Source: Lachnospiraceae bacterium AC2029
GTDB taxonomy: Bacteria; Bacillota; Clostridia; Lachnospirales; Lachnospiraceae
Direction of reading: 5' to 3'
Assembly (NCBI GenBank): GCA_000703065.1
Contig: JNLK01000001.1
Location: forward strand, 1,820,001-1,884,000
Length of the DNA stretch: 64,000 nucleotides
Part shown: positions 1-64,000 of the stretch, in pieces
How positions within the stretch are numbered: position 1 is the stretch's first letter
Layout: the number at the start of each line of letters is the position of its first letter
Position numbers and translations under genes: made by a program
The notes under the pieces: model-generated
Told to the model about the DNA's origin: nothing
Databases searched by the model: none
What the model saw: only the letters and a program-made list of their open reading frames with translations

Positions 1-1384
<1,384 letters not shown>

Positions 1385-1472
1385 AAAGATCGAATGATCG
1401 GTTTGATTCGTAGATTCAACTTGTGACTGTTTGTATGAAGTTTTGAAGGTACAATGCTATTATTGTATCCAT

Positions 1473-1544
1473 TCCTCGATAGCTCAATGGTAGAGCACGC
1501 GGCTGTTAACCGCGGGGTTGTAGGTTCGAGCCCTACTCGGGGAG
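1473..1544 (+). tRNA. tRNA-Asn (GTT)
   Basis: The cloverleaf is complete. The acceptor TCCTCGA (1473-1479) pairs with TCGGGGA (1537-1543), followed by discriminator G. The anticodon GTT is at 1505-1507, and the T-arm carries GGTTCGAGCC. CCA is not encoded. It lies about 90 bases after the 23S gene and is probably co-transcribed with the rRNA operon. Confidence 0.96.
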
Positions 1545-1547
1545 CGT

Positions 1548-1711
1548 GTTTCGATTTGCGAAGCAAATCGAAACCTGGTCACATATAATGACCAGTGTAC
1601 GCATCGTCCCGCCTTCCGCTTCATTTCGTGAAGCTGCAGCCGTGACGTATGCGACTGAGCGCCCCTTTGGGTCGCTCGTTCATCGCGTGATTCGCTTCGC
1701 GAATAACGCTA
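1548..1711. repeat. Cluster of short perfect hairpins between tRNA-Asn and tRNA-Glu (island A)
   Basis: About 165 bases hold a chain of small stem-loops. There is a 12-bp stem with a GAA loop at 1548-1574, a 6-bp stem at 1576-1594, an outer stem CGCAT...ATGCG around a 6-bp stem GCTTCA/TGAAGC near 1620-1637, GAGCG-CCC/GGG-CGCTC around 1660-1680, and ATTCGC-TTC-GCGAAT near 1690-1705. No convincing coding frame is seen. The style (3-base GAA or TTC loops, stems in series) recurs at 15.7, 23.1 and 32.6 kb in this window. Confidence 0.6.
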
Positions 1712-1714
1712 TTT

Positions 1715-1786
1715 GGCCCGGTGGTCAAGAGGTTAAGACATCGCCCTTTCACGGCGGTAACACGGGTTCAATTCCCGTCCGGGTCA
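1715..1786 (+). tRNA. tRNA-Glu (TTC)
   Basis: The acceptor GGCCCGG (1715-1721) pairs with CCGGGTC (1779-1785), and the discriminator is A. The anticodon TTC is at 1748-1750 in the loop CTTTCAC. The T-arm GGTTCAATTCC is present. No encoded CCA. Confidence 0.95.
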
Positions 1787-1861
1787 CTTTTACCAGGATG
1801 CCATAGATTTAGATCACGGAGACATCCGGAGGCATGGGTAAGACAATCGTAAGATTGTAAC

Positions 1862-1935
1862 GGACGCTTAGCTCAGTTGGTTAGAGCATCCGGCTCATAA
1901 CCGGACGGTCCCGGGTTCAAGTCCCTGAGCGTCCA
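1862..1935 (+). tRNA. tRNA with CAT anticodon (Met elongator or Ile2)
   Basis: The acceptor GGACGCT (1862-1868) pairs with AGCGTCC (1928-1934), followed by A. The anticodon CAT is at 1896-1898 in the loop CTCATAA. The first acceptor pair is G-C, so this is not the initiator type, which has an unpaired 1-72. A CAT tRNA may be elongator Met or lysidine-modified Ile2, and the sequence alone does not settle which. Confidence 0.93.
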
Positions 1936-1971
1936 CTCCAAAGAAGTATGGCACTTCGAAGCTTATAGAAT

Positions 1972-2045
1972 GGCCCAGTGGCTCAGTTGGTTAGAGCGCC
2001 GCCCTGTCACGGCGGAGGTCACGGGTTCGAGTCCCGTCTGGGTCG
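1972..2045 (+). tRNA. tRNA-Asp (GTC)
   Basis: The acceptor GGCCCAG (1972-1978) pairs with CTGGGTC (2038-2044), and the discriminator G is typical of Asp. The anticodon GTC is at 2006-2008. The T-arm GGGTTCGAGTCCC is intact. Confidence 0.96.
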
Positions 2046-2083
2046 CTCATTGCATTTTTATAATGCAATGTTTTTTTATATAT

Positions 2084-2169
2084 GCCGGCGTGGCGGAACT
2101 GGCAGACGCCCGGGACTTAAAATCCCGTGGGTAGTGATACCCGTACCGGTTCGATCCCGGTCGCCGGCA
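2084..2169 (+). tRNA. tRNA-Leu (TAA)
   Basis: This is a class II tRNA with a long variable arm (GGGTAGTGATACCC). The acceptor GCCGGCG (2084-2090) pairs with CGCCGGC (2162-2168), and the discriminator is A. The anticodon TAA is at 2118-2120. It is the last tRNA of the cluster and is followed closely by a terminator hairpin. Confidence 0.95.
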
Positions 2170-2177
2170 CTGACGAT

Positions 2178-2222
2178 GAGTCGTGAGCCCAGATTTTATC
2201 TGGGTTTACGACTCCTTTTCTT
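2178..2222 (+). terminator. Terminator of the rRNA-tRNA transcript
   Basis: The stem GAGTCGT...ACGACTC encloses GCCCAGA/TCTGGGT with a TTTTA loop, and a T-rich tract follows (CTTTTCTTTTT). It begins nine bases after tRNA-Leu, as expected for the end of the operon. Confidence 0.85.
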
Positions 2223-2354
2223 TTTATACGTTTGGTTCAGTTTGGTTCAAGATGTTAAAAATCTTACAAATCCAGTAAATACAAGAGGTTTCGGGATTGT
2301 TGCAGCTCTAAAGGTTTATTCAATTTTCTGCATATTATGCATCCTGAATGCTGA

Positions 2355-2480
2355 GAGCACTGGCAAGCTGATAAGGAACTTCTTCCGGAAGTTATGGTAT
2401 TTGCCGAACCAAATGCTTTCCTGTATTGGGAGAATGATTTTTGGGATGAGAGCAGAATTAAACAATTAACCGGCACATGA
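2355..2480 (+). pseudogene. Possible C-terminal gene remnant, unrecognised
   Basis: Between two related terminators, the frame from 2355 to the TGA at 2478-2480 gives about 41 residues of protein-like composition, including LLPEVMVFAEPNAFLYWEND. No start codon or ribosome-binding site precedes it, and upstream stops interrupt the frame. It may be the tail of a decayed gene next to the tRNA cluster. The family is not recognised and the call is tentative. The rest of 2223-2597 holds nothing else I can name. Confidence 0.2.
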
Positions 2481-2483
2481 CTT

Positions 2484-2526
2484 GAGCTGTGAACCCGGAT
2501 TTTATCTGGATCCACGGCTCATTTTT
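2484..2526 (+). terminator. Second terminator, related to the first
   Basis: The stem GAGCTGTG...CCACGGCTC encloses CCCGGA...TCTGG and is followed by ATTTTT. It shares the core GGATTTTATCTGG (allowing one base change) with the terminator at 2178-2222, so the two look like diverged copies bracketing 2223-2483. Confidence 0.7.
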
Positions 2527-2597
2527 CATTGAAAAATGGAATGGGGGTGTGCAATAATGAATCAGAAAACTATTCATTTGGGTCAGAGGGAAAACGT

Positions 2598-3440
2598 ATG
2601 ATTCTTAAGATAGCATTGCTTCAGCTGTTGCCGGGAAAAGACTTGAACGAGCAGTTGGAGATCGGAAATTCAAGTTGTAAAAAAGCCAAGGAAATGGGGG
2701 CGGATATTGCGCTTTTTCCGGAGATGTGGAGCACCGGATATGTGATTCCGCAGGATGAAAAGGAATTGAATGCCCGGGCCATTTCAAAAGACAGTTACTT
2801 CATAGACAGTTTCAGAAAACTTGCGAAGGAGCTTAGGATGGCAATCGGAATTACATTTTTGGAGCAGAATGATCCTAAGCCGCTGAACTCGATGATTCTG
2901 TTTGATCGGAACGGAGAAGAGAGAATGCATTACGCAAAGGTCCATATCTGTGCGTTTTCAGACGAAATTGTTCTTTCATCGGGCGAGGATTTCTATGTGT
3001 CAGATTTGGATATTGGAAGAGGAACGGTTAAGATCGGATCCATGATCTGTTTTGACAGAGAATTCCCGGAAAGCGCACGGATCCTTATGCTGAAAGGGGC
3101 GGAGGTCGTGCTTGCGCCAAACGCCTGTCCCATGGAGATCAACCGATTGTCAGCCCTTCGCACCAGGGCTTATGAAAATAAGATGGCGATTGCTACCTGT
3201 AACTATCCGGAGGGACAACCGGATTGCAATGGTCACTCCACTGTGTTTGACGGGGTAGCGTGGCTAAGTGATGAGCCGGGCGTGCGGGATATGTGCGTCT
3301 TTGAGGCTCCGGAAGAGGAAGGCATTTATCTTGTAAAAATCGATATGGACATGCTTCGAGTGTATAGAGAAAATGAGGTGATGGGCGATCGATACAGACA
3401 TCCGGAGAAATACAGGGCTATTATTCAGAACGGAGACTGA
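2598..3440 (+). CDS. Carbon-nitrogen hydrolase (nitrilase superfamily)
   Basis: A 280-residue cytoplasmic amidase/nitrilase-fold protein. The Glu-Lys-Cys triad is visible in order: Glu in ALFPEMWSTGY, Lys in HYAKVHIC and Cys in GSMICFDREFPE. The length fits the family. I chose ATG 2598 because the mature fold begins at ILKIALLQ; an in-frame extension back to TTG 2529 or ATG 2541 has no family resemblance. Substrate cannot be read from sequence; candidates are omega-amidase, N-carbamoyl hydrolase or another amide. It heads a likely two-gene unit, since the next gene starts four bases after its stop. Confidence 0.9.
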   Translation: MILKIALLQLLPGKDLNEQLEIGNSSCKKAKEMGADIALFPEMWSTGYVIPQDEKELNARAISKDSYFIDSFRKLAKELRMAIGITFLEQNDPKPLNSMILFDRNGEERMHYAKVHICAFSDEIVLSSGEDFYVSDLDIGRGTVKIGSMICFDREFPESARILMLKGAEVVLAPNACPMEINRLSALRTRAYENKMAIATCNYPEGQPDCNGHSTVFDGVAWLSDEPGVRDMCVFEAPEEEGIYLVKIDMDMLRVYRENEVMGDRYRHPEKYRAIIQNGD

Positions 3441-3444
3441 TGAT

Positions 3445-4119
3445 ATGCATTTTGTGGATGCACAGAAATATAATATGGACAATCAATGGTTTGAGAATGC
3501 CTATTTTATCACAGGTACCGCCTATGCCGGAAAGTCGACGATGATAAAGCTTCTGGCGGAGAAATATGACGGGATTCTCTGTGAGGAAAACTATCACGAC
3601 AGGCTGTTGGACGAACTGGATAAGGAGGAGTTCCCATGCCTTAATTATACCCGGAATCTGGAGGACTGGCATGACTTTATCCGAAGAAGTCCGGAGGAAT
3701 ACAAGGCCTGGTTTGACGGCGTTGCCAGAGAGTGCGAGATTCTGGAACTGAGGATTCTGGAAGATCTGAAGAAGCAGGAGAAGCCCATTTTCGTGGATAC
3801 GAATATCTCGATCGAAACGTTGAAGAAGATCACGGATCCCAACCATGTGCTGGTCATGCTGGCGGATCCGGACATTTCCGTACGACGCTTTTTTGAACGG
3901 CCGGATCGGGAGAAACAGTTCCTATATCAACTGATCATGGAAGAACCGAACCCCGAGAAGGCCATGGAAAATTACAGACGTGGGCTTGAGCTGATCAATT
4001 CGCAGGAAGCCTACGACAGATTTCTGAATTATGGTTTTTCTGTAATTCTTCGGGACGAGAGCCGGACGATTGAGGAAACATTTGCACTGGTAGAAGAAAA
4101 GTTGGGGCTCAGGGATTAA
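3445..4119 (+). CDS. P-loop NTPase / kinase-like protein
   Basis: A 224-residue protein with a Walker A loop GTAYAGKST at residues 24-32 near the N terminus, after a short lead-in, and an acidic strand PIFVDTNIS near residue 117 that could act as Walker B. The size and layout resemble the nucleotide- or shikimate-kinase-like group of P-loop proteins, but no specific family is certain. It starts four bases after the nitrilase-like gene, with GGAG about nine bases upstream of the ATG, so the pair is probably co-translated. A small-molecule kinase or ATPase role is inference. Confidence 0.75.
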   Translation: MHFVDAQKYNMDNQWFENAYFITGTAYAGKSTMIKLLAEKYDGILCEENYHDRLLDELDKEEFPCLNYTRNLEDWHDFIRRSPEEYKAWFDGVARECEILELRILEDLKKQEKPIFVDTNISIETLKKITDPNHVLVMLADPDISVRRFFERPDREKQFLYQLIMEEPNPEKAMENYRRGLELINSQEAYDRFLNYGFSVILRDESRTIEETFALVEEKLGLRD

Positions 4120-4171
4120 GGATTGCTTTAATGAAGCAGATAAGATGTCATTCAGGAGGAAAATGTGCTTA

Positions 4172-4774
4172 ATGCTAACGAATGTGACACATCCAATTCC
4201 GCCGGTATTTGATGCCGATTCACGAGTACTGATCCTTGGGAGTTTTCCGTCGGTTAAGTCCAGAGAGACAGGGTTCTTTTATGGTCATCCGCAGAACCGA
4301 TTCTGGAAGGTCATTGCTGCGGTTTTTGAAGAGGATATCCCCAAAACGATCGAAGAGAAGAAGGCTTGTTTGCTTCGAAATCATATTGCTGTCTGGGATG
4401 TTATCCGGTCCTGCGATATTAAGGGCTCTTCGGATGCCAGCATAAAGAATGTGACGGCGAATAATCTGGATGTCGTTCTGAAAGCGGCTTTGATCAAAGA
4501 AATCTTCGTGAACGGAAAGATGGCTTCAAAGTATTATCAGAAATATATGGAGCCATATGTAAGCAGACCAGCCATCTGCCTTCCATCGACCAGCCCCGCA
4601 AATGCGGCGTGGAATATGGAGCGGCTGATTGAAAAATGGAAAGTGGTTAAGACACCGATGAGTGACCAGATCATCGGAAATGATCAACGTCGTGGTATTA
4701 TTTTTCCGGAATCAGATGCACCACTTCATAGTTGCAGTGTGCAACCGTTCGGAAGGGGAAGAACCACCCGGTGA
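4172..4774 (+). CDS. DNA glycosylase of the uracil/hypoxanthine-DNA glycosylase family
   Basis: About 200 residues. The motifs ILGSFPSVKSRETGFFYGHPQN (positions 4230-4295; GxxPS active-site loop plus FFYGHPQNRFW) and the late loop LPSTSPANAA match the UDG superfamily branch that excises hypoxanthine or uracil in base-excision repair. The AGGAGG at 4154-4159 favours ATG 4172; ATG 4163 is only three bases away from it. The domain normally ends near LIEKWKVV; here translation continues for roughly 40 further residues that look random and runs into the 3' end of the opposing gene. That suggests loss of the original stop codon. Confidence 0.85.
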   Translation: MLTNVTHPIPPVFDADSRVLILGSFPSVKSRETGFFYGHPQNRFWKVIAAVFEEDIPKTIEEKKACLLRNHIAVWDVIRSCDIKGSSDASIKNVTANNLDVVLKAALIKEIFVNGKMASKYYQKYMEPYVSRPAICLPSTSPANAAWNMERLIEKWKVVKTPMSDQIIGNDQRRGIIFPESDAPLHSCSVQPFGRGRTTR

Positions 4775-5804
4775 TTCCTGAACTGACATAGAGATTTGTG
4801 TCTCCCACCTGATAATCTCCGTAGACATATTTTTCTCCGAGGAGATAAATGTATTCCAGGGGGAAGAACTGTCCCGCATGTGAGTGACCGGAAAGCTGAA
4901 GATCCGAGTGGGTTTCCAGGATGTCTGTTTCCTGGAAGGGGTTATGGTCTACAGTAAGAAGGTAGGAATCCCGGGAGATGGAGGGAAGTGCTGAGGGCTT
5001 GCACCGTCCGTCTCCGGCACTGACGTCTTCCCGTCCGAGGATGGTCAGGTCCTCCGCAAATGCGGCTGTTTCGTCCTGTAGGATCGTGATCCCATTTCCT
5101 TCGATGGCTGCGGTAAGCTCTTCGGCCGTATATTTTGCACCCCCGATATAGTCTCCGTTTCCCTGGCGGTCATGATTTCCGTAGATATAGTAGACAGGTA
5201 CAGGAAGTGCTCCAAGCTTCCGGTAAATGCTCTGCATTTCCTCTTTTGTGGTGTATTCATCGGTAATATCCCCGCCCAGCAGGACGAAATCCGGTTTTAG
5301 CTGAGCAATCTCCTCCAGGGCATCGTCCACGGTCTGCTCACTCTGGGCGGAGCAGTAATGCAAGTCTGACAGAAAGACAAAGGTATATTCGTGTTGCAGC
5401 TTGGCCGAGGTATAGGTATGCTCCTTGGGCCGGATGATCTGCATATTGACGGTACCGTAGATGACGTAAACAGCTGTGAGACACAGACTGATGATCATCA
5501 TCAGCTTTCCGCCGGGGGCTTTCTTCCGGATAAGGCAGAAGAATATGGCGAAAAGATCCGGCCAGGCATCACAGAAGAATACAATGCTGAACGCCATGGC
5601 GAGATACCCGGTCTTCCAGATGAGGGAGATGGACAGGGCCATACTGCAGAAGGCGAGCCCGGTGCCGATCAGTATTTTCAGGAAATAGGATATGACGTAG
5701 ATCCACACCTTATTCTTCCGGCGAAGCGGTTTCTCTGCAAGCTGCAGGAGAACGAAGACGGTGATGATCAGTATAAACCATAGGAAATAGCGAAATGTCG
5801 TCAA
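4698..5804 (-). CDS. Membrane-anchored metallophosphoesterase
   Basis: 368 residues. Four hydrophobic segments occupy residues 1-135, followed by a calcineurin-like phosphoesterase domain. Metal-binding motifs appear in order: SDLHYC, GGDITDE, YGNHDRQ, VDHNP and SGHSHAGQF. This matches the YkuE/YaeI type, membrane-linked phosphoesterases often acting on lipid or nucleotide substrates; the substrate is not known. The last 77 bases overlap the opposing DNA glycosylase gene tail to tail. The divergent neighbour is the GGDEF protein at 5999. Confidence 0.9.
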   Translation of the reverse strand: MTTFRYFLWFILIITVFVLLQLAEKPLRRKNKVWIYVISYFLKILIGTGLAFCSMALSISLIWKTGYLAMAFSIVFFCDAWPDLFAIFFCLIRKKAPGGKLMMIISLCLTAVYVIYGTVNMQIIRPKEHTYTSAKLQHEYTFVFLSDLHYCSAQSEQTVDDALEEIAQLKPDFVLLGGDITDEYTTKEEMQSIYRKLGALPVPVYYIYGNHDRQGNGDYIGGAKYTAEELTAAIEGNGITILQDETAAFAEDLTILGREDVSAGDGRCKPSALPSISRDSYLLTVDHNPFQETDILETHSDLQLSGHSHAGQFFPLEYIYLLGEKYVYGDYQVGDTNLYVSSGITGWFFPFRTVAHCNYEVVHLIPEK

Positions 5805-5900
5805 TTATTATGCCCCCCTTAAGATCAGTCGCTAATTCCTTTATACTCCTGTGTCCAGGCACTGTCAATCAGGTATTCCATGAAACGAAAAAAGCCCCGG

Positions 5901-5947
5901 AATGTTCCAATATGGAACGTTTTGCAGATAAGGAACCGTGGTATAAT
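5901..5947 (+). promoter_or_regulatory. Promoter with overlapping inverted repeat before the GGDEF gene
   Basis: An extended -10, TG-G-TATAAT, is at 5939-5947. Just upstream (5901-5921) lies an inverted repeat AATGTTCCA-ATA-TGGAACGTT with 8 of 9 pairs, covering the expected -35 area. This looks like an operator for an unseen repressor or activator. The divergent gene starts at 5804, so the site could control both genes. Confidence 0.5.
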
Positions 5948-5998
5948 AGTTATGCTATGATAACTATGGGTGGTCATTATCTGTAAAGGACGTAAGGA

Positions 5999-7528
5999 AT
6001 GCGCGATCAGGATCAAAAATCAAATAAAGCCGCAATCCGTATCGGGATCCGTTCGCTGGTCGTTGCTTTTGTGGTGATAACCTTAGTTGGTGTTGCCGCC
6101 GTCTATGTCGGACAGCGCTTTTATGCGACCGAAAAGGAGGTTTTGCAGCAGCAGTGCGAGTTGAACGCCAAGGAATCAGCCAGAGAATATGACCGATGCC
6201 TGCTTACGCGCGCCAATATTGTAACAGTTGTCGGATATGCGGTTGATACCATGATGAAGTCCGGCAAGGACAACCATGCGATTTTGGAGTACCTGACCGA
6301 TGAAACCAATTATATCGTAGCCACGCTGGATCCCAGTACCACCGGTATCTATGGCCTGATCAACGGAGAGTACCTTGACGGATCGGGCTGGGTCCCGGAT
6401 GCGGATTATGATCCGACGGAACGTCCCTGGTATCTCCAGACGCTGCAGTCCGACCGGGAGATCACATTTATCGATCCCTATCTGGATATGCAGACCGGGA
6501 CTGTCATGATGACCGTAACGGATCTGCTCAGCGATGAGAAGAGCGTCATCGCCATGGACGTCAGTCTGGAGCCGATCCAGCGGATCATCGAAGAGGTCTC
6601 TTCTTCCACCGAGGGAAGCCAGGCATTTGTTCTGGATGCAAATGGGATCGTTGTTGCACATTCCGATAAGAGCCAGCTGGGTGTCAATTACCTGACGGAT
6701 AAGGACAGCCTGGGACATTCCATAGCTGACCGCATCCTGGTGAACGGGCAGATGAAGTTTGATCTGGAGACAGAGGACGGGAACTTCTCCGTTTACGTTG
6801 ATACACTGGAGGGCGGATGGTACAGCATCAGTCTGATCAACTCCGATATCTGGTATCAGCCTCTGCAGAGGACCGTCATCCTTATCGGAGTGGGTCTGGC
6901 TTTGATCGTAGCATTTCTTACCTTCGTATTCCTGCGTCTTAACGCGAAGAACCTGGCTCTGCAAAGGCTTCATACACGTATCGATCAGGAGGAACGGCGC
7001 GGTAAGGAACTGCAGGCACTTTCCGAGACCGACCGCATGACCGGACTCTACGATCGAGTCAACGGTGAACGCAAGATAAATGAACTTCTGGCTGATGATG
7101 TGGAAGGTGTATTCCTGGAGCTGGATATCGACAATTTCAAATCCATCAATGATACTTACGGACATCAGGTAGGAGATAAAGTCATCCTCGCCGTGGCAGA
7201 AGCCCTGCACAGTACCTTCCGTTCAAATGATATCACCATGCGTATGGGCGGAGATGAATTCGGAGCATTTGCAGTAGGTATCACGAAACGACAAATGGCG
7301 GAGGCCATCATCCACCGCCTGTTCCAGCATCTGGAGAGCCTGGAGATTCCGGAACTGGGTGACAGGAAGGTCAGCGCCAGCATTGGTGCAATGCTCTTTA
7401 ACGGAGAAAATGCCACATCCTTTGCCGACCTGTACGCGGCTGTTGATCCCGCCATGTACACAAGCAAGGGAATCTCAGGTAACAGTCTTACCTTTGCAGG
7501 AGAAGAGCGGCATGACATAAAGGGATAA
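5999..7528 (+). CDS. Diguanylate cyclase with extracytoplasmic Cache-type sensor
   Basis: 509 residues: an N-terminal membrane helix (about 20-42), an extracytoplasmic sensor with the dCache signature YDPTERPWYLQTL, a second helix (about 295-318), a short coiled linker and a GGDEF domain. The active-site RMGGDEFGAF is intact, and an inhibitory-site RxxD (RSND) lies five residues before it. It should therefore make c-di-GMP under product inhibition. AAAGGA eight bases before the ATG supports the start. Ligands of dCache domains are usually small molecules such as amino acids; which one is unknown here. Confidence 0.93.
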   Translation: MRDQDQKSNKAAIRIGIRSLVVAFVVITLVGVAAVYVGQRFYATEKEVLQQQCELNAKESAREYDRCLLTRANIVTVVGYAVDTMMKSGKDNHAILEYLTDETNYIVATLDPSTTGIYGLINGEYLDGSGWVPDADYDPTERPWYLQTLQSDREITFIDPYLDMQTGTVMMTVTDLLSDEKSVIAMDVSLEPIQRIIEEVSSSTEGSQAFVLDANGIVVAHSDKSQLGVNYLTDKDSLGHSIADRILVNGQMKFDLETEDGNFSVYVDTLEGGWYSISLINSDIWYQPLQRTVILIGVGLALIVAFLTFVFLRLNAKNLALQRLHTRIDQEERRGKELQALSETDRMTGLYDRVNGERKINELLADDVEGVFLELDIDNFKSINDTYGHQVGDKVILAVAEALHSTFRSNDITMRMGGDEFGAFAVGITKRQMAEAIIHRLFQHLESLEIPELGDRKVSASIGAMLFNGENATSFADLYAAVDPAMYTSKGISGNSLTFAGEERHDIKG

Positions 7529-7552
7529 AGGATACAAAGGAGTGACAGTAAG

Positions 7553-8464
7553 ATGCTGGAAACAGAACGTCTGATCCTGCGCCGCTGGGAGGACAGCGAT
7601 GCAGAGGATATGTACAAATATGCAAGCGATCCTGATGTGGGCCCCATCGCAGGGTGGCCTCCGCATCAGAACATTGACGAGAGCCTGGATGTGATCCGGA
7701 ATGTGCTGAACGGGAAAGAGGCCTATGCGATCTGCCTGAAAGAGGACGGAAAGCCGATCGGAACCATAGAACTGAAGCTGAACGGACATACCGATCTGAC
7801 AGAACGGGATGATGAGTGTGAAATGGGCTACTGGGTCGGAAAACCCTTCTGGGGCCGGGGCATCATGCCGGAGGCCGTTAAGGAAATGCTCCGTCACGCA
7901 TTTGAAGACTGCGGGATGCAGAAGGTCTGGATCGGATATTACGAGGGTAATGAGAAATCGAAGCGGGTTCAGGAGAAATCCGGATTCCGCTATCAGTGGA
8001 AGTCGGAAGACGTGGATGTCCCCCTGATGCATGAGACGAGAACCGGAAATGTGAGCAGCATGACGAAGGATCAGTGGCAGTGGGACAGGCTGTATGAAGC
8101 TGCCGTGGCAGTACGGAATGAACGCAGGATATCCGAGTACGTCACCTGCGGGGAGGTTTCGGCTGCGATCCTGTCCGGCAGCGGAAGGATCTACACCGGA
8201 GTCTGTATCGATACCTGCTCGACACTTGGAATATGTGCCGAGCGGAATGCGATCTTCAATATGATCACCAACGGAGAGCAGGTGATCGATAAGGTGCTGG
8301 CGGTTCTTCCCGACGGTTCCAGCGGAGCACCGTGCGGTGCCTGCCGGGAGCTTATGGTACAGCTGATGCCGGGGAAGTATAAAGACATCGAGATCATGAT
8401 GGATTACAAAGAAGAACGGACCATGACCATGGGCGAGCTTACGCCCGAATGGTGGATCAAATAG
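7553..8464 (+). CDS. GNAT acetyltransferase fused to a cytidine-deaminase-like domain
   Basis: 303 residues with two domains. Residues 1 to about 175 are a RimJ/RimL-type GNAT (MLETERLILRRW start, GYWVGKPFWGRGIMPEAV acetyl-CoA loop, EKSGFRYQWKSE near the end). From about residue 180 a cytidine/blasticidin deaminase-type fold follows, with zinc and catalytic motifs CAERNAIF and PCGACRE. Both active sites look intact. The gene follows the diguanylate cyclase by 24 bases with AAAGGAG upstream. What the two activities share as a substrate is unknown; nucleoside antibiotic modification or base salvage are guesses. Confidence 0.88.
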   Translation: MLETERLILRRWEDSDAEDMYKYASDPDVGPIAGWPPHQNIDESLDVIRNVLNGKEAYAICLKEDGKPIGTIELKLNGHTDLTERDDECEMGYWVGKPFWGRGIMPEAVKEMLRHAFEDCGMQKVWIGYYEGNEKSKRVQEKSGFRYQWKSEDVDVPLMHETRTGNVSSMTKDQWQWDRLYEAAVAVRNERRISEYVTCGEVSAAILSGSGRIYTGVCIDTCSTLGICAERNAIFNMITNGEQVIDKVLAVLPDGSSGAPCGACRELMVQLMPGKYKDIEIMMDYKEERTMTMGELTPEWWIK

Positions 8465-8472
8465 ACTGAGGG

Positions 8473-9363
8473 TCAGTTCACCCGCGTATAGGAGTCCGGC
8501 CATGCCCTGCAGATCAGGGTCACGTGGTGCAGCCTTGCGAGCCGGACTGCTTCCTCGGTGGGAACGGCCTTGCTGATCAGAACGGGGATCCTGGCGTTGA
8601 TCACCTTTGTGATCATATCCGCAGCCACGCGTCCGGTGGTATAGAGCATGCAGTCCTTCGGATCCATGCCCTCCAGGAGCATGGCACCGACAGCCTTATC
8701 CAGGGCGTTGTGTCGGCCGATATCCTCGAAGGAGAGGATCCGCCCGTCGCCAAGACGGATATAGCAGCTATGGGTACCGCCGGTATTTCTGTGCAGTGCC
8801 CCGTCTTCACGGAATTTCTCCGTCAGAAGAAAGACATCCGCAGGTGAGGGCTCCCGAGATACGGTTTCCGGGGCTTCCGGAGCAGCGGTTTCCGGGACTT
8901 CCGGAGCAGCGGTTTCCGGGACTTCCGGGGCAGCGGTTGCCGAAGCTTCCGGAGCAGCGGTTTCCGGGGCTTCCGGGGCAGCAGTGGTATCCACGCGTTC
9001 CACCAGCTGGCGGTTTCCCGTACAGCAGGTAGGCTCCGCGCCGGAGTAGGGCTGAAAGTCAACATTCTCACGAAGGCGCACCTCTGCGATATTTCCTTCA
9101 CCGCAGATAAAGAGATGCGCAACCTCATCCTCACTTCGGATGATGCGTTCCGTACAGAGACGTCCCAGAACCAGCTCCGTCAGATGCTTCGGAGTGCAGG
9201 TCAGACGAAAGGCAGGAACGCCGTTGACGGAAACCTCCAGTTCCTTCTCAATGACGATCTCTTCTTCCTTCTCCTGCAGGGAACCGTCTGCTGCTACAAG
9301 CTGACAGGAAACCCTTGCCGTTGCGGGAAGACCGGTTGCGTGATTCTGGTACTTTCTGTTCAT
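8473..9363 (-). CDS. fdhD: FdhD, sulfurtransferase for formate dehydrogenase, with repeat linker
   Basis: 296 residues. Conserved blocks include VNGVPAFRLTCTPKHLTELV, GGTHSCYIR, EDIGRHNALDKAVG and TTGRVAADMITKVINARIPV. FdhD carries sulfur from a cysteine desulfurase to the molybdenum cofactor of formate dehydrogenase. The Cys motif that transfers sulfur in Escherichia coli (CxxC) corresponds here to TCCTGN, with Cys113 and Cys114. Directly after it, residues 126-168 are an Ala-Pro-Glu-Thr repeat with no counterpart in ordinary FdhD. No formate dehydrogenase gene lies in the window. It is divergent from the lipoprotein desulfurase-like gene at 9548. Confidence 0.92.
   Translation of the reverse strand: MNRKYQNHATGLPATARVSCQLVAADGSLQEKEEEIVIEKELEVSVNGVPAFRLTCTPKHLTELVLGRLCTERIIRSEDEVAHLFICGEGNIAEVRLRENVDFQPYSGAEPTCCTGNRQLVERVDTTAAPEAPETAAPEASATAAPEVPETAAPEVPETAAPEAPETVSREPSPADVFLLTEKFREDGALHRNTGGTHSCYIRLGDGRILSFEDIGRHNALDKAVGAMLLEGMDPKDCMLYTTGRVAADMITKVINARIPVLISKAVPTEEAVRLARLHHVTLICRAWPDSYTRVN
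8862..8988 (-). repeat. 24-bp tandem repeat inside fdhD
   Basis: Five imperfect units of 24 bases encode eight-residue repeats of the form (E/T)TAAPE(A/V)P. The unit keeps the frame, so the linker is translated. Repeats like this change in number by slippage. Confidence 0.85.
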
Positions 9364-9452
9364 CTTATATCCCTCTTATTCACTCTTGTGGCTATTATCG
9401 TCATTGGATAGTTACCAACCTATTATAGCCCTTTATTTAAGCAGTTTCCACA

Positions 9453-9481
9453 TTTTTATATGATTGGAATTGTGCTAAAAT
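9453..9481 (+). promoter_or_regulatory. Putative promoter of the lipoprotein PLP-enzyme gene
   Basis: An extended -10, TG-C-TAAAAT, is at 9473-9481. An AT-rich but poor -35 match (TTTTTA) lies 17 bases upstream. It sits in the 184-base gap between fdhD and the divergent gene. Confidence 0.4.
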
Positions 9482-9547
9482 GGCTACGAGACACTCAGTT
9501 GTGATTAAGGGGGAAATGCGTCATTTTACAGAAAGGGAATTAAAAAT

Positions 9548-11134
9548 ATGAGAAAGAGAAGATTATCAACGATGGTCATAGCCGGATGTCTGGCGATGTC
9601 CATGGCCTTTACAGGATGCGGAAATAAGACGGAGAGTGATACCTCCGCTGCAACCGAGGCAGGAAGCACTGCAGCGGCTTCGGAGGAGAGTACTACAGGT
9701 GCGTCAACCGAGGGTACTTCCACGGAAGCAGCCACGGATGCGACAACGGAAGCAACCACCGAGGGTGGTGCGAAGGGTGCCAAGATCACATTGGATAACA
9801 TTCGTTCCTATGTAGTAGGGATCGATGAGCCGGTGGAACTGAAGGACGGCACGAAGCAGCCGATGATCAATTTCGATAATGCGGCAACCACACCGTCACT
9901 GACTCCGGTTTCGGAGCTGGTGGAGGAGGAGCTGAAAATGTACGGCTCCGTAGGACGTGGTTACTCCCAGAAGTCCGATCATTCCACGGATTTCGTATAT
10001 CAGACCAGACAGAAGGTCCTCCATTTCGTAGGTGCGGATAAGGAAGACAATGAGTATTGCTGTGTCTATGTGAATAATACCACGGACGGCCTGAACAAGC
10101 TGGCTGCTGCGCTGGTTAAGGATAAGAGTGATGTCATTCTTACCACCCGTATCGAGCATCATTCAAATGATCTTTCCTGGCGTGAAAGAGGAACGGTGAT
10201 CTACGCGGAAGTGGATGAGAAGGGCCGTGTGAAATATGAGGATATTGAGAAGCTTCTGAAGGAGAACAAGGTGAAGATCGTCTCCGTAACGGCAGCTTCC
10301 AATGTAACCGGTTATGTGACGGATGTACACCGTGTGGCAAAGCTGGCACATCAGTACGGCGCAATGCTGGTTGTGGACGGTGCGCAGATCGTGGCTCACC
10401 GCAAGTTTGAGATGAAGGGCGCCACTCCGGAGGAGGATGTGGATTTCCTGGTATTCTCCGCACATAAAATGTACACCCCATATGGTGGCGGTGCCATCGT
10501 CGGAAAGCTTGAACTTATGTACAATACCATGCCGGATGTCTACGGCGGAGGAACGGTACAGATCGTGGCCGACAGCCGTCAGGAATACAAGAATCCGCCG
10601 GAAAGCTGGGAGGCAGGATCTCCGAACTATCCGAGTATCGTAGGTCTGAGCAAGGCCATTGATATCCTTGAGGAAGTCGGTTTCGACAAGATCGAGGAGC
10701 ATGAGAAGGTTCTGAACCGGAAGCTGATCGACGGTCTGAAGAAATTTGACAATATCATCATTTACGGTGATACGGAGAACATCGATGACCGGGTAGGCGT
10801 GGTCACATTTGACTTCTCGGATCTGAATTCCTACTACCTGGCTGTGGCTCTGAAGGAGTATGGCGGTGTGGCTACCCGCCGCGGATCCTTCTGCGCACAT
10901 CCCTATGTCTGGAGACTGAAGGGAATTGCGGACGACGAGGTCGGTGCCTTTGAGAACTGCGAGGGAGCGCATACTCCGGGTATGGTCCGTGTCAGCTTCG
11001 GTATCTATAACACCGAGGAAGAGGTGGACAAGTTCCTGGAGGTACTTCCGACAGCCATCGAGGAAGCCAAGAAGGAAGTGCAGAGAGTGACGGAAGCTCA
11101 GGAGGTGACCAAGCCGATCGACCCGTCCTTCTAG
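9548..11134 (+). CDS. Lipoprotein with a class V aminotransferase / cysteine-desulfurase-like domain
   Basis: 528 residues. The N terminus is a bacterial lipoprotein signal (RKRR, hydrophobic core, lipobox FTGC with Cys at about residue 23), followed by a Thr/Ala/Glu/Ser-rich tether to about residue 76. The rest is a complete PLP fold of the SufS/CsdA type: INFDNAATTP, TRIEHHSN (ring-stacking His), VVDGAQ (Asp binding the PLP nitrogen), SAHKMYTPYGGG (Schiff-base Lys) and RRGSFCAHP, matching the SufS catalytic Cys loop. Such enzymes are normally cytoplasmic, so an exported, lipid-anchored copy is odd. The frame is continuous from signal to stop. Reaction (Cys desulfuration or another beta-elimination) is inferred. 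Confidence 0.88.
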   Translation: MRKRRLSTMVIAGCLAMSMAFTGCGNKTESDTSAATEAGSTAAASEESTTGASTEGTSTEAATDATTEATTEGGAKGAKITLDNIRSYVVGIDEPVELKDGTKQPMINFDNAATTPSLTPVSELVEEELKMYGSVGRGYSQKSDHSTDFVYQTRQKVLHFVGADKEDNEYCCVYVNNTTDGLNKLAAALVKDKSDVILTTRIEHHSNDLSWRERGTVIYAEVDEKGRVKYEDIEKLLKENKVKIVSVTAASNVTGYVTDVHRVAKLAHQYGAMLVVDGAQIVAHRKFEMKGATPEEDVDFLVFSAHKMYTPYGGGAIVGKLELMYNTMPDVYGGGTVQIVADSRQEYKNPPESWEAGSPNYPSIVGLSKAIDILEEVGFDKIEEHEKVLNRKLIDGLKKFDNIIIYGDTENIDDRVGVVTFDFSDLNSYYLAVALKEYGGVATRRGSFCAHPYVWRLKGIADDEVGAFENCEGAHTPGMVRVSFGIYNTEEEVDKFLEVLPTAIEEAKKEVQRVTEAQEVTKPIDPSF

Positions 11135-11165
11135 AACAGAAGGAGACAGAGATAAGGAAACACAT

Positions 11166-11206
11166 GCACCGCGCGACCAAAGGACAGGACGTGCGGTGCT
11201 TTGTTT
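11166..11206. terminator. Hairpin terminator between convergent genes
   Basis: The stem GCACCGC (11166-11172)/GCGGTGC (11193-11199) is followed by TTTGTTT on the plus strand. It lies between two convergent stop codons and may serve both. Confidence 0.6.
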
Positions 11207-11214
11207 CCGTGAGT

Positions 11215-12063
11215 TTACTTGGTTATATATTCAACCGTGATATCACCGGTGGAGGTATCGATATTACAGGTTCCGCCGGTACCGGAGGAAGTCTTCGGTG
11301 TCTTTATATCACCGGTGCTTGTATCGGTGGTAAGGATCTTGTCGCTGAGGAACGTGCAGTAAACATCGCCGGTGGAGGTATCGATATCCACGTTGGAAGC
11401 ATCACCGTTGGTGAATCTTACGTCACCGGTTGAGGTTTCAATCTTCAGGTTGTCGGCCAGAACCTTATCCATGGTGACCTTTCCTGTGGAGTGGTCAACG
11501 AGGATGGATCCTGCCTGAACTCTGGAACAGTTCAGTTCTCCGGTGGAGGAGTTTACATTCAGTGCTCCTTCGATCAGGAGGTTGCTCAGCTCGATATCGC
11601 CGGTGGAGGTATCGATGGTCAGATCCTTCACGACAAAGTCGGGGGTTCCGTCCTGTTTCCAGGAGGAGTTCTTGGCGTTTGCCTTCGGGAGGTAGATCAC
11701 AACACTGTTGTGGCCGCTGAAGTTGAAGAAGCTGATCCATTCGTACCATTTTCTGTCGGTGACCTTTTTGATCTTCAGGGTCTTGTTCTCAACGGTTACC
11801 TCGTGATATTCCTTCTCTCTCTCATCACAGACAACCCGAACCTTGTCATCCTCGGAAACCTTAAAGGAGATGTCCGAAACGGAGGTATCGATATTGATCG
11901 AATCAAATTCTTCTGTGATCTCATGTGAATTTTGTACGGGATCGCCACTCATATTCAGCTTGTTGAAGTCGAAGCCGATGAGGATGCATCCGATCAGACC
12001 TGCACCGAAGCCCACAAGGATCATGGCACAGGCGAGCACGGACCAGAAATGCTTGTTCTTCAT
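11215..12063 (-). CDS. DUF4097-family envelope protein (beta-strand repeats)
   Basis: 282 residues. One N-terminal membrane helix (residues 8-31) is followed by a repeat-rich region in which IDTSTGD-type turns recur about every 10-20 residues, as in the right-handed beta fold of DUF4097 (putative adhesin or stress-response envelope proteins). Its start overlaps the stop of the upstream DUF1700 gene by one base, so the two are translationally coupled. Function is unknown; the family usually travels with PadR and DUF1700 genes, as here. Confidence 0.85.
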   Translation of the reverse strand: MKNKHFWSVLACAMILVGFGAGLIGCILIGFDFNKLNMSGDPVQNSHEITEEFDSINIDTSVSDISFKVSEDDKVRVVCDEREKEYHEVTVENKTLKIKKVTDRKWYEWISFFNFSGHNSVVIYLPKANAKNSSWKQDGTPDFVVKDLTIDTSTGDIELSNLLIEGALNVNSSTGELNCSRVQAGSILVDHSTGKVTMDKVLADNLKIETSTGDVRFTNGDASNVDIDTSTGDVYCTFLSDKILTTDTSTGDIKTPKTSSGTGGTCNIDTSTGDITVEYITK

Positions 12064-12830
12064 TATGCGTCTGCCTCCTTTCTTCTAAAAAGTACGCGGA
12101 ACAATCCACCGCTGATACGGGCTGCTCCGGAAATGATCTTCTTGCTGAAGAGGAAGATCAGGAGTCCGAGTCCGCCCAGGATAAGACCGGCCCCAAGGTA
12201 GACCAGGGCGAGAGCTATGCGTCCGTGGATTATAAACAGGAGGGCTCCTATCACTCCGCCCAGGGTGCATGCGATAAAGGAAATGCCGACAACAAATAAT
12301 GCGAACACCAGTGACCATACCACTACGAAGAGGCTGAATACCAGTGCTCCGAATGAGATTAGCAGCGGAAACCAGATCGGGAAGGTGCAGATCAGTAGTG
12401 CCAGCTTGCCGCCGGACATTCCGCCGGATTTCTTCCTGCTGTATGCCTCATTTGAATATCCGTAGGAGGAGTGGCCTGCGCCGGAGGAATACGCCGTACC
12501 GGAAGAGCTGCCTGTGCCGGAGGGATATCCGGAGGTCTCATTCGGAGCCGCTGTATCTGTTCTGTAGTATGCTTCTTCTGGAGCTGCAGCGGAATCCGGT
12601 TTGGGATCGTCAGTGCTCTGACGGGATTCCATTTTCGGAAGCTCAACTGCGATCTTGGCAACAGCGTCATCCACAGAACCTATGGCTGCAACCGCTTCCT
12701 CTTCTGTAAGACCGTTTTCCATCCGGTCATCGATCATTTCACTGAAATAATCCAAAGCACGTCCGACATCTTCACTCGGCAACGCTGACAGCTTGTTCCA
12801 TAGTGCTCTCAGGAACTCTTGCTTCGTCAT
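12063..12830 (-). CDS. DUF1700-family membrane protein
   Basis: 255 residues from ATG 12830, chosen because AAGGAGG lies just upstream and MTKQEFLRALWNKLSALPSE is the usual family start. Residues 1-65 are the helical HAAS/DUF1700 domain (YFSEMIDDRMENGLTEEEAV). A Ser/Gly/Tyr/Thr-rich linker of about 75 residues follows, and then three or four membrane helices. The start overlaps the upstream PadR gene by 59 bases in another frame. A partner of the PadR regulator and the DUF4097 protein, probably in envelope stress; the exact role is unknown. Confidence 0.87.
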   Translation of the reverse strand: MTKQEFLRALWNKLSALPSEDVGRALDYFSEMIDDRMENGLTEEEAVAAIGSVDDAVAKIAVELPKMESRQSTDDPKPDSAAAPEEAYYRTDTAAPNETSGYPSGTGSSSGTAYSSGAGHSSYGYSNEAYSRKKSGGMSGGKLALLICTFPIWFPLLISFGALVFSLFVVVWSLVFALFVVGISFIACTLGGVIGALLFIIHGRIALALVYLGAGLILGGLGLLIFLFSKKIISGAARISGGLFRVLFRRKEADA

Positions 12831-13143
12831 ATCCCTCATCCTCCTTCTTGATAAATTCGTAAATGGACTGGATCTCATGCCACTCATTCAGGAAGTCTTT
12901 GATCCGGTCGATCCCCTGTGGGGTGATGTGATAATACTTTCTTAGTCTGCCGTTATGTTCTGCGGTCTGAACCGTGAGCATGGATGCGGATTCAAGTCTC
13001 CGCAGGATCGGATACAGTGTTGACTCCGATAGCTCTACATATGGCTTCAGGTCCCGGATGATCTGATACCCATAGGAATCGACCTGACGGATGGTAGCCA
13101 GTACGCAGACCTCCAGGAGTCCCCGTTTCAGTTGTACATCCAT
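12772..13143 (-). CDS. PadR-family transcriptional regulator
   Basis: 123 residues from ATG 13143, preceded by GGAGGA. Family features include MDVQLKRGLLEVCVLATI, the winged-helix GYQIIRDLK and ESTLYPILRRLE, and the wing with NGRLRKYYHITPQG. PadR proteins are usually repressors of the gene cluster they head. It is first in a three-gene operon with DUF1700 and DUF4097 genes, and its promoter carries a perfect 14-bp palindrome. Confidence 0.93.
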   Translation of the reverse strand: MDVQLKRGLLEVCVLATIRQVDSYGYQIIRDLKPYVELSESTLYPILRRLESASMLTVQTAEHNGRLRKYYHITPQGIDRIKDFLNEWHEIQSIYEFIKKEDEGYDEARVPESTMEQAVSVAE

Positions 13144-13227
13144 GGCAGTCCTCCTTTCCTCCGATCTTTTCGGAATTCTGTGTAAGAAACAATGCTGTTT
13201 CATGTGTAGTACTGCTTTCTACGTGAT

Positions 13228-13256
13228 ACTATACGTGACATAGTACTATGTGTCAA
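13228..13256 (-). promoter_or_regulatory. PadR operon promoter with palindromic operator
   Basis: On the minus strand TTGACA (13256-13251) is 17 bases from TATAGT (13233-13228). The spacer contains the perfect palindrome ACATAGTACTATGT (13238-13251). The placement between -35 and -10, together with the ATGT/ACAT ends known from PadR sites, suggests autorepression. Confidence 0.75.
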
Positions 13257-13324
13257 GCAAGGTGGAATTAAGATTAGATTAATATTAGATTAAAATGGGA
13301 ACCCGCACGGGACAGACCTTCGAC

Positions 13325-13354
13325 TTGATGAAGCGGACGGTTTTATGCTATCAT
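13325..13354 (+). promoter_or_regulatory. Promoter of the HD-GYP gene
   Basis: TTGATG (13325-13330), an 18-base spacer and TATCAT (13349-13354) with a TGC extended -10. Confidence 0.5.
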
Positions 13355-13461
13355 ATCTGATATGTTACCGCAGCATGCACGTCAGATGTGAGCATCTGAC
13401 CTTGGGATAATAGGTTCTGAAATATGCGCCGTTACGGTGTGTGTTGGGAAAGGGATGGAAT

Positions 13462-14556
13462 ATGGATGAAACAAAAGTAAAGATTCGGAAATTCAGCGGC
13501 CTGATCAAGGGCATTCTGATCTTCCTCCAGGTCCTTGCGATCCTCGGGCTTGTAGTCGGCTGTATTATTCTGTTCGTACCGATGTTTCAGCCGGATAAGA
13601 TCGATCCCCTGGAATCAAACTACGGAGAGAGTTCCTTCTTTCTCGTAACAGTTCTCGGAACCATCTTTGAGGATATGCCGTCGAGATATCGGATGATGAT
13701 CGCAGGCTTTGCATTTGCCATAGCCATGGCGCTGGTCCTGTTTTATATAGTAAGGACCAAGAAGGTTGTGAGCGATGTGATCCAGTCGGACACGCCCTTC
13801 ACAAGGAAGGTTACGGATCAGATCGGACAGCTGTCCAAATCCGTTCTTGTGCTGATCATCTACAGTATTCCCTTTGCGGTCATGTCCTTCCTGCTGCTGC
13901 GGCTGCTGTATTACATTTTCGACTATGCGACCTATCTGCAGGATCGGGCGGACGAGACCAGCCGTATTCAGGAGGAAATGATACTGTCCTTCGCGGAAAT
14001 CACGGAGAATAAATCCGAGCAGACCGGAAAGCATGTCCGGCGTGTGGCGGAGTATTCCAGGATCATAGCGAAGGAAATGGGACTGGATAAGACGGAGGCT
14101 GACCGGATCAGGCTTGCTTCCACCATGCACGATGTGGGAAAGCTGCTGATCCCGGCGGAGATCCTGGAGAAGCCGGCACGGCTGACGGATGAGGAATTTG
14201 CGGAGATCAGGAAGCACCCGGGATACGGCGGAGACATGCTGAAGAATGTAGAGGGTGATGTCATGCATATGGCCCGGACCGTGGCGCTGGAGCATCATGA
14301 GCGGCCGGACGGAAAGGGATATCCCGAGGGAAAGAAGGCCGATGAGATCAGTCTGGAGGGCCGGATCGTGGCGGTTGCCGACGTGTATGACGCCCTGACC
14401 AGTAAGCGGAGCTATAAGGAAGCCTGGGATGAAGAAAGGGCCTATGAGGAGATCCTGAAGGGGAAGGGAACCCAGTTCGATCCGGAGGTCGTGGACGCTT
14501 TTACAAGGGCACATGATAAGATCAATGAGGTAAGACTGCAGCTGCAGGATGCGTGA
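13462..14556 (+). CDS. HD-GYP domain protein, membrane-linked (probable c-di-GMP phosphodiesterase)
   Basis: 364 residues from ATG 13462 (AAAGGGA upstream); an earlier GTG at 13441 is less likely. Three hydrophobic segments fill the first 140 residues, then an HD-GYP domain: HVRRVAEYSR, TMHDVGKLLIP (HD pair near residue 222), HPGYGGDML, HHERPDGKGYP and DVYDALTSKRSYK. All metal ligands expected of the family seem present. HD-GYP enzymes break down c-di-GMP. It is followed after 15 bases by aroB, probably only a positional partner. Confidence 0.92.
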   Translation: MDETKVKIRKFSGLIKGILIFLQVLAILGLVVGCIILFVPMFQPDKIDPLESNYGESSFFLVTVLGTIFEDMPSRYRMMIAGFAFAIAMALVLFYIVRTKKVVSDVIQSDTPFTRKVTDQIGQLSKSVLVLIIYSIPFAVMSFLLLRLLYYIFDYATYLQDRADETSRIQEEMILSFAEITENKSEQTGKHVRRVAEYSRIIAKEMGLDKTEADRIRLASTMHDVGKLLIPAEILEKPARLTDEEFAEIRKHPGYGGDMLKNVEGDVMHMARTVALEHHERPDGKGYPEGKKADEISLEGRIVAVADVYDALTSKRSYKEAWDEERAYEEILKGKGTQFDPEVVDAFTRAHDKINEVRLQLQDA

Positions 14557-14571
14557 AGATAAGGAGTTAGA

Positions 14572-15687
14572 ATGAGCACATTTCGAGTGGAATTAAAGAA
14601 GGTTGTGGATGATACCTATGACGTACAGATCGGGTACGGACTTCAGGATCAGCTGATGGAGGATCTTAGGAACGGGCTGGTGGGAAAGCTCCACAAGTTC
14701 GCCGTGATCACGGACAGTATCGTTGAGGAGCTTTATGCAAGGCCCATCTATGAGCGACTGCTGAAGGAAGGATATCAGGCGGACATTTTTGTATTCCCTG
14801 AAGGAGAGAAGAGCAAGACCCGGGAGGTGAAGGCTCAGCTGGAGGATGAAATGCTGGCGAAGGAGTACCGGCGTGACTGCTGCATCCTTGCGGTGGGCGG
14901 AGGCGTTGTCACGGATCTGGCAGGCTTTCTGGCGGGAACCTTCGGACGCGGCGTCCCATTTATCAATTATGCCACAACCCTGCTGGCGGCGGCGGATGCT
15001 TCCGTCGGAGGAAAGACCGCGGTGGATACTCCGCTGGCCACGAACCTGATCGGACTTTTCAACCAGCCGAAGAAGGTCTACCTGGACATCGCTTCCTGGA
15101 AGACTCTTCCGAAACGGCAGATTATCAGCGGGCTGGCAGAGACCATCAAGCATGCCTGCCTGGCGGATGCGGAGTTCTTCGATTATCTGGACCGGCATAT
15201 GGATGAGATCCTGGCGCTGGAGCCGGCGGCCTGCGAGCATATCGCCGAGGTGAACTGCCGTGTGAAATATGAAGTGGTCATGAAGGATGAGCGTGAATCC
15301 GGACTTCGGGAGGTTCTGAATCTCGGACATACTGTGGGACGTGCCATTGAGACGGAAAGTGATTACCGCCTGTTACACGGAGAAGCCGTTTCCATCGGCC
15401 TGGTGGCAGAGGTGGACCTGGCGAAGAAACTGGGACTGCTTACCGGCGAGGATCGGGACAGAGTCGTGGCGCTTCTGGCAAAAGCAGGCCTTCCTACGGA
15501 GATCCCGGATTATATCGACCGGGAACGGCTGGTGAAGAAGCTCTATACCGACAAGAAGGTACGGGACGGAAAGCTCCGCTTCGTACTTCAGGACGGCATC
15601 GGTTCCGTGAAGGAGTTTGAGCCGGGGGTTTTCGCAGCACCCATCGAGGAGAGCCTGGCCCGTGAGGTCATTATGGAAATGAAGTAA
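14572..15687 (+). CDS. aroB: 3-dehydroquinate synthase
   Basis: 371 residues, the usual length. The enzyme turns DAHP into 3-dehydroquinate in the shikimate pathway, using NAD and a metal ion. It shows the nucleotide-binding AVGGGVVTDLAGFLAGTF, the conserved ATTLLAAADASVGGKTAVD, and metal ligands in GLAETIKH, NLGHTVGRAIE and LLHGEAVSIG. AAGGAG precedes the ATG. Other shikimate genes are not nearby. Confidence 0.97.
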   Translation: MSTFRVELKKVVDDTYDVQIGYGLQDQLMEDLRNGLVGKLHKFAVITDSIVEELYARPIYERLLKEGYQADIFVFPEGEKSKTREVKAQLEDEMLAKEYRRDCCILAVGGGVVTDLAGFLAGTFGRGVPFINYATTLLAAADASVGGKTAVDTPLATNLIGLFNQPKKVYLDIASWKTLPKRQIISGLAETIKHACLADAEFFDYLDRHMDEILALEPAACEHIAEVNCRVKYEVVMKDERESGLREVLNLGHTVGRAIETESDYRLLHGEAVSIGLVAEVDLAKKLGLLTGEDRDRVVALLAKAGLPTEIPDYIDRERLVKKLYTDKKVRDGKLRFVLQDGIGSVKEFEPGVFAAPIEESLAREVIMEMK

Positions 15688-15689
15688 CG

Positions 15690-15871
15690 TGTCTATTCAC
15701 GTACATAATAAAAGCGCTTCTGCCGCGTGTTTACACGCAGGGCAGCAAGCGCTTTTATTATACCTGCGAAGCAGGAACCCCCAATTCATCACGAACACAA
15801 GTGCCGGAGGCACGACTTACGCGCAAAGCGCGGAAGGCTCGTGATCGAATTGAGGGGTATGTGAATAGACA
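15690..15871. repeat. Nested foldback element after aroB (island B)
   Basis: An 11-bp perfect inverted repeat (TGTCTATTCAC at 15690-15700, GTGAATAGACA at 15861-15871) encloses the aroB terminator hairpin, CCTGC-GAA-GCAGG at 15763-15775, and a stem formed by 15778-15794 with 15839-15856. The latter encloses GTGCC-GGA-GGCAC and GCGC-AAA-GCGC. No coding frame stands out. It resembles a small non-autonomous repeat or a structured RNA. Confidence 0.6.
15705..15761. terminator. aroB terminator
   Basis: A 15-bp perfect stem (ATAATAAAAGCGCTT at 15705-15719 with its complement at 15747-15761) encloses an inner hairpin GCGTG-TTTA-CACGC. The 3' arm ends in TTTTATTAT, so termination is likely on both strands. 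Confidence 0.75.
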
Positions 15872-15936
15872 GGCAAACTAGGAATTAACAGGGTTCCGGA
15901 ATGGCACAAACGGCAGATGTAGCTCGATGTAAATGT

Positions 15937-15965
15937 TTGCGAAAGTATGAGATGTGTAATATAAT
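15937..15965 (+). promoter_or_regulatory. Promoter of repeat-protein copy 1
   Basis: TTGCGA (15937-15942), 17 bases, TATAAT (15960-15965). The same promoter precedes copy 2. Confidence 0.65.
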
Positions 15966-16012
15966 AATAATAATGTGTTTTTTATTAAAAAAAGTGTAAA
16001 AAGGAGGTATTT

Positions 16013-18787
16013 ATGAGGGGTGAACAATTGACTAAAAGAACCGGTTTTATGCTGGTTCTGACATTGGTACTTGCATTTCTGGTGCTGGGCTTTGGTCCGG
16101 CCATGCGGGTCGATGCAGACAGCGATTTTACCTGTGATCCGCCCTGTGATCTGAATGAAAAGGTGGACCAGGCGGTCCTGCTTAAACCCGGATCGACAGT
16201 TTCCGTGACCAAGGGGGGAAAGGTAACGGCAACTTATCCGGCCAGGGTCGATTATGTGGAGGAAGAAGAAAAAAATGTCATAGTGATGAAGACCGGCGAG
16301 GGTTATCTGTTTCGGTATGATATTAAACCCGGAACTGTTGCGTTCGTGACACCGTCTTTTGAAGAATGGGATTTTAATGGGAACGCACAGATTCTGTCCT
16401 ACAGCATCTCACCGAGAGACTACGGGCAGGGATATGAATGGACAGCTGAGTGCTATGAATGGATGAGTGAGAATCTCGGTACGATGATTTATTCACCTGA
16501 TGAGCCGCTTGTTTTGTCGAATAACTATGATTGCAGCCTCAGGAATATCATTTTCATCCCGAAAGACAGCAGTATCAGCGGTCTGACGATCATCGAAACA
16601 CCTATCACCGGCGTTGCTCCTGATGGAACGATTCTGATAGATGGTTCGGAGCCGGCGGATAAGATGGGGGACTATGTAGATCAGGCAATCGAGGTTCAGG
16701 AGGGCGTTGATTTTTCTCTGCAGGGGAAGACACCGATCGAGGTAACTGTTCAGACAGAGATTTATTACACATCCTGGCCGAATGTTGCAAAGACGGAAAA
16801 AGTGAAAGGATATCTGCTTCATTTTACAAATCCCTCGGAGAAAAGATGGACACTTCAGCTGAAGGATAGCTGCAGGATGTCATATCCTATCTATGCGGAA
16901 GAAATAACATATCTTAATTTTTCAATGACCAATGACTGGTTTCAAATTGAAAAGGAGGGAAACGCCCCGAGCTGGTATGTATTCGTGTCGGAGAATATAG
17001 AGATTGACAAGTGGGAGCGGTGGTATACTCCTGAGGATCTTCCCGAGATGGTGGAAAAGGATAAGGTGAACATCGTATCCTGGGATGATGATTTTAATAA
17101 GAAGATAGAAGCGGTGACCGCAGTTTATCCTGAGCTGAAGGATAAGGTTAAATATATCAATCTTGGAGTGGCTTCTGAAGAACTGATACCGGTCTACAAC
17201 GATATTCTGGACGGAAAATACAATGGATACACCATGATGTTCCCGGTGGATATCGGCAGTGTAAACAAGCTGATCGATAAGGCACCTGCTCTTTCGAAGA
17301 TCGGCTATAAGGAATCGGATAACAGCAACAGTTATAAGTTCCTTACAGAACTGGGAACGAAGAACGGGGAACTCCGTGCCGTAAGCTGGCATGCCTGCCC
17401 GAACGGTTTCTTCTACGATTCTGCGATCGCAAAGAAGGTGCTTGGAACGGATGATCCGGCCAAGGTACAGGAGATGATCTCCACACCTGTAAAGTTCAAC
17501 GAAGTTGCAAAGAAGATGAAGGCAGCTGGATACTACATGACCGCAGGTGTGAACCAGGAGTATACAAATGCAAATCTTGCGTATTCCACCATGGATATCG
17601 ATATTTGGCATGGTTTCGATACACTTCTGAAATCCTACAGAGCGGATCTCTATGATAAGAAATGTGAGATGTGGGACAGAACATGGGCAGACGGAATGAC
17701 GGATGGAACCGTATTCGGATATTTCGGTACGACCTGGATGAAGGGTGTATTCTCCGGAAACGGAGTTAAGAACGGAGCCATGAAGCTCTGCGCCGGACCG
17801 GTCAGCTATCTGTGGGGCGGAACCTTTGTTATGGCAAAGGATCTGGGTACCCAGAAAGAGACTGCATGTAAGGTGCTGAAAGCGATCACATCTGATGAGA
17901 AGGTTGTGAAGAAGATCGCAACGAGGAAGGATTCTTCTGAATGGATGTCAGGAGATTTTGTAAACAATAAGGCAGTGAACGAAAGCCTTATCTCCGCAGG
18001 GACATTGGCGGATCCGTTCTACGGCGGAAAGCAGGATGCGACACCTGTGTGGCACGAAGCCGCACTGAAGCTCGGTAAAGAGTCCGAGATCGTTACAGGC
18101 TGGCAGGATATCAACGGAAAGAAATATTACTATGACAGCAAGGGCGTTCCGGTAAAGGGATTGAAGAAGATCGGAACAAAGATCTACTATTTCAACACCA
18201 CATCCGGAGTTATGCAGACCGGTATTCAGAAGGTAAGCGGCAAGTCCTATTACTTTGATACGAAGACGGGAGAACAGAAGACCGGCTGGCAGCAGGTCGG
18301 CAAGTCCTGGTACTATTTCGTTCCGAAGACCGGTGTTATGGCAACAGGCTGGCAGCAGATCGGCAAGGACTGGTTCTACTTCATTCCGAAGACCGGAGTG
18401 ATGGCAAGTGGCTGGCAGCAGGTCGGCAAGGACTGGTTCTACTTTACCCCGAAGACCGGCGCGATGGTAAGCGGCTGGCAGCAGATCGGCAAGGCCTGGT
18501 ATTACTTCATTCCGAAGACCGGAGCTATGGCAAGTGGCTGGCAGCAGATCGGCAAGGACTGGTTCTACTTCCTTCCGAAGACGGGAGTCATGGCAAGCGG
18601 CTGGCAGAAGATCGGTAAGTCCTGGTACTACTTCGTACCGAAGACCGGAGCCATGAAGACAGGATGGCTGTCCTCCGGCGGAAAGTGGTACTATTTCAAC
18701 AAGAGCGGTGTGATGGTGACCGGTTCCGTAGCGATCGGCTCCAAAACATATAAGTTCAACAGTTCAGGCGTTTGTCTGAATCCGTAA
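16013..18787 (+). CDS. Secreted solute-binding-like protein with cell-wall-binding repeats, copy 1
   Basis: 924 residues. A signal peptide (residues 1-35, TKRTGFMLVLTLVLAFLVLG then VDADS) is followed by a proline-rich segment and a beta-rich region of about 300 residues of unknown type. Residues roughly 350-690 read like an ABC-type extracellular solute-binding domain (YNGYTMMFPVD, KVLGTDDPAKVQEM, WGGTFVMAKDLGTQ, GDFVNNKAVNES). Eleven 20-21-residue repeats of the choline-binding/cell-wall-binding type (GWQQIGKDWFYF-PKTG) end the protein. No transporter genes are nearby, so it is probably a wall-bound binding or adhesion protein. AAGGAGG supports the start. Its paralogue is at 20277. Confidence 0.85.
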   Translation: MRGEQLTKRTGFMLVLTLVLAFLVLGFGPAMRVDADSDFTCDPPCDLNEKVDQAVLLKPGSTVSVTKGGKVTATYPARVDYVEEEEKNVIVMKTGEGYLFRYDIKPGTVAFVTPSFEEWDFNGNAQILSYSISPRDYGQGYEWTAECYEWMSENLGTMIYSPDEPLVLSNNYDCSLRNIIFIPKDSSISGLTIIETPITGVAPDGTILIDGSEPADKMGDYVDQAIEVQEGVDFSLQGKTPIEVTVQTEIYYTSWPNVAKTEKVKGYLLHFTNPSEKRWTLQLKDSCRMSYPIYAEEITYLNFSMTNDWFQIEKEGNAPSWYVFVSENIEIDKWERWYTPEDLPEMVEKDKVNIVSWDDDFNKKIEAVTAVYPELKDKVKYINLGVASEELIPVYNDILDGKYNGYTMMFPVDIGSVNKLIDKAPALSKIGYKESDNSNSYKFLTELGTKNGELRAVSWHACPNGFFYDSAIAKKVLGTDDPAKVQEMISTPVKFNEVAKKMKAAGYYMTAGVNQEYTNANLAYSTMDIDIWHGFDTLLKSYRADLYDKKCEMWDRTWADGMTDGTVFGYFGTTWMKGVFSGNGVKNGAMKLCAGPVSYLWGGTFVMAKDLGTQKETACKVLKAITSDEKVVKKIATRKDSSEWMSGDFVNNKAVNESLISAGTLADPFYGGKQDATPVWHEAALKLGKESEIVTGWQDINGKKYYYDSKGVPVKGLKKIGTKIYYFNTTSGVMQTGIQKVSGKSYYFDTKTGEQKTGWQQVGKSWYYFVPKTGVMATGWQQIGKDWFYFIPKTGVMASGWQQVGKDWFYFTPKTGAMVSGWQQIGKAWYYFIPKTGAMASGWQQIGKDWFYFLPKTGVMASGWQKIGKSWYYFVPKTGAMKTGWLSSGGKWYYFNKSGVMVTGSVAIGSKTYKFNSSGVCLNP

Positions 18788-18813
18788 GGGGTTTAAACCC
18801 AGAAGCATTACAG

Positions 18814-18846
18814 GGACGGCTCCGGAGTGATCCGGAGCCGTCCTTT
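18814..18846 (+). terminator. Terminator of copy 1
   Basis: A 13-bp stem GGACGGCTCCGGA / TCCGGAGCCGTCC with a GTGA loop, followed by TTT. It is identical to the stem after copy 2. Confidence 0.85.
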
Positions 18847-18858
18847 GTTGTAGTTCGG

Positions 18859-18887
18859 TTGATTTTTAGGCGTTCAGGTGGTATAGT
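18859..18887 (+). promoter_or_regulatory. Orphan copy of the metY promoter
   Basis: TTGATT, 17 bases and TATAGT match the metY promoter at 23430-23458 (GGTTGATTTTTA and CAGGTGGTATAGT shared), but here the sequence runs into the 3' end of a transposase gene on the other strand. It marks how far the duplication originally reached. Confidence 0.6.
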
Positions 18888-20147
18888 CCCGTCTTTGACA
18901 GTTACAAAAAGAGAGAAGCGTCAGAACGCCTTATTTTTCAAGGCGTCTGACGCTTTTCTCTTTCGTCGAGATGTTTGGTAATTTTTCCTTATTTTCGTCC
19001 CTTGCTAAGTTTTTCGATGGTTTTCATTTTACTCTTGCTGATGAACTGGTAATCTGTTCGGAAACCACAACATTCATGGAGACTATCAGTTAGAGGGGTA
19101 CGTGTGTAAGTTGGCATAAATCCCTGTTCTTCGATATCTGCAAAGCGAATCTCTTTCAATGTTTCCAGTATCTGGCTGCAGGTGTAGCTCTTTTTGAGTT
19201 CTTTTTCAAGGTATCTGAAGATGATAAGCGATACAAAACAGATTAGAAAATGTGCTTTTATTCTATCATTGCGACTTAAATACACCGGCCTGGCTCCGAA
19301 TTCTGTTTTCATAATTCGAAAACACTCCTCGATCTGCCAACGACCTTCACTGATCTTCAATATTTCACCCACCGGATCATCCAGTAAATCGGTACATACT
19401 GCATATAAGCCATCATACTGTGCTTCTTCATCAATCTTATCTGTGCTGAGAAAGTAGTGTGTATCAGCAATTTCTCCGTCCTGTGTTGCGGAGATCTTAT
19501 CGATGAATCTCGCCGGATCAGTGGGATTCTTTTTCACTCGTTTTATCGCTCCGCATTTAAGCATTTTTTTTGCGCGTTCAATTTGAGCTTCTCTGAGTGA
19601 TTTTTGATAAGCTGCATATTTAGGTGAGTATGTAATAATAAGACGTTGATACAGGTGCTTGCTTGTATAGGGGATTTCTTTGAAATACAGGGAATCATGG
19701 TCGCATTCAGATGGATTTGTAAGATCAACGAATTTATTATCAGATATGCGTCGAAATCCTTTCAAATCCAAGGCAGCTTTCCGGTATTCATCTTTCAGCT
19801 TTTTAATAGATTGAGTAACTATAAATGCTCGCTCACCCATGTGATTAAAAACACGGTTATCTTCTGAAGCCAGACCGGCATCTGAACAATAAATAAACAT
19901 TTGGCAACCAAAGTCCTGAAGCACTTTTTTTTCCAAAGGTTTTAATGATTTTTGTTCGTTTTGGTTTCCGGGAAATGTGGAAAATGCAAGCGGAATCCCG
20001 TCCCCATCCATGAACATCCCCATCTTGATGATGGGATTGGGGCGATGTTCTTTGCTTTTTCCATACTTTTTATCTCCATCTTCCTGTTCGATCTCAAAGT
20101 AGTAGTTTGTACAGTCATAGTAAAGGATCGTATCATTGCGCTTTCCA
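18888..20147 (-). mobile_element. Truncated IS1634-like insertion sequence
   Basis: The element holds a transposase gene lacking its start and, beyond its stop, a long terminator-like hairpin (stem 18911-18932 with 18940-18960). The left boundary is set where similarity to the metY promoter region ends; the right boundary is set where sequence identical to copy 1's leader begins. Terminal inverted repeats cannot be identified because one end is lost. Confidence 0.7.
18989..20147 (-). pseudogene. IS1634-family (IS4-like DDE) transposase, 5'-truncated
   Basis: About 386 codons remain open from the junction at about 20147 to the stop at 18989. The frame contains YYDCTNYYFEIE (first catalytic Asp), MGMFMDGDGIPLAF, IYCSDAGLASEDN (second Asp) and GRWQIEECFRIMKTEF (YREK-like block with the last Glu), all typical of the IS1634 group. 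The N-terminal part, start codon and upstream end are missing because the duplicated leader of the next gene replaces them. It is probably inactive alone. Confidence 0.85.
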
Positions 20148-20204
20148 AGGAATTAACAGGGTTCCGGAATGGCACAAACGGCAGATGTAGCTCGATGTAA
20201 ATGT

Positions 20205-20233
20205 TTGCGAAAGTATGAGATGTGTAATATAAT
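20205..20233 (+). promoter_or_regulatory. Promoter of repeat-protein copy 2
   Basis: TTGCGA (20205-20210), 17 bases, TATAAT (20228-20233), within the leader shared with copy 1. Confidence 0.65.
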
Positions 20234-20276
20234 ATTAATGTGTTTTTTTTGAAAAAAGTGTAAAAAGGAGGTATTT

Positions 20277-23003
20277 ATGAGGGGTGAACAATTGACTAAA
20301 AGAACCGGTTTTATGCTGGTTCTGACATTGGTACTTGCATTTCTGGTGCTGGGCTTTGGTCCGGCCATGCGGGTCAATGCAGATCCCGGGGATGGTTCCT
20401 TTGACCCGCCTTCCTTTGATCCGCCATGTGATCTGAATGAAAAGGTGGATAAGGCGGTGAAGATCAATGCCGGATCCACGGTTTCGGTGACCAAAGGCGG
20501 GAAGGTGACGGCAACCTATCCGAAAGGGAACTATTGGAATGAAGACGACCAATTGATATGGGAAATGACCAGAGGCGAAGGGTATTTTTTTGAGTATGAT
20601 CTTAAGCCGGATACCGTTGCAATGGTTGTACCATCGACGGATTATGAGAGTTATTACCCAAATGCACAGCTTCTTTGCTTCGAGGTCTATCCGGAAGCTG
20701 ATGAGGAAGGATATAAATATACGGATTCATGTTACGATTCCATGAGACGCTATTGCTCTACAATGAGGACTTCAACATTCGGGACATTTGCGTTGGTGAA
20801 TGGCAATTATGACATAGATCTAAAACATTTCATTTTCATTCCGAAGGACAGCAACATCAAGGCATTGACAATCCGCGAAACGCCGATCACCGGCACTGAT
20901 ACGGACGGAACGATTCTTATCGATGGCTCGGCGCCTGCAGATAAGATAGAGGATTTTCTGGATCAGGCGATCGAGGTCCAGGAGGGTGTTGATATTTCCC
21001 TGGAGGGAAAAACACCCATCGAGGTTAATGCCCAGACTGAAATCTATTATAGGAAGACAAATGTTGTAAAAACGAGCAAAACAAAGGGCTATCTGCTTCA
21101 TTTCACTAATCCATCGGAAAAAAAATGGACACTCATGCTGAAGGGAGGAAGGATATCATACGTTATAGGCGAGGATGAATTGGACTATGCCAAATTTGCG
21201 TATAATGATTATAATCATTCTGCCATCAGTAATGATTATGAGTATTCGAGCTGGTATATCTTTGTTTCTGAGGATATAGTGTTTGACTATTGGCAGAGGT
21301 TGTTCCGTCCGGAGGAATTCCCCGAGGCTCTGGAGAAGGATAAGGTGAATATCCCTTCCTGGGATGATGATTTTCACAAGAAGCTGGAAGCGGTAATTGC
21401 AGTTTATCCTGAGCTGAAGGATAAGATTAATTATATCAATCTTGGACTGGCTTCCGAGGAAATGATTCCCATCTACAAGGATGTTCTGGATGGAAAATAC
21501 AATGGATATACCATTCTGTTCCCGGTGGATATTAACTCGGTGAGTGAGCTGATCGATAAGGCTCCGGCTCTGTCTAAGATCGGTTATAAGGATTCATATA
21601 TCAGCAACGGCTACAAGTATCTTACGGAAATGGGAAAGAAGAACGGAGAACTCCGTGCCGTAAGCTGGCAAATGTGCCCGAACTGCTTTTACTACAATGC
21701 TTCGATTGCCAGGAAGGTGCTTGGAACGGATGATCCGGCTAAGGTACAGGAGATGATCTCCACACCGGCGAAGTTTAATGCGGTAGCCAAGAAGATGAAG
21801 GCTGCCGGCTACTACATGACGGCCGGCATGAACATGCAACAAGCAAAAGATAATATTAAGTATTCGACCGTGGAGACGGATATATTTCATGGCTTTGTCA
21901 CGCTTCTGAAAACCTATCAGGCTGATCTCTATGACAAGGGCGGTGACATGTGGGATGATGTCTGGTCAAAGGGAATGTCGGATGGAACCGTATTCGGATA
22001 TTTTGGTACGACCTGGATGGAGGGCGTATTCATCGGAAATGGAGTTCCGAACGGAACCATGAGGATCTGCGCCGGACCGATCAGCTATGTGTGGGGCGGT
22101 ACCTTTGTTATGGCAAAGGATATGGGTACACAGAAAGAGGCTGCATGTAAGGTGCTGAAAGCCATCACAGCTGACGAGAAGGTTGTGAAGAAGATTGCCA
22201 CGAGAAAGGACTCCTCAGGAGCTCCGGCTGGAGACTTTGTAAACAATAAGGCAGTAAATGAAAGCCTTATCGCTGCGGGAACCCAGGTGGATCCGTTCTT
22301 TGGCGGAAAGGCGGATGCATGGGCGGTGTGGCATGAAGCTGCGCTGAAGCTCGGAAATGAATCAGAGGTCGTTACCGGCTGGCAGACCATCGACGGAAAG
22401 ACGTATTACTATGACAGTAAGGGTGTTCCGGTAAAGGGATTGAAGAAGATCGGAACAAAGACCTACTACTTCAACACCAAAACCGGCGTTATGCAGACCG
22501 GCATTCAGAAGGTAAGCGGCAAGTCCTATTTCTTTGATGCAAAGACCGGAGAGCAGAAGACAGGCTGGCAGCAGGTCGGCAAGGCCTGGTACTATTTCGT
22601 TCCGAAGACCGGTGTTATGGCAACAGGCTGGCAGCAGATCGGCAAGGCCTGGTACTATTTCGAACCGAAGACGGGAGCTATGGCAAGCGGCTGGCAGCAG
22701 ATCGGTAAGTCCTGGTACTACTTCGTACCGAAGACGGGAGCTATGGTAAGCGGCTGGAAGCAGATCGGCAAGGACTGGTTCTACTTCCTTCCGAAGACGG
22801 GAGTCATGGCAAGCGGCTGGCAGAAGATCGGTAAGTCCTGGTACTACTTCGTACCGAAGACCGGAGCCATGAAGACAGGATGGCTGTCCTCCGGCGGAAA
22901 GTGGTACTATTTCAACAAGAGCGGTGTGATGGTAACCGGTTCCGTAACGATCGGCTCCAAAACATATAAGTTCAACAGTTCAGGCGTTTGTCTGAATCCG
23001 TAA
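20277..23003 (+). CDS. Secreted solute-binding-like protein with cell-wall-binding repeats, copy 2
   Basis: 908 residues, with the same domain order as the protein at 16013. The signal peptide is nearly identical; residues about 45-330 have diverged strongly; the solute-binding-like part is closely related (YNGYTILFPVD, KVLGTDDPAKVQEM, WGGTFVMAKDMGTQ). Ten C-terminal cell-wall-binding repeats are present, against eleven in copy 1. The uneven divergence suggests either selection on the N-terminal region or gene conversion in the rest. Ligand unknown. AAGGAGG precedes the ATG. Confidence 0.85.
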   Translation: MRGEQLTKRTGFMLVLTLVLAFLVLGFGPAMRVNADPGDGSFDPPSFDPPCDLNEKVDKAVKINAGSTVSVTKGGKVTATYPKGNYWNEDDQLIWEMTRGEGYFFEYDLKPDTVAMVVPSTDYESYYPNAQLLCFEVYPEADEEGYKYTDSCYDSMRRYCSTMRTSTFGTFALVNGNYDIDLKHFIFIPKDSNIKALTIRETPITGTDTDGTILIDGSAPADKIEDFLDQAIEVQEGVDISLEGKTPIEVNAQTEIYYRKTNVVKTSKTKGYLLHFTNPSEKKWTLMLKGGRISYVIGEDELDYAKFAYNDYNHSAISNDYEYSSWYIFVSEDIVFDYWQRLFRPEEFPEALEKDKVNIPSWDDDFHKKLEAVIAVYPELKDKINYINLGLASEEMIPIYKDVLDGKYNGYTILFPVDINSVSELIDKAPALSKIGYKDSYISNGYKYLTEMGKKNGELRAVSWQMCPNCFYYNASIARKVLGTDDPAKVQEMISTPAKFNAVAKKMKAAGYYMTAGMNMQQAKDNIKYSTVETDIFHGFVTLLKTYQADLYDKGGDMWDDVWSKGMSDGTVFGYFGTTWMEGVFIGNGVPNGTMRICAGPISYVWGGTFVMAKDMGTQKEAACKVLKAITADEKVVKKIATRKDSSGAPAGDFVNNKAVNESLIAAGTQVDPFFGGKADAWAVWHEAALKLGNESEVVTGWQTIDGKTYYYDSKGVPVKGLKKIGTKTYYFNTKTGVMQTGIQKVSGKSYFFDAKTGEQKTGWQQVGKAWYYFVPKTGVMATGWQQIGKAWYYFEPKTGAMASGWQQIGKSWYYFVPKTGAMVSGWKQIGKDWFYFLPKTGVMASGWQKIGKSWYYFVPKTGAMKTGWLSSGGKWYYFNKSGVMVTGSVTIGSKTYKFNSSGVCLNP

Positions 23004-23029
23004 GGGGTTTAAACCCATAAGCATTACAG

Positions 23030-23062
23030 GGACGGCTCCGGAGTGATCCGGAGCCGTCCTTT
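23030..23062 (+). terminator. Terminator of copy 2
   Basis: The same 13-bp stem and GTGA loop as after copy 1, followed by TTTATTT. Confidence 0.85.
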
Positions 23063-23415
23063 ATTTCCATAATGACAAATTGACCATTCGACGAGGCGCT
23101 GAAAAGGAATGGACACGATGCTTTTCGAGGACGTTGCGGGTCTCGGCACTTAGCAATCCGTGAGCGTAGCGAAACGGGAAGCTTAGTGCCGCTAGGGGCC
23201 CCGCAATTTGCGCGGGTAATGAGCCATGCGGACATGCTGGCATGTCCATATGGCGAATACCGCGACATCGAGCGAAGCGAGAAAGACGCGAGGCGGACGC
23301 ATGCGTGCCAGTGGCACGCGGTTATGCGTCGAATGCGACCAAGCGGCAGCGCGACACGAGAAAAGCATCTGTGGCCAGTCCATAGTGCCGAGGACAAATT
23401 TTGTGACATAGTCCT
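23063..23415. repeat. 350-base foldback island before metY (island C)
   Basis: Long-range pairing is clear: GATGCTTTT (23117-23125) with AAAAGCATC (23361-23369), and TGGAC (23110-23114) with GTCCA (23378-23382). Inside are CGGCACT (23144-23150)/AGTGCCG (23185-23191), GGACATG (23230-23236)/CATGTCC (23241-23247), and a compound stem 23296-23309 with 23313-23330. An 8-bp direct repeat GACAAATT occurs at 23074-23081 and 23393-23400. An open frame runs through part of it into metY but lacks codon character. Copy 1 of the duplication has no such island at the same site. Confidence 0.6.
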
Positions 23416-23429
23416 TACCGGCCGTTTGG

Positions 23430-23458
23430 TTGATTTTTACGCCCCCAGGTGGTATAGT
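23430..23458 (+). promoter_or_regulatory. metY promoter
   Basis: TTGATT (23430-23435), 17 bases, TATAGT (23453-23458) with an extended TGG. The leader before the gene is about 40 bases and holds no visible S-box or T-box. Confidence 0.7.
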
Positions 23459-23503
23459 GGGAAACAGTTCATTTACTATCATGATAAGCAGGAGGAAATA
23501 AAC

Positions 23504-24781
23504 ATGAAACGCGAAACCGCATGTATTCAGGCAGGTTATACACCGAAGAACGGTGAGTCCCGGATGATCCCCATCATCCAGAGCACCACTTTCAAATATG
23601 ACACCAGCGAGGACATGGGAAAGCTCTTTGATCTGGAGGCTTCCGGATACTTTTATACCCGGCTTCAGAATCCGACAAATGATCTGGTGGCAGCAAAGAT
23701 CGCAGCCCTGGAAGGCGGTACTGCAGCCATGCTCACCTCCTCAGGACAGGCAGCTAGCTTCTTCTCCGTGTTCAATCTGGCAAATGCAGGAGACCACGTG
23801 ATCGCCTCTGCCAGCATTTACGGCGGAACCTTCAACCTGTTCAATGTAACCATGCGGAAGATGGGAATAGAGTTTACCTTCGTGGATCCGGAGTGCAGTG
23901 ATGAGGAGCTGGAGGCAGCCTTCCGCCCGAATACCAAGGTAGTGTTTGGAGAGACCATTGCAAATCCCGCACTGATCGTGTTCGATATTGAGCGGTTCGC
24001 AAAGGCAGCACACGCACATGGCGTTCCGCTTATCGTGGACAACACATTTGCCACCCCGATCAACTGCCGTCCCATCGAGTGGGGTGCGGACATCGTGATC
24101 CACTCCACCACCAAGTACATGGACGGACATGATGTGGCAGTGGGAGGAGCTATCGTGGATTCCGGCAGGTTCGACTGGATGGCACATGCAGAGAAATTCC
24201 CGGGGCTTTGTACACCGGATGAGTCCTATCACGGCATCACCTACGCAGAGAAGTTCGGCAAGGAAGGCGCATTTATCACAAAATGTACCGCCCAGCTGAT
24301 GCGCGACCTGGGTTCCATCCAGTCACCCCAGAACGCCTTCTACCTTAATATGGGGCTTGAGTCTCTGGCAGTCCGTGTAGAACGTCATTGCAGCAATGCA
24401 CAGGCGGTAGCCGAGTATCTGGAGAAGCATGACAAGGTTTCCTGGGTGAACTATCCCGGACTCCCCGGAAATAAATACTATGAGAGAGCCAAGAAGTATC
24501 TTCCGAACGGAAGCTGCGGCGTTATCTCCTTCGGTGTAAAGGGCGGACGCAAGGCGGCAGAGGAGTTCATGAAGCACCTTCAGGTTGCCATCATCGCGAC
24601 ACATGTGGCGGATGCACATACCTGTGTACTTCATCCCGCATCCTCTACCCATCGTCAGCTGTCGGACGAGGAGCTGGCAGCCGGCGGAATCGGCGTTGAT
24701 CTGATACGTCTGTCTGTGGGTATCGAGCATGTGGATGATATCATCGCCGATCTGGAGCAGGCACTGGCATACGTTCAGTAA
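23504..24781 (+). CDS. metY: O-acetylhomoserine sulfhydrylase (Cys/Met metabolism PLP enzyme)
   Basis: 425 residues from ATG 23504, which has AGGAGG eight bases upstream; the frame is open further upstream only through the foldback island. Family marks include [53 protein letters not shown] and the PLP lysine in [11 protein letters not shown]. The enzyme makes homocysteine from O-acetylhomoserine and sulfide. MetY-type proteins are near this length. uvrA follows after 23 bases. Confidence 0.92.
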
Positions 24782-24804
24782 CACATTTTCATGGATGGCA
24801 GGAA

Positions 24805-27633
24805 ATGAAAGAGATCAAATATATTACCATACAAGGCGCAAGGGAACATAACCTGAAGAACGTGGATCTTAAGATCCCGAGAAATCAGTTCGTGGTCTTC
24901 ACCGGGCTTTCGGGCTCGGGGAAGTCCTCCCTGGCCTTTGATACGATTTATGCAGAGGGACAGCGGCGATACGTGGAGTCCCTCTCTTCATATGCGAGGA
25001 TGTTTCTGGGACAGGCGGATAAGCCGGATGTAGATAAGATCGAAGGACTATCCCCGGCGATCTCCATCGACCAGAAGTCCACCAACAGAAACCCAAGATC
25101 CACTGTGGGAACGGTGACGGAGATCTACGATTACCTCCGTCTTCTTTTCGCGCGCATCGGCGTGCCCCACTGTCCGAACTGCGGTAAGCCCATCGAACGG
25201 CAGACCGTGGATCAGATGGTGGACAGCATCATGACACTTCCCGAAAAAACGAAGTTCCAGGTGCTTTCTCCTGTGGTACGGGGACGGAAGGGTGAGCACG
25301 AGAAGATCCTTGCGGCAGCGAAACGGAGCGGCTTTGCCCGGGTGGTCGTGGACGGAAATCAGTATGACCTGGATGAAGAGATCAAGCTGGAAAAGAACAA
25401 GAAGCACAGCATCGATATTGTTGTGGACCGGCTTGTGATGAAGGAAGGGATCGAACTGCGTCTGGCAGGCTCCCTGGAGGCGGCCATGAAGCATTCCGAC
25501 GGTCTGGTAAAAATCGATGTGGTAGGGGGAGATACCCTCAGCTTCTCTGACAGCTTCTCCTGTCCGGACTGCGGCATCTCCATCGATGAGATCGAACCCC
25601 GTTCCTTCTCCTTCAACAATCCCTTCGGTGCGTGTCCGGTCTGTACCGGCCTGGGCTTCAAGTCCGAATTCGACCCGGATCTCATGATCCCGGACAAGAC
25701 CCGTACCTTAAATGAGGGTGCGATCGCTGTTCCCGGCTGGCAGTCCAGCGGGGACAAGAAGAGCTACAGTCATTCCCTGCTGGAAGCCATGTCCAAGGAG
25801 TATGGTTTCTCACTGGATACTCCCTGGAGGGAGCTTTCCGATGAGGCAAAGGACCTGATCCTGAACGGAACCCACGGGCACCGGGTCAAGGTATATTATG
25901 ACAGTCAGCGCTCCAGGAGAAATGTGTTCTTCCAGAGCTTTGAGGGACTGATCCGGAACTGCCAGCAGCGCTACAAGGAGACATCGTCCGAAGCCATGCG
26001 GGCAGAGTATGAGGAATACATGACCATGATCCCCTGTGAGGCCTGCGGCGGCAAGCGTCTGAAGCCGGCGTCTCTGGCTGTGACCATCGGGGATAAGAAT
26101 ATCTTTGATGTGACGGAGCTTTCCGTGGACCGGCTCCGGGAATATCTGTCCGAAACGGAGCTGACCGACCGGCAGACCATGATCGGTGAGCAGATCCTGA
26201 AGGAGATCAGCGCCCGTCTGAAATTCATGGCAGACGTGGGTCTCAACTATCTGACCCTCAGCCGTGCCACCGGAACCCTGTCCGGCGGCGAGGCTCAGCG
26301 GATCCGTCTGGCAACCCAGATCGGTTCCGGCCTGGTGGGGGTATCCTACATCCTGGATGAGCCCAGCATCGGTCTGCATCAGAGAGATAATGACAAGCTG
26401 ATCGCATCCCTGAAGAATCTCCGGGATCTGGGAAATACCCTGATCGTGGTGGAGCATGATGAGGAAACCATGCGGGCGGCGGACTACATCGTGGATGTAG
26501 GCCCCGGTGCCGGTGTCCATGGCGGAGAGATCGTAGCCACCGGAACTGCGGAAGAGATCATGAAATGCAAGGCCTCCGTGACGGGGCAGTACCTGTCACA
26601 CAAGCTGGAGATCGAAGTTCCGACGGAGCGGAGAGAACCTACGGGATGGCTGACTATCCGCGGCGCACGACAGAACAACCTGAAGAATATCGATGTGGAG
26701 ATCCCGCTTGGCATCTTCACCTGCGTTACCGGAGTCTCCGGCTCCGGCAAGAGCTCCCTGATCAATGAGATCCTGAAGAAGCGTCTGCTCCGGGATCTGA
26801 ACCGTGCAAGAGTAAAACCCGGTAAGCATGATTCCATCACCGGATATGAAGAGTTGGATAAGGTAATCGATATCGACCAGTCCCCCATCGGGCGGACGCC
26901 CCGGTCAAATCCTGCCACCTACACCGGAGTCTTTGATCAGATCAGGGATCTTTTCGCAAGTACCAGGGATGCCAAGACCCTGGGCTACAGCAAAGGACGG
27001 TTCTCCTTTAACGTGGCGGGAGGACGCTGTGAAGCCTGCAAGGGAGACGGAATCATCAAGATAGAGATGCATTTTCTTCCGGATATTTACGTACCCTGTG
27101 AGGTCTGCGGCGGAAAGCGTTACAACCGTGAGACCCTGGAGGTTCACTACAAGGGAAAGACCATATATGAGGTTTTGGATATGACCGTGGACGAGGCATG
27201 TGACTTCTTTGATGCAGTGCCCTCCGTGAAACGGAAGATGGAGACCCTGCGGGATGTGGGGCTGGGCTACATTAAGCTCGGTCAGCCCTCCACCACCCTG
27301 TCCGGCGGCGAGGCCCAGCGGATCAAGCTGGCCACGGAGCTTTCCCGCCGCAGTACCGGCCGTACGATCTATATCCTGGATGAGCCCACCACCGGCCTTC
27401 ATTTTGCCGACGTACAGAAGCTTCTGGACATCCTGCAGCGCCTGGCCGACGGCGGCAATACCGTGGTGGTGATCGAGCACAATCTGGACGTGATCAAGCA
27501 GGCCGACTACATCATCGACATGGGCCCCGAGGGCGGCGACGGCGGTGGTACCGTGGTAGCCTGCGGAACCCCCGAGCAGGTTGCCAAAGTGAAGAAATCC
27601 CATACAGGCCGTTATTTAAAGAAAATGCTCTGA
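24805..27633 (+). CDS. uvrA: Excinuclease ABC subunit A
   Basis: 942 residues, full length. DNA-damage recognition ATPase of nucleotide excision repair. Two ABC modules are visible: Walker [13 protein letters not shown] near residue 32 and [12 protein letters not shown] near 650, and signature [12 protein letters not shown] and [12 protein letters not shown]. Zinc-finger cysteines occur at CPDCG...CPVC and CEACKGDG...CEVCGGK. The start is the first ATG, after AGGAAATG. uvrB is not in the window. Confidence 0.98.
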
Positions 27634-27640
27634 TTTTTTC

Positions 27641-27669
27641 TTTCAAATAGAAAAGCATCATGTTACAAT
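27641..27669 (+). promoter_or_regulatory. Putative promoter of the PfkB kinase gene
   Basis: TTTCAA (27641-27646), 17 bases, TACAAT (27664-27669) with an extended TGT. It lies in the 75-base gap after uvrA. Confidence 0.45.
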
Positions 27670-27708
27670 GAAACCATACTTTTTGGGGTAAGGAAAGGGG
27701 GTATTTCT

Positions 27709-28620
27709 TTGATTTACACAGTAACCATGAATCCGACTCTGGACTATATCCTGACAGTGGATCACTTCAAAGCCGGCAAGATGAACCGCTCGGAGAAGGA
27801 GCAGATGCTCCCCGGTGGTAAAGGAATCAACGTATCGACCGTTCTTACGAACCTGGGAGTGGAAACGAAAGCGCTCTACTTCGCGGCCGGCTTTGTCGGC
27901 GATGAGATCATTCGCATGGTGGGAGAGAGCGGACTGAATGCGGAAGCGATCCCGGTGGCGGAAGGCTGCTCGCGGATCAATGTGAAGGTGCTTTCCGACG
28001 AACATACCGAGATCAACAGCAAGGGCCCGGTGATCGGTGAGGAGCCGATGAACCGCCTGTACGAGTGCCTTGACCGTATGCAGGAGGGTGACTTCCTGGT
28101 GCTTGCAGGAAGTGTACCGGCATCCCTTCCGGGTTCCGTGTACAGAGATATCATGAAGCATGTGGAGGGTAAGGGCGTTCGCACGGTTGTGGACGCAACA
28201 GGAGATCTTCTGAGAGAGACACTGTCCTGCCATCCGTTCCTGATCAAGCCGAATCAGGAAGAACTGGAGGACTTCTTCCTTGTGAAGATCAACGACAAGG
28301 ATGAGGCCATTCCCTATGCAAAGCGTCTGCAGGAAATGGGCGCGCAGCAGGTACTGGTATCCATGGCCGGAGAAGGAGCGATCCTGATCGAGGAAGACGG
28401 AACCGTGTCCGAACTTCCCGCACCGGTGGGAGAAGTGGTGAACAGTGTCGGAGCAGGAGATGCCATGGTGGCCGGATTCCTGACCGGCTGGCTGGAATCG
28501 GGCGAAGCCCAGACGGCTTTTCGAATGGGACTGGCAGCAGGAAGCGCCAGCGCATTTTCGGATGTCCATGCTACAAAGGAAGAAGTTTTAAAGGTATATG
28601 AAACGATCAAGGACAAATAA
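27709..28620 (+). CDS. fruK: PfkB-family sugar kinase, probable 1-phosphofructokinase
   Basis: 303 residues, starting at TTG 27709 with AAGGAAAGGGGG upstream. The N-terminal IYTVTMNPTLDYIL and PGGKGINVSTVLTNLG, and the C-terminal GAGDAMVAGFLTGW anion-hole block with catalytic Asp, are typical of the 1-phosphofructokinase/tagatose-6-phosphate kinase branch. No fructose PTS gene is adjacent, so the sugar is uncertain. The 3' end overlaps the next gene by 23 bases. Confidence 0.87.
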   Translation: MIYTVTMNPTLDYILTVDHFKAGKMNRSEKEQMLPGGKGINVSTVLTNLGVETKALYFAAGFVGDEIIRMVGESGLNAEAIPVAEGCSRINVKVLSDEHTEINSKGPVIGEEPMNRLYECLDRMQEGDFLVLAGSVPASLPGSVYRDIMKHVEGKGVRTVVDATGDLLRETLSCHPFLIKPNQEELEDFFLVKINDKDEAIPYAKRLQEMGAQQVLVSMAGEGAILIEEDGTVSELPAPVGEVVNSVGAGDAMVAGFLTGWLESGEAQTAFRMGLAAGSASAFSDVHATKEEVLKVYETIKDK

Positions 28621-30097
28621 GATCATATGGAGTGCGCTGCTGATACTCGGCATGTTTTTCGGGATCCTGTGTCCCGCAGGCTCGGCCGAGGCAAAGGCTG
28701 CAAAGGTTGAAACGGCGAAGTACGGCTGGACCTGGACCTTTTGGGGAGAGCCGGAGGTGGGAGACATGTACAGGACCCTCCGTTTCGGACGCTGTACGAA
28801 CCGGGAGACAGGAGAGTATCTGTCGGACGGATGGCATCTGGTGGATGACCACTGGTACTACTTTACGCCGAACGGTTATGCACGTGACCAGTTCCATGAA
28901 GGCTATCCCATAGGTGACCGGATCGGGCTCGGAACCTTCGAGAAGGATGACACGCCGGTCCGTTATAAATGGGTTCAGACCTCAAACGGCCGGTACAGAT
29001 ACCAGGCAGCGGACGGCTCAAATTATCTGAAGAGCCGCAAGGCCTGGATCGACGCCCAGCTCTTTATGTTTGATTCGGACGGATATCTGCCGGAGAAGGC
29101 GGGCTGGTGGATGGAGGAAGGAACCGGAACCTGGTACTACATTCTGCCTTCTCTTGCGTGTGCCACGGGCTGGAAAAAGATTGGAGGGAAATGGTATTTC
29201 TTCGACTTTTGTACCGGGCATATGGCAGAGTGGGGAAGCTATGATACACGGGTGCCTTTTGCGAAGAAGGCCTGCTACTATGTCTTTGATTACAAGGGTG
29301 CCATGCGGACGACCTATGGCTGGATGAAGGGCCCCTCCGGGGAGTGGTACTTCGCAAATAAGTCCGGGACCGCGGCGCTTGGCTGGAGAACCTCAGGCGG
29401 AAAGGATTATTATCTGGAGCCCGGTCAGGGCGGACGGATGGCAGTCAGCGGAGATTCCTGGACCTGGTATCAGGCAGGAAGGAAGCTGGACGAAAAGGGT
29501 ATCGCCGGAGAATACAGCTTCAGCTGGCATCAGGCCAAGAACGGTCTTTGGTGGTACGGAAATATGCAGGATTATGCCGCAGACGGTGTGTATTTCATCA
29601 ACGGCTGGGGCTACGAGTTCAGCAAGAAGGGCTATGCCCTCCGGGCATGGAGGCTGTCGGATAATTACGAAGAGGTTTATTACCATGAGAAGGACGACAG
29701 TGTGGTCCGTTGGGATGATCCCATAGAAGTATCCGAAGCAGACCTGTATCTCCTTGCGGCAACGGTATATACCGAGGCAGGCGGCGAGGATTATATAGGA
29801 CAGGTTGCCGTGGCAAATGTGGTTCTGAACCGCCTTCGCTCCGGCAAGTACGGAGACACCCTGTCGGATGTGATCTACGCACCCTATCAGTTCAGTGTGG
29901 TGGGGACCAAAACCTTCCGTCGGTGTCTGATCCACGGAGGATCGGCCATGGCCCTGAAGGCAGCAAAGGAAGCGCTTGCCGGCAAGAACGTGATCGGCGG
30001 CTATGACAGCTTCCGGATGCATGAGGGCTATGATCTGAAGAAGATCAAGACGGAGTACATGATCCACGGATGCCACGTATTCTACTACATGTGGTGA
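28598..30097 (+). CDS. Exported cell-wall hydrolase (SleB-like) with cell-wall-binding repeats
   Basis: 499 residues. A signal peptide (KRSRTNKIIWSALLILGMFF... ending near AEA) is followed by degenerate cell-wall-binding repeats over about residues 65-360 (GWHLVDDHWYYFTPNGY, GWKKIGGKWYFFD, GWMKGPSGEWYFANKSG). A C-terminal hydrolase_2 domain has AATVYTEAGGEDYIGQVAVA (catalytic Glu), NRLRSGKYGDTLSDVIY and YQFSVVG. SleB-type enzymes are lytic transglycosylases or amidases acting on peptidoglycan, first known from spore cortex. It is likely co-transcribed with the kinase gene it overlaps. Confidence 0.88.
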   Translation: MKRSRTNKIIWSALLILGMFFGILCPAGSAEAKAAKVETAKYGWTWTFWGEPEVGDMYRTLRFGRCTNRETGEYLSDGWHLVDDHWYYFTPNGYARDQFHEGYPIGDRIGLGTFEKDDTPVRYKWVQTSNGRYRYQAADGSNYLKSRKAWIDAQLFMFDSDGYLPEKAGWWMEEGTGTWYYILPSLACATGWKKIGGKWYFFDFCTGHMAEWGSYDTRVPFAKKACYYVFDYKGAMRTTYGWMKGPSGEWYFANKSGTAALGWRTSGGKDYYLEPGQGGRMAVSGDSWTWYQAGRKLDEKGIAGEYSFSWHQAKNGLWWYGNMQDYAADGVYFINGWGYEFSKKGYALRAWRLSDNYEEVYYHEKDDSVVRWDDPIEVSEADLYLLAATVYTEAGGEDYIGQVAVANVVLNRLRSGKYGDTLSDVIYAPYQFSVVGTKTFRRCLIHGGSAMALKAAKEALAGKNVIGGYDSFRMHEGYDLKKIKTEYMIHGCHVFYYMW

Positions 30098-30171
30098 TGC
30101 CCGAAGTGAGGTACTGACAGGAACCGTCGGGTACGTGTGTAGAAAAAACTGAGATCGTATTGAAAAAATGA

Positions 30172-30200
30172 TTGACATTTGTAAAAAACGGTCTTATAAT
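30172..30200 (+). promoter_or_regulatory. Consensus promoter P1 of the glnN leader
   Basis: Exact consensus TTGACA (30172-30177), 17 bases, TATAAT (30195-30200). It is placed nearly 290 bases before glnN and directly in front of a strong hairpin. Confidence 0.85.
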
Positions 30201-30216
30201 TCAAAACCATAAAGGC

Positions 30217-30258
30217 AATGGCGTCTTGGAGGAAACTCTGAGGCGCCATTTTGTTTGT
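30217..30258 (+). promoter_or_regulatory. Leader hairpin before glnN, candidate attenuator
   Basis: The stem 30217-30231 / 30236-30250 (AATGGCGTCT-TGGAG with CTC-TG-AGGCGCCATT) has a GAAA loop and is followed by TTTGTTTG. Coming about 17 bases after the expected start of transcription, it could end most P1 transcripts unless relieved. Similar hairpins follow the gltB and gltD promoters. Confidence 0.6.
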
Positions 30259-30360
30259 ATACGAAGGCATTCCCGACGGGACAAAACGGGATCACACAAG
30301 GAAACGGCAATATGCGCAACATTTTCCAAAAACCCGGGAAATAAGTGGTAAATGTGCCGA

Positions 30361-30389
30361 TTGCAAAACAAAGTTAATTGATGTATCAT
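30361..30389 (+). promoter_or_regulatory. Second promoter P2 of glnN
   Basis: TTGCAA (30361-30366), 17 bases, TATCAT (30384-30389), about 100 bases before the gene and downstream of the leader hairpin. The remainder of 30259-30488 shows nothing else I can name. Confidence 0.5.
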
Positions 30390-30488
30390 AAGTAACGTCA
30401 TTTTGACGACCGGATACATTAATAAAATTAAGTGTTCTTGTTGTCCTACGCGGAATAAGCGAAAGAAAAAAGACAAGGAGAGAAGATC

Positions 30489-32588
30489 ATGGAGAAAGTG
30501 AATGTTCCTGAACTGTTTGGTTCCCTGGTGTTTGATGACCGCCAGATGCGTGCAAGATTATCTGAGGAAGTATATTCTTCCCTGAAGAAGACGATCGATG
30601 AAAATGTCAGACTGGATGAGAAGGTAGCCGAGGCAGTTGCCGTAGAGATGAAGAAGTGGGCACTTGAGAACGGTGCAACCCATTTCACACACTGGTTCCA
30701 GCCGCTGACAGGTGTGACCGCAGAGAAGCACGACAGCTTTATCGAACCGACCGGTGACGGCGGCGTTCTGATGGAGTTCTCCGGCAAGGAGCTGATCAAG
30801 GGCGAGCCGGATGCATCCTCCTTCCCCTCCGGCGGTCTCCGCGCTACATTTGAGGCGAGAGGATATACCGCATGGGATCCGACCTCCTATGCATTTATCA
30901 AGGATCATACCCTTTGCATTCCGACAGCATTCTGCTCCTACTCCGGTGAGGCACTGGACAAGAAGACACCGCTTCTTCGTTCCATGCAGGCCATCAACCG
31001 CGAGGCACTCCGGGTTCTGAAGCTTTTCGGAAACGAGGATGTAAAGCATGTCGCTACAAGCGTAGGACCGGAGCAGGAGTATTTCCTTATCGATCAGAAG
31101 ATGTTCGACAAGCGTCCTGACCTGATCTACACTGGACGGACCCTGTTCGGTGCACGTCCTCCGAAGGGACAGGAAATGGATGACCATTACTTCGGTGTGA
31201 TCAAGCCGAGAGTAACCGCTTACATGGAGGACCTGAATCAGGAACTTTGGAAGCTGGGTATCCTTGCAAAGACAGAGCATAATGAAGTAGCTCCGGCACA
31301 GCACGAGCTGGCTCCGATCTACTCCACGACCAATATCGCAACCGATCACAACCAGCTGACCATGGAGATCATGCAGAAGGTGGCTAAGCGTCACGGCCTT
31401 GTATGTCTGCTTCATGAGAAGCCGTTTGCCGGAGTCAACGGTTCCGGTAAGCACAACAACTGGTCCATTTCCACAGATACAGGCGTGAACCTTCTGTCTC
31501 CCGGCGATACACCGTATGAGAACGCACAGTTCCTTCTGTTCCTCTGTGCAGTCATCCAGGCAGTGGATGATTATCAGGATCTGCTCCGTCTGTCGGTAGC
31601 AACCGCAGGAAACGATCATCGTCTGGGTGCAAATGAGGCACCTCCGGCAATCATTTCCGTATTCCTCGGCGAGGAGCTGTCCGGAATCCTGGATGCCATC
31701 AAGAATGATGCACCGTATGAGGGCGTTGAGAAAGTAACCATGAAGCTGGGCGTACATGCACTTCCCAGATTCTCCAGAGATACCACAGATCGGAACCGTA
31801 CATCACCGTTTGCCTTCACCGGCAACAAGTTTGAGTTCCGTTCCCTTGGTTCCTCCAACAGCATTGCATGCGCAAATATCATGCTGAACGCTGCAGTTGC
31901 AGAGAGTCTGCATCAGTATGCAGATGAGCTGGAGGGAGCAGCTGATTTCCAGGCTGCACTGCACAACCTGATCAAGAGAGTCATCACAGAGCATCAGAGG
32001 ATCCTCTTCGACGGAAACGGCTACGGCGATGACTGGGTAAAGGAGGCTACCGAGGTTCGTGGTCTTCTGAACCTGAAGACAACTCCGGATGCTATGCCGA
32101 AGCTGCTGGATGAGAAGAACGTTAAGATGCTGACAGCACATAAGATCTTTACAGAGGCCGAGCTGAAGAGCCGCTGCGAGATCATGCTGGAGAACTACAA
32201 CAAGACCGTAAATATCGAAGGTCTCACCATGGTGGATATGGTCCGCAAGGATTACCTGCCGGCAATCGAGGAATATCTGTATACACTGTCCCGTGCCGTT
32301 GAGTCCATCAAGAACATCAGCGCCACTGTAAAGTGCAAGTATGAGATCTCCACCATCGAGAAGCTGACCGATCTGACAGACAACATCCTGGATGCTGTAA
32401 CAGATCTTGAGGAAGCGCTTGCAAAGCTGAAGGATATGGACGACGTGATCGAAACCTCCGAGGCGATCCGCGACGAGGTTCTTCCGAGAATGTCCACACT
32501 CCGTGGCTATGTAGACGCAGCCGAGATGCTCACCTCCGGAAAGTACTGGCCGGTACCGAGCTACGGCAAGATCCTGATGAGCGTGTAA
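30489..32588 (+). CDS. glnN: Glutamine synthetase, type III
   Basis: 699 residues, the length of GSIII rather than the 440-470 of type I. It makes glutamine from glutamate, ammonia and ATP. The GSIII-specific start ([19 protein letters not shown]), [19 protein letters not shown] (metal/ATP-binding Glu), [22 protein letters not shown] and [14 protein letters not shown] are present. GGAGA precedes the ATG. It opens the glutamine-linked gene block running to purF. Confidence 0.97.
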
Positions 32589-32597
32589 TATGGTGCC

Positions 32598-32800
32598 AGG
32601 ACGCGCCACGAGCGCGTCCTGTATGCCCGCAATGCGGGCAAGGCTGTGCATTCGCACAGCGCATCCTCGCTTCCGCTCGGACCCGATTCGCTTCGCGAAT
32701 AGGGCCTGCCATACGCCGAAGGCGTATGCCCCGCGAAGCGGGGGGCGAGGACGACTACCATAGTCGTCCGAGAAGGCCGCGAATGCTTTAGAGCATTCGC
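32598..32800. repeat. Array of eight short perfect hairpins after glnN (island D)
   Basis: In about 200 bases, eight separate stem-loops follow one another: 9-bp stem 32598-32620; 7-bp 32624-32640; 7-bp 32643-32660; 6-bp 32686-32700; 8-bp 32710-32728; 6-bp 32729-32743; 9-bp 32749-32769; 9-bp 32779-32800. Loops are mostly three to five bases (AAT, TTC, GAA, GAA, CCA, TTAG). Each stem has a different sequence, so these are not copies of one repeat. No coding frame is supported. Confidence 0.75.
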
Positions 32801-32830
32801 GCAAATGAGGGTAAATAAATGTGATACAAA

Positions 32831-32860
32831 ACGACGAGGGCGTCTGCCCTCGTCGTTTTA
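32831..32860. terminator. Terminator after the hairpin array
   Basis: An 11-bp stem ACGACGAGGGC / GCCCTCGTCGT followed by TTTTATAT. This is the likely end of the glnN transcript, meaning the hairpin array would be transcribed as its 3' untranslated region. Confidence 0.8.
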
Positions 32861-32899
32861 TATCGATTCAACCAGACCTATAAGAGCATTGCGTGTGAG

Positions 32900-33118
32900 A
32901 TGCGCATTTCCCTGACAGCGTATGTGGAAGAAGAGGAAGATGAGGATTTGATCCTCACCTTCGGACAGATTCTTCACAATTCGCTGCGGAGAAGTGATAT
33001 AATCATGCGGAGAAATATGCAGAGAGAGGGTCTGTACTCATCCGTGGACATGAGCGTTGACTCCATGATCATCGGACCGGACCGGGATTACGAGACCTGG
33101 TTCCGGGTAGCGGTATAG
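32900..33118 (+). pseudogene. Small frame resembling a decayed GGDEF domain
   Basis: 72 codons. The stretch TFGQILHNSLRRSDIIMR looks like the helix before the GGDEF turn, and SVDSMIIGPDRDYETWFRVA resembles the SIGIA...YExLFRxAD end of the same domain, but the GGDEF turn itself is absent. This suggests an internally deleted remnant of a diguanylate cyclase. A real short protein cannot be excluded, and no good ribosome-binding site is seen. Confidence 0.35.
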
Positions 33119-33147
33119 TCGGGAGTTACAGACACCGGGAAGGTAAG

Positions 33148-33858
33148 ATGGAGATTTTGATCACAAATGACGACGGGATAGATTCCCCGGGTCTCAGAAA
33201 GCTGGCAGAGGCTGCTGCCCGGTTCGGGCATGTTACGGTTGTGGCGCCGGACGGGCAGAGAAGCGCCATGTCCCAGAGTTATTCCTGGCGTGAGGATGTA
33301 TGCGTCAGGGAAAAAGAATATCCTGTGGAAGGGGTGAAGGCCTATGCCTGCAGCGGAACGCCGGTGGACTGTGTCCGGATCGGCGTTCTGTCGCTGCTTC
33401 CGGAGAAGCCGGAATTTGTGATGGCAGGGATCAATGCCGGTTACAACATAGCGCGGGATATCCGTTATTCGGCTACGGTGGGGGCCGTGTTGGAGGCTGC
33501 GGATCTGGGAGCCTTTGCAGTCGCATTTTCACAGGGAAATGTGGCTTATCAGGATATAGTGGACCGTTATCTGCAGGAGATCATGGAGCGGTGCATCGCC
33601 GAGCCTCTTCCGAAGGGGCAGGTGCGGAATGTGAATTTCCCCGGTTGCAGGGCGGAGGAATGTCAGGGGATCCGGTGGGATTGCAGAGTCTCAGTGGATT
33701 CCTTTTACGTGGACAGCTACAGCAGTAAAACCGGTGAGGACGGGTCCCTTCTGTTCCATCTGGAGCCCGGAAGGATCTGGAAGGGTTCGGAGGGTACGGA
33801 CCTGGAGGCGATCATAGATAAGTATATCTCCGTCGGCCCGGTCAGAAATATCGGCTAA
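33148..33858 (+). CDS. surE: 5'/3'-nucleotidase SurE
   Basis: 236 residues. The metal-binding start MEILITNDDGIDSPGL, then VVAPDGQRSAMSQSYS, SGTPVDCVRIG and GINAGYNIARDIRYSATVGAV match SurE, a divalent-metal nucleoside monophosphatase and survival protein. GGAAGG precedes the ATG. It stands alone between glnN and gltB. Confidence 0.95.
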   Translation: MEILITNDDGIDSPGLRKLAEAAARFGHVTVVAPDGQRSAMSQSYSWREDVCVREKEYPVEGVKAYACSGTPVDCVRIGVLSLLPEKPEFVMAGINAGYNIARDIRYSATVGAVLEAADLGAFAVAFSQGNVAYQDIVDRYLQEIMERCIAEPLPKGQVRNVNFPGCRAEECQGIRWDCRVSVDSFYVDSYSSKTGEDGSLLFHLEPGRIWKGSEGTDLEAIIDKYISVGPVRNIG

Positions 33859-33960
33859 AACAGAATAAAACAGAATGCCGGAGAATAAGGGGTGGGTCAG
33901 GTTCGAAATGCACTAAAGTTTTTGTGTGGATTAACTTAATATTAATTAGAAATATTATAG

Positions 33961-33988
33961 TTGACTTTTGAAAATAAAGTGCTATACT
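33961..33988 (+). promoter_or_regulatory. gltB promoter
   Basis: TTGACT (33961-33966), 16 bases, TATACT (33983-33988). It matches the gltD promoter in boxes, spacing and parts of the spacer (AAGTG just before TATACT). Confidence 0.75.
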
Positions 33989-34041
33989 GTATTTTAACAG
34001 ACAAAAACCGATCCATTCGGGATATATACATGACAGGAAGC

Positions 34042-34080
34042 AAGGGCGCTTCGAGTGATCACTCGAGGTGCCCTTTTCTG
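34042..34080 (+). promoter_or_regulatory. gltB leader hairpin, candidate attenuator
   Basis: The stem AAGGGC...GCCCTT (34042-34047/34070-34075) encloses TCGAG...CTCGA (34051-34055/34062-34066). It is followed by TTCTG, a weak T tract. It begins about 50 bases after the -10 box, in the same relative place as the gltD hairpin, with which it shares the preceding GAAGCAAGGGCG. Confidence 0.6.
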
Positions 34081-34146
34081 TATGTGAGTACATTTCGCAG
34101 GACGAAGACACTGTCCGGCGGGGAGATACTATCGGGAGGAATCGAA

Positions 34147-37100
34147 ATGAACAAGGCGTGTGAGAATCTGAAGAAAAATGGACTGTATGATCCGTCCTTC
34201 GAGCATGACAACTGCGGAATCGGTGCGATCATCCATGTACGGGGCGAGAAGAGCCACCAGCTGGTGGACGACGCGCTGAAGATCGTGGAGCGTCTGGAGC
34301 ACCGTGCAGGAAAGGATGCGGAAGGAAAGACCGGTGACGGCGTGGGGATCCTTACACAGATCCCTCATCAGTTCTTTGTAAAGAAGATGGCAGAGCAGGG
34401 CGTAACTCTTCCGGGCGAGCGTCAGTACGGCGTGGGTATGTTCTTCTTCCCTCAGAACGAGCTGACAATCCGTCAGGGCATGAAAATGTTCGAGACCATT
34501 TCCGCAAAGGAAGGCCTGTCGGTACTGGGCTGGAGAAAGGTTTCCATCTGCCCCGAGGTTCTGGGCTCCAAGGCACGGGACTGCATGCCCGCCATCCGTC
34601 AGGTATTCGTTGCAAGGAAGGAAGGCTTTGCCACAGATCTTGATTTTGACCGTCGTCTGTACGTGATCCGCCGCGAGTTCGAGCAGAGCAATGTGGACAC
34701 CTATGTTCCGTCGCTTTCCTGCCGTACCATCGTATATAAGGGCATGTTCCTGGTAGGACAGCTCCGTACCTTCTTTACAGATTTGATGGATCCGGACTAT
34801 ACCTCGGCCATAGCCATGGTACATTCCCGGTTCTCTACGAATACAAATCCCAGCTGGAACCGTGCTCATCCGAACCGCTTTATGGTGCATAACGGAGAGA
34901 TCAATACCATCAAGGGAAATGCGGACAAGATGCTGGCCCGCGAAGAAACCATGTCCACAGATCTTCTGTCAGCAGAAGACATGACGAAGGTTCTTCCTGT
35001 CATTTCCTCTTCCGGATCGGATTCCGCCATGCTGGACAATACACTGGAATTCCTGCTGATGAGCGGTATGGATCTGCCGCTGGCAGCCATGATCTGTATC
35101 CCCGAGCCCTGGGCACACAATGATACCCTGACTCAGGAGGAGAGAGATTTCTATCAGTACTATGCAACCATGATGGAACCCTGGGACGGACCGGCTTCCA
35201 TCCTTTTCTCCGACGGAGATCAGATGGGTGCCATCCTGGACAGGAACGGGCTTCGTCCCTCCCGTTACTATGTAATGGACGACGGAAGACTCATCCTTTC
35301 TTCCGAGGTAGGCGTGCTTCCGCTGGATGAGCGTCACATTTTACGGAAGGAGCGTCTGCATCCCGGCAAGATGCTTCTGGTGGATACAAAGGAAGGCAAG
35401 ATCTTCTCCGACGAGGAGATCAAGGAGCGTTATGCAAAGAGAGAGCCCTACGGCGAGTGGCTGGATTCCAACCTGCTGGAGCTTCATGATGTGAAGATCC
35501 CGAATGCGAAGGTTCCCACCTACACCCGTGAGGAGCGGACCCGTCTGCAGAAGGCCTTCGGTTATACCTATGAGAATTATCATGACAGCATCCGGAATAT
35601 GGCGGAGCGCGGGATCGAGCAGATCGGTGCCATGGGCGTGGATACTCCCATCGCAGCCCTGTCGAAGGAGCATCAGCCGCTGTTCTACTATTTCAAGCAG
35701 CTGTTCGCACAGGTAACGAACCCGCCCATCGATGCAGAGCGTGAGAAGATCGTTACCAGCCGCAGTGTATATCTCGGAAAGAACGGAAATCTTCTGTCCG
35801 AGCAGCCGGAGAACTGCCATGTGCTGAAGATCCACAATCCCATCCTGACGGATCTGGATCTCCTGAAGATCGAGCATCTGAAGAAGGAAGGCTTCGGCGT
35901 GGCAAAGGTTTCCATCCTTTACTACAAGAGCACTCCCATCAAGCGTGTGATCGACCACCTCTTCGTTGAGGTGGATAAGGCGTACCGTGAGGGCGCACAT
36001 ATCCTGATCCTTTCGGACCGCGGTGTGGACGAGAACCACGTGGCTCTGCCGTCGCTTCTGGCCGTGGCAGCGGTTCACCGTCATCTGGTTCAGACCAAGA
36101 AATGTACCGCCATGTCTCTGATCCTGGAATCCGGTGAGCCCCGCGAGGTGCATCATTTTGCAACCCTTCTGGGCTACGGTGCATCCGCAGTCAATCCCTA
36201 TCTGGCTCACTCGACCATAGCAGAGCTGGTGGATGACGGCCTTCTGGACAAGGATTACTATGCGGCAGTTGAGGATTATGATCATGCGGTCCTGGCAGGT
36301 ATCGTAAAGATCGCATCGAAGATGGGTATCTCCACGATCCAGTCCTATCAGGGCAGCAAGATCTTCGAGGCCATCGGTATCTCACGGGAAGTGATCGACC
36401 GGTATTTCACAGGAACCGTCAGCCGTGTAGAGGGCATCACCCTTGCAGATATCGCTGCAGCGGTGGATGCACAGCACAGCCGGGCATTTGATCCGCTGGG
36501 TCTGTCCACGGATCTGTCACTGACTGCCGTCGGACGGCATAAATCCAGAAGCCAGGGCGAGAATCATCGATACAATCCGCAGACGATCCATATGCTGCAG
36601 ACTTCGACCAGAGAAGGAAATTACGATAAGTTCGTTGAATATACGAAAATGGTGGACGAGGAGAAGACCGGATATCTTCGGAGTCTCCTGGACTTCAACT
36701 ATCCGGAGGAGGGGATCCCGCTTGAGGAGGTCGAGTCCGAGGACGAGATCGTAAAGAGGTTCAAGACCGGCGCCATGTCCTACGGCTCCATTTCCGAGGA
36801 GGCGCATACGGCACTTGCGGTTGCCATGAACCATCTGCACGGAAAGTCCAATTCCGGTGAGGGCGGTGAGAGCGATGAGCGTCTTGCCTCCGCAGGAAAG
36901 AAGGATGACCGGAGCTCAGCCATCAAGCAGGTGGCCAGCGGACGGTTCGGCGTTACCAGCAAGTATCTGGTATCCGCACGGGAGATCCAGATCAAGATGG
37001 CTCAGGGCGCGAAGCCCGGTGAGGGCGGACATCTGCCCGGAAAGAAGGTATATCCGTGGATCGCGAAGACCAGACATTCCACCCCGGGTGTGTCCCTCAT

Positions 37101-38742
37101 TTCCCCGCCGCCGCATCATGATATCTACTCCATCGAGGATCTGGCGGAGCTGATCTATGATCTGAAGAATGCAAATAAGGACGCGCGGATCTCCGTGAAG
37201 CTGGTGTCCGAGGCAGGCGTCGGTACGGTTGCGGCCGGTGTTGCCAAGGCCGGCGCACAGGTAGTCCTGATCTCCGGCTATGACGGAGGAACCGGTGCGG
37301 CACCGCTCAGCTCCATCCACAATGCAGGTCTTCCCTGGGAGCTGGGTCTGGCCGAGACTCATCAGACACTTCTGATGAACGGTCTGCGGAACCAGGTTGT
37401 GATCGAGACCGACGGTAAGCTGATGAGCGGAAGAGACGTGGCTATCGCTGCACTTCTGGGTGCCGAGGAATTCGGCTTTGCCACCGCACCGCTGGTAACC
37501 CTCGGCTGTGTGATGATGCGTGTCTGCCATCAGGATACCTGCCCCATGGGCGTGGCTACCCAGAATCCGGAGCTCCGGAAGCGTTTCATGGGCAAGCCGG
37601 AATATGTAGAGAATTTCATGCGGTTCATCGCACGTCAGCTTCGTGAATACATGGCAAAGCTGGGCGTAAGGACCGTGGAAGAAATGGTGGGCCGGACAGA
37701 TCTTCTGAAGAGGAAGGATTCTCCGAAGGCGCTTCAGAATGAAAGCAGCGCAGCAAAGGATGCAATGACCGGATCTCATAACGACGAGATCTCCCTGTCC
37801 CGGATCCTGGTAGACCTTTCCGGTTTCGACCGTTCGGAGCAGACCTTCCGTCCGGAGCTGGCCTACGACTTCAAGCTGAAGGAGACAAAGGATGAGAAGA
37901 TCCTGCTGTCGGATGCAGCGGTTCAGCAGTCCATCAAAAAAGGAAAGAAGAGCTGCGTAGATATCGAGATCTCAAACGTGGACCGTACCTTCGGTACCCT
38001 GCTGGGTGCTGAGGTGACACGCCATAATCCGGAGGGTCTGGAAGAGGATACCATCACCGTGAACTGCAAGGGCTCTGGCGGACAGAGCTTCGGCGCATTT
38101 GTTCCGAAGGGCGTGACCCTGAACCTGACCGGTGACAGCAACGACTACTTCGGCAAGGGTCTTTCCGGCGGTAAGCTGATCGTGCATGCTCCGAAGGAAG
38201 CGGGCTATGATCCCGGCGAGAACATCCTCATCGGAAATGTGGCGCTGTACGGTGCAACCAGCGGAGAAGCCTACATCGGCGGTATGGCGGGAGAGCGCTT
38301 CTGCATCCGGAATTCCGGTGTGACCGCGGTTGTCGAGGGTGTCGGCGAACACGGATGCGAGTACATGACCGGCGGTAAGGCCGTGATCCTCGGACCTACA
38401 GGCAAGAACTTTGCAGCCGGCATGAGCGGCGGCGTTGCCTATGTACTGGATGAGGAGAATCATCTGTATAAGAACCTGAACAAGGAGCTGGTACTGATGG
38501 AGAAGGTTGAGCAGCGGAACGAGAAGGAAGAGCTGCGGAAGATCATCGAGAATCATGTGAAGTACACTGGTTCCGCAAAGGGACAGAAGATCCTTGATAA
38601 TTTCGATGAGATGATCGGTAAATTCAAGAAGATCATCCCCACGGACTACAAGGAAATGCTCCACCTGACGGCACAGAACGAAGAGAAGGGCATGACCAGA
38701 GAGCAGGCCCAGATCGAAGCCTTTACCGAGCTGGTGGGCTGA
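34147..38742 (+). CDS. gltB: Glutamate synthase, large subunit
   Basis: 1531 residues from ATG 34147 (GGGAGGA upstream); the frame is open further upstream only through the leader. It transfers the amide of glutamine to 2-oxoglutarate. Class II amidotransferase Cys23 in HDNCGIGA follows a 22-residue propeptide, a usual arrangement. Synthase domain with FMN site (GAKPGEGGHLPGKKV, ISGYDGGTGAAP) and the 3Fe-4S cysteines in C-x5-C-x4-C (VMMRVCHQDTCPMG) are present, then the C-terminal beta-helix with GxxxGE repeats. The partner gltD is separated by a gene on the other strand. Confidence 0.97.
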   Translation: MNKACENLKKNGLYDPSFEHDNCGIGAIIHVRGEKSHQLVDDALKIVERLEHRAGKDAEGKTGDGVGILTQIPHQFFVKKMAEQGVTLPGERQYGVGMFFFPQNELTIRQGMKMFETISAKEGLSVLGWRKVSICPEVLGSKARDCMPAIRQVFVARKEGFATDLDFDRRLYVIRREFEQSNVDTYVPSLSCRTIVYKGMFLVGQLRTFFTDLMDPDYTSAIAMVHSRFSTNTNPSWNRAHPNRFMVHNGEINTIKGNADKMLAREETMSTDLLSAEDMTKVLPVISSSGSDSAMLDNTLEFLLMSGMDLPLAAMICIPEPWAHNDTLTQEERDFYQYYATMMEPWDGPASILFSDGDQMGAILDRNGLRPSRYYVMDDGRLILSSEVGVLPLDERHILRKERLHPGKMLLVDTKEGKIFSDEEIKERYAKREPYGEWLDSNLLELHDVKIPNAKVPTYTREERTRLQKAFGYTYENYHDSIRNMAERGIEQIGAMGVDTPIAALSKEHQPLFYYFKQLFAQVTNPPIDAEREKIVTSRSVYLGKNGNLLSEQPENCHVLKIHNPILTDLDLLKIEHLKKEGFGVAKVSILYYKSTPIKRVIDHLFVEVDKAYREGAHILILSDRGVDENHVALPSLLAVAAVHRHLVQTKKCTAMSLILESGEPREVHHFATLLGYGASAVNPYLAHSTIAELVDDGLLDKDYYAAVEDYDHAVLAGIVKIASKMGISTIQSYQGSKIFEAIGISREVIDRYFTGTVSRVEGITLADIAAAVDAQHSRAFDPLGLSTDLSLTAVGRHKSRSQGENHRYNPQTIHMLQTSTREGNYDKFVEYTKMVDEEKTGYLRSLLDFNYPEEGIPLEEVESEDEIVKRFKTGAMSYGSISEEAHTALAVAMNHLHGKSNSGEGGESDERLASAGKKDDRSSAIKQVASGRFGVTSKYLVSAREIQIKMAQGAKPGEGGHLPGKKVYPWIAKTRHSTPGVSLISPPPHHDIYSIEDLAELIYDLKNANKDARISVKLVSEAGVGTVAAGVAKAGAQVVLISGYDGGTGAAPLSSIHNAGLPWELGLAETHQTLLMNGLRNQVVIETDGKLMSGRDVAIAALLGAEEFGFATAPLVTLGCVMMRVCHQDTCPMGVATQNPELRKRFMGKPEYVENFMRFIARQLREYMAKLGVRTVEEMVGRTDLLKRKDSPKALQNESSAAKDAMTGSHNDEISLSRILVDLSGFDRSEQTFRPELAYDFKLKETKDEKILLSDAAVQQSIKKGKKSCVDIEISNVDRTFGTLLGAEVTRHNPEGLEEDTITVNCKGSGGQSFGAFVPKGVTLNLTGDSNDYFGKGLSGGKLIVHAPKEAGYDPGENILIGNVALYGATSGEAYIGGMAGERFCIRNSGVTAVVEGVGEHGCEYMTGGKAVILGPTGKNFAAGMSGGVAYVLDEENHLYKNLNKELVLMEKVEQRNEKEELRKIIENHVKYTGSAKGQKILDNFDEMIGKFKKIIPTDYKEMLHLTAQNEEKGMTREQAQIEAFTELVG

Positions 38743-38758
38743 TCATAGTAAGGATCGC

Positions 38759-38787
38759 GGGCCGGTATATGGAGAGTGTACCGGCCC
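38759..38787. terminator. Hairpin after gltB
   Basis: A 9-bp stem GGGCCGGTA / TACCGGCCC without a strong T tract, 17 bases after the gltB stop. Confidence 0.5.
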
Positions 38788-38810
38788 GTATGTGAATACA
38801 TGACAGAGGG

Positions 38811-38854
38811 ACCGGCTCCGTATCACATTTTCGTGTGACACGGAGCCGGTCTTG
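38811..38854. terminator. Second terminator between gltB and the convergent lipoprotein gene
   Basis: The stem ACCGGCTCCGT / ACGGAGCCGGT extends through TCACA/TGTGA to a TTTTCG loop and is followed by CTTGCT. It is symmetric enough to serve both strands. Confidence 0.65.
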
Positions 38855-38905
38855 CTGTCTATAGGATTTACGTCTCGACCTGAGCGAGGGGACGAGATCA
38901 TGGAG

Positions 38906-40702
38906 TTATTTATTTACCTTCTGCACCAGGTAGAGGAACTCTGCCTTGTAGGTGTCGTCCGTCACGCCCGGGATTGTCTTCAGGCGGTCATAGATCTCGG
39001 TGTAGCTTGCGGTGCCCTTGTACTCGGAACCGCGGAGCAGCATTCCGAATTCAGCCACGCCTGCGGCAAAGGAGGTGTCGGCGTCCATTTCTTCCTCGAT
39101 CATATCCTTGGAGACGGGATAGGTGAGAAGCTTGCTCTCGGTTGCATCCGGCTCCTTGTAGCGGATGTTGACTGCCAGCAGCTCGTTCTTTAAGGATGTT
39201 TCCTCAGTGTTTTCTTTTGTGGACTCATTTCCGTAGCGGCTCTCAACGCCCTTGATCTCGTAAGCGGAATCTGCGGGAACCACCTCGTACAGTACGGTCA
39301 CGGTCTGGCCGGAACCCACCTCGCCGCCGTCCTTCTTGTCATTTGCGAAGTCCTCTGCAGCCATTTCACGGTTTTCGTAACCGATCAGACGATAACCCTT
39401 TACCTGTTCCGGATTGAATTCCACCTGGAACTTCACGTCCTTAGCCACGGTGTAAAGAGTGGACCACATTTCCTCCTTCAGGACCTTGGTAGCCTCTGCG
39501 GTGCAGTCGATGTAGGAGTAGTTGCCGTTACCGTAGTCTGCAAGTGCTTCCATCTTGCTGTCCTGATAGTTGCCCTCGCCGAAGCCCAGGCAGGAAAGGA
39601 AGACGCCTGTTTCACGCTTTTCTTCCACCAGCTTGATCAGATCCGCCTCGGAGGAGATACCCACATTCAGGTCACCGTCCGTGGCAAGGATGATGCGGTT
39701 ATTGCCGCCCTTGATGAAGTACTTTGCAGCGATCTCATATGCCTTTGTGATGCCGCCTTCTCCGTTGGTGCTTCCCCATGCTTCCAGAGAATCGATGGCT
39801 TCCCGGATCCTGCCCTTGTCAGCGCCGGTAGCGCCCTCAAGAACCACTTCCTCGGTTCCTGCGTAGGTTACGATGGATACGGTATCATTCTCGGAAAGAT
39901 TCTCTGTCAGGAGGTCAAATGCCTTCTGAGCCAGAGGCAGCTTGTTATTGTTGAACATGGATCCGGAGGTGTCGATCAGGAACACGATGTTGGAGCCGCC
40001 CTCCGGCTGGATCTCCTCGGCCTTTACGCCCACCCGGAGGAGGAGTGTGTCCTTGTTCCAGGGACAGGGTGCAAGAGCGGTGGTCACGCCGAACTTCTCG
40101 CCGTCCTTCGGAGCCTCGTAATCATAATGGAAGTAGTTGATCATTTCCTCGATACGGATCGCGGAATCGCTGATCCCGTAGCCGTCATCTGCGAAAATGC
40201 TGCGACGCAGGTTGGAGTAGGTAGCTGTATCCACATCCGCGCCGAAGGTGGAATAAGGATTTGCGGATACGCTGAGGAATCCGGATTCTTTGATGTTATT
40301 GTAATTCTCGGTATTCCAGTTGCCGTCCTGAACGAATACATCATCCGGCATGGTGTTGTAATAAGTGGCCCCGGAGTCCATGGCTTCCGATTCTCCTACG
40401 GATTCCTCCATTGCCGGCACCGCATTCATCATACCTCTCGAGCCCTTGTAGTTGAGTGTATCGTCTGAGGGATCATACAGTCCGTCATACTTTGAACCTG
40501 CCGCAGCGATCCTGTTCTCGATCTCAGCGTCTGTCAGCGCTGCAACGATCTTCTCCGTGGTTCCCGGATCCGAAGGGTTGCCGGATGAACCGGTCCCCGT
40601 GCTTCCCGTGGAGCTTCCGCAGCCGGTCAGCAGCATGCAGCCTGCCAGGAACGGCGCTGCAAGTTTGGAGATGCGACGTGTGTATTTCTTACTTCTCTTC
40701 AT
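38906..40702 (-). CDS. Von Willebrand factor A domain lipoprotein (YfbK-like)
   Basis: 598 residues. A lipoprotein signal with lipobox LLTGC (Cys near residue 28) and a Ser/Gly/Thr tether come first. The N-terminal conserved block SANPYSTFGADVDTATYSNLRR and IRIEEMINYFHYDYEAP is typical of YfbK. The VWA domain has the MIDAS motif FLIDTSGSM, then TYAG and ILATDGDLNVG, and a C-terminal DUF3520-type region. It probably acts outside the membrane in metal-dependent protein binding. GGGGAGG precedes the ATG. Its place between gltB and gltD breaks the usual gltBD operon. Confidence 0.9.
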   Translation of the reverse strand: MKRSKKYTRRISKLAAPFLAGCMLLTGCGSSTGSTGTGSSGNPSDPGTTEKIVAALTDAEIENRIAAAGSKYDGLYDPSDDTLNYKGSRGMMNAVPAMEESVGESEAMDSGATYYNTMPDDVFVQDGNWNTENYNNIKESGFLSVSANPYSTFGADVDTATYSNLRRSIFADDGYGISDSAIRIEEMINYFHYDYEAPKDGEKFGVTTALAPCPWNKDTLLLRVGVKAEEIQPEGGSNIVFLIDTSGSMFNNNKLPLAQKAFDLLTENLSENDTVSIVTYAGTEEVVLEGATGADKGRIREAIDSLEAWGSTNGEGGITKAYEIAAKYFIKGGNNRIILATDGDLNVGISSEADLIKLVEEKRETGVFLSCLGFGEGNYQDSKMEALADYGNGNYSYIDCTAEATKVLKEEMWSTLYTVAKDVKFQVEFNPEQVKGYRLIGYENREMAAEDFANDKKDGGEVGSGQTVTVLYEVVPADSAYEIKGVESRYGNESTKENTEETSLKNELLAVNIRYKEPDATESKLLTYPVSKDMIEEEMDADTSFAAGVAEFGMLLRGSEYKGTASYTEIYDRLKTIPGVTDDTYKAEFLYLVQKVNK

Positions 40703-40926
40703 TTTATTTCCTCCCCTGTTTTACGGTTTTTGTATTCACTCCCCTGCCGGAGGCGTCCCTTCCGGATCAGGCTTTCAAAAGCGTTCTGGTTATTATACGG
40801 AGGCCCCCGGAGGTTTTATGGGAAAAAATTGTAATTTTTCACGTATATCGAAAAATCACTGCTGCCACATGCCTGAACGCAAAGCATAATCAGGCAAAAA
40901 CTTCCGAAAATTAATTGAATTCTATA

Positions 40927-40954
40927 TTGACTTTCAAATCGGAAGTGATATACT
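40927..40954 (+). promoter_or_regulatory. gltD promoter
   Basis: TTGACT (40927-40932), 16 bases, TATACT (40949-40954), the same design as gltB. The preceding 40703-40926 contains the start region of the opposite gene and nothing else I can support. Confidence 0.75.
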
Positions 40955-40990
40955 ACTTTCATATAAGAAAATAAATCTGTTTGAAATGAC

Positions 40991-41036
40991 GAAGCAAGGG
41001 CGTTTCGGGTATCTGTACTCGAAGTGCCCTTGCTTC
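40991..41036 (+). promoter_or_regulatory. gltD leader hairpin, candidate attenuator
   Basis: A long stem GAAGCAAGGGC / GCCCTTGCTTC is continued by TTCGGGTA / TACTCGAA to a small loop, and ends in ATTT. The 5' arm is nearly the same as in gltB; the top of the hairpin has changed with compensating pairs, a hint that the structure itself is kept. Confidence 0.6.
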
Positions 41037-41059
41037 ATTTAGAAAAGAGGAGAAAAGCT

Positions 41060-42544
41060 ATGGGAAAACCAACCGGATTTATGGAATATGAAAGAAAGAA
41101 CGGACCGGTCACGCCGGAAGCGGAGCGCGTGCAGAACTTCCGTGAGTTCCACGGACAGCTTCCGACGGAAGAGCAGAAGAAGCAGGCGGCCCGCTGTATG
41201 GACTGCGGCGTGCCCTTCTGCCAGGCAGGAGTGATGATCGCCGGTATGGCGTCCGGCTGCCCCCTGCATAATCTGGTTCCGGAGATGAACGATCTGGTTT
41301 ACCGGGGAAATCTGGAGCAGGCATATATCCGCCTTTCCAAGACCCACAGCTTCCCGGAATTCACATCCCGTGTGTGTCCGGCGCTTTGCGAAGCTGCATG
41401 TACCTGCGGTCTTCACAGTGAAGCGGTGGCCACCAAGGAAAATGAGCGCGCGGTGATCGAGTATGCCTTCGAGCAGGGACTTGTAAAGGAAGAAATACCG
41501 TCAGTCCGTACCGGCAAGAAGGTTGCGGTGGTGGGCAGCGGTCCTTCCGGACTTGCGGCTGCACAGCTTCTGAACCGCCGTGGTCATGAGGTTACGGTAT
41601 ATGAAAGAAGTGACCGGATCGGCGGACTTCTCCGCTACGGTATCCCCAATATGAAGCTGGACAAGTCGGTGATCGACCGTCGTGTGAAGCTGATGGAAGA
41701 GGCGGGAATACATTTTATCACAGGCGCGGATGTGGGAAATACCATGGCTGCGGAAGAGCTTACAAAGCAGTATGACAGCGTGATCCTGGCCTGCGGAGCT
41801 TCAAATCCGAGAGACATCAAGGCTCCCGGCAGAGAGGCAAAGGGGATCCGTTTTGCGGTGGATTTCCTGTCAGAGGTAACGAAGACTCTCCTGGACAGCG
41901 ATTTCACGAAGGTTCCCACGAAGCTTGCAGAGGGGAAGGACGTGATCGTGATCGGCGGCGGTGATACGGGAAATGACTGTGTCGGAACCTCCATCCGTCT
42001 GGGTGCCAAATCCGTGACCCAGCTGGAAATGATGCCGGAGCCGCCCTGCGAAAGACTGGCCTCCAACCCCTGGCCGGAGTGGCCGAGAGTCGGCAAGACC
42101 GATTACGGACAGGAAGAGGCCATCGATAAGTTCGGGCATGATCCCCGGATCTATCAGACAACGGTGAAGGAATTCCATAAGAATAAGAAGGGAGAGCTGG
42201 ACGGCGTGACAGTCATTTCCCTGGAGGCGAAGAAGGATCCGAATACCGGACGGATGCAGATGGTGCCGGTAGAGGGAACCGAGAAGAAGCTTCCCGCACA
42301 GCTGGTTCTGATCGCGGCAGGCTTCCTGGGAAGTCAGGACTATGTGACCAAGTCCTTCGGTGTCGAGGTGGACGGACGGACAAATGTGAAGACCGCTCCC
42401 GGCGAATACGCTACGACAAAGCCACATGTGTATGCGGTTGGAGATATGCATCGCGGACAGTCCCTGGTGGTATGGGCCATCGCAGAGGGAAGAGCCGCAG
42501 CGAAGGAAGTGGACCGGGATCTGATGGGATACACCAATCTGTAA
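41060..42544 (+). CDS. gltD: Glutamate synthase, small subunit
   Basis: 494 residues from ATG 41060 (AAGAGGAG upstream); an earlier in-frame ATG falls inside the leader hairpin. It is the NADPH- or NADH-oxidising beta subunit. Features are N-terminal Fe-S cysteines (ARCMDCGVPFCQAG, GCPLHN, RVCPALCEAACTCG), an FAD site VAVVGSGPSGLAAA, an NAD(P)H site VIVIGGGDTGNDC, and the terminal VYAVGDMHRGQSLVVWAI. It works with GltB. Confidence 0.97.
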   Translation: MGKPTGFMEYERKNGPVTPEAERVQNFREFHGQLPTEEQKKQAARCMDCGVPFCQAGVMIAGMASGCPLHNLVPEMNDLVYRGNLEQAYIRLSKTHSFPEFTSRVCPALCEAACTCGLHSEAVATKENERAVIEYAFEQGLVKEEIPSVRTGKKVAVVGSGPSGLAAAQLLNRRGHEVTVYERSDRIGGLLRYGIPNMKLDKSVIDRRVKLMEEAGIHFITGADVGNTMAAEELTKQYDSVILACGASNPRDIKAPGREAKGIRFAVDFLSEVTKTLLDSDFTKVPTKLAEGKDVIVIGGGDTGNDCVGTSIRLGAKSVTQLEMMPEPPCERLASNPWPEWPRVGKTDYGQEEAIDKFGHDPRIYQTTVKEFHKNKKGELDGVTVISLEAKKDPNTGRMQMVPVEGTEKKLPAQLVLIAAGFLGSQDYVTKSFGVEVDGRTNVKTAPGEYATTKPHVYAVGDMHRGQSLVVWAIAEGRAAAKEVDRDLMGYTNL

Positions 42545-42590
42545 TGTCATCCGGATCCCTCGGCCCTGCGGCCCCGGAATGGCATGACGT

Positions 42591-42617
42591 TGTCATCCTG
42601 AGCGCAGCGAAGGATCT
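42591..42617. repeat. Short dispersed repeat (GTCATCCTGAGCG... type)
   Basis: The block GTCATCCTGAGCGCAGCG followed by AAGGATC lies between gltD and pyrG. Just upstream (42545-42590) another palindrome pairs GTCAT-CCGG with CCGG...ATGAC. The block matches, from memory, a short sequence scattered between genes of many unrelated bacteria; its function is not settled. Confidence 0.5.
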
Positions 42618-42634
42618 TAAGGTTTTAAGAATAG

Positions 42635-44254
<1,620 letters not shown>

Positions 44255-44301
44255 GAGAAGGGTGAACCAAAGGACTTAACTGATATCAGAAAGGGCATGA
44301 C

Positions 44302-45744
44302 ATGCAACAGAGTATATCCACTTCCGATCATAAGCTTCATGAGGAATGCGGCCTTATGGGAATCTATGCATCCACGGCGTATCCCCTTGCAAGGGACATC
44401 TATTACGGGCTCTACGCACTGCAGCATCGCGGGCAGGAGAGCTGTGGGATCGTTGTAAATGAGGACGGGGTCTTCCATTCCAAGAAGGACCTGGGGCAGG
44501 TGTCGCAGGTCTTTACGGAGGAGGAGCTGGCACATTTTCCCGAAGGCAGCATGGCGGTGGGGCATGTGCGTTACGGCACGACCGGCGGAAATAACCGGAA
44601 TAACTGTCAGCCCATGGAGGTTAATCACCAGAAGGGCAAGATGGCCCTGGCCCATAACGGGAATATCAGCAATGCATATGAGCTTCGGACTGAGCTGGAA
44701 CTCTCCGGAGCGATCTTCCATTCCACATCGGATACGGAGATCATAGCGTATATCGTGACCCGGGAACGTCTGAAGACGGGTTCCATCGAGGCGGCTGTGC
44801 TGGCTGCCATGAATTACCTGGAGGGAGCTTATTCCATCGCGGTAATGTCGGCGACCAAGCTGATCATTGCGCGGGACCCCCACGGCTTCCGTCCCCTCTG
44901 TTACGGACAGAAGCCCGACGGCACCTATGTGGCGGCTTCGGAGACCTGCGCGCTTGAAGCAGTGGGAGCCAAATATGTCCGCGACGTGGAGCCGGGAGAG
45001 CTGATCGTTTTCTCAGAGAACGGTGTGGAGAGCATGAGAGATCACTGTGAGACCAAACCCCGGAGCACCTGTATCTTCGAGTACATCTATTTTGCACGAC
45101 CGGATTCTGTGATCGACGGAGTGTCCGTGCATGCCGCACGGCTGAAGGCAGGAGAGATCCTTGCCCGGAACTATCCTGTTCTGGCGGACGTGGTGGTGGG
45201 CGTACCGGATTCCGGACTGGATGCGGCGCTGGGCTATTCACGATATTCGGGAATCCCCTATGGGATCGGCTTTATCAAGAATAAATACATCGGCAGAACA
45301 TTTATCTCTCCCTCACAGAACGAAAGAACCAGCGGAGTCCGGATCAAGCTGAATCCGCTGAAGGAGACTGTGGCCGGAAAAAGGGTGGTGCTTGTGGATG
45401 ATTCCATCGTCCGCGGAACCACCAGCAAGCGGATCGTACATCTCCTGCGGGAGGCGGGGGCAAAGGAGATCCATGTCAGGATCTCGTCTCCTCCGTTTCT
45501 CAGTCCCTGCTATTACGGGACCGATATCGACACTAAGGAGAATCTGGTGGCATGCAATTATTCGCTGACGGAGATCGCAGAGCTGATCGGCGCGGATTCT
45601 CTGGGGTATCTGCCGCTGGACAGCCTGTCCGAGCTGGTGGGACATGACGGCTACTGTCACGCCTGCTTCAGCGGACAGTACGCAACACGTGTACCGGAGG
45701 TGACAAGCAAGGAGCGATTTGAAAAAAGACTGTCGAAATTATGA
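44302..45744 (+). CDS. purF: Amidophosphoribosyltransferase
   Basis: 480 residues. First step of purine synthesis: PRPP plus glutamine to phosphoribosylamine. The mature N terminus would be Cys16 in HEECGLMG after a 15-residue propeptide, as in the Bacillus subtilis type. The PRPP loop VVLVDDSIVRGTTSKRIV is present, and cysteines in STCIFEY, CNYS and YCHACF fit the 4Fe-4S ligands of that type. GAAAGGG precedes ATG 44302; ATG 44297 is out of frame. It follows pyrG by 47 bases. Confidence 0.97.
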   Translation: MQQSISTSDHKLHEECGLMGIYASTAYPLARDIYYGLYALQHRGQESCGIVVNEDGVFHSKKDLGQVSQVFTEEELAHFPEGSMAVGHVRYGTTGGNNRNNCQPMEVNHQKGKMALAHNGNISNAYELRTELELSGAIFHSTSDTEIIAYIVTRERLKTGSIEAAVLAAMNYLEGAYSIAVMSATKLIIARDPHGFRPLCYGQKPDGTYVAASETCALEAVGAKYVRDVEPGELIVFSENGVESMRDHCETKPRSTCIFEYIYFARPDSVIDGVSVHAARLKAGEILARNYPVLADVVVGVPDSGLDAALGYSRYSGIPYGIGFIKNKYIGRTFISPSQNERTSGVRIKLNPLKETVAGKRVVLVDDSIVRGTTSKRIVHLLREAGAKEIHVRISSPPFLSPCYYGTDIDTKENLVACNYSLTEIAELIGADSLGYLPLDSLSELVGHDGYCHACFSGQYATRVPEVTSKERFEKRLSKL

Positions 45745-45843
45745 CAGTTCTTATGGCCTTATAGCCGTATAGCATGTTCCTGTGTGACATTAATGTGACT
45801 GAGAAAATGATATTATGAATCTGTTGTTGAAAAGTGGAGGACT

Positions 45844-45906
45844 ATGTCTGTTCACGTGTTTGATAACGGTTGGGAAAAACACGGATTCATGGATAGAAGC
45901 CCTTGA
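45844..45906 (+). CDS. Possible 20-residue leader or small protein
   Basis: ATG 45844 has a strong GTGGAGG seven bases upstream and opens 20 codons (MSVHVFDNGWEKHGFM...) ending in TGA 45904-45906. The stop overlaps the -35 box of the next promoter. The peptide has no run of one amino acid, so a classic attenuation role is not indicated. It may be a real small protein or chance; support is the ribosome-binding site only. Confidence 0.3.
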   Translation: MSVHVFDNGWEKHGFMDRSP

Positions 45907-45931
45907 CTCCCGGGATGGGGATTGCTACAAT
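45903..45931 (+). promoter_or_regulatory. Promoter of the 172-aa protein/regulator pair
   Basis: TTGACT (45903-45908), 17 bases, TACAAT (45926-45931). It rules out a translation start before about 45938. Confidence 0.7.
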
Positions 45932-45951
45932 CATATGGAGGTTACACAAAA

Positions 45952-46470
45952 ATGCACATGGGGTTAGAATTACACATGTCAAAAGAAATTACGGAAAAAC
46001 AGATGCTGATCGGCAAGAAGCTGTATGATGCGATTTGCGGATTTGACAGTAGCGAGCAGGCGCGGGATGAATACTACCGGATCATGGGAACGGAATTCGA
46101 GGGGAGACTCGGACCGACCACCGTCCGGGAGCAGATTCTTCGCGTCTATTCTATGTTGTTCTGCGAAGATCTCGGAGCAGGTCCCGGAAGCATTGCCGGA
46201 CCGGACGAGGTGGAATCGACCGCCGATCGCCTGTATATCGGTGAGGCAAGCTTTGACCCTGACCACTGGTACCGGATGAAGCACCATTTTCCTGTGATCG
46301 ATGAAGATAACTATGACCGCTTTGCAGCGCTGGTGATCTCGGATCTGAAGGTGGGACCGCTTCACGAGTCTGTGATGAATGACGGTGATATGCTTCTGGT
46401 TGGTGAACTGAATCCGTTGAACCTGACGGAGGAGGAGAGAAAGAATCAGAAGCTTCGCACCGCACTGTAG
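45952..46470 (+). CDS. Hypothetical protein, unrecognised
   Basis: 172 residues from ATG 45952, which has GGAGG ten bases upstream; ATG 45976 is an alternative. Acidic and probably soluble, with no signal peptide or membrane segment. The N-terminal half is helical in character (EITEKQMLIGKKLYDAI), followed by YYRIMGTEFEGRLGP and ending with many Leu/Glu. No family comes to mind. It is 21 bases ahead of the SARP-like regulator and shares its promoter, so a link to that regulator is likely but unproven. Confidence 0.7.
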   Translation: MHMGLELHMSKEITEKQMLIGKKLYDAICGFDSSEQARDEYYRIMGTEFEGRLGPTTVREQILRVYSMLFCEDLGAGPGSIAGPDEVESTADRLYIGEASFDPDHWYRMKHHFPVIDEDNYDRFAALVISDLKVGPLHESVMNDGDMLLVGELNPLNLTEEERKNQKLRTAL

Positions 46471-46491
46471 AGTGGTAGAAGGGATGACAGA

Positions 46492-47301
46492 ATGACGATT
46501 CTTGCCGTGATCAAGAACAATAAATTGCTGGAAGAAATGCAGGCGATCCTGACAGAACTCTGTCCGGATGATGAACTGATGATCTTCACGGACAGCCCGA
46601 AAGCGCTGGCTGCCGCGAGAAAGAAGGAGATTCAGGTCGCATTTCTGGATGCGAAGCTGGCGGAGATCGATGGTCTTCTGTTGGGACGATATCTCAGGGA
46701 TCTCTATCCTGAGATCAATCTGATCGTTCTGACAAAGGAACGCGGGGTCGCATTTGACGCCATGGCACTTCGTGCCAGCGGATGTATCCTGTCTCCGGCA
46801 ACGAAGGAGAACATCCGGACGGAGCTTTCCGAGCTTCGTTATCCGCCCGGACGCTCCAAGAAGAAGGGCGTGTTCGCACAGACCTTCGGAAATTTCGAGC
46901 TGTTCGTCGATGGTGTTCCGGTAGCCTTCAAGTATTCCAAGACCAAGGAGATCGTTGCCGTACTCATCAACAACAAGGGCGTACAGACCACGAACGGAGA
47001 GATCATCGCATCCTTATGGGAGGATGACGGGGATCCGAAGGTAAAGGCCTCCTATCTCAGCAATCTGCGGCAGGATCTGCAGAATACACTGACCGGACTG
47101 AAGGTAAATGATATCATCCTGAAGAAGAGGGGAAGTATGGCGATCGCCATGGACAAGGTCGACTGTGATCTTTTTGAATGGCTGGCGAAGAAGAAGGAAT
47201 CCAGATATCAGTATCTGGGAGATTATATGAATCAGTACAGCTGGGCGGAGCTTGTTCATGCGGAACTGGATGAACTGAGTTATGCAATGGATGATGAATA
47301 G
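46492..47301 (+). CDS. Response-regulator-like protein with SARP/OmpR-type winged helix
   Basis: 269 residues. Residues 1-115 have a receiver fold with the phospho-acceptor position in VAFLDAKLAEIDG, but the usual acidic pair at the end of strand one is replaced by Lys-Asn (VIKNNKLL). Control by phosphorylation may therefore be lost. Residues about 130-235 are a winged-helix DNA-binding domain (FGNFELFVDGVPVAFKYSKTKE, LWEDDGD, ASYLSNLRQDLQ) of the type that begins SARP/BTAD regulators, without the BTAD repeats. No histidine kinase is nearby. The giant adhesin gene follows. Confidence 0.83.
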   Translation: MTILAVIKNNKLLEEMQAILTELCPDDELMIFTDSPKALAAARKKEIQVAFLDAKLAEIDGLLLGRYLRDLYPEINLIVLTKERGVAFDAMALRASGCILSPATKENIRTELSELRYPPGRSKKKGVFAQTFGNFELFVDGVPVAFKYSKTKEIVAVLINNKGVQTTNGEIIASLWEDDGDPKVKASYLSNLRQDLQNTLTGLKVNDIILKKRGSMAIAMDKVDCDLFEWLAKKKESRYQYLGDYMNQYSWAELVHAELDELSYAMDDE

Positions 47302-47338
47302 GCTTGTACCAGATTGGTGAAAATTAACTGAATTGTGC

Positions 47339-47373
47339 ACAAAAGGGCAGAAACATGGTTTCTGCCCTTTTGT
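47339..47373. terminator. Terminator after the regulator gene
   Basis: A 15-bp stem ACAAAAGGGCAGAAA with its complement, loop CATGG, ending in CCCTTTTGTG. Confidence 0.85.
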
Positions 47374-47534
47374 GTAATGAAAAGTATTACGGTCCCGCCA
47401 ATATCTTGTGGAACCCCAAAAGGAAAGTAAATGATATAGTTGTTTTTAAAAGCAGGAAACGCCGAAAGAGTTTTTCCGTTTTTTGCCGGAGATTGTGAAT
47501 AATGTTGAAAATTATGTGAACTGCCTAAAATTCG

Positions 47535-47563
47535 TTGCCTGTTTTGTTCACTTTTGATATATT
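47535..47563 (+). promoter_or_regulatory. Promoter of the giant adhesin gene
   Basis: TTGCCT (47535-47540), 17 bases, TATATT (47558-47563). The leader of about 185 bases contains a small CCACTCCTGTGG hairpin. I looked for a c-di-GMP riboswitch there and did not see its conserved bases. The stretch 47374-47534 shows nothing else. Confidence 0.5.
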
Positions 47564-47753
47564 ATATGGTACCACTCCTGTGGGGAGGGGCGATTTTGCG
47601 TGTAAAATGCGGATATTATGTTATTCATTTAAATTTAACTATGGTGTCCGTGTTCTGCGCATTATAACCGCACCGCCTGCGACGAGGTATTGACAGCTAA
47701 TAGATGAGAGAGAGACATCAGCACAAAAAACTACCAGGAAAAGGGGAGAAACT

Positions 47754-50700
47754 ATGGCTGAAAAGAAGAGAGGGTTAAGAAACACGAGAGTGTGGAAACG
47801 CTTCGCCGCGATCTGCATGGCTGTTGTTATGGCAGTAACCATGCTTCCGATCATTCCGGGTGCGAAGGACGTTTACGCAGCAACGGTACGAGACTATCCC
47901 ATCAAGATCCAGTTCTTCGGGGAAGATAAGACGACCCCGGAGGCTCCTTCGATTGCTCTTGAGGATGATGAATTCTATTACATCCTCCTCACGTTGAAGG
48001 CGAAGAACGGACCGGATGCAGGGAAAGCAGTCGGATTCTGTAAGGCCGTGATCGGTACTTACAGAAACGGTCACTGGGAGGATCATGAGAAGATCAACTC
48101 CGGTGCCGTTTATCAGGATACGTTCTCGCCATACATGGGATGGTACGGGCCGTTCTACAAGATCAACCCAGACGGAACCCAGGGCGATTCCATGACTTTT
48201 GATACCGAGCAGTATACGGTTTCATCTCGCCTTCGTCATACAACGAATGACATCAATAACATGACGTATTTCGAGTTGAACAAAGAGCCGGATACCATCG
48301 ACGGATATCTGTTCCTTAAGAACGAAACCAATGAGAACGGCGCTACAATCTCTCTTTACAAGGCAAAGAATCAGGAGTTCTCTGTTCGTCTGAATTATGA
48401 TCCTTCCGCAACCGATATTACCGAGAACGATCATTATTATATCTGGACGAAGGTACAGCATCAGACAGGGGAGGATACCTATTATTTCGCTCCGATGACC
48501 GCTTCCGCATCCGATACGGTAACGGAACACGTAGTCGGTCTGGATACCGACGCAAAGTGGCGGAACCAGAACGGTGATGTGATCGACGAGAAGTTCTCCG
48601 GAAATGAGACCATCGTTGATCTGTCCATCCTCAAAGTGCATGATGATGCACTTGTTGACGGATCGGGCAACCCCAGATCCATCAAGGAAATCTTCAATAC
48701 AGTAAAGAACGACAGCGGAAAGTATGACAAGATCGCAGCAGGCGGTCTTGTTAAGGGATACAAGATAGCATATAAGGATAAGCAGATCGAGGACGATTTT
48801 GATTACGATGCTACAAAGCATGTGTACGAGATCGATCTTACAAAGGTACCGATCAGTAATGATTATACCTATCTCACTGCACTTGGTGACGCTGTAAATT
48901 ATGGTATTCTGGCGAAGGAGATCTATCAGAGAGGTCATAGCCAGACAAATGTGGCAACAAAGAAATATGTCGGAAACGGTGAAGCATTGGATCCGAACCT
49001 GTCAGGTGATCCGAGAGGATCTGCACCAGGAACGCTGTTGATCGGAGAACAGGAAAAACTTAGAATAGCAGATACCGGAACCGGAACCGCAGTTGTAGTC
49101 GGAGGCAACGCGACGGCTGCGGATGTTAATGACTCTACCGTAAAGGTTGATAAGAATAAGGAAGAAGTTAACGCACAGGTTCAGGACATGATCAACTATA
49201 TCACGAGGGTTTCCAATGATATGGCGAGTCATGAAGCAACCATTACACCGGTTCTTTCGGGAGAACGCTATGTTCTTGATACACGGGGTATGGACCCCAA
49301 TGCAACCATTTATGTAGATGCAGATGTTCCCGGCTTCCTGGATGTCATTAAGAATTCCGTTAATGACAATGGTTCCGGTAACGGCCTTGTGATTTACAAG
49401 GAACCCGCACAGCTGATCGTATTTAATTTCAAGACCACCACAACGGTTCCGAAGATCGGAAGAATACTTGTCAATGACGGAACAGAGGTTGAGGGTACAA
49501 AGGATTGTCTGACCACAACCGAGTGGAGCAATGCGGCTGATCCGATGAATGAGAGAGCGGATCATGCGGCACGGCAGGTTGTCTGGAACCTGAACTCTGT
49601 AACAGAGCTTCAGGGAATGGACAAGACCGGTGGTATCTTCCTGAATCCGAACCCGGAGTCAACGATCCAGGCCAACGGTGCTTCCTGTGGCTGGGTTGCA
49701 ACTGCAGGAACAGTTGAGATGGGAAGTGGAAATGAGTTCCACTTCGTTTACAAGGGAATCAGCGCCAACAATCAGGCAAGAATCAATGCCCGTAAGATGG
49801 TGAAGAAGGACGGAGCAACTGCCGGAGCAGAGGCAGATGAGGTATTCCGCTTCAGCATCGACCGTTGGGACGGAACTGAATTTAAGCAGCTGACCGTACT
49901 GGTTCCGGATCCGAATGATCCGGGGGAGACCATAGAGCAGCCCCTTGAGGTGACAAATGAACTGGCAAGCATTTCCATCCCCGTAACGGAGATGGTGGAC
50001 GGTGTGAACTATTACCGGATCTATGAGACCGGCAAGGATATTTCCACCCCGGGTGCTTACAAGGAGAACAAGCAGGAGTATTTTGCTGAGATCAAGGCAA
50101 CCGTTGCAAAGAAGGACGGCGTGGTTGTTGCCACGATCCCCGGAAGTGTAAAGTATTACAAGACCTTTGATAAGAATCAGGGCAAGGTTACAGGTCCTGA
50201 ACTTGACGGATCCAAGATCGTTTTCACGAATGAGGAATCCGATAATGTAGCCAAGATCACACTTACCAAGTCCTTTGGTGGAGCAGTTGTTGAGTCCGAT
50301 CTGGAGACCCTCAGCTTTGAGATCCGGAAGCCGGACGGAACAGTAGTTGCAACATTTGAACTTGGAGATACAGATGTCTTCGAGAAGAAGGATGACGGCA
50401 GCTATCAGATGAAGGAAGCATACGAGCTGGAAGCAGGCGATTACAGTGTCGTTGAGACCAATTATGATCCTTCCGGTGCAAAGGTTAGCGTAAGCTACTC
50501 CATCGGTGCAGGAAGTACGGATTATAAGACCGACGGAACGATCGCCGGAGGAGACTACCTGGTAGCACAGACATTTGCAAAGGATGACGATGTAGTTCTG
50601 AACTTCAAGGACGAGTATCCTTCCACAAATGTTAAGCTCAGCAAGCAGAACCTTGGTGGCGAGGAGATTGATGGGGCAAGCCTGACGCTGACCGGAACGG

Positions 50701-53700
50701 TTGGAACAGGGACAACTCCGGTTAAGTTTACAACCGGACAGGTAACAAAGGGTGCCGGTGTAAAGGATCTGACAGTAAGCGCAGACGGAAAGACGCTGTC
50801 CTGGATCTCCGGAACAACACTTACCACAGTTAATAATCTTCCGAATGGAAAGTACACACTGCATGAGGTGTCTGCACCTACGGGATATGCAGTCGCAAAT
50901 GACTTTAAGTTCGTTGTAAAAGACGGTAAGGTATACAAAGAAGACGGAACGACAGAGATAAACGATAATAAAGTGGTCCTGATCGATAACGGTTCCACCG
51001 ACGTTGTGATCAGCAAGGTGATGGCCGGTACCACGACCGAACTTGCAGGCGCTACGTTGGAGCTGACCGGAAGAAAAGCGGATGGATCAGGTGCCATTAC
51101 ATTTGACCTTGATAATGTAAAGCTTGGAACAGGTGCCAAGGATAAGGCATTGAGCGAAAGTGATACAAAGGTATCCTGGGTATCCGGAACCGGAGCTACG
51201 ACAGTAGAGAAGCTTCCGAACGGTATCTATACTCTGACCGAGAAGACTGCACCGCAGGGCTTCAGTAAGAGTGAGAAGATCTCCTTCATTCTTGAAAACG
51301 GTAAGGTTTACGAGAATAATGCGGGTGTTAAGGGCGCCGAGATCACTGACAAGAAGATCAAGATGGAAGACGAGTGTAAGCCGATCGAGATCGAGATCAA
51401 AGCCAAGAAGACTCTTCAGTACAGTACGCTTGTTGCAGGTCAGTTCTCCTTCAACCTGAAGGGTATTTCGACTTCGACCAGCACTGTGGATGAGACGGTA
51501 ACGAATACAACAGACAGCGATGTTAATGTTAAGTTCAGCAAGATCACAATTACCGAGGCCGGTGAGTACAAGTTCGAACTGACCGAGGTGATTCCGAGTC
51601 CGAAGGATCCGGAGATGACCTACTCCGATGAGAAGTACACGGTAACTGTTACCGTGACGGCGACTGAGACGGGACTGAATGCGGAATATGAGTATAAGGA
51701 TAAGACCGGACAGGTGGTTGACGTCAACGTACCGGAGTTTATCAATACCAAGACCGCCACACCTAAGACAAATGTAAATATCAGCAAGAAGGCAGGAACC
51801 AGTGCCGGACCGGAGCTGAAGGGCGCTACCCTGAAGCTGACAGGTACGAAGGGCACAGATGAAGCCGGCTATACAGGAGCAGTTGTCTTCGACAAGAACG
51901 ATGTAACTCTTGGAACCGAGGCAGAGTGGGTGACCACAACAGAGACAACAGAGGAGCTGTCCTGGAAGTCCGGAATCACGGAAACACTGGTAGAGAATCT
52001 TCCGAATGGTAAGTACACACTGAGTGAGGTGACTGTACCGGATGAGAACGGCTTCGTAAAGGCAAGTGACTTTGAATTCATCCTGTACAATGGAGATGTA
52101 TACGAGGTTAAGGATGACGGAACACGTGGTGACAAGATCGCCAATAAGACGGTCATCATGGTGGATGAGTATAAGCCGGTGAAGGTAACGCCGAGCGCAA
52201 CGAAGGAATTCAAGACGGCAGAAGGAACTGCAAAGACCATGACAGCAGATCAGTTCTCCTTCCGGATCCTTGAGACAGACACACTCCTTCCGGCAGCAGA
52301 GCGGGTTGATGAGACAAAGGGCAATGCGGCAGACGGAAGCGTAACCTTCAGCGAGATCGCCTATACAAAGGCAGGAACCTATACCTACACGATCTCCGAG
52401 ACACCGGGTAACGATGCCAAGATCAAATACTCCACCGAAATCTACACCATGACGGTAGAGGTAACAGAAGAGGCAACCGGTCTTCAGGCAGACGTAACCT
52501 ACAAGAACAGCCAGGATCAGTCAGCACAGAATCAGAGACTGTTCACAAATACCGAGAAGGAAGAGGTAGCGGGTGTTGCCATCAGCAAGAAGGCAGGAAC
52601 CAGTGCCGGTCCGGAGCTGAAGGGTGCAACCCTGAAGCTGACAGGTGCGAAGGGAACAGACAGCACCGGCTATACAGGAGGTGCAGTAGTCTTCAGCAAG
52701 ACCGATGTAACTCTTGGAACCGAGGCAGAGTGGGTAACCACGACAGAGACAACAGAGGAGCTGTCCTGGAAGTCCGGAATCACGGAAACACAGATCGAGA
52801 ATCTTCCGAATGGTAAGTACACACTGAGTGAGGTTACCGTACCGGATGAGAACGGCTTCGTAAAGGCAAGTGACTTTGAATTCATCCTCTACAACGGAGA
52901 TGTATACGAGGTTAAGGATGACGGAACACGTGGTGACAAGATCGCCAATAAGACGGTCATCATGGTGGATGAGTATAAGCCGGTGAAGGTAACACCGAGC
53001 GCAACGAAGGAATTCAAGACGGCAGAAGGAACAGCAAAGACCATGACAGCAGGTCAGTTCTCCTTCCGGATCCTTGAGACCGATACGCTCCTTCCGGCAG
53101 CAGAGCGGGTTGATGAGACAAAGACCAATGCGGCAGATGGAAGCGTGACCTTCAGTCAGATCGCCTATACAAAGGCAGGAACCTATACCTACACGATCTC
53201 CGAGACACCGGGTAACGATGCCGGGATCGAGTACTCCACCGAAATCTACACCATGACGGTAGAGGTAACAGAAGAGGCAACAGGTCTTCAGGCAGACGTA
53301 ACCTACAAGAACAGCCAGGATCAGTCAGCGCAGAATCAGAGACTGTTCACCAATACCGAGAAGGAAAAGTCAACTGACATCAAGATCAGCAAGCAGGCAG
53401 TTACAGCCGGCGGTACCGGATTCGGCGAGCTGAAGGGTGCAACCCTGACACTGACCGGTGTTAAGACCGGAAGTACGGATGCGGTTACATTCCACATCGC
53501 TGATGTTGAGGTCGGAGAAGATGGAACACTGAAGACAACAGTAGATGGAACCACACTTGAGTGGATCTCCGGAACCACACCGACCGAGATCAAGAAGCTT
53601 CCGAACGGAACCTACACCCTGAAGGAGAAGACCGTTCCGGATGAAAATGGCTTCCAGACAGCAACGGACATCGTCTTTGTTGTGAAGGACGGTAAGGTTT

Positions 53701-56700
53701 ATGATGCTACAGGAACCACGGAGGTTGCAGGAAAGACTGTCGTTATGACAGACGAGTACAAGCCGGTATCCGTAAATCCGGTGGCAACGAAGAAGTTCCG
53801 TGATGCAGCAGGTACACTTCAGCTTCAGGGCGGTGAGTTTACATTCACACTGACGAAGGCAGGAGAAACAGAGGCAGCACAGACAAAGACAAATGATGAA
53901 AACGGAAATGTAGCATTTGGCGCCATTTCCTATACCGAACCGGGAACCTACACTTATACGATCAAAGAGACACAGGGAACAGATCCTGACATCACATACT
54001 CTTCCGATGAGTACACCTTCGAGGTAGAGGTGACAGCAACGGATACGGGTCTGGTGGCTACGGATTCCTACAAGAAGGGCGGAGTCGAAGCTGCAGCCGT
54101 GTTTACAAATGTAAAGGCTGAGGATCTCGGAAGCCTGACGATCAAGAAGACAGTACAGTCCATCTCCGGGGAAACCCTGAGTAAGGAATCTGTAAAGGTA
54201 ACCGTAACAAATGCCGCAGGTGAATTTGTCACAGCTACGGGCAGCCTGACAGGAACACGCACAGAGCTGACTGTTCCGACAGGAAGAACCGGTCTTGTGA
54301 TCAACAATATCCCGGTAGGCGAATATACCGTTACCGAGGTTGTCGGCAGTACAACGATCGCTAATTACACACTGGTTACTACGGGCAGACAGGCAAGTGT
54401 GACCGAGGGAACTGCAAACATTACAAAGAACGGTACCGAAACCATTACGCTGGTTAACAACTATGAGCGGAACAAGGGACAGCTTTCGGTAACAAAGACG
54501 ATGGTCGGTACGGCCACTCCGCAGACGGAGTTCGCGATCACCATCAAGAACGGAGTTAAATTCCTGAATGCATCAGGTGCGCTGGTGGATACCGATCCGA
54601 AGCTTACCGTTACGGCAGGAACTCCGCTGGTGATCAACAATGTTCCGACGGGTGCATATGTTGTAACCGAGGATACAGATGCTGCACAGGTTGAAGGATA
54701 CACCCTGACCGCAAACGGCACCGTAAATGTGTCCGTGACCAAGGGCGATACCGCAACAGCAGAACTGACAAACGAGTATGTAAGAGATCTGGGTAATCTG
54801 GAGATCACGAAGGCATTTGCCGGTGACAAGCCGGATGACAGCCTCCTGACCCTTACATTCAGAGTAACAGGTCCGGAAGACTTTGTAAGAGAGCTGGTTT
54901 ATCCGAGAGACTTTAGAAACGGCAAGGCAACGCTTGAGAATCTTCCGACAGGTGAGTACCTGGTAGAAGAGAGCGGCGCAGGAGATGTAGTTGACGGAAA
55001 TACGACCTATATCTTTGATGTGGCAGGTTCCACAACAAGCTCCGGCCCGAAGGCAATTACCAAGGATGCAACCGCAAAGGTTACCATCACGAACAAGTAC
55101 ACGAAGGAAGTAAAGGGCAAGCTGACCGTAACCAAGACTGTTGAGGTAAACGGCGGCGCTCCTGCAGACATCGAAGCAAAGGCTACGAATAAGGCTTACA
55201 GGGTTCAGATCAAGAATGAAGCCGGCAAGTTCATTAACGCAGCCGGTGAAGAGGTAACAAGTGATCCGGGACTTACCGTAAGCCGGACAACATCGATCGT
55301 GATCGATGGACTTCCGCTTGGAAGGTACACGATCACAGAGGTATCTGCGGATATTTCCAACGTGGATCCGACACTCGTACTTGACGATATAGTCAGTGTC
55401 ACAGGTTTCAGCGGAGACGATGCGGCAGAACTGACTGAGACTGCAGCGGAAGTAACGAAGGGACTCGTAAATGTATATGATTACCAGCAGCCGCAGCCGG
55501 ATACCTATCCGGTATATATCAGCAAGGCTGATGCGCTGACCGGTGATGAGATTCCGGGAGCGACCATCGTTCTGAAGAAGGACGGCGTGGAAAGAGATAC
55601 CTGGGAGTCTACTACAACATCACATCGTATCGATCTTGAGGAAGGCACCTACACCTTCCAGGAGACTGTTGAGCCGAAGGGTTATGACAAGGTTGTGACC
55701 GAGATCGAGTTCAAGGTTGAGAAGGACGAGTCCGTAGCTGAAGGTTACAAGGTAACGATCCTGACTGCAAGCGGAAGCGTAGAGCAGAGACCGGACGGAA
55801 CCATCGTTCTGCTGGATGCACCGAAGACCGGCTCCATCGAGATCACCAAGAAGGTAACCTCCGATACAGGCAACAAGCCTGAGAAGGACAGCTTCAAGGT
55901 ATACGTTTACAACACAACCAAGCAGGTTTACATCACGGATGCACGTGGAACGACCTCTGACACAAAGACGGCTCTGACCGTTCCGGTAGCAGGCCTCTCG
56001 ATCCAGAATGCACCTCAGGGTGAATACACGATCACAGAGGATGAGACGGATGCGGCAAATGTTACAGGCTTCACATGGAACAAGAGCACAAGTGAGACAG
56101 AGAAGACCACATCCATCACAGTAGACAACAACAATAAGGTGATCAACGGAAGCGCAGAGCTGAAGAATGATTACACGGAGGAGAAGGGATCGCTTGAGAT
56201 CACCAAGAAAGTCGGTGGCGACAAGCCGTCCAAGAAGTCCTTCAAGGTAACTGTAAAGAATGCAGCCGGCAAGTATGTGAAGGCTGACGGAAGTCTCAGC
56301 GATACGGAAGTGATTCTTGAAGTAAAGGTTGGAACACCGCTCGTGATCAGCAACCTGATCGCAGGAAAGTACACCGTGACCGAGGTGGCCAAGGATATCG
56401 AGATCAAGGGCTACACAAGAACCGGCGGAGTGACGACCACAACCGCAACAGTAGTGAAGGGTCAGACTGCAAAGGCAGAAATGGTCAACAACTACAAGAA
56501 GGTTAAGACAGGTAAGATCTCCGTACACGTTACAGAGGACCATTCAGGACTTGACGTAGAAGGTGCGGAAGTATCCATCACCGATGAGACCGGAAAGAAA
56601 ACAGTCTACACCACCGATGAGAAGGGCCAGGTAGTGGATGAAAACGGTAACATTCCGGAGGTACCGGAAGGTGAGTACACGGTAGTCATCGAAAAGGTAC

Positions 56701-57500
56701 CGGAGGGCTACGACGTTAAGACCGGTGAGATTGGTACGGTTGTGGTTCCGACGGATGGCGAAGGACACCATGATGCAGTTATCGAAACCGACCGCGGAGG
56801 AATCCTCATCACCGTATATGACGAGATCACAGGGGAAGTGGTTCCGGAAGCTACGTTAGTCATTACGACTCCGGATGGCGAGAAGCATACGTTTACAACA
56901 GATGAGAACGGCCAGATCACTGAATACGCAAAGAAGGATGAGTTTGGTAACTACACATCCGAGCCCGGCGAGTACACCTACACCGTAACCGAGGTTCCGG
57001 AAGGATACCGCGTAACTGTAGGAGAAGAACAGACCGGCAAGGTTGAGACCGGAAAACTGACCGAGCTTGAGGCACAGATCGCACCGAAGACCGGTGGTCT
57101 GGATATCAAGGTAGTCGATGAGAAGACCAAGAACCCGGTAGAGGGAGCAACCGTAGAAGTGACCTACCCGGATGGCACGGTTCATACATTTACCACCGAT
57201 AAGGATGGTATGGTCACTGAACTGTCCAAGAAGGTCAACGGACGTTACACAGCAATCGTAGGTACCTACAAGATCAAGATCACAAAGGTACCGGAGGGCT
57301 ACAGTGTAAAGGTCGGCGAGGTTACAGAAGAAACCATCGTTGTTGACCAGCTGAAGCATCACGTTGCCGAGATCGCAACAGCAAAAGAGGATACGGTTCA
57401 GACCGGCGATTCTACACCGATCGTCCTTCTGATCATCCTCATGATCCTCTCCGCAGCAGGTATCGCATTCGTAGTGATCCGCAAGCGGAAAGAGAGATAA
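47754..57500 (+). CDS. Giant repeat adhesin, wall-anchored, with SpaA/Cna-B and FctA-like domains
   Basis: 3248 residues in one frame. A signal peptide (about residues 1-43, KRFAAICMAVVMAVTMLPII) leads to an N-terminal region of some 630 residues without clear family. Then come many immunoglobulin-like units: SpaA/Cna-B prealbumin-type (YTLSEVTVPDENGF, LPNGKYTL) and FctA/Spy0128-like (AGTYTYTISETPG, YTMTVEVTE), the kinds that often form internal isopeptide bonds. Residues about 1343-1871 include a 267-residue unit repeated nearly exactly. The C terminus has VQTGD, a hydrophobic helix and RKRKER, a sorting signal without the usual Leu-Pro. AAGGGGAG supports the start. Role: surface adhesion or fibre, inferred. 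Confidence 0.9.
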   Translation: MAEKKRGLRNTRVWKRFAAICMAVVMAVTMLPIIPGAKDVYAATVRDYPIKIQFFGEDKTTPEAPSIALEDDEFYYILLTLKAKNGPDAGKAVGFCKAVIGTYRNGHWEDHEKINSGAVYQDTFSPYMGWYGPFYKINPDGTQGDSMTFDTEQYTVSSRLRHTTNDINNMTYFELNKEPDTIDGYLFLKNETNENGATISLYKAKNQEFSVRLNYDPSATDITENDHYYIWTKVQHQTGEDTYYFAPMTASASDTVTEHVVGLDTDAKWRNQNGDVIDEKFSGNETIVDLSILKVHDDALVDGSGNPRSIKEIFNTVKNDSGKYDKIAAGGLVKGYKIAYKDKQIEDDFDYDATKHVYEIDLTKVPISNDYTYLTALGDAVNYGILAKEIYQRGHSQTNVATKKYVGNGEALDPNLSGDPRGSAPGTLLIGEQEKLRIADTGTGTAVVVGGNATAADVNDSTVKVDKNKEEVNAQVQDMINYITRVSNDMASHEATITPVLSGERYVLDTRGMDPNATIYVDADVPGFLDVIKNSVNDNGSGNGLVIYKEPAQLIVFNFKTTTTVPKIGRILVNDGTEVEGTKDCLTTTEWSNAADPMNERADHAARQVVWNLNSVTELQGMDKTGGIFLNPNPESTIQANGASCGWVATAGTVEMGSGNEFHFVYKGISANNQARINARKMVKKDGATAGAEADEVFRFSIDRWDGTEFKQLTVLVPDPNDPGETIEQPLEVTNELASISIPVTEMVDGVNYYRIYETGKDISTPGAYKENKQEYFAEIKATVAKKDGVVVATIPGSVKYYKTFDKNQGKVTGPELDGSKIVFTNEESDNVAKITLTKSFGGAVVESDLETLSFEIRKPDGTVVATFELGDTDVFEKKDDGSYQMKEAYELEAGDYSVVETNYDPSGAKVSVSYSIGAGSTDYKTDGTIAGGDYLVAQTFAKDDDVVLNFKDEYPSTNVKLSKQNLGGEEIDGASLTLTGTVGTGTTPVKFTTGQVTKGAGVKDLTVSADGKTLSWISGTTLTTVNNLPNGKYTLHEVSAPTGYAVANDFKFVVKDGKVYKEDGTTEINDNKVVLIDNGSTDVVISKVMAGTTTELAGATLELTGRKADGSGAITFDLDNVKLGTGAKDKALSESDTKVSWVSGTGATTVEKLPNGIYTLTEKTAPQGFSKSEKISFILENGKVYENNAGVKGAEITDKKIKMEDECKPIEIEIKAKKTLQYSTLVAGQFSFNLKGISTSTSTVDETVTNTTDSDVNVKFSKITITEAGEYKFELTEVIPSPKDPEMTYSDEKYTVTVTVTATETGLNAEYEYKDKTGQVVDVNVPEFINTKTATPKTNVNISKKAGTSAGPELKGATLKLTGTKGTDEAGYTGAVVFDKNDVTLGTEAEWVTTTETTEELSWKSGITETLVENLPNGKYTLSEVTVPDENGFVKASDFEFILYNGDVYEVKDDGTRGDKIANKTVIMVDEYKPVKVTPSATKEFKTAEGTAKTMTADQFSFRILETDTLLPAAERVDETKGNAADGSVTFSEIAYTKAGTYTYTISETPGNDAKIKYSTEIYTMTVEVTEEATGLQADVTYKNSQDQSAQNQRLFTNTEKEEVAGVAISKKAGTSAGPELKGATLKLTGAKGTDSTGYTGGAVVFSKTDVTLGTEAEWVTTTETTEELSWKSGITETQIENLPNGKYTLSEVTVPDENGFVKASDFEFILYNGDVYEVKDDGTRGDKIANKTVIMVDEYKPVKVTPSATKEFKTAEGTAKTMTAGQFSFRILETDTLLPAAERVDETKTNAADGSVTFSQIAYTKAGTYTYTISETPGNDAGIEYSTEIYTMTVEVTEEATGLQADVTYKNSQDQSAQNQRLFTNTEKEKSTDIKISKQAVTAGGTGFGELKGATLTLTGVKTGSTDAVTFHIADVEVGEDGTLKTTVDGTTLEWISGTTPTEIKKLPNGTYTLKEKTVPDENGFQTATDIVFVVKDGKVYDATGTTEVAGKTVVMTDEYKPVSVNPVATKKFRDAAGTLQLQGGEFTFTLTKAGETEAAQTKTNDENGNVAFGAISYTEPGTYTYTIKETQGTDPDITYSSDEYTFEVEVTATDTGLVATDSYKKGGVEAAAVFTNVKAEDLGSLTIKKTVQSISGETLSKESVKVTVTNAAGEFVTATGSLTGTRTELTVPTGRTGLVINNIPVGEYTVTEVVGSTTIANYTLVTTGRQASVTEGTANITKNGTETITLVNNYERNKGQLSVTKTMVGTATPQTEFAITIKNGVKFLNASGALVDTDPKLTVTAGTPLVINNVPTGAYVVTEDTDAAQVEGYTLTANGTVNVSVTKGDTATAELTNEYVRDLGNLEITKAFAGDKPDDSLLTLTFRVTGPEDFVRELVYPRDFRNGKATLENLPTGEYLVEESGAGDVVDGNTTYIFDVAGSTTSSGPKAITKDATAKVTITNKYTKEVKGKLTVTKTVEVNGGAPADIEAKATNKAYRVQIKNEAGKFINAAGEEVTSDPGLTVSRTTSIVIDGLPLGRYTITEVSADISNVDPTLVLDDIVSVTGFSGDDAAELTETAAEVTKGLVNVYDYQQPQPDTYPVYISKADALTGDEIPGATIVLKKDGVERDTWESTTTSHRIDLEEGTYTFQETVEPKGYDKVVTEIEFKVEKDESVAEGYKVTILTASGSVEQRPDGTIVLLDAPKTGSIEITKKVTSDTGNKPEKDSFKVYVYNTTKQVYITDARGTTSDTKTALTVPVAGLSIQNAPQGEYTITEDETDAANVTGFTWNKSTSETEKTTSITVDNNNKVINGSAELKNDYTEEKGSLEITKKVGGDKPSKKSFKVTVKNAAGKYVKADGSLSDTEVILEVKVGTPLVISNLIAGKYTVTEVAKDIEIKGYTRTGGVTTTTATVVKGQTAKAEMVNNYKKVKTGKISVHVTEDHSGLDVEGAEVSITDETGKKTVYTTDEKGQVVDENGNIPEVPEGEYTVVIEKVPEGYDVKTGEIGTVVVPTDGEGHHDAVIETDRGGILITVYDEITGEVVPEATLVITTPDGEKHTFTTDENGQITEYAKKDEFGNYTSEPGEYTYTVTEVPEGYRVTVGEEQTGKVETGKLTELEAQIAPKTGGLDIKVVDEKTKNPVEGATVEVTYPDGTVHTFTTDKDGMVTELSKKVNGRYTAIVGTYKIKITKVPEGYSVKVGEVTEETIVVDQLKHHVAEIATAKEDTVQTGDSTPIVLLIILMILSAAGIAFVVIRKRKER
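51781..53366 (+). repeat. 801-bp tandem repeat within the adhesin gene
   Basis: The unit 51781-52581 is repeated at 52582-53366 with few changes; the repeats start at ATCAGCAAGAAGGCAGGAAC. Each encodes one SpaA-like plus one FctA-like domain. A length that is a multiple of three and near identity in DNA suggest recent expansion. Confidence 0.9.
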
Positions 57501-57521
57501 CACAATTTCAAAATGACAGGG

Positions 57522-57553
57522 ACGCCGGTACATGACCATGTGCCGGCGTTTTT
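57522..57553 (+). terminator. Terminator of the adhesin gene
   Basis: Stem ACGCCGGTACATG / CATGTGCCGGCGT, followed by TTTTTG. Confidence 0.85.
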
Positions 57554-57588
57554 GTGTAAGGATTTATGGTGGATATAGCAACGGCTTT

Positions 57589-57598
57589 ATGGTATAAT
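57589..57598 (+). promoter_or_regulatory. Extended -10 promoter of the GGDEF/EAL pair
   Basis: ATGG-TATAAT with TG one base before the -10 box (57593-57598); no good -35. The gene's start codon must therefore lie downstream. Confidence 0.5.
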
Positions 57599-57664
57599 GT
57601 TATGCGGGAAATTGCATGTTTCGGACTGCAAAACCCAACCCAATCAATGACACGGAGTAAAAAA

Positions 57665-60600
57665 ATGATCCCTATTCAGTTTGTGTTTATTTCAGATCTA
57701 GATCAGAGCAGTGAGCAGGCATTTCGCGAGATTTCTCCCGGCAAGGAATGTGAAGGACTGACATTTACTGTGGAGCATGGCTCGGAACTCACCGCACCGG
57801 TGGGCAGGACCCCCGTGCTGATCACAGGTGATCCGAGACGGCTTGCACTTGCAAATGAGCGTAAGTTCCGTACGGTATTCTGCGCGGACGCAGACCAGAT
57901 GAGCGGTCGTACTTTTGACGTGCTCTGGCCGGCGGAGGAAACTACGGAGGAACGGAAGCAGCATTTCCGGCAGCTTCTGCACCTGCTTTATACAGAGCAT
58001 CTTGCCTGGGAGTATGAGATGCTCCTGGACGTTACGATCAATACCGTTCCGGATCTGATGTGGTACAAGAGACTGGACGGGATCCACATGAAGGTCAATG
58101 ACAATTTTGCAAAGACCGTTCAGAAGGATATCAGTGACATTGAGGGGAAGGACCATTATTATATCTGGGATGCGCCGAAGCCTGCGCCGGGTCAGGACGT
58201 TCGCGACTGCAGCAGTTCCGAGGAGCTGACCATCCGCTCCGGAAAGACCTGTTCCTTTGAGGAGGAGGTTGAGACCCGCGAGGGAACCAAACAGCTGACC
58301 ACCTATAAGACTCCGTTTTATGATTCCTACGGGAAGGTGTTCGGAACCGTGGGCGTAGGTCATGATGTGACCAATATCCGGAACCTGGGTATCGAGCTCT
58401 CCATGCTTGTAGAGAACATTCCGCTGCCCATGTTCGCGGCAACCACCGACTGGACCGCGGTACGGATGAACAGCGCATTTATGGACATTTCCGATACGGA
58501 TTCCACCGTGTTGGATGAATTTAACTATATGCTGTGGAAGAAGCAGACCCTTCTTCCCATGAATGAGCCCGAGGTGGACCGGGAGCGCCATGTGGTAAAA
58601 CAGGAATTCTCCTGGACCCGGAACGGTGATACACGGATCTTCCTTGTGATGGAGCAGGAGGTTCGGGATCATTTCGATCATCTGTCAGGATACTTCTGCC
58701 TGATGGAGGATGTGACTCTTCAGCGTATGCATATCCGTGAAATGGACCAGATGGTGACAACGGATGTGCTGACCGGCCTTTACAACCGGCGGTATTTCTA
58801 TAAATATCTGTCAGACCAGTGCGAGCGGCTGTGGACACTTCTTTATATGGATCTGGACGGCTTCAAGTCCGTCAACGATACCTACGGACATCATCAGGGA
58901 GACCAGATCCTGATCCGTGTATCCGGACTTCTGAGAGATATCTTCCCGATGGGCCGTGCAGTCCGTCTTGGCGGAGATGAATTCGCCGTCCTTGTGGAGA
59001 CGGAAATGCAGGAGGCCATTCTGCAGCAGAAGATCAAGGAACTCGAAGAGCAGGTGGAGGCACTGATCCCGGAAAGCCCGGGAATGCTGTCCATCAGCGT
59101 GGGTGTGGTTGCCCGCAGAGGCGAGATCACCGATATGGATGCCTTTATCCATGAGGGTGACAGCCGCATGTACGAAGTCAAGCGGCAGCATCATGCGGAA
59201 CGTGAGGCAAGGAAGCCTGCAGCGCCCGGGGACGGAGAGGAAATGGTGCAGCTCCGGTATATGGAGGGTTTCCGCAATACATTTATCGAGATGGAAGGAC
59301 TTCCCTGGTCGGATTTCAGGAGAGAAGACAAGGAGCTGCGGAAGCTTTGCAGCATGCTCCGGATCGGAAAGCTGGAGGTGCTGGAGTTTGTAAACCAGGA
59401 GCAGGAACACGCCGGACACGGACGTGTACACGAACTGTTCCGTGAGGGAATTCCGGACAGGAAGAGATTCCTGGACAGGAGAAATGTGACCCACGGCTTC
59501 AATATCGTCTTTATCCGTGCATGGCAGCGGGAAGGCGAGCCGGATTGGAACGAGCATGAGAGGGAAGGCGTGGACCTGGTCCTTCGCATGATCTTTGTCA
59601 TGGACGGACGTACGAAGCTGATGCATCTGGCTGAACGTCTCAGCTATCATGATCAGGAGATGGAGGTCCGCAATCATAAATATTTCATGCAGTCCATGGG
59701 ACGCCTGTATCAGCAGGGGAAAATGGGTGGCTATACAGCCATGTTCCTGAACCTGAAGCGGTTCTCGCTGATCAACCAGCAGCTGGGCCGTAAGCGTGGA
59801 ACCCTGGTAATGAAGCGGTATGTGAAGACTCTGGAGGCGGCGCTTTCCGGAGATGAGATGATCGCGCGCGTGGGTGGTGACAATTATGTGATCCTGGTTG
59901 AGAAGGACCATGCGGAGGACATCATCGATATGGCCCTGGAAATGATGGTCTGCTATGACGACAAGACCGGTGACCGTGTTCGTGTTGCAGCCACGATCGG
60001 TGCTTATGAGGTGCCGGAGGACGGGACCATGGGATCGCCCTCGGAGGTCATGGACCGCATCAGCCGCGCAAGCATGGAGGTAAAGCGCTGTCAGGATGAA
60101 AATCTCCTGTATTTCGATTCTGTAATGATGGATCAGAGGATGCGGGAGCTGGAGATCGAAGTGAACTACCGGGATGCCCTGAAGAACGAAGAATTTGAAG
60201 TATATTATCAGCCGAAGGTGGATATGCGCTCCTTCACCCTGTCGGGTGCGGAGGCGCTCTGCCGCTGGAATCATGACGGACGTGTGGTTCCGCCGCTGGA
60301 GTTCATTCCGATCCTGGAGCAGAGTATGGACATCTGTTCCCTGGATATGTACATGCTGGATCATGTATGCAGGGATATCAGGAACTGGCTGGATCAGGGA
60401 CGCCGTGTTCCCAGAATATCGGTAAACCTTTCCAGAAGAAATCTTGCGGATGTGGATCTGCTAAGCCACATTTTAAATGCCATCGATAAGAACAATGTAC
60501 CTCATGAGTATCTCGAGATCGAGCTGACGGAGACCACGTCGGATGTACAGTTCCATGATCTGAAGCGGATCGTGGCCGGCCTTCAGAAGGAAGGGATCAA

Positions 60601-60949
60601 GACGGCGGTGGACGACTTCGGTATCGGCTATTCGTCACTGAATCTGATCCGTGATATTCCGTGGGATGTACTGAAGATCGACAGAAGCTTCCTTCCGGTG
60701 GAAGGAGATCCGGTCGAGATGCAGAAGAACCTCGTCTTTCGCTACGTGGTTGCCATGGCGCAGGGACTGGGACTGGCCTGTATCGTAGAGGGGATCGAGA
60801 GCTCAGATCAACTCAGGATGATCCAGCAGAACGGATGCGATGAGGCCCAGGGCTTCTTCTTTGACCGTCCGCTCCGCCGGGAAGAATTCGAAAAACGTAT
60901 GGAACGCACAGATTATGCCAAATTGGCAGGATCGGCAGGAGTTTGGTAA
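57665..60949 (+). CDS. PAS-GGDEF-GGDEF*-EAL c-di-GMP signalling protein
   Basis: 1094 residues from ATG 57665 (GGAG seven bases upstream); earlier in-frame starts overlap the promoter. No membrane segment. One or two PAS-like regions (near residues 120-240: VPDLMWYKRLDGIHMKVND) precede GGDEF-1 with intact RLGGDEFAVL (near 435). A second GGDEF-like domain has RVGGDNYVIL (near 735), probably inactive or GTP-binding. The EAL domain has GAEALCRW, VNLSRRN, EIELTET, VDDFGIGYSS, LKIDRSF and CIVEGIES, all catalytic positions kept. It could both make and degrade c-di-GMP. The stop directly abuts the next start. Confidence 0.92.
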   Translation: MIPIQFVFISDLDQSSEQAFREISPGKECEGLTFTVEHGSELTAPVGRTPVLITGDPRRLALANERKFRTVFCADADQMSGRTFDVLWPAEETTEERKQHFRQLLHLLYTEHLAWEYEMLLDVTINTVPDLMWYKRLDGIHMKVNDNFAKTVQKDISDIEGKDHYYIWDAPKPAPGQDVRDCSSSEELTIRSGKTCSFEEEVETREGTKQLTTYKTPFYDSYGKVFGTVGVGHDVTNIRNLGIELSMLVENIPLPMFAATTDWTAVRMNSAFMDISDTDSTVLDEFNYMLWKKQTLLPMNEPEVDRERHVVKQEFSWTRNGDTRIFLVMEQEVRDHFDHLSGYFCLMEDVTLQRMHIREMDQMVTTDVLTGLYNRRYFYKYLSDQCERLWTLLYMDLDGFKSVNDTYGHHQGDQILIRVSGLLRDIFPMGRAVRLGGDEFAVLVETEMQEAILQQKIKELEEQVEALIPESPGMLSISVGVVARRGEITDMDAFIHEGDSRMYEVKRQHHAEREARKPAAPGDGEEMVQLRYMEGFRNTFIEMEGLPWSDFRREDKELRKLCSMLRIGKLEVLEFVNQEQEHAGHGRVHELFREGIPDRKRFLDRRNVTHGFNIVFIRAWQREGEPDWNEHEREGVDLVLRMIFVMDGRTKLMHLAERLSYHDQEMEVRNHKYFMQSMGRLYQQGKMGGYTAMFLNLKRFSLINQQLGRKRGTLVMKRYVKTLEAALSGDEMIARVGGDNYVILVEKDHAEDIIDMALEMMVCYDDKTGDRVRVAATIGAYEVPEDGTMGSPSEVMDRISRASMEVKRCQDENLLYFDSVMMDQRMRELEIEVNYRDALKNEEFEVYYQPKVDMRSFTLSGAEALCRWNHDGRVVPPLEFIPILEQSMDICSLDMYMLDHVCRDIRNWLDQGRRVPRISVNLSRRNLADVDLLSHILNAIDKNNVPHEYLEIELTETTSDVQFHDLKRIVAGLQKEGIKTAVDDFGIGYSSLNLIRDIPWDVLKIDRSFLPVEGDPVEMQKNLVFRYVVAMAQGLGLACIVEGIESSDQLRMIQQNGCDEAQGFFFDRPLRREEFEKRMERTDYAKLAGSAGVW

Positions 60950-62878
60950 ATGCAATATAATGTGGACTTTGAGATCTGCGCAGTGGTATTTCTTGTACTG
61001 CTGCTGATAATCTCCCTGACAAGAAAAAAACTGGAGGGATACCAGTCACGCGTGTTCCAGATCTATCTGTATCTGGTGATCGCGAGCAATATTCTGGATA
61101 TTACGACGTCTTACTGTATGCCGTATTATAAAAGTATTCCCTCCTGGATAAACTGGGGGCTGAATGCGATCTTCCTCGGCATTCAGATGGTCCTTCCGGT
61201 TATTTTTGTCATGTACATTTACAGGAAGCTTCCGAGTGTGACCAAGGTGGAACGGCGATTGGTATCTGCATGCTGTATTCCTGCATCCGTCGGAGGACTG
61301 CTCTGTCTTACATCTCCGATCCATCATCTGATCTTTTACTTTGACGAAACGGGGTATCATCATGGCCCGATGCACATTTATCTATATACAAATGTGGCAT
61401 TTTACATGATCATGTCCATCTATCTGGCAATCCGCTGGAGAAGGCAGATCGGCAAGCGTCAGTTCCCGCTGCTCTTTACAATGATCGGTATCCCCGTGGT
61501 GACGGTCTTGGTTCAGTTTATGATCCCTTCCGCGATGCTGGCCGGGGTTGGCTCCGCACTGTCCGTATTTATCATGTACTTCATGACGGAGAGTAATGTA
61601 TCCCTGATCGATGCAGTTACGGGAGCTTTGAACCGGAAGGCGATGATCGATCGTGTCAGCAGGGATATGTATCGCGGAGAGCTGGAGGATATATATGCGG
61701 TGGCACCGGACAACTTCAAGCTGATCAACGAAATGTACGGCCTGGAGGGCGGTAATCATGTACTTATCGAGATGGCAGGATCACTGATGAAGGAATACGG
61801 GGATAAGCAGGTATTCCGGTTTGGCGGTGACACATTTACGGTGATCGTACCAAGAGGCGGCGGAAGAGCTGAGGAACGGATACGGTCGCTGGTGGGACAG
61901 GCATTCTATATCGGCGGTTCAGAGGTGAGGATCACAGCCTGCATCGGATTGGTTCATGCGGTGAACCATCAGGAGGAGGAACTGGTATCCGCCATCGAGT
62001 ACGCGGTAGCCGAAGCAAAGGCGCGTGGTAAGGGCCAGTTCTTCGAGGTAGAGGAGACCGCAGCGGAGGCAATGCTGCGGAAGAAGGCTATCGAGCAGAC
62101 CATGATGCAGAACATCCGTGAGGGACATTTCGAGGTACATTACCAGCTGATCTACGATATCCGTCGGAAGGGCTTCTATTCCATGGAAGCGCTTGCCCGG
62201 TTGAATGTGCCGGACTATGGTTACGTTTCCCCGGAGGAATTCATAAAGTATGCGGAGAAGAACGGCAGTATCACCCGGCTGGGACTTCTGGTCCTGGAGG
62301 AGTGCTGCAGGTTCATCAAGGAGTCGGACCTGCACGAGCTGGGCATCGACTTCATCGAGGTAAACCTCTCCATGGTGCAGTGCATGCAGCCGGAGATTCA
62401 CAAGGATGTTCTGCGGATCATGCAGAAGTATCAGATACCGACCCATATGATCAACTTCGAGGTGACCGAGTCGGTAGCGGCTTCCTCCGAGGAACTGCTG
62501 ATCCGGAATATGGAACGGTTTACCGAGCAGCGGATCCATTTGTCGTTGGATGACTATGGCTCCGGCTATTCAAATATCAACTATCTGGTGGATCTGCCCT
62601 TCAGTATCGTTAAGATCGATAAGTATGTGATATGGGCAGCCATGAAGAACGATACCTCCAGGATCATTCTGGAGAATACCATCCGGACCTTCAAGAACAT
62701 CGGTCTTCGCGTTGTCGCAGAGGGCGTTGAGGATCAGGCAATGTCGGACATGATCGAGGAAATGGGCGCGGACTATATCCAGGGTTACTTCTACTCCAAA
62801 CCTGTGCCGAAGGAGAAGATCATCGAGAGGCTGAAGGAGGAGAAGGCGAAGAAGGGGGACGATTTACAGGAGTCGTGA
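60950..62878 (+). CDS. Membrane protein with degenerate GGDEF and active-looking EAL domain
   Basis: 642 residues. About seven hydrophobic segments in residues 1-220 form an integral sensor, then GGDEF-like RFGGDTFTVI (near residue 291), which lost the Glu-Phe end, and an EAL domain with MEALARL, VNLSMVQ, NFEVTES, LDDYGSGYSN, VKIDKYV and VAEGVED. It is probably a c-di-GMP phosphodiesterase. The start codon follows the previous stop with no gap, so translation is likely coupled. Confidence 0.9.
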   Translation: MQYNVDFEICAVVFLVLLLIISLTRKKLEGYQSRVFQIYLYLVIASNILDITTSYCMPYYKSIPSWINWGLNAIFLGIQMVLPVIFVMYIYRKLPSVTKVERRLVSACCIPASVGGLLCLTSPIHHLIFYFDETGYHHGPMHIYLYTNVAFYMIMSIYLAIRWRRQIGKRQFPLLFTMIGIPVVTVLVQFMIPSAMLAGVGSALSVFIMYFMTESNVSLIDAVTGALNRKAMIDRVSRDMYRGELEDIYAVAPDNFKLINEMYGLEGGNHVLIEMAGSLMKEYGDKQVFRFGGDTFTVIVPRGGGRAEERIRSLVGQAFYIGGSEVRITACIGLVHAVNHQEEELVSAIEYAVAEAKARGKGQFFEVEETAAEAMLRKKAIEQTMMQNIREGHFEVHYQLIYDIRRKGFYSMEALARLNVPDYGYVSPEEFIKYAEKNGSITRLGLLVLEECCRFIKESDLHELGIDFIEVNLSMVQCMQPEIHKDVLRIMQKYQIPTHMINFEVTESVAASSEELLIRNMERFTEQRIHLSLDDYGSGYSNINYLVDLPFSIVKIDKYVIWAAMKNDTSRIILENTIRTFKNIGLRVVAEGVEDQAMSDMIEEMGADYIQGYFYSKPVPKEKIIERLKEEKAKKGDDLQES

Positions 62879-62879
62879 T

Positions 62880-63098
62880 ATGTGGAAGAAGAAAGCAGCT
62901 CCGACAGCTTCATATGACCGGGAGAAATATCAGCCTGCGCTGAAGACCAGTATCTGCACGGGGGAACGTGTGGCGGGCCTGATCGATCTGGAGACCAGGA
63001 AGTTCCGGGACATCCGTCTGATCCGAAGTGACAGGGAGCTTAAGGATTTCTGCCGGGAATACGACGTGGCCGAGGAGGAGCTGAAGCATATCGTGTGA
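62880..63098 (+). CDS. Small conserved-looking protein, function unknown
   Basis: 72 residues, basic start MWKKKAAPTASYDREKYQPA, then SICTGERVAGLIDLETRKFRDI and a terminal helix. Proteins like this occur, to my memory, in many Clostridia without assigned role. It begins one base after the EAL gene's stop, so it belongs to the same transcript. No membrane segment; one Cys. Confidence 0.7.
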   Translation: MWKKKAAPTASYDREKYQPALKTSICTGERVAGLIDLETRKFRDIRLIRSDRELKDFCREYDVAEEELKHIV

Positions 63099-63186
63099 CG
63101 GCGCGTTCCGGGGATGGATGCTGGGAGATCATCGGTCATGTAAGATATGAAGGCTCTCCGATGACAGACATAACAGGTAAGTGGAT

Positions 63187-63846
63187 ATGGGAAGACGTAT
63201 ATTTTGGATGATCATCGGGAATATCCTGCTCGGCATCGGCAGCGGCTGCTTCCGTCTTGCGGAGCTGGGTCTTGATGCATACAGCTGCTTTGTACTCGGA
63301 TGTTCGGATCTGACGGGGATCTCCTTCGGAACGACCATGCTGGGGCTGAATCTGATGTTGCTTGTGGTTATGGTCATTTTGGACAGAAAGCACATCCATG
63401 TTGGAACCGTTGCAAATCTTGTGATGGTCGGATATGTGTCCGACGGAACCGTCTGGCTGCTGCAAGAGGTGCTCGGTATTCATCCCGGCGGTTTCGGGCA
63501 GTCGTTGTTCCTGCTTGCAGGACTTCTGCTGGTGGGCCTGGGGATCGCGCTGTACACAACACCGAACCTTGGAGTTTCACCCTATGACGACATGGCGTTC
63601 ATCATAGAAGAACGTTCGAAGCATCGGATCAAATTCCACTATGCGAGGATCATCGGAGATGTGGTCAGTGTCCTGGCCGGCGTGGCATTTGCATTGATCA
63701 CGGGAGAATCCGTCTTCCGTGTGGCGGGGATCGGAACCATCTGCAGTGCGGTGCTGACCGGACTGATCATCAGCTTCTTTAAGAGGCATGTAGCGGTACC
63801 GCTGGTTTGGGGGAGGAAGAAGGATGAACCAAAGTCAGAAAACTGA
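63187..63846 (+). CDS. YczE/YyaS-family integral membrane protein
   Basis: 219 residues with about five membrane helices. It carries the family pattern: [22 protein letters not shown] near the start, [20 protein letters not shown] in the middle and [11 protein letters not shown] at the end. ATG 63187 is preferred over GTG 63181 on spacing from AGGTAA. Role unknown, perhaps transport. The end overlaps the next gene by 23 bases. Confidence 0.85.
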
Positions 63847-64000
63847 TCTGTTGAAGCGTGCCGTCCTGGCCCGCGGAAATGCATATGCGCCTTACTCACA
63901 CTATACCGTCGGAGCGGCGGTGCTGGCAGAGTCGGGTAAGATATATACCGGATGCAATGTGGAAAATGCATCCTACGGACTGACCTGCTGTGCGGAACGT
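63824..64000 (+). CDS. cdd: Cytidine deaminase, 5' part (runs off the window)
   Basis: The first 59 codons only. ATG 63824 follows GGGAGGAAGAAGG. The frame reads [37 protein letters not shown], which are the substrate-binding and zinc/catalytic (CAE) motifs of tetrameric cytidine deaminase. It converts cytidine to uridine in pyrimidine salvage. Confidence 0.93.

Follow-up and report, generated by a model that had tools for sequence, protein, structure and literature searches.

The gene and its surroundings

The window, a stretch of 64,000 nucleotides from Lachnospiraceae bacterium AC2029, carries at 9548..11134 (+) a single open reading frame of 528 amino acids with an ATG start, as given in the window's list of open reading frames. 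Its residues 1-24, MRKRRLSTMVIAGCLAMSMAFTGC, comprise a positively charged n-region, a hydrophobic core and a lipobox F-T-G-C, and our home-made rule for bacterial lipoproteins (n-region, h-region and a lipobox Cys near the N-terminus) classes the protein as one of them. An acidic linker follows, whose coding part holds a 12-base tandem repeat (9720-9759), and behind it PF00266 (Aminotran_5) is matched over its whole profile by residues 107-496 (280.4 bits against a cutoff of 21.5, E 2.8e-83, Pfam). The reading frame and the Pfam result agree with an earlier note on this DNA, which had seen a lipoprotein signal, an acidic/Thr tether and a whole PLP domain in one frame; the residues that it had pointed out, namely the Lys of SAHK, the Asp of DGAQ, the ring His and the Cys of RRGSFCAHP, are all present, as K307, D277 (with Q280), H204 and C449. 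The features of the gene are the following.

9548..9616, + strand: lipoprotein signal peptide, residues 1-23 (sequence; home-made signal rule; dN/dS 0.126-0.178 in four of six pairs)
9617..9619, + strand: Cys24, predicted lipidation site of the lipobox FTGC (sequence; home-made signal rule)
9620..9787, + strand: acidic Thr/Ser/Glu/Ala linker, residues 25-80 (sequence)
9788..11131, + strand: SufS-fold class V PLP domain, residues 81-528 (PF00266; AlphaFold2 model; Foldseek to SufS)
10157..10159, + strand: His204, ring-stacking His (SufS H121) in the EHHSN motif (invariant in 81/81 rows)
10376..10387, + strand: Asp277 to Gln280 (DGAQ), PLP-contacting Asp and Gln (D277 and Q280 invariant in 81/81 rows)
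10466..10468, + strand: Lys307, PLP Schiff-base Lys (SufS K224) in the SAHK motif (invariant in 81/81 rows)
10892..10894, + strand: Cys449, catalytic Cys (SufS C361) in the RRGSFCAHP loop (invariant in 81/81 rows)
10958..10960, + strand: Cys471, second invariant Cys of the exported clade (invariant in 81/81 rows)
10988..10990, + strand: Arg481, substrate-carboxylate Arg (SufS R376) (invariant in 81/81 rows)

Divergently upstream lies fdhD (8473-9363, - strand, Pfam), and FdhD is a protein that takes sulfur from IscS. An fdhD cluster was found in none of the 80 other clustered loci (flanks of up to 6 kb, many contigs being shorter), and a link to FdhD was dropped because the pairing is not conserved. 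The FdhD-like gene itself contains a 24-base tandem repeat in about five copies (8862-8982) that gives the protein an APETAAPE-type insert, and the open reading frame at 7553-8464 (+) joins a GNAT acetyltransferase domain to a cytidine-deaminase-like zinc domain (Pfam). An RNA leader was considered and rejected, the sole Rfam match over 8000-12000 being to a CRISPR-repeat family (8253-8292) with 26.3 bits against a gathering threshold of 45. Between 9300 and 11300 we found two promoter-like sites where 2.1 were expected, and two terminator-like sites where 1.3 were expected.

The host genome, a single contig of 3.86 Mb, also holds a SufS gene in a row with SufD-like and SufU-like open reading frames and a NifS gene adjoining a ThiI-like one (names by reading of the open reading frames), so that the putatively exported copy is an extra one. 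Two further matches in the host, to VanY-like and solute-binding-like open reading frames (named in the same way), share the type of signal and linker only.

Relatives and their predicted export signals

A contig scan of genomes gave 146 stretches encoding relatives, of which 80 (L009-L088) were examined. One of the six peptide patterns used in the search was derived from the signal and favours lipoproteins, so that the set leans towards the type seen in the window. By record name, 39 of the 80 are RUG or RUI metagenome-assembled genomes (MAGs), RUG being what we take to be rumen genomes, 23 are RGIG records or name a ruminant gut site, and 18 are others; by taxonomy, 76 belong to Bacillota and one to Actinomycetota, three being unassigned. 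One Ruminococcus MAG, RGIG3627, has two differing copies of the enzyme on two contigs (L080, L081). The exported type is rare in genome samples. At the level of the family, 4 of 200 genomes match at 1e-60, the own genome and G002 among them being of the exported type; at the level of the class, 48 of 391 match at 1e-100, with the own genome and G506 standing apart at 1e-240 or better, both with signals; at the level of the phylum, the own genome is the only one of 398 to match at 1e-170.

We built a tree by a quick method from 95 rows (64 exported, 27 signal-less and 4 outgroup), leaving out the duplicates L006 and L089, the cut sequences L013, L034, L073 and L085, 14 near-copies, the unread L097, and L108 and L114. 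The exported rows form one clade with an SH-aLRT of 99 and the signal-less clade has a value of 80; long outgroup branches were flagged, which makes the position of the root less certain than the grouping of the exported rows. Comparative evidence thus points to a clade of SufS-like enzymes, predicted to be exported, to which the window gene belongs. Relatives on mobile elements have no bearing on it: tblastn against plasmids at 1e-60 gave one relative with 36% identity, on a Methylobacterium plasmid (L132, 3055-4383), flanked by genes for a DUF4395 protein and a heavy-metal P-type ATPase, that is in metal-related surroundings, and as read its frame lacks a signal in front of the domain; from viral contigs came 11 relatives with 26-30% identity.

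N-termini were classed by the home-made rule rather than by SignalP, in three versions, the final one being used for the exported clade. Among the 82 of its loci examined (L001, L009-L088 and L090), 47 have a lipobox, 31 have a Sec signal without one, 4 are cut at a contig end and none is signal-less, with L013 (cut) and L016 (lipobox) classed by the first version, as the final one missed both by motif. In L018, L019 and L064 the lipobox is questionable because the Cys sits in the hydrophobic core. The first version had called L017, L042 and L060 "none" through a wrong choice of start, and also L007 and L008; the intermediate version had found no usable frame in about ten exported loci and had called L060 "no signal". 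That same intermediate version found a signal in none of the 24 scored among 29 signal-less candidates (L007, L091-L118), one being cut and four unread. All 78 clade members with an intact 5' end therefore carry an export signal by the rule. The search for other proteins with the same fusion, which the earlier note had proposed as a check, thus came out in its favour, and the case that it had set against itself, in which every homologue would start at the PLP domain, applies to none of these 78.

The modules that accompany the signal are variable. A Pfam scan of ten proteins identified dockerin modules in L045 and L065. Big_2 exceeds its cutoff in L051, L074 and L087 and stays under it in L055, L065 and L082, and L087 also has, as a single case among the ten, a rhodanese domain in the same exported chain (E 1.4e-16). 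By eye, a transmembrane hairpin is seen in L018 and L024, and at the Coriobacteriia locus L060 the signal is of the twin-arginine kind and has a lipobox. The dockerin-bearing enzyme of some rumen bacteria could ride on cellulosome-like complexes.

No match to TatC was found in the host genome, by a search whose control was positive in 11 of 14 known genomes. TatC is present in 4 of 20 exporter genomes, including that of L060; its absence from the others is weaker evidence because many of them are MAGs. Since the host has no detectable TatC, we infer export by Sec and uptake of PLP outside.

Selection on the gene was estimated between the window gene and six near relatives. The PLP domain has a dN/dS of 0.044-0.086, and the two pairs for which no value of the signal peptide is given in the feature list are saturated. 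Because the signal peptide evolves as coding sequence, the open reading frame of the window is no artefact of frame, which speaks against the separate or frameshifted upstream part that the earlier note had allowed for.

Conserved residues, neighbours and the possible fate of the sulfur

Conservation was read from 81 rows, which remained of the 84 aligned after removal of L006 (a duplicate) and of L007 and L008 (both signal-less). Besides the residues in the feature list, R137 and R444 are invariant in all 81, and C449 and C471 are the only invariant Cys columns in 82 rows. At the position of C471 there is a His in L007 and a Ser in L008, and L008 also lacks C449. Alignments read by eye pair H204, K307, R444, C449 and R481 with H121, K224, R356, C361 and R376 of Bacillus subtilis SufS, whose chains are the best solved relatives by sequence (E 1.4e-55 and 1.6e-70 with the family profile). 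An AlphaFold2 model made from a 43-row alignment has a mean pLDDT of 88.5 and a pTM of 0.90, its weakest part being the ten-residue block that holds the catalytic loop (pLDDT 60). With this model, the best 50 PDB matches listed by Foldseek are all SufS-type cysteine desulfurases or selenocysteine lyases, the first with a TMq of 0.82 and 30% identity.

The neighbourhoods of the exported loci (gene mapped in 76 of 81) have no common neighbour. In seven of them (L018, L019, L029, L061, L064, L077, L078) a HAD-like open reading frame with a lipoprotein-like start lies directly adjacent or one gene further away; the one scanned, of L061, exceeds the PF12710 cutoff, and such a neighbour is possibly a phosphatase for PLP or its substrate. 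Eleven exported loci contain ABC-transporter open reading frames by reading, two of them with a C39-peptidase-like start; the latter, in L040 and L074, read as bacteriocin-exporter type and lie within 6 kb of the exported enzyme. L018 also encodes (5860-8916) a large protein that looks secreted and ends in what by eye resembles an ADP-ribosyltransferase domain.

Among the signal-less relatives, the enzyme gene has a DrsE_2 gene next to it in the same orientation in 5 of 18 loci (the enzyme gene being identified in 17 of the 18), three of these neighbours being confirmed by Pfam and all five by BLAST and genome search; DrsE_2 is found in 1 of the 11 exporter genomes examined. Tus proteins are of the DsrE type. 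A precedent for these neighbours is the Tus relay, in which sulfur from a cysteine desulfurase is passed along relay proteins (PMC3397948).

The sole rhodanese gene of the host (L156, 1198-1797) has a lipobox, and over 99 residues the protein it encodes shares 73% identity with the rhodanese part of L087. A host-type rhodanese is found at 1e-12 in 16 of 30 exporter genomes versus 59 of 200 genomes of the family, in samples that are unmatched for family and habitat and of which the family one includes the own genome; at 1e-8, 17 of the 30 exporter genomes have a match. As proof of a link we rejected this co-occurrence, which is weak and loose, with 13 of 30 exporters lacking a match and those 59 family genomes having one. 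By the home-made rule, 29 rhodanese loci from family genomes comprise 21 with a signal, 5 without and 3 unread, and 18 from exporter genomes comprise 10, 1 and 7, respectively, so that exported rhodaneses are common in such genomes anyway. Six of the rhodaneses (L164, L166, L167, L172, L192, L199) are lipoproteins that share a type of additional C-terminal portion, their tails resembling YGSNTWAYTRLGHI.

We lean towards the view that the product of the window gene is a PLP enzyme that is exported, held by a lipid anchor and active on the outside of the membrane in the way of a type II (SufS-like) cysteine desulfurase. The proposal of the earlier note, a lipid-anchored exported enzyme of desulfurase type, gains support from a conserved signal in frame, swapped surface modules and invariant catalytic residues, all of them read from sequence. 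The protein would cross by Sec unfolded and pick up PLP outside; external cysteine would form an aldimine on PLP, Cys449 would take the sulfur as a persulfide, and alanine would leave. The sulfur could then be handed to an extracytoplasmic thiol acceptor (a lipoprotein rhodanese, for example) or leave as sulfide, perhaps with the assistance of the clade-specific Cys471. The family would have arisen once, beside signal-less and presumably cytosolic enzymes of Clostridia, and would have spread among mostly ruminant-gut Bacillota while its export and anchor modules were swapped. Only tentatively do we go as far as a complete extracytoplasmic sulfur relay, in which a Sec-exported desulfurase loaded with PLP outside passes the sulfur of Cys449 to a surface rhodanese or releases it as sulfide via a Cys449-Cys471 disulfide. 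As proposed, this relay would need no SufE, SufU or DrsE_2 acceptor, because the hand-over to rhodanese or the internal disulfide step would take its place.

Alternatively, the protein could be an exported class V PLP enzyme whose substrate is not free cysteine but, for example, a secreted metabolite or a peptide, such as the stem peptide of the wall. It would then resemble PvdN and PtaA, and Cys449 would serve something other than desulfuration. In favour of this, exported PLP enzymes of known function tailor peptide siderophores (PMC6206403), and the Cys loop is unlike that of SufS, with Phe directly before the catalytic Cys in 81/81 rows, and position 136 is a Gly versus His53 in SufS. However, Cys449, Arg481 and His204 never vary, both the fold and the highest scores indicate SufS, the Coriobacteriia protein L060 reaches 22.1 bits against a cutoff of 650 with the PvdN model NF051467 (which, with the window protein, does not figure among the 25 families, of 33, that were listed), and there are the sulfurtransferase fusion and neighbours. 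In our view the rhodanese fusion (a single one) and the DrsE_2 neighbours of the signal-less relatives make sulfur transfer a likelier role than action on a peptide or the wall, and we consider a substrate other than free cysteine unlikely.

It is very improbable that the protein is cytosolic through an internal translation start or a signal that does not work. The export of the window protein is a prediction from sequence, and in signal-less relatives about 30 residues precede the conserved NFDNAATT motif; against this, the signal evolves as coding sequence under constraint and is kept in all 78 intact clade members examined although the modules behind it vary. A surface protein whose PLP domain has ceased to be an enzyme and serves binding or structure has equally little to recommend it: a PLP domain exported by Sec might lack its cofactor, but K307, H204, D277, Q280, C449 and R481 never vary and the domain has the low dN/dS given above.

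Comparison with known systems

Known cysteine desulfurases are intracellular enzymes that serve Fe-S clusters, thio-cofactors and tRNA. If our reading is true, a clade exported as lipoproteins and as proteins with Ig modules and dockerins puts persulfide chemistry on rumen cell surfaces. Among the titles returned by the literature search none concerned a cysteine desulfurase that is exported or bears a dockerin, with subscription journals thinly covered and absence from print not implied, and no precedent emerged for extracellular PLP uptake by a Sec-exported class V enzyme.

With SufS the window protein shares the fold, the PLP Lys, the ring His, the catalytic Cys and the substrate Arg. The "SufS-type domain" of the earlier note therefore stands as far as the fold is concerned, but not as membership of the curated SufS subfamily: among the 25 of 33 NCBIfam families listed, SufS (TIGR01979) scores highest, with 294.2 bits, below its curated cutoff of 475.1. 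The window protein also differs from SufS in being predicted to be exported, in having an additional helical segment and another Cys beyond the catalytic loop, and in the two residues before the catalytic Cys, which are Ser/Ala-Phe in the exported family and His-His in SufS. His342 of SufS, which binds the zinc of SufU, corresponds to Tyr429 in the window protein and to a His in 3 of the 81 rows. Finally, the window gene does not lie beside suf genes, its neighbours being other genes.

The second-best NCBIfam model among those listed, NF041166, gives 218 bits against a cutoff of 800. It describes the cysteine desulfurase of family 2A encapsulins, which is the cargo of a cytosolic compartment and likewise has a SufS-type domain behind an N-terminal extension, whereas the window protein carries an export signal. 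The nearest clade is that of the signal-less class V enzymes of Clostridia (L007, L091-L118), which have a C-terminal insertion like that of the exported family and keep the catalytic Cys in the loops compared.

PvdN and PtaA of Pseudomonas, periplasmic PLP enzymes that travel through Tat folded and with their PLP (PMC6206403), resemble the window protein in being PLP enzymes outside the cytoplasm, a location that for the latter is a prediction. They differ from it in that they are exported by Tat and modify a siderophore, whereas the host of the window gene has no detectable TatC. If our reading is true, it would suggest that Sec can carry a PLP enzyme across the membrane and that the cofactor can be acquired on the far side, contrary to the precedent of PvdN and PtaA with their Tat route (PMC6206403).
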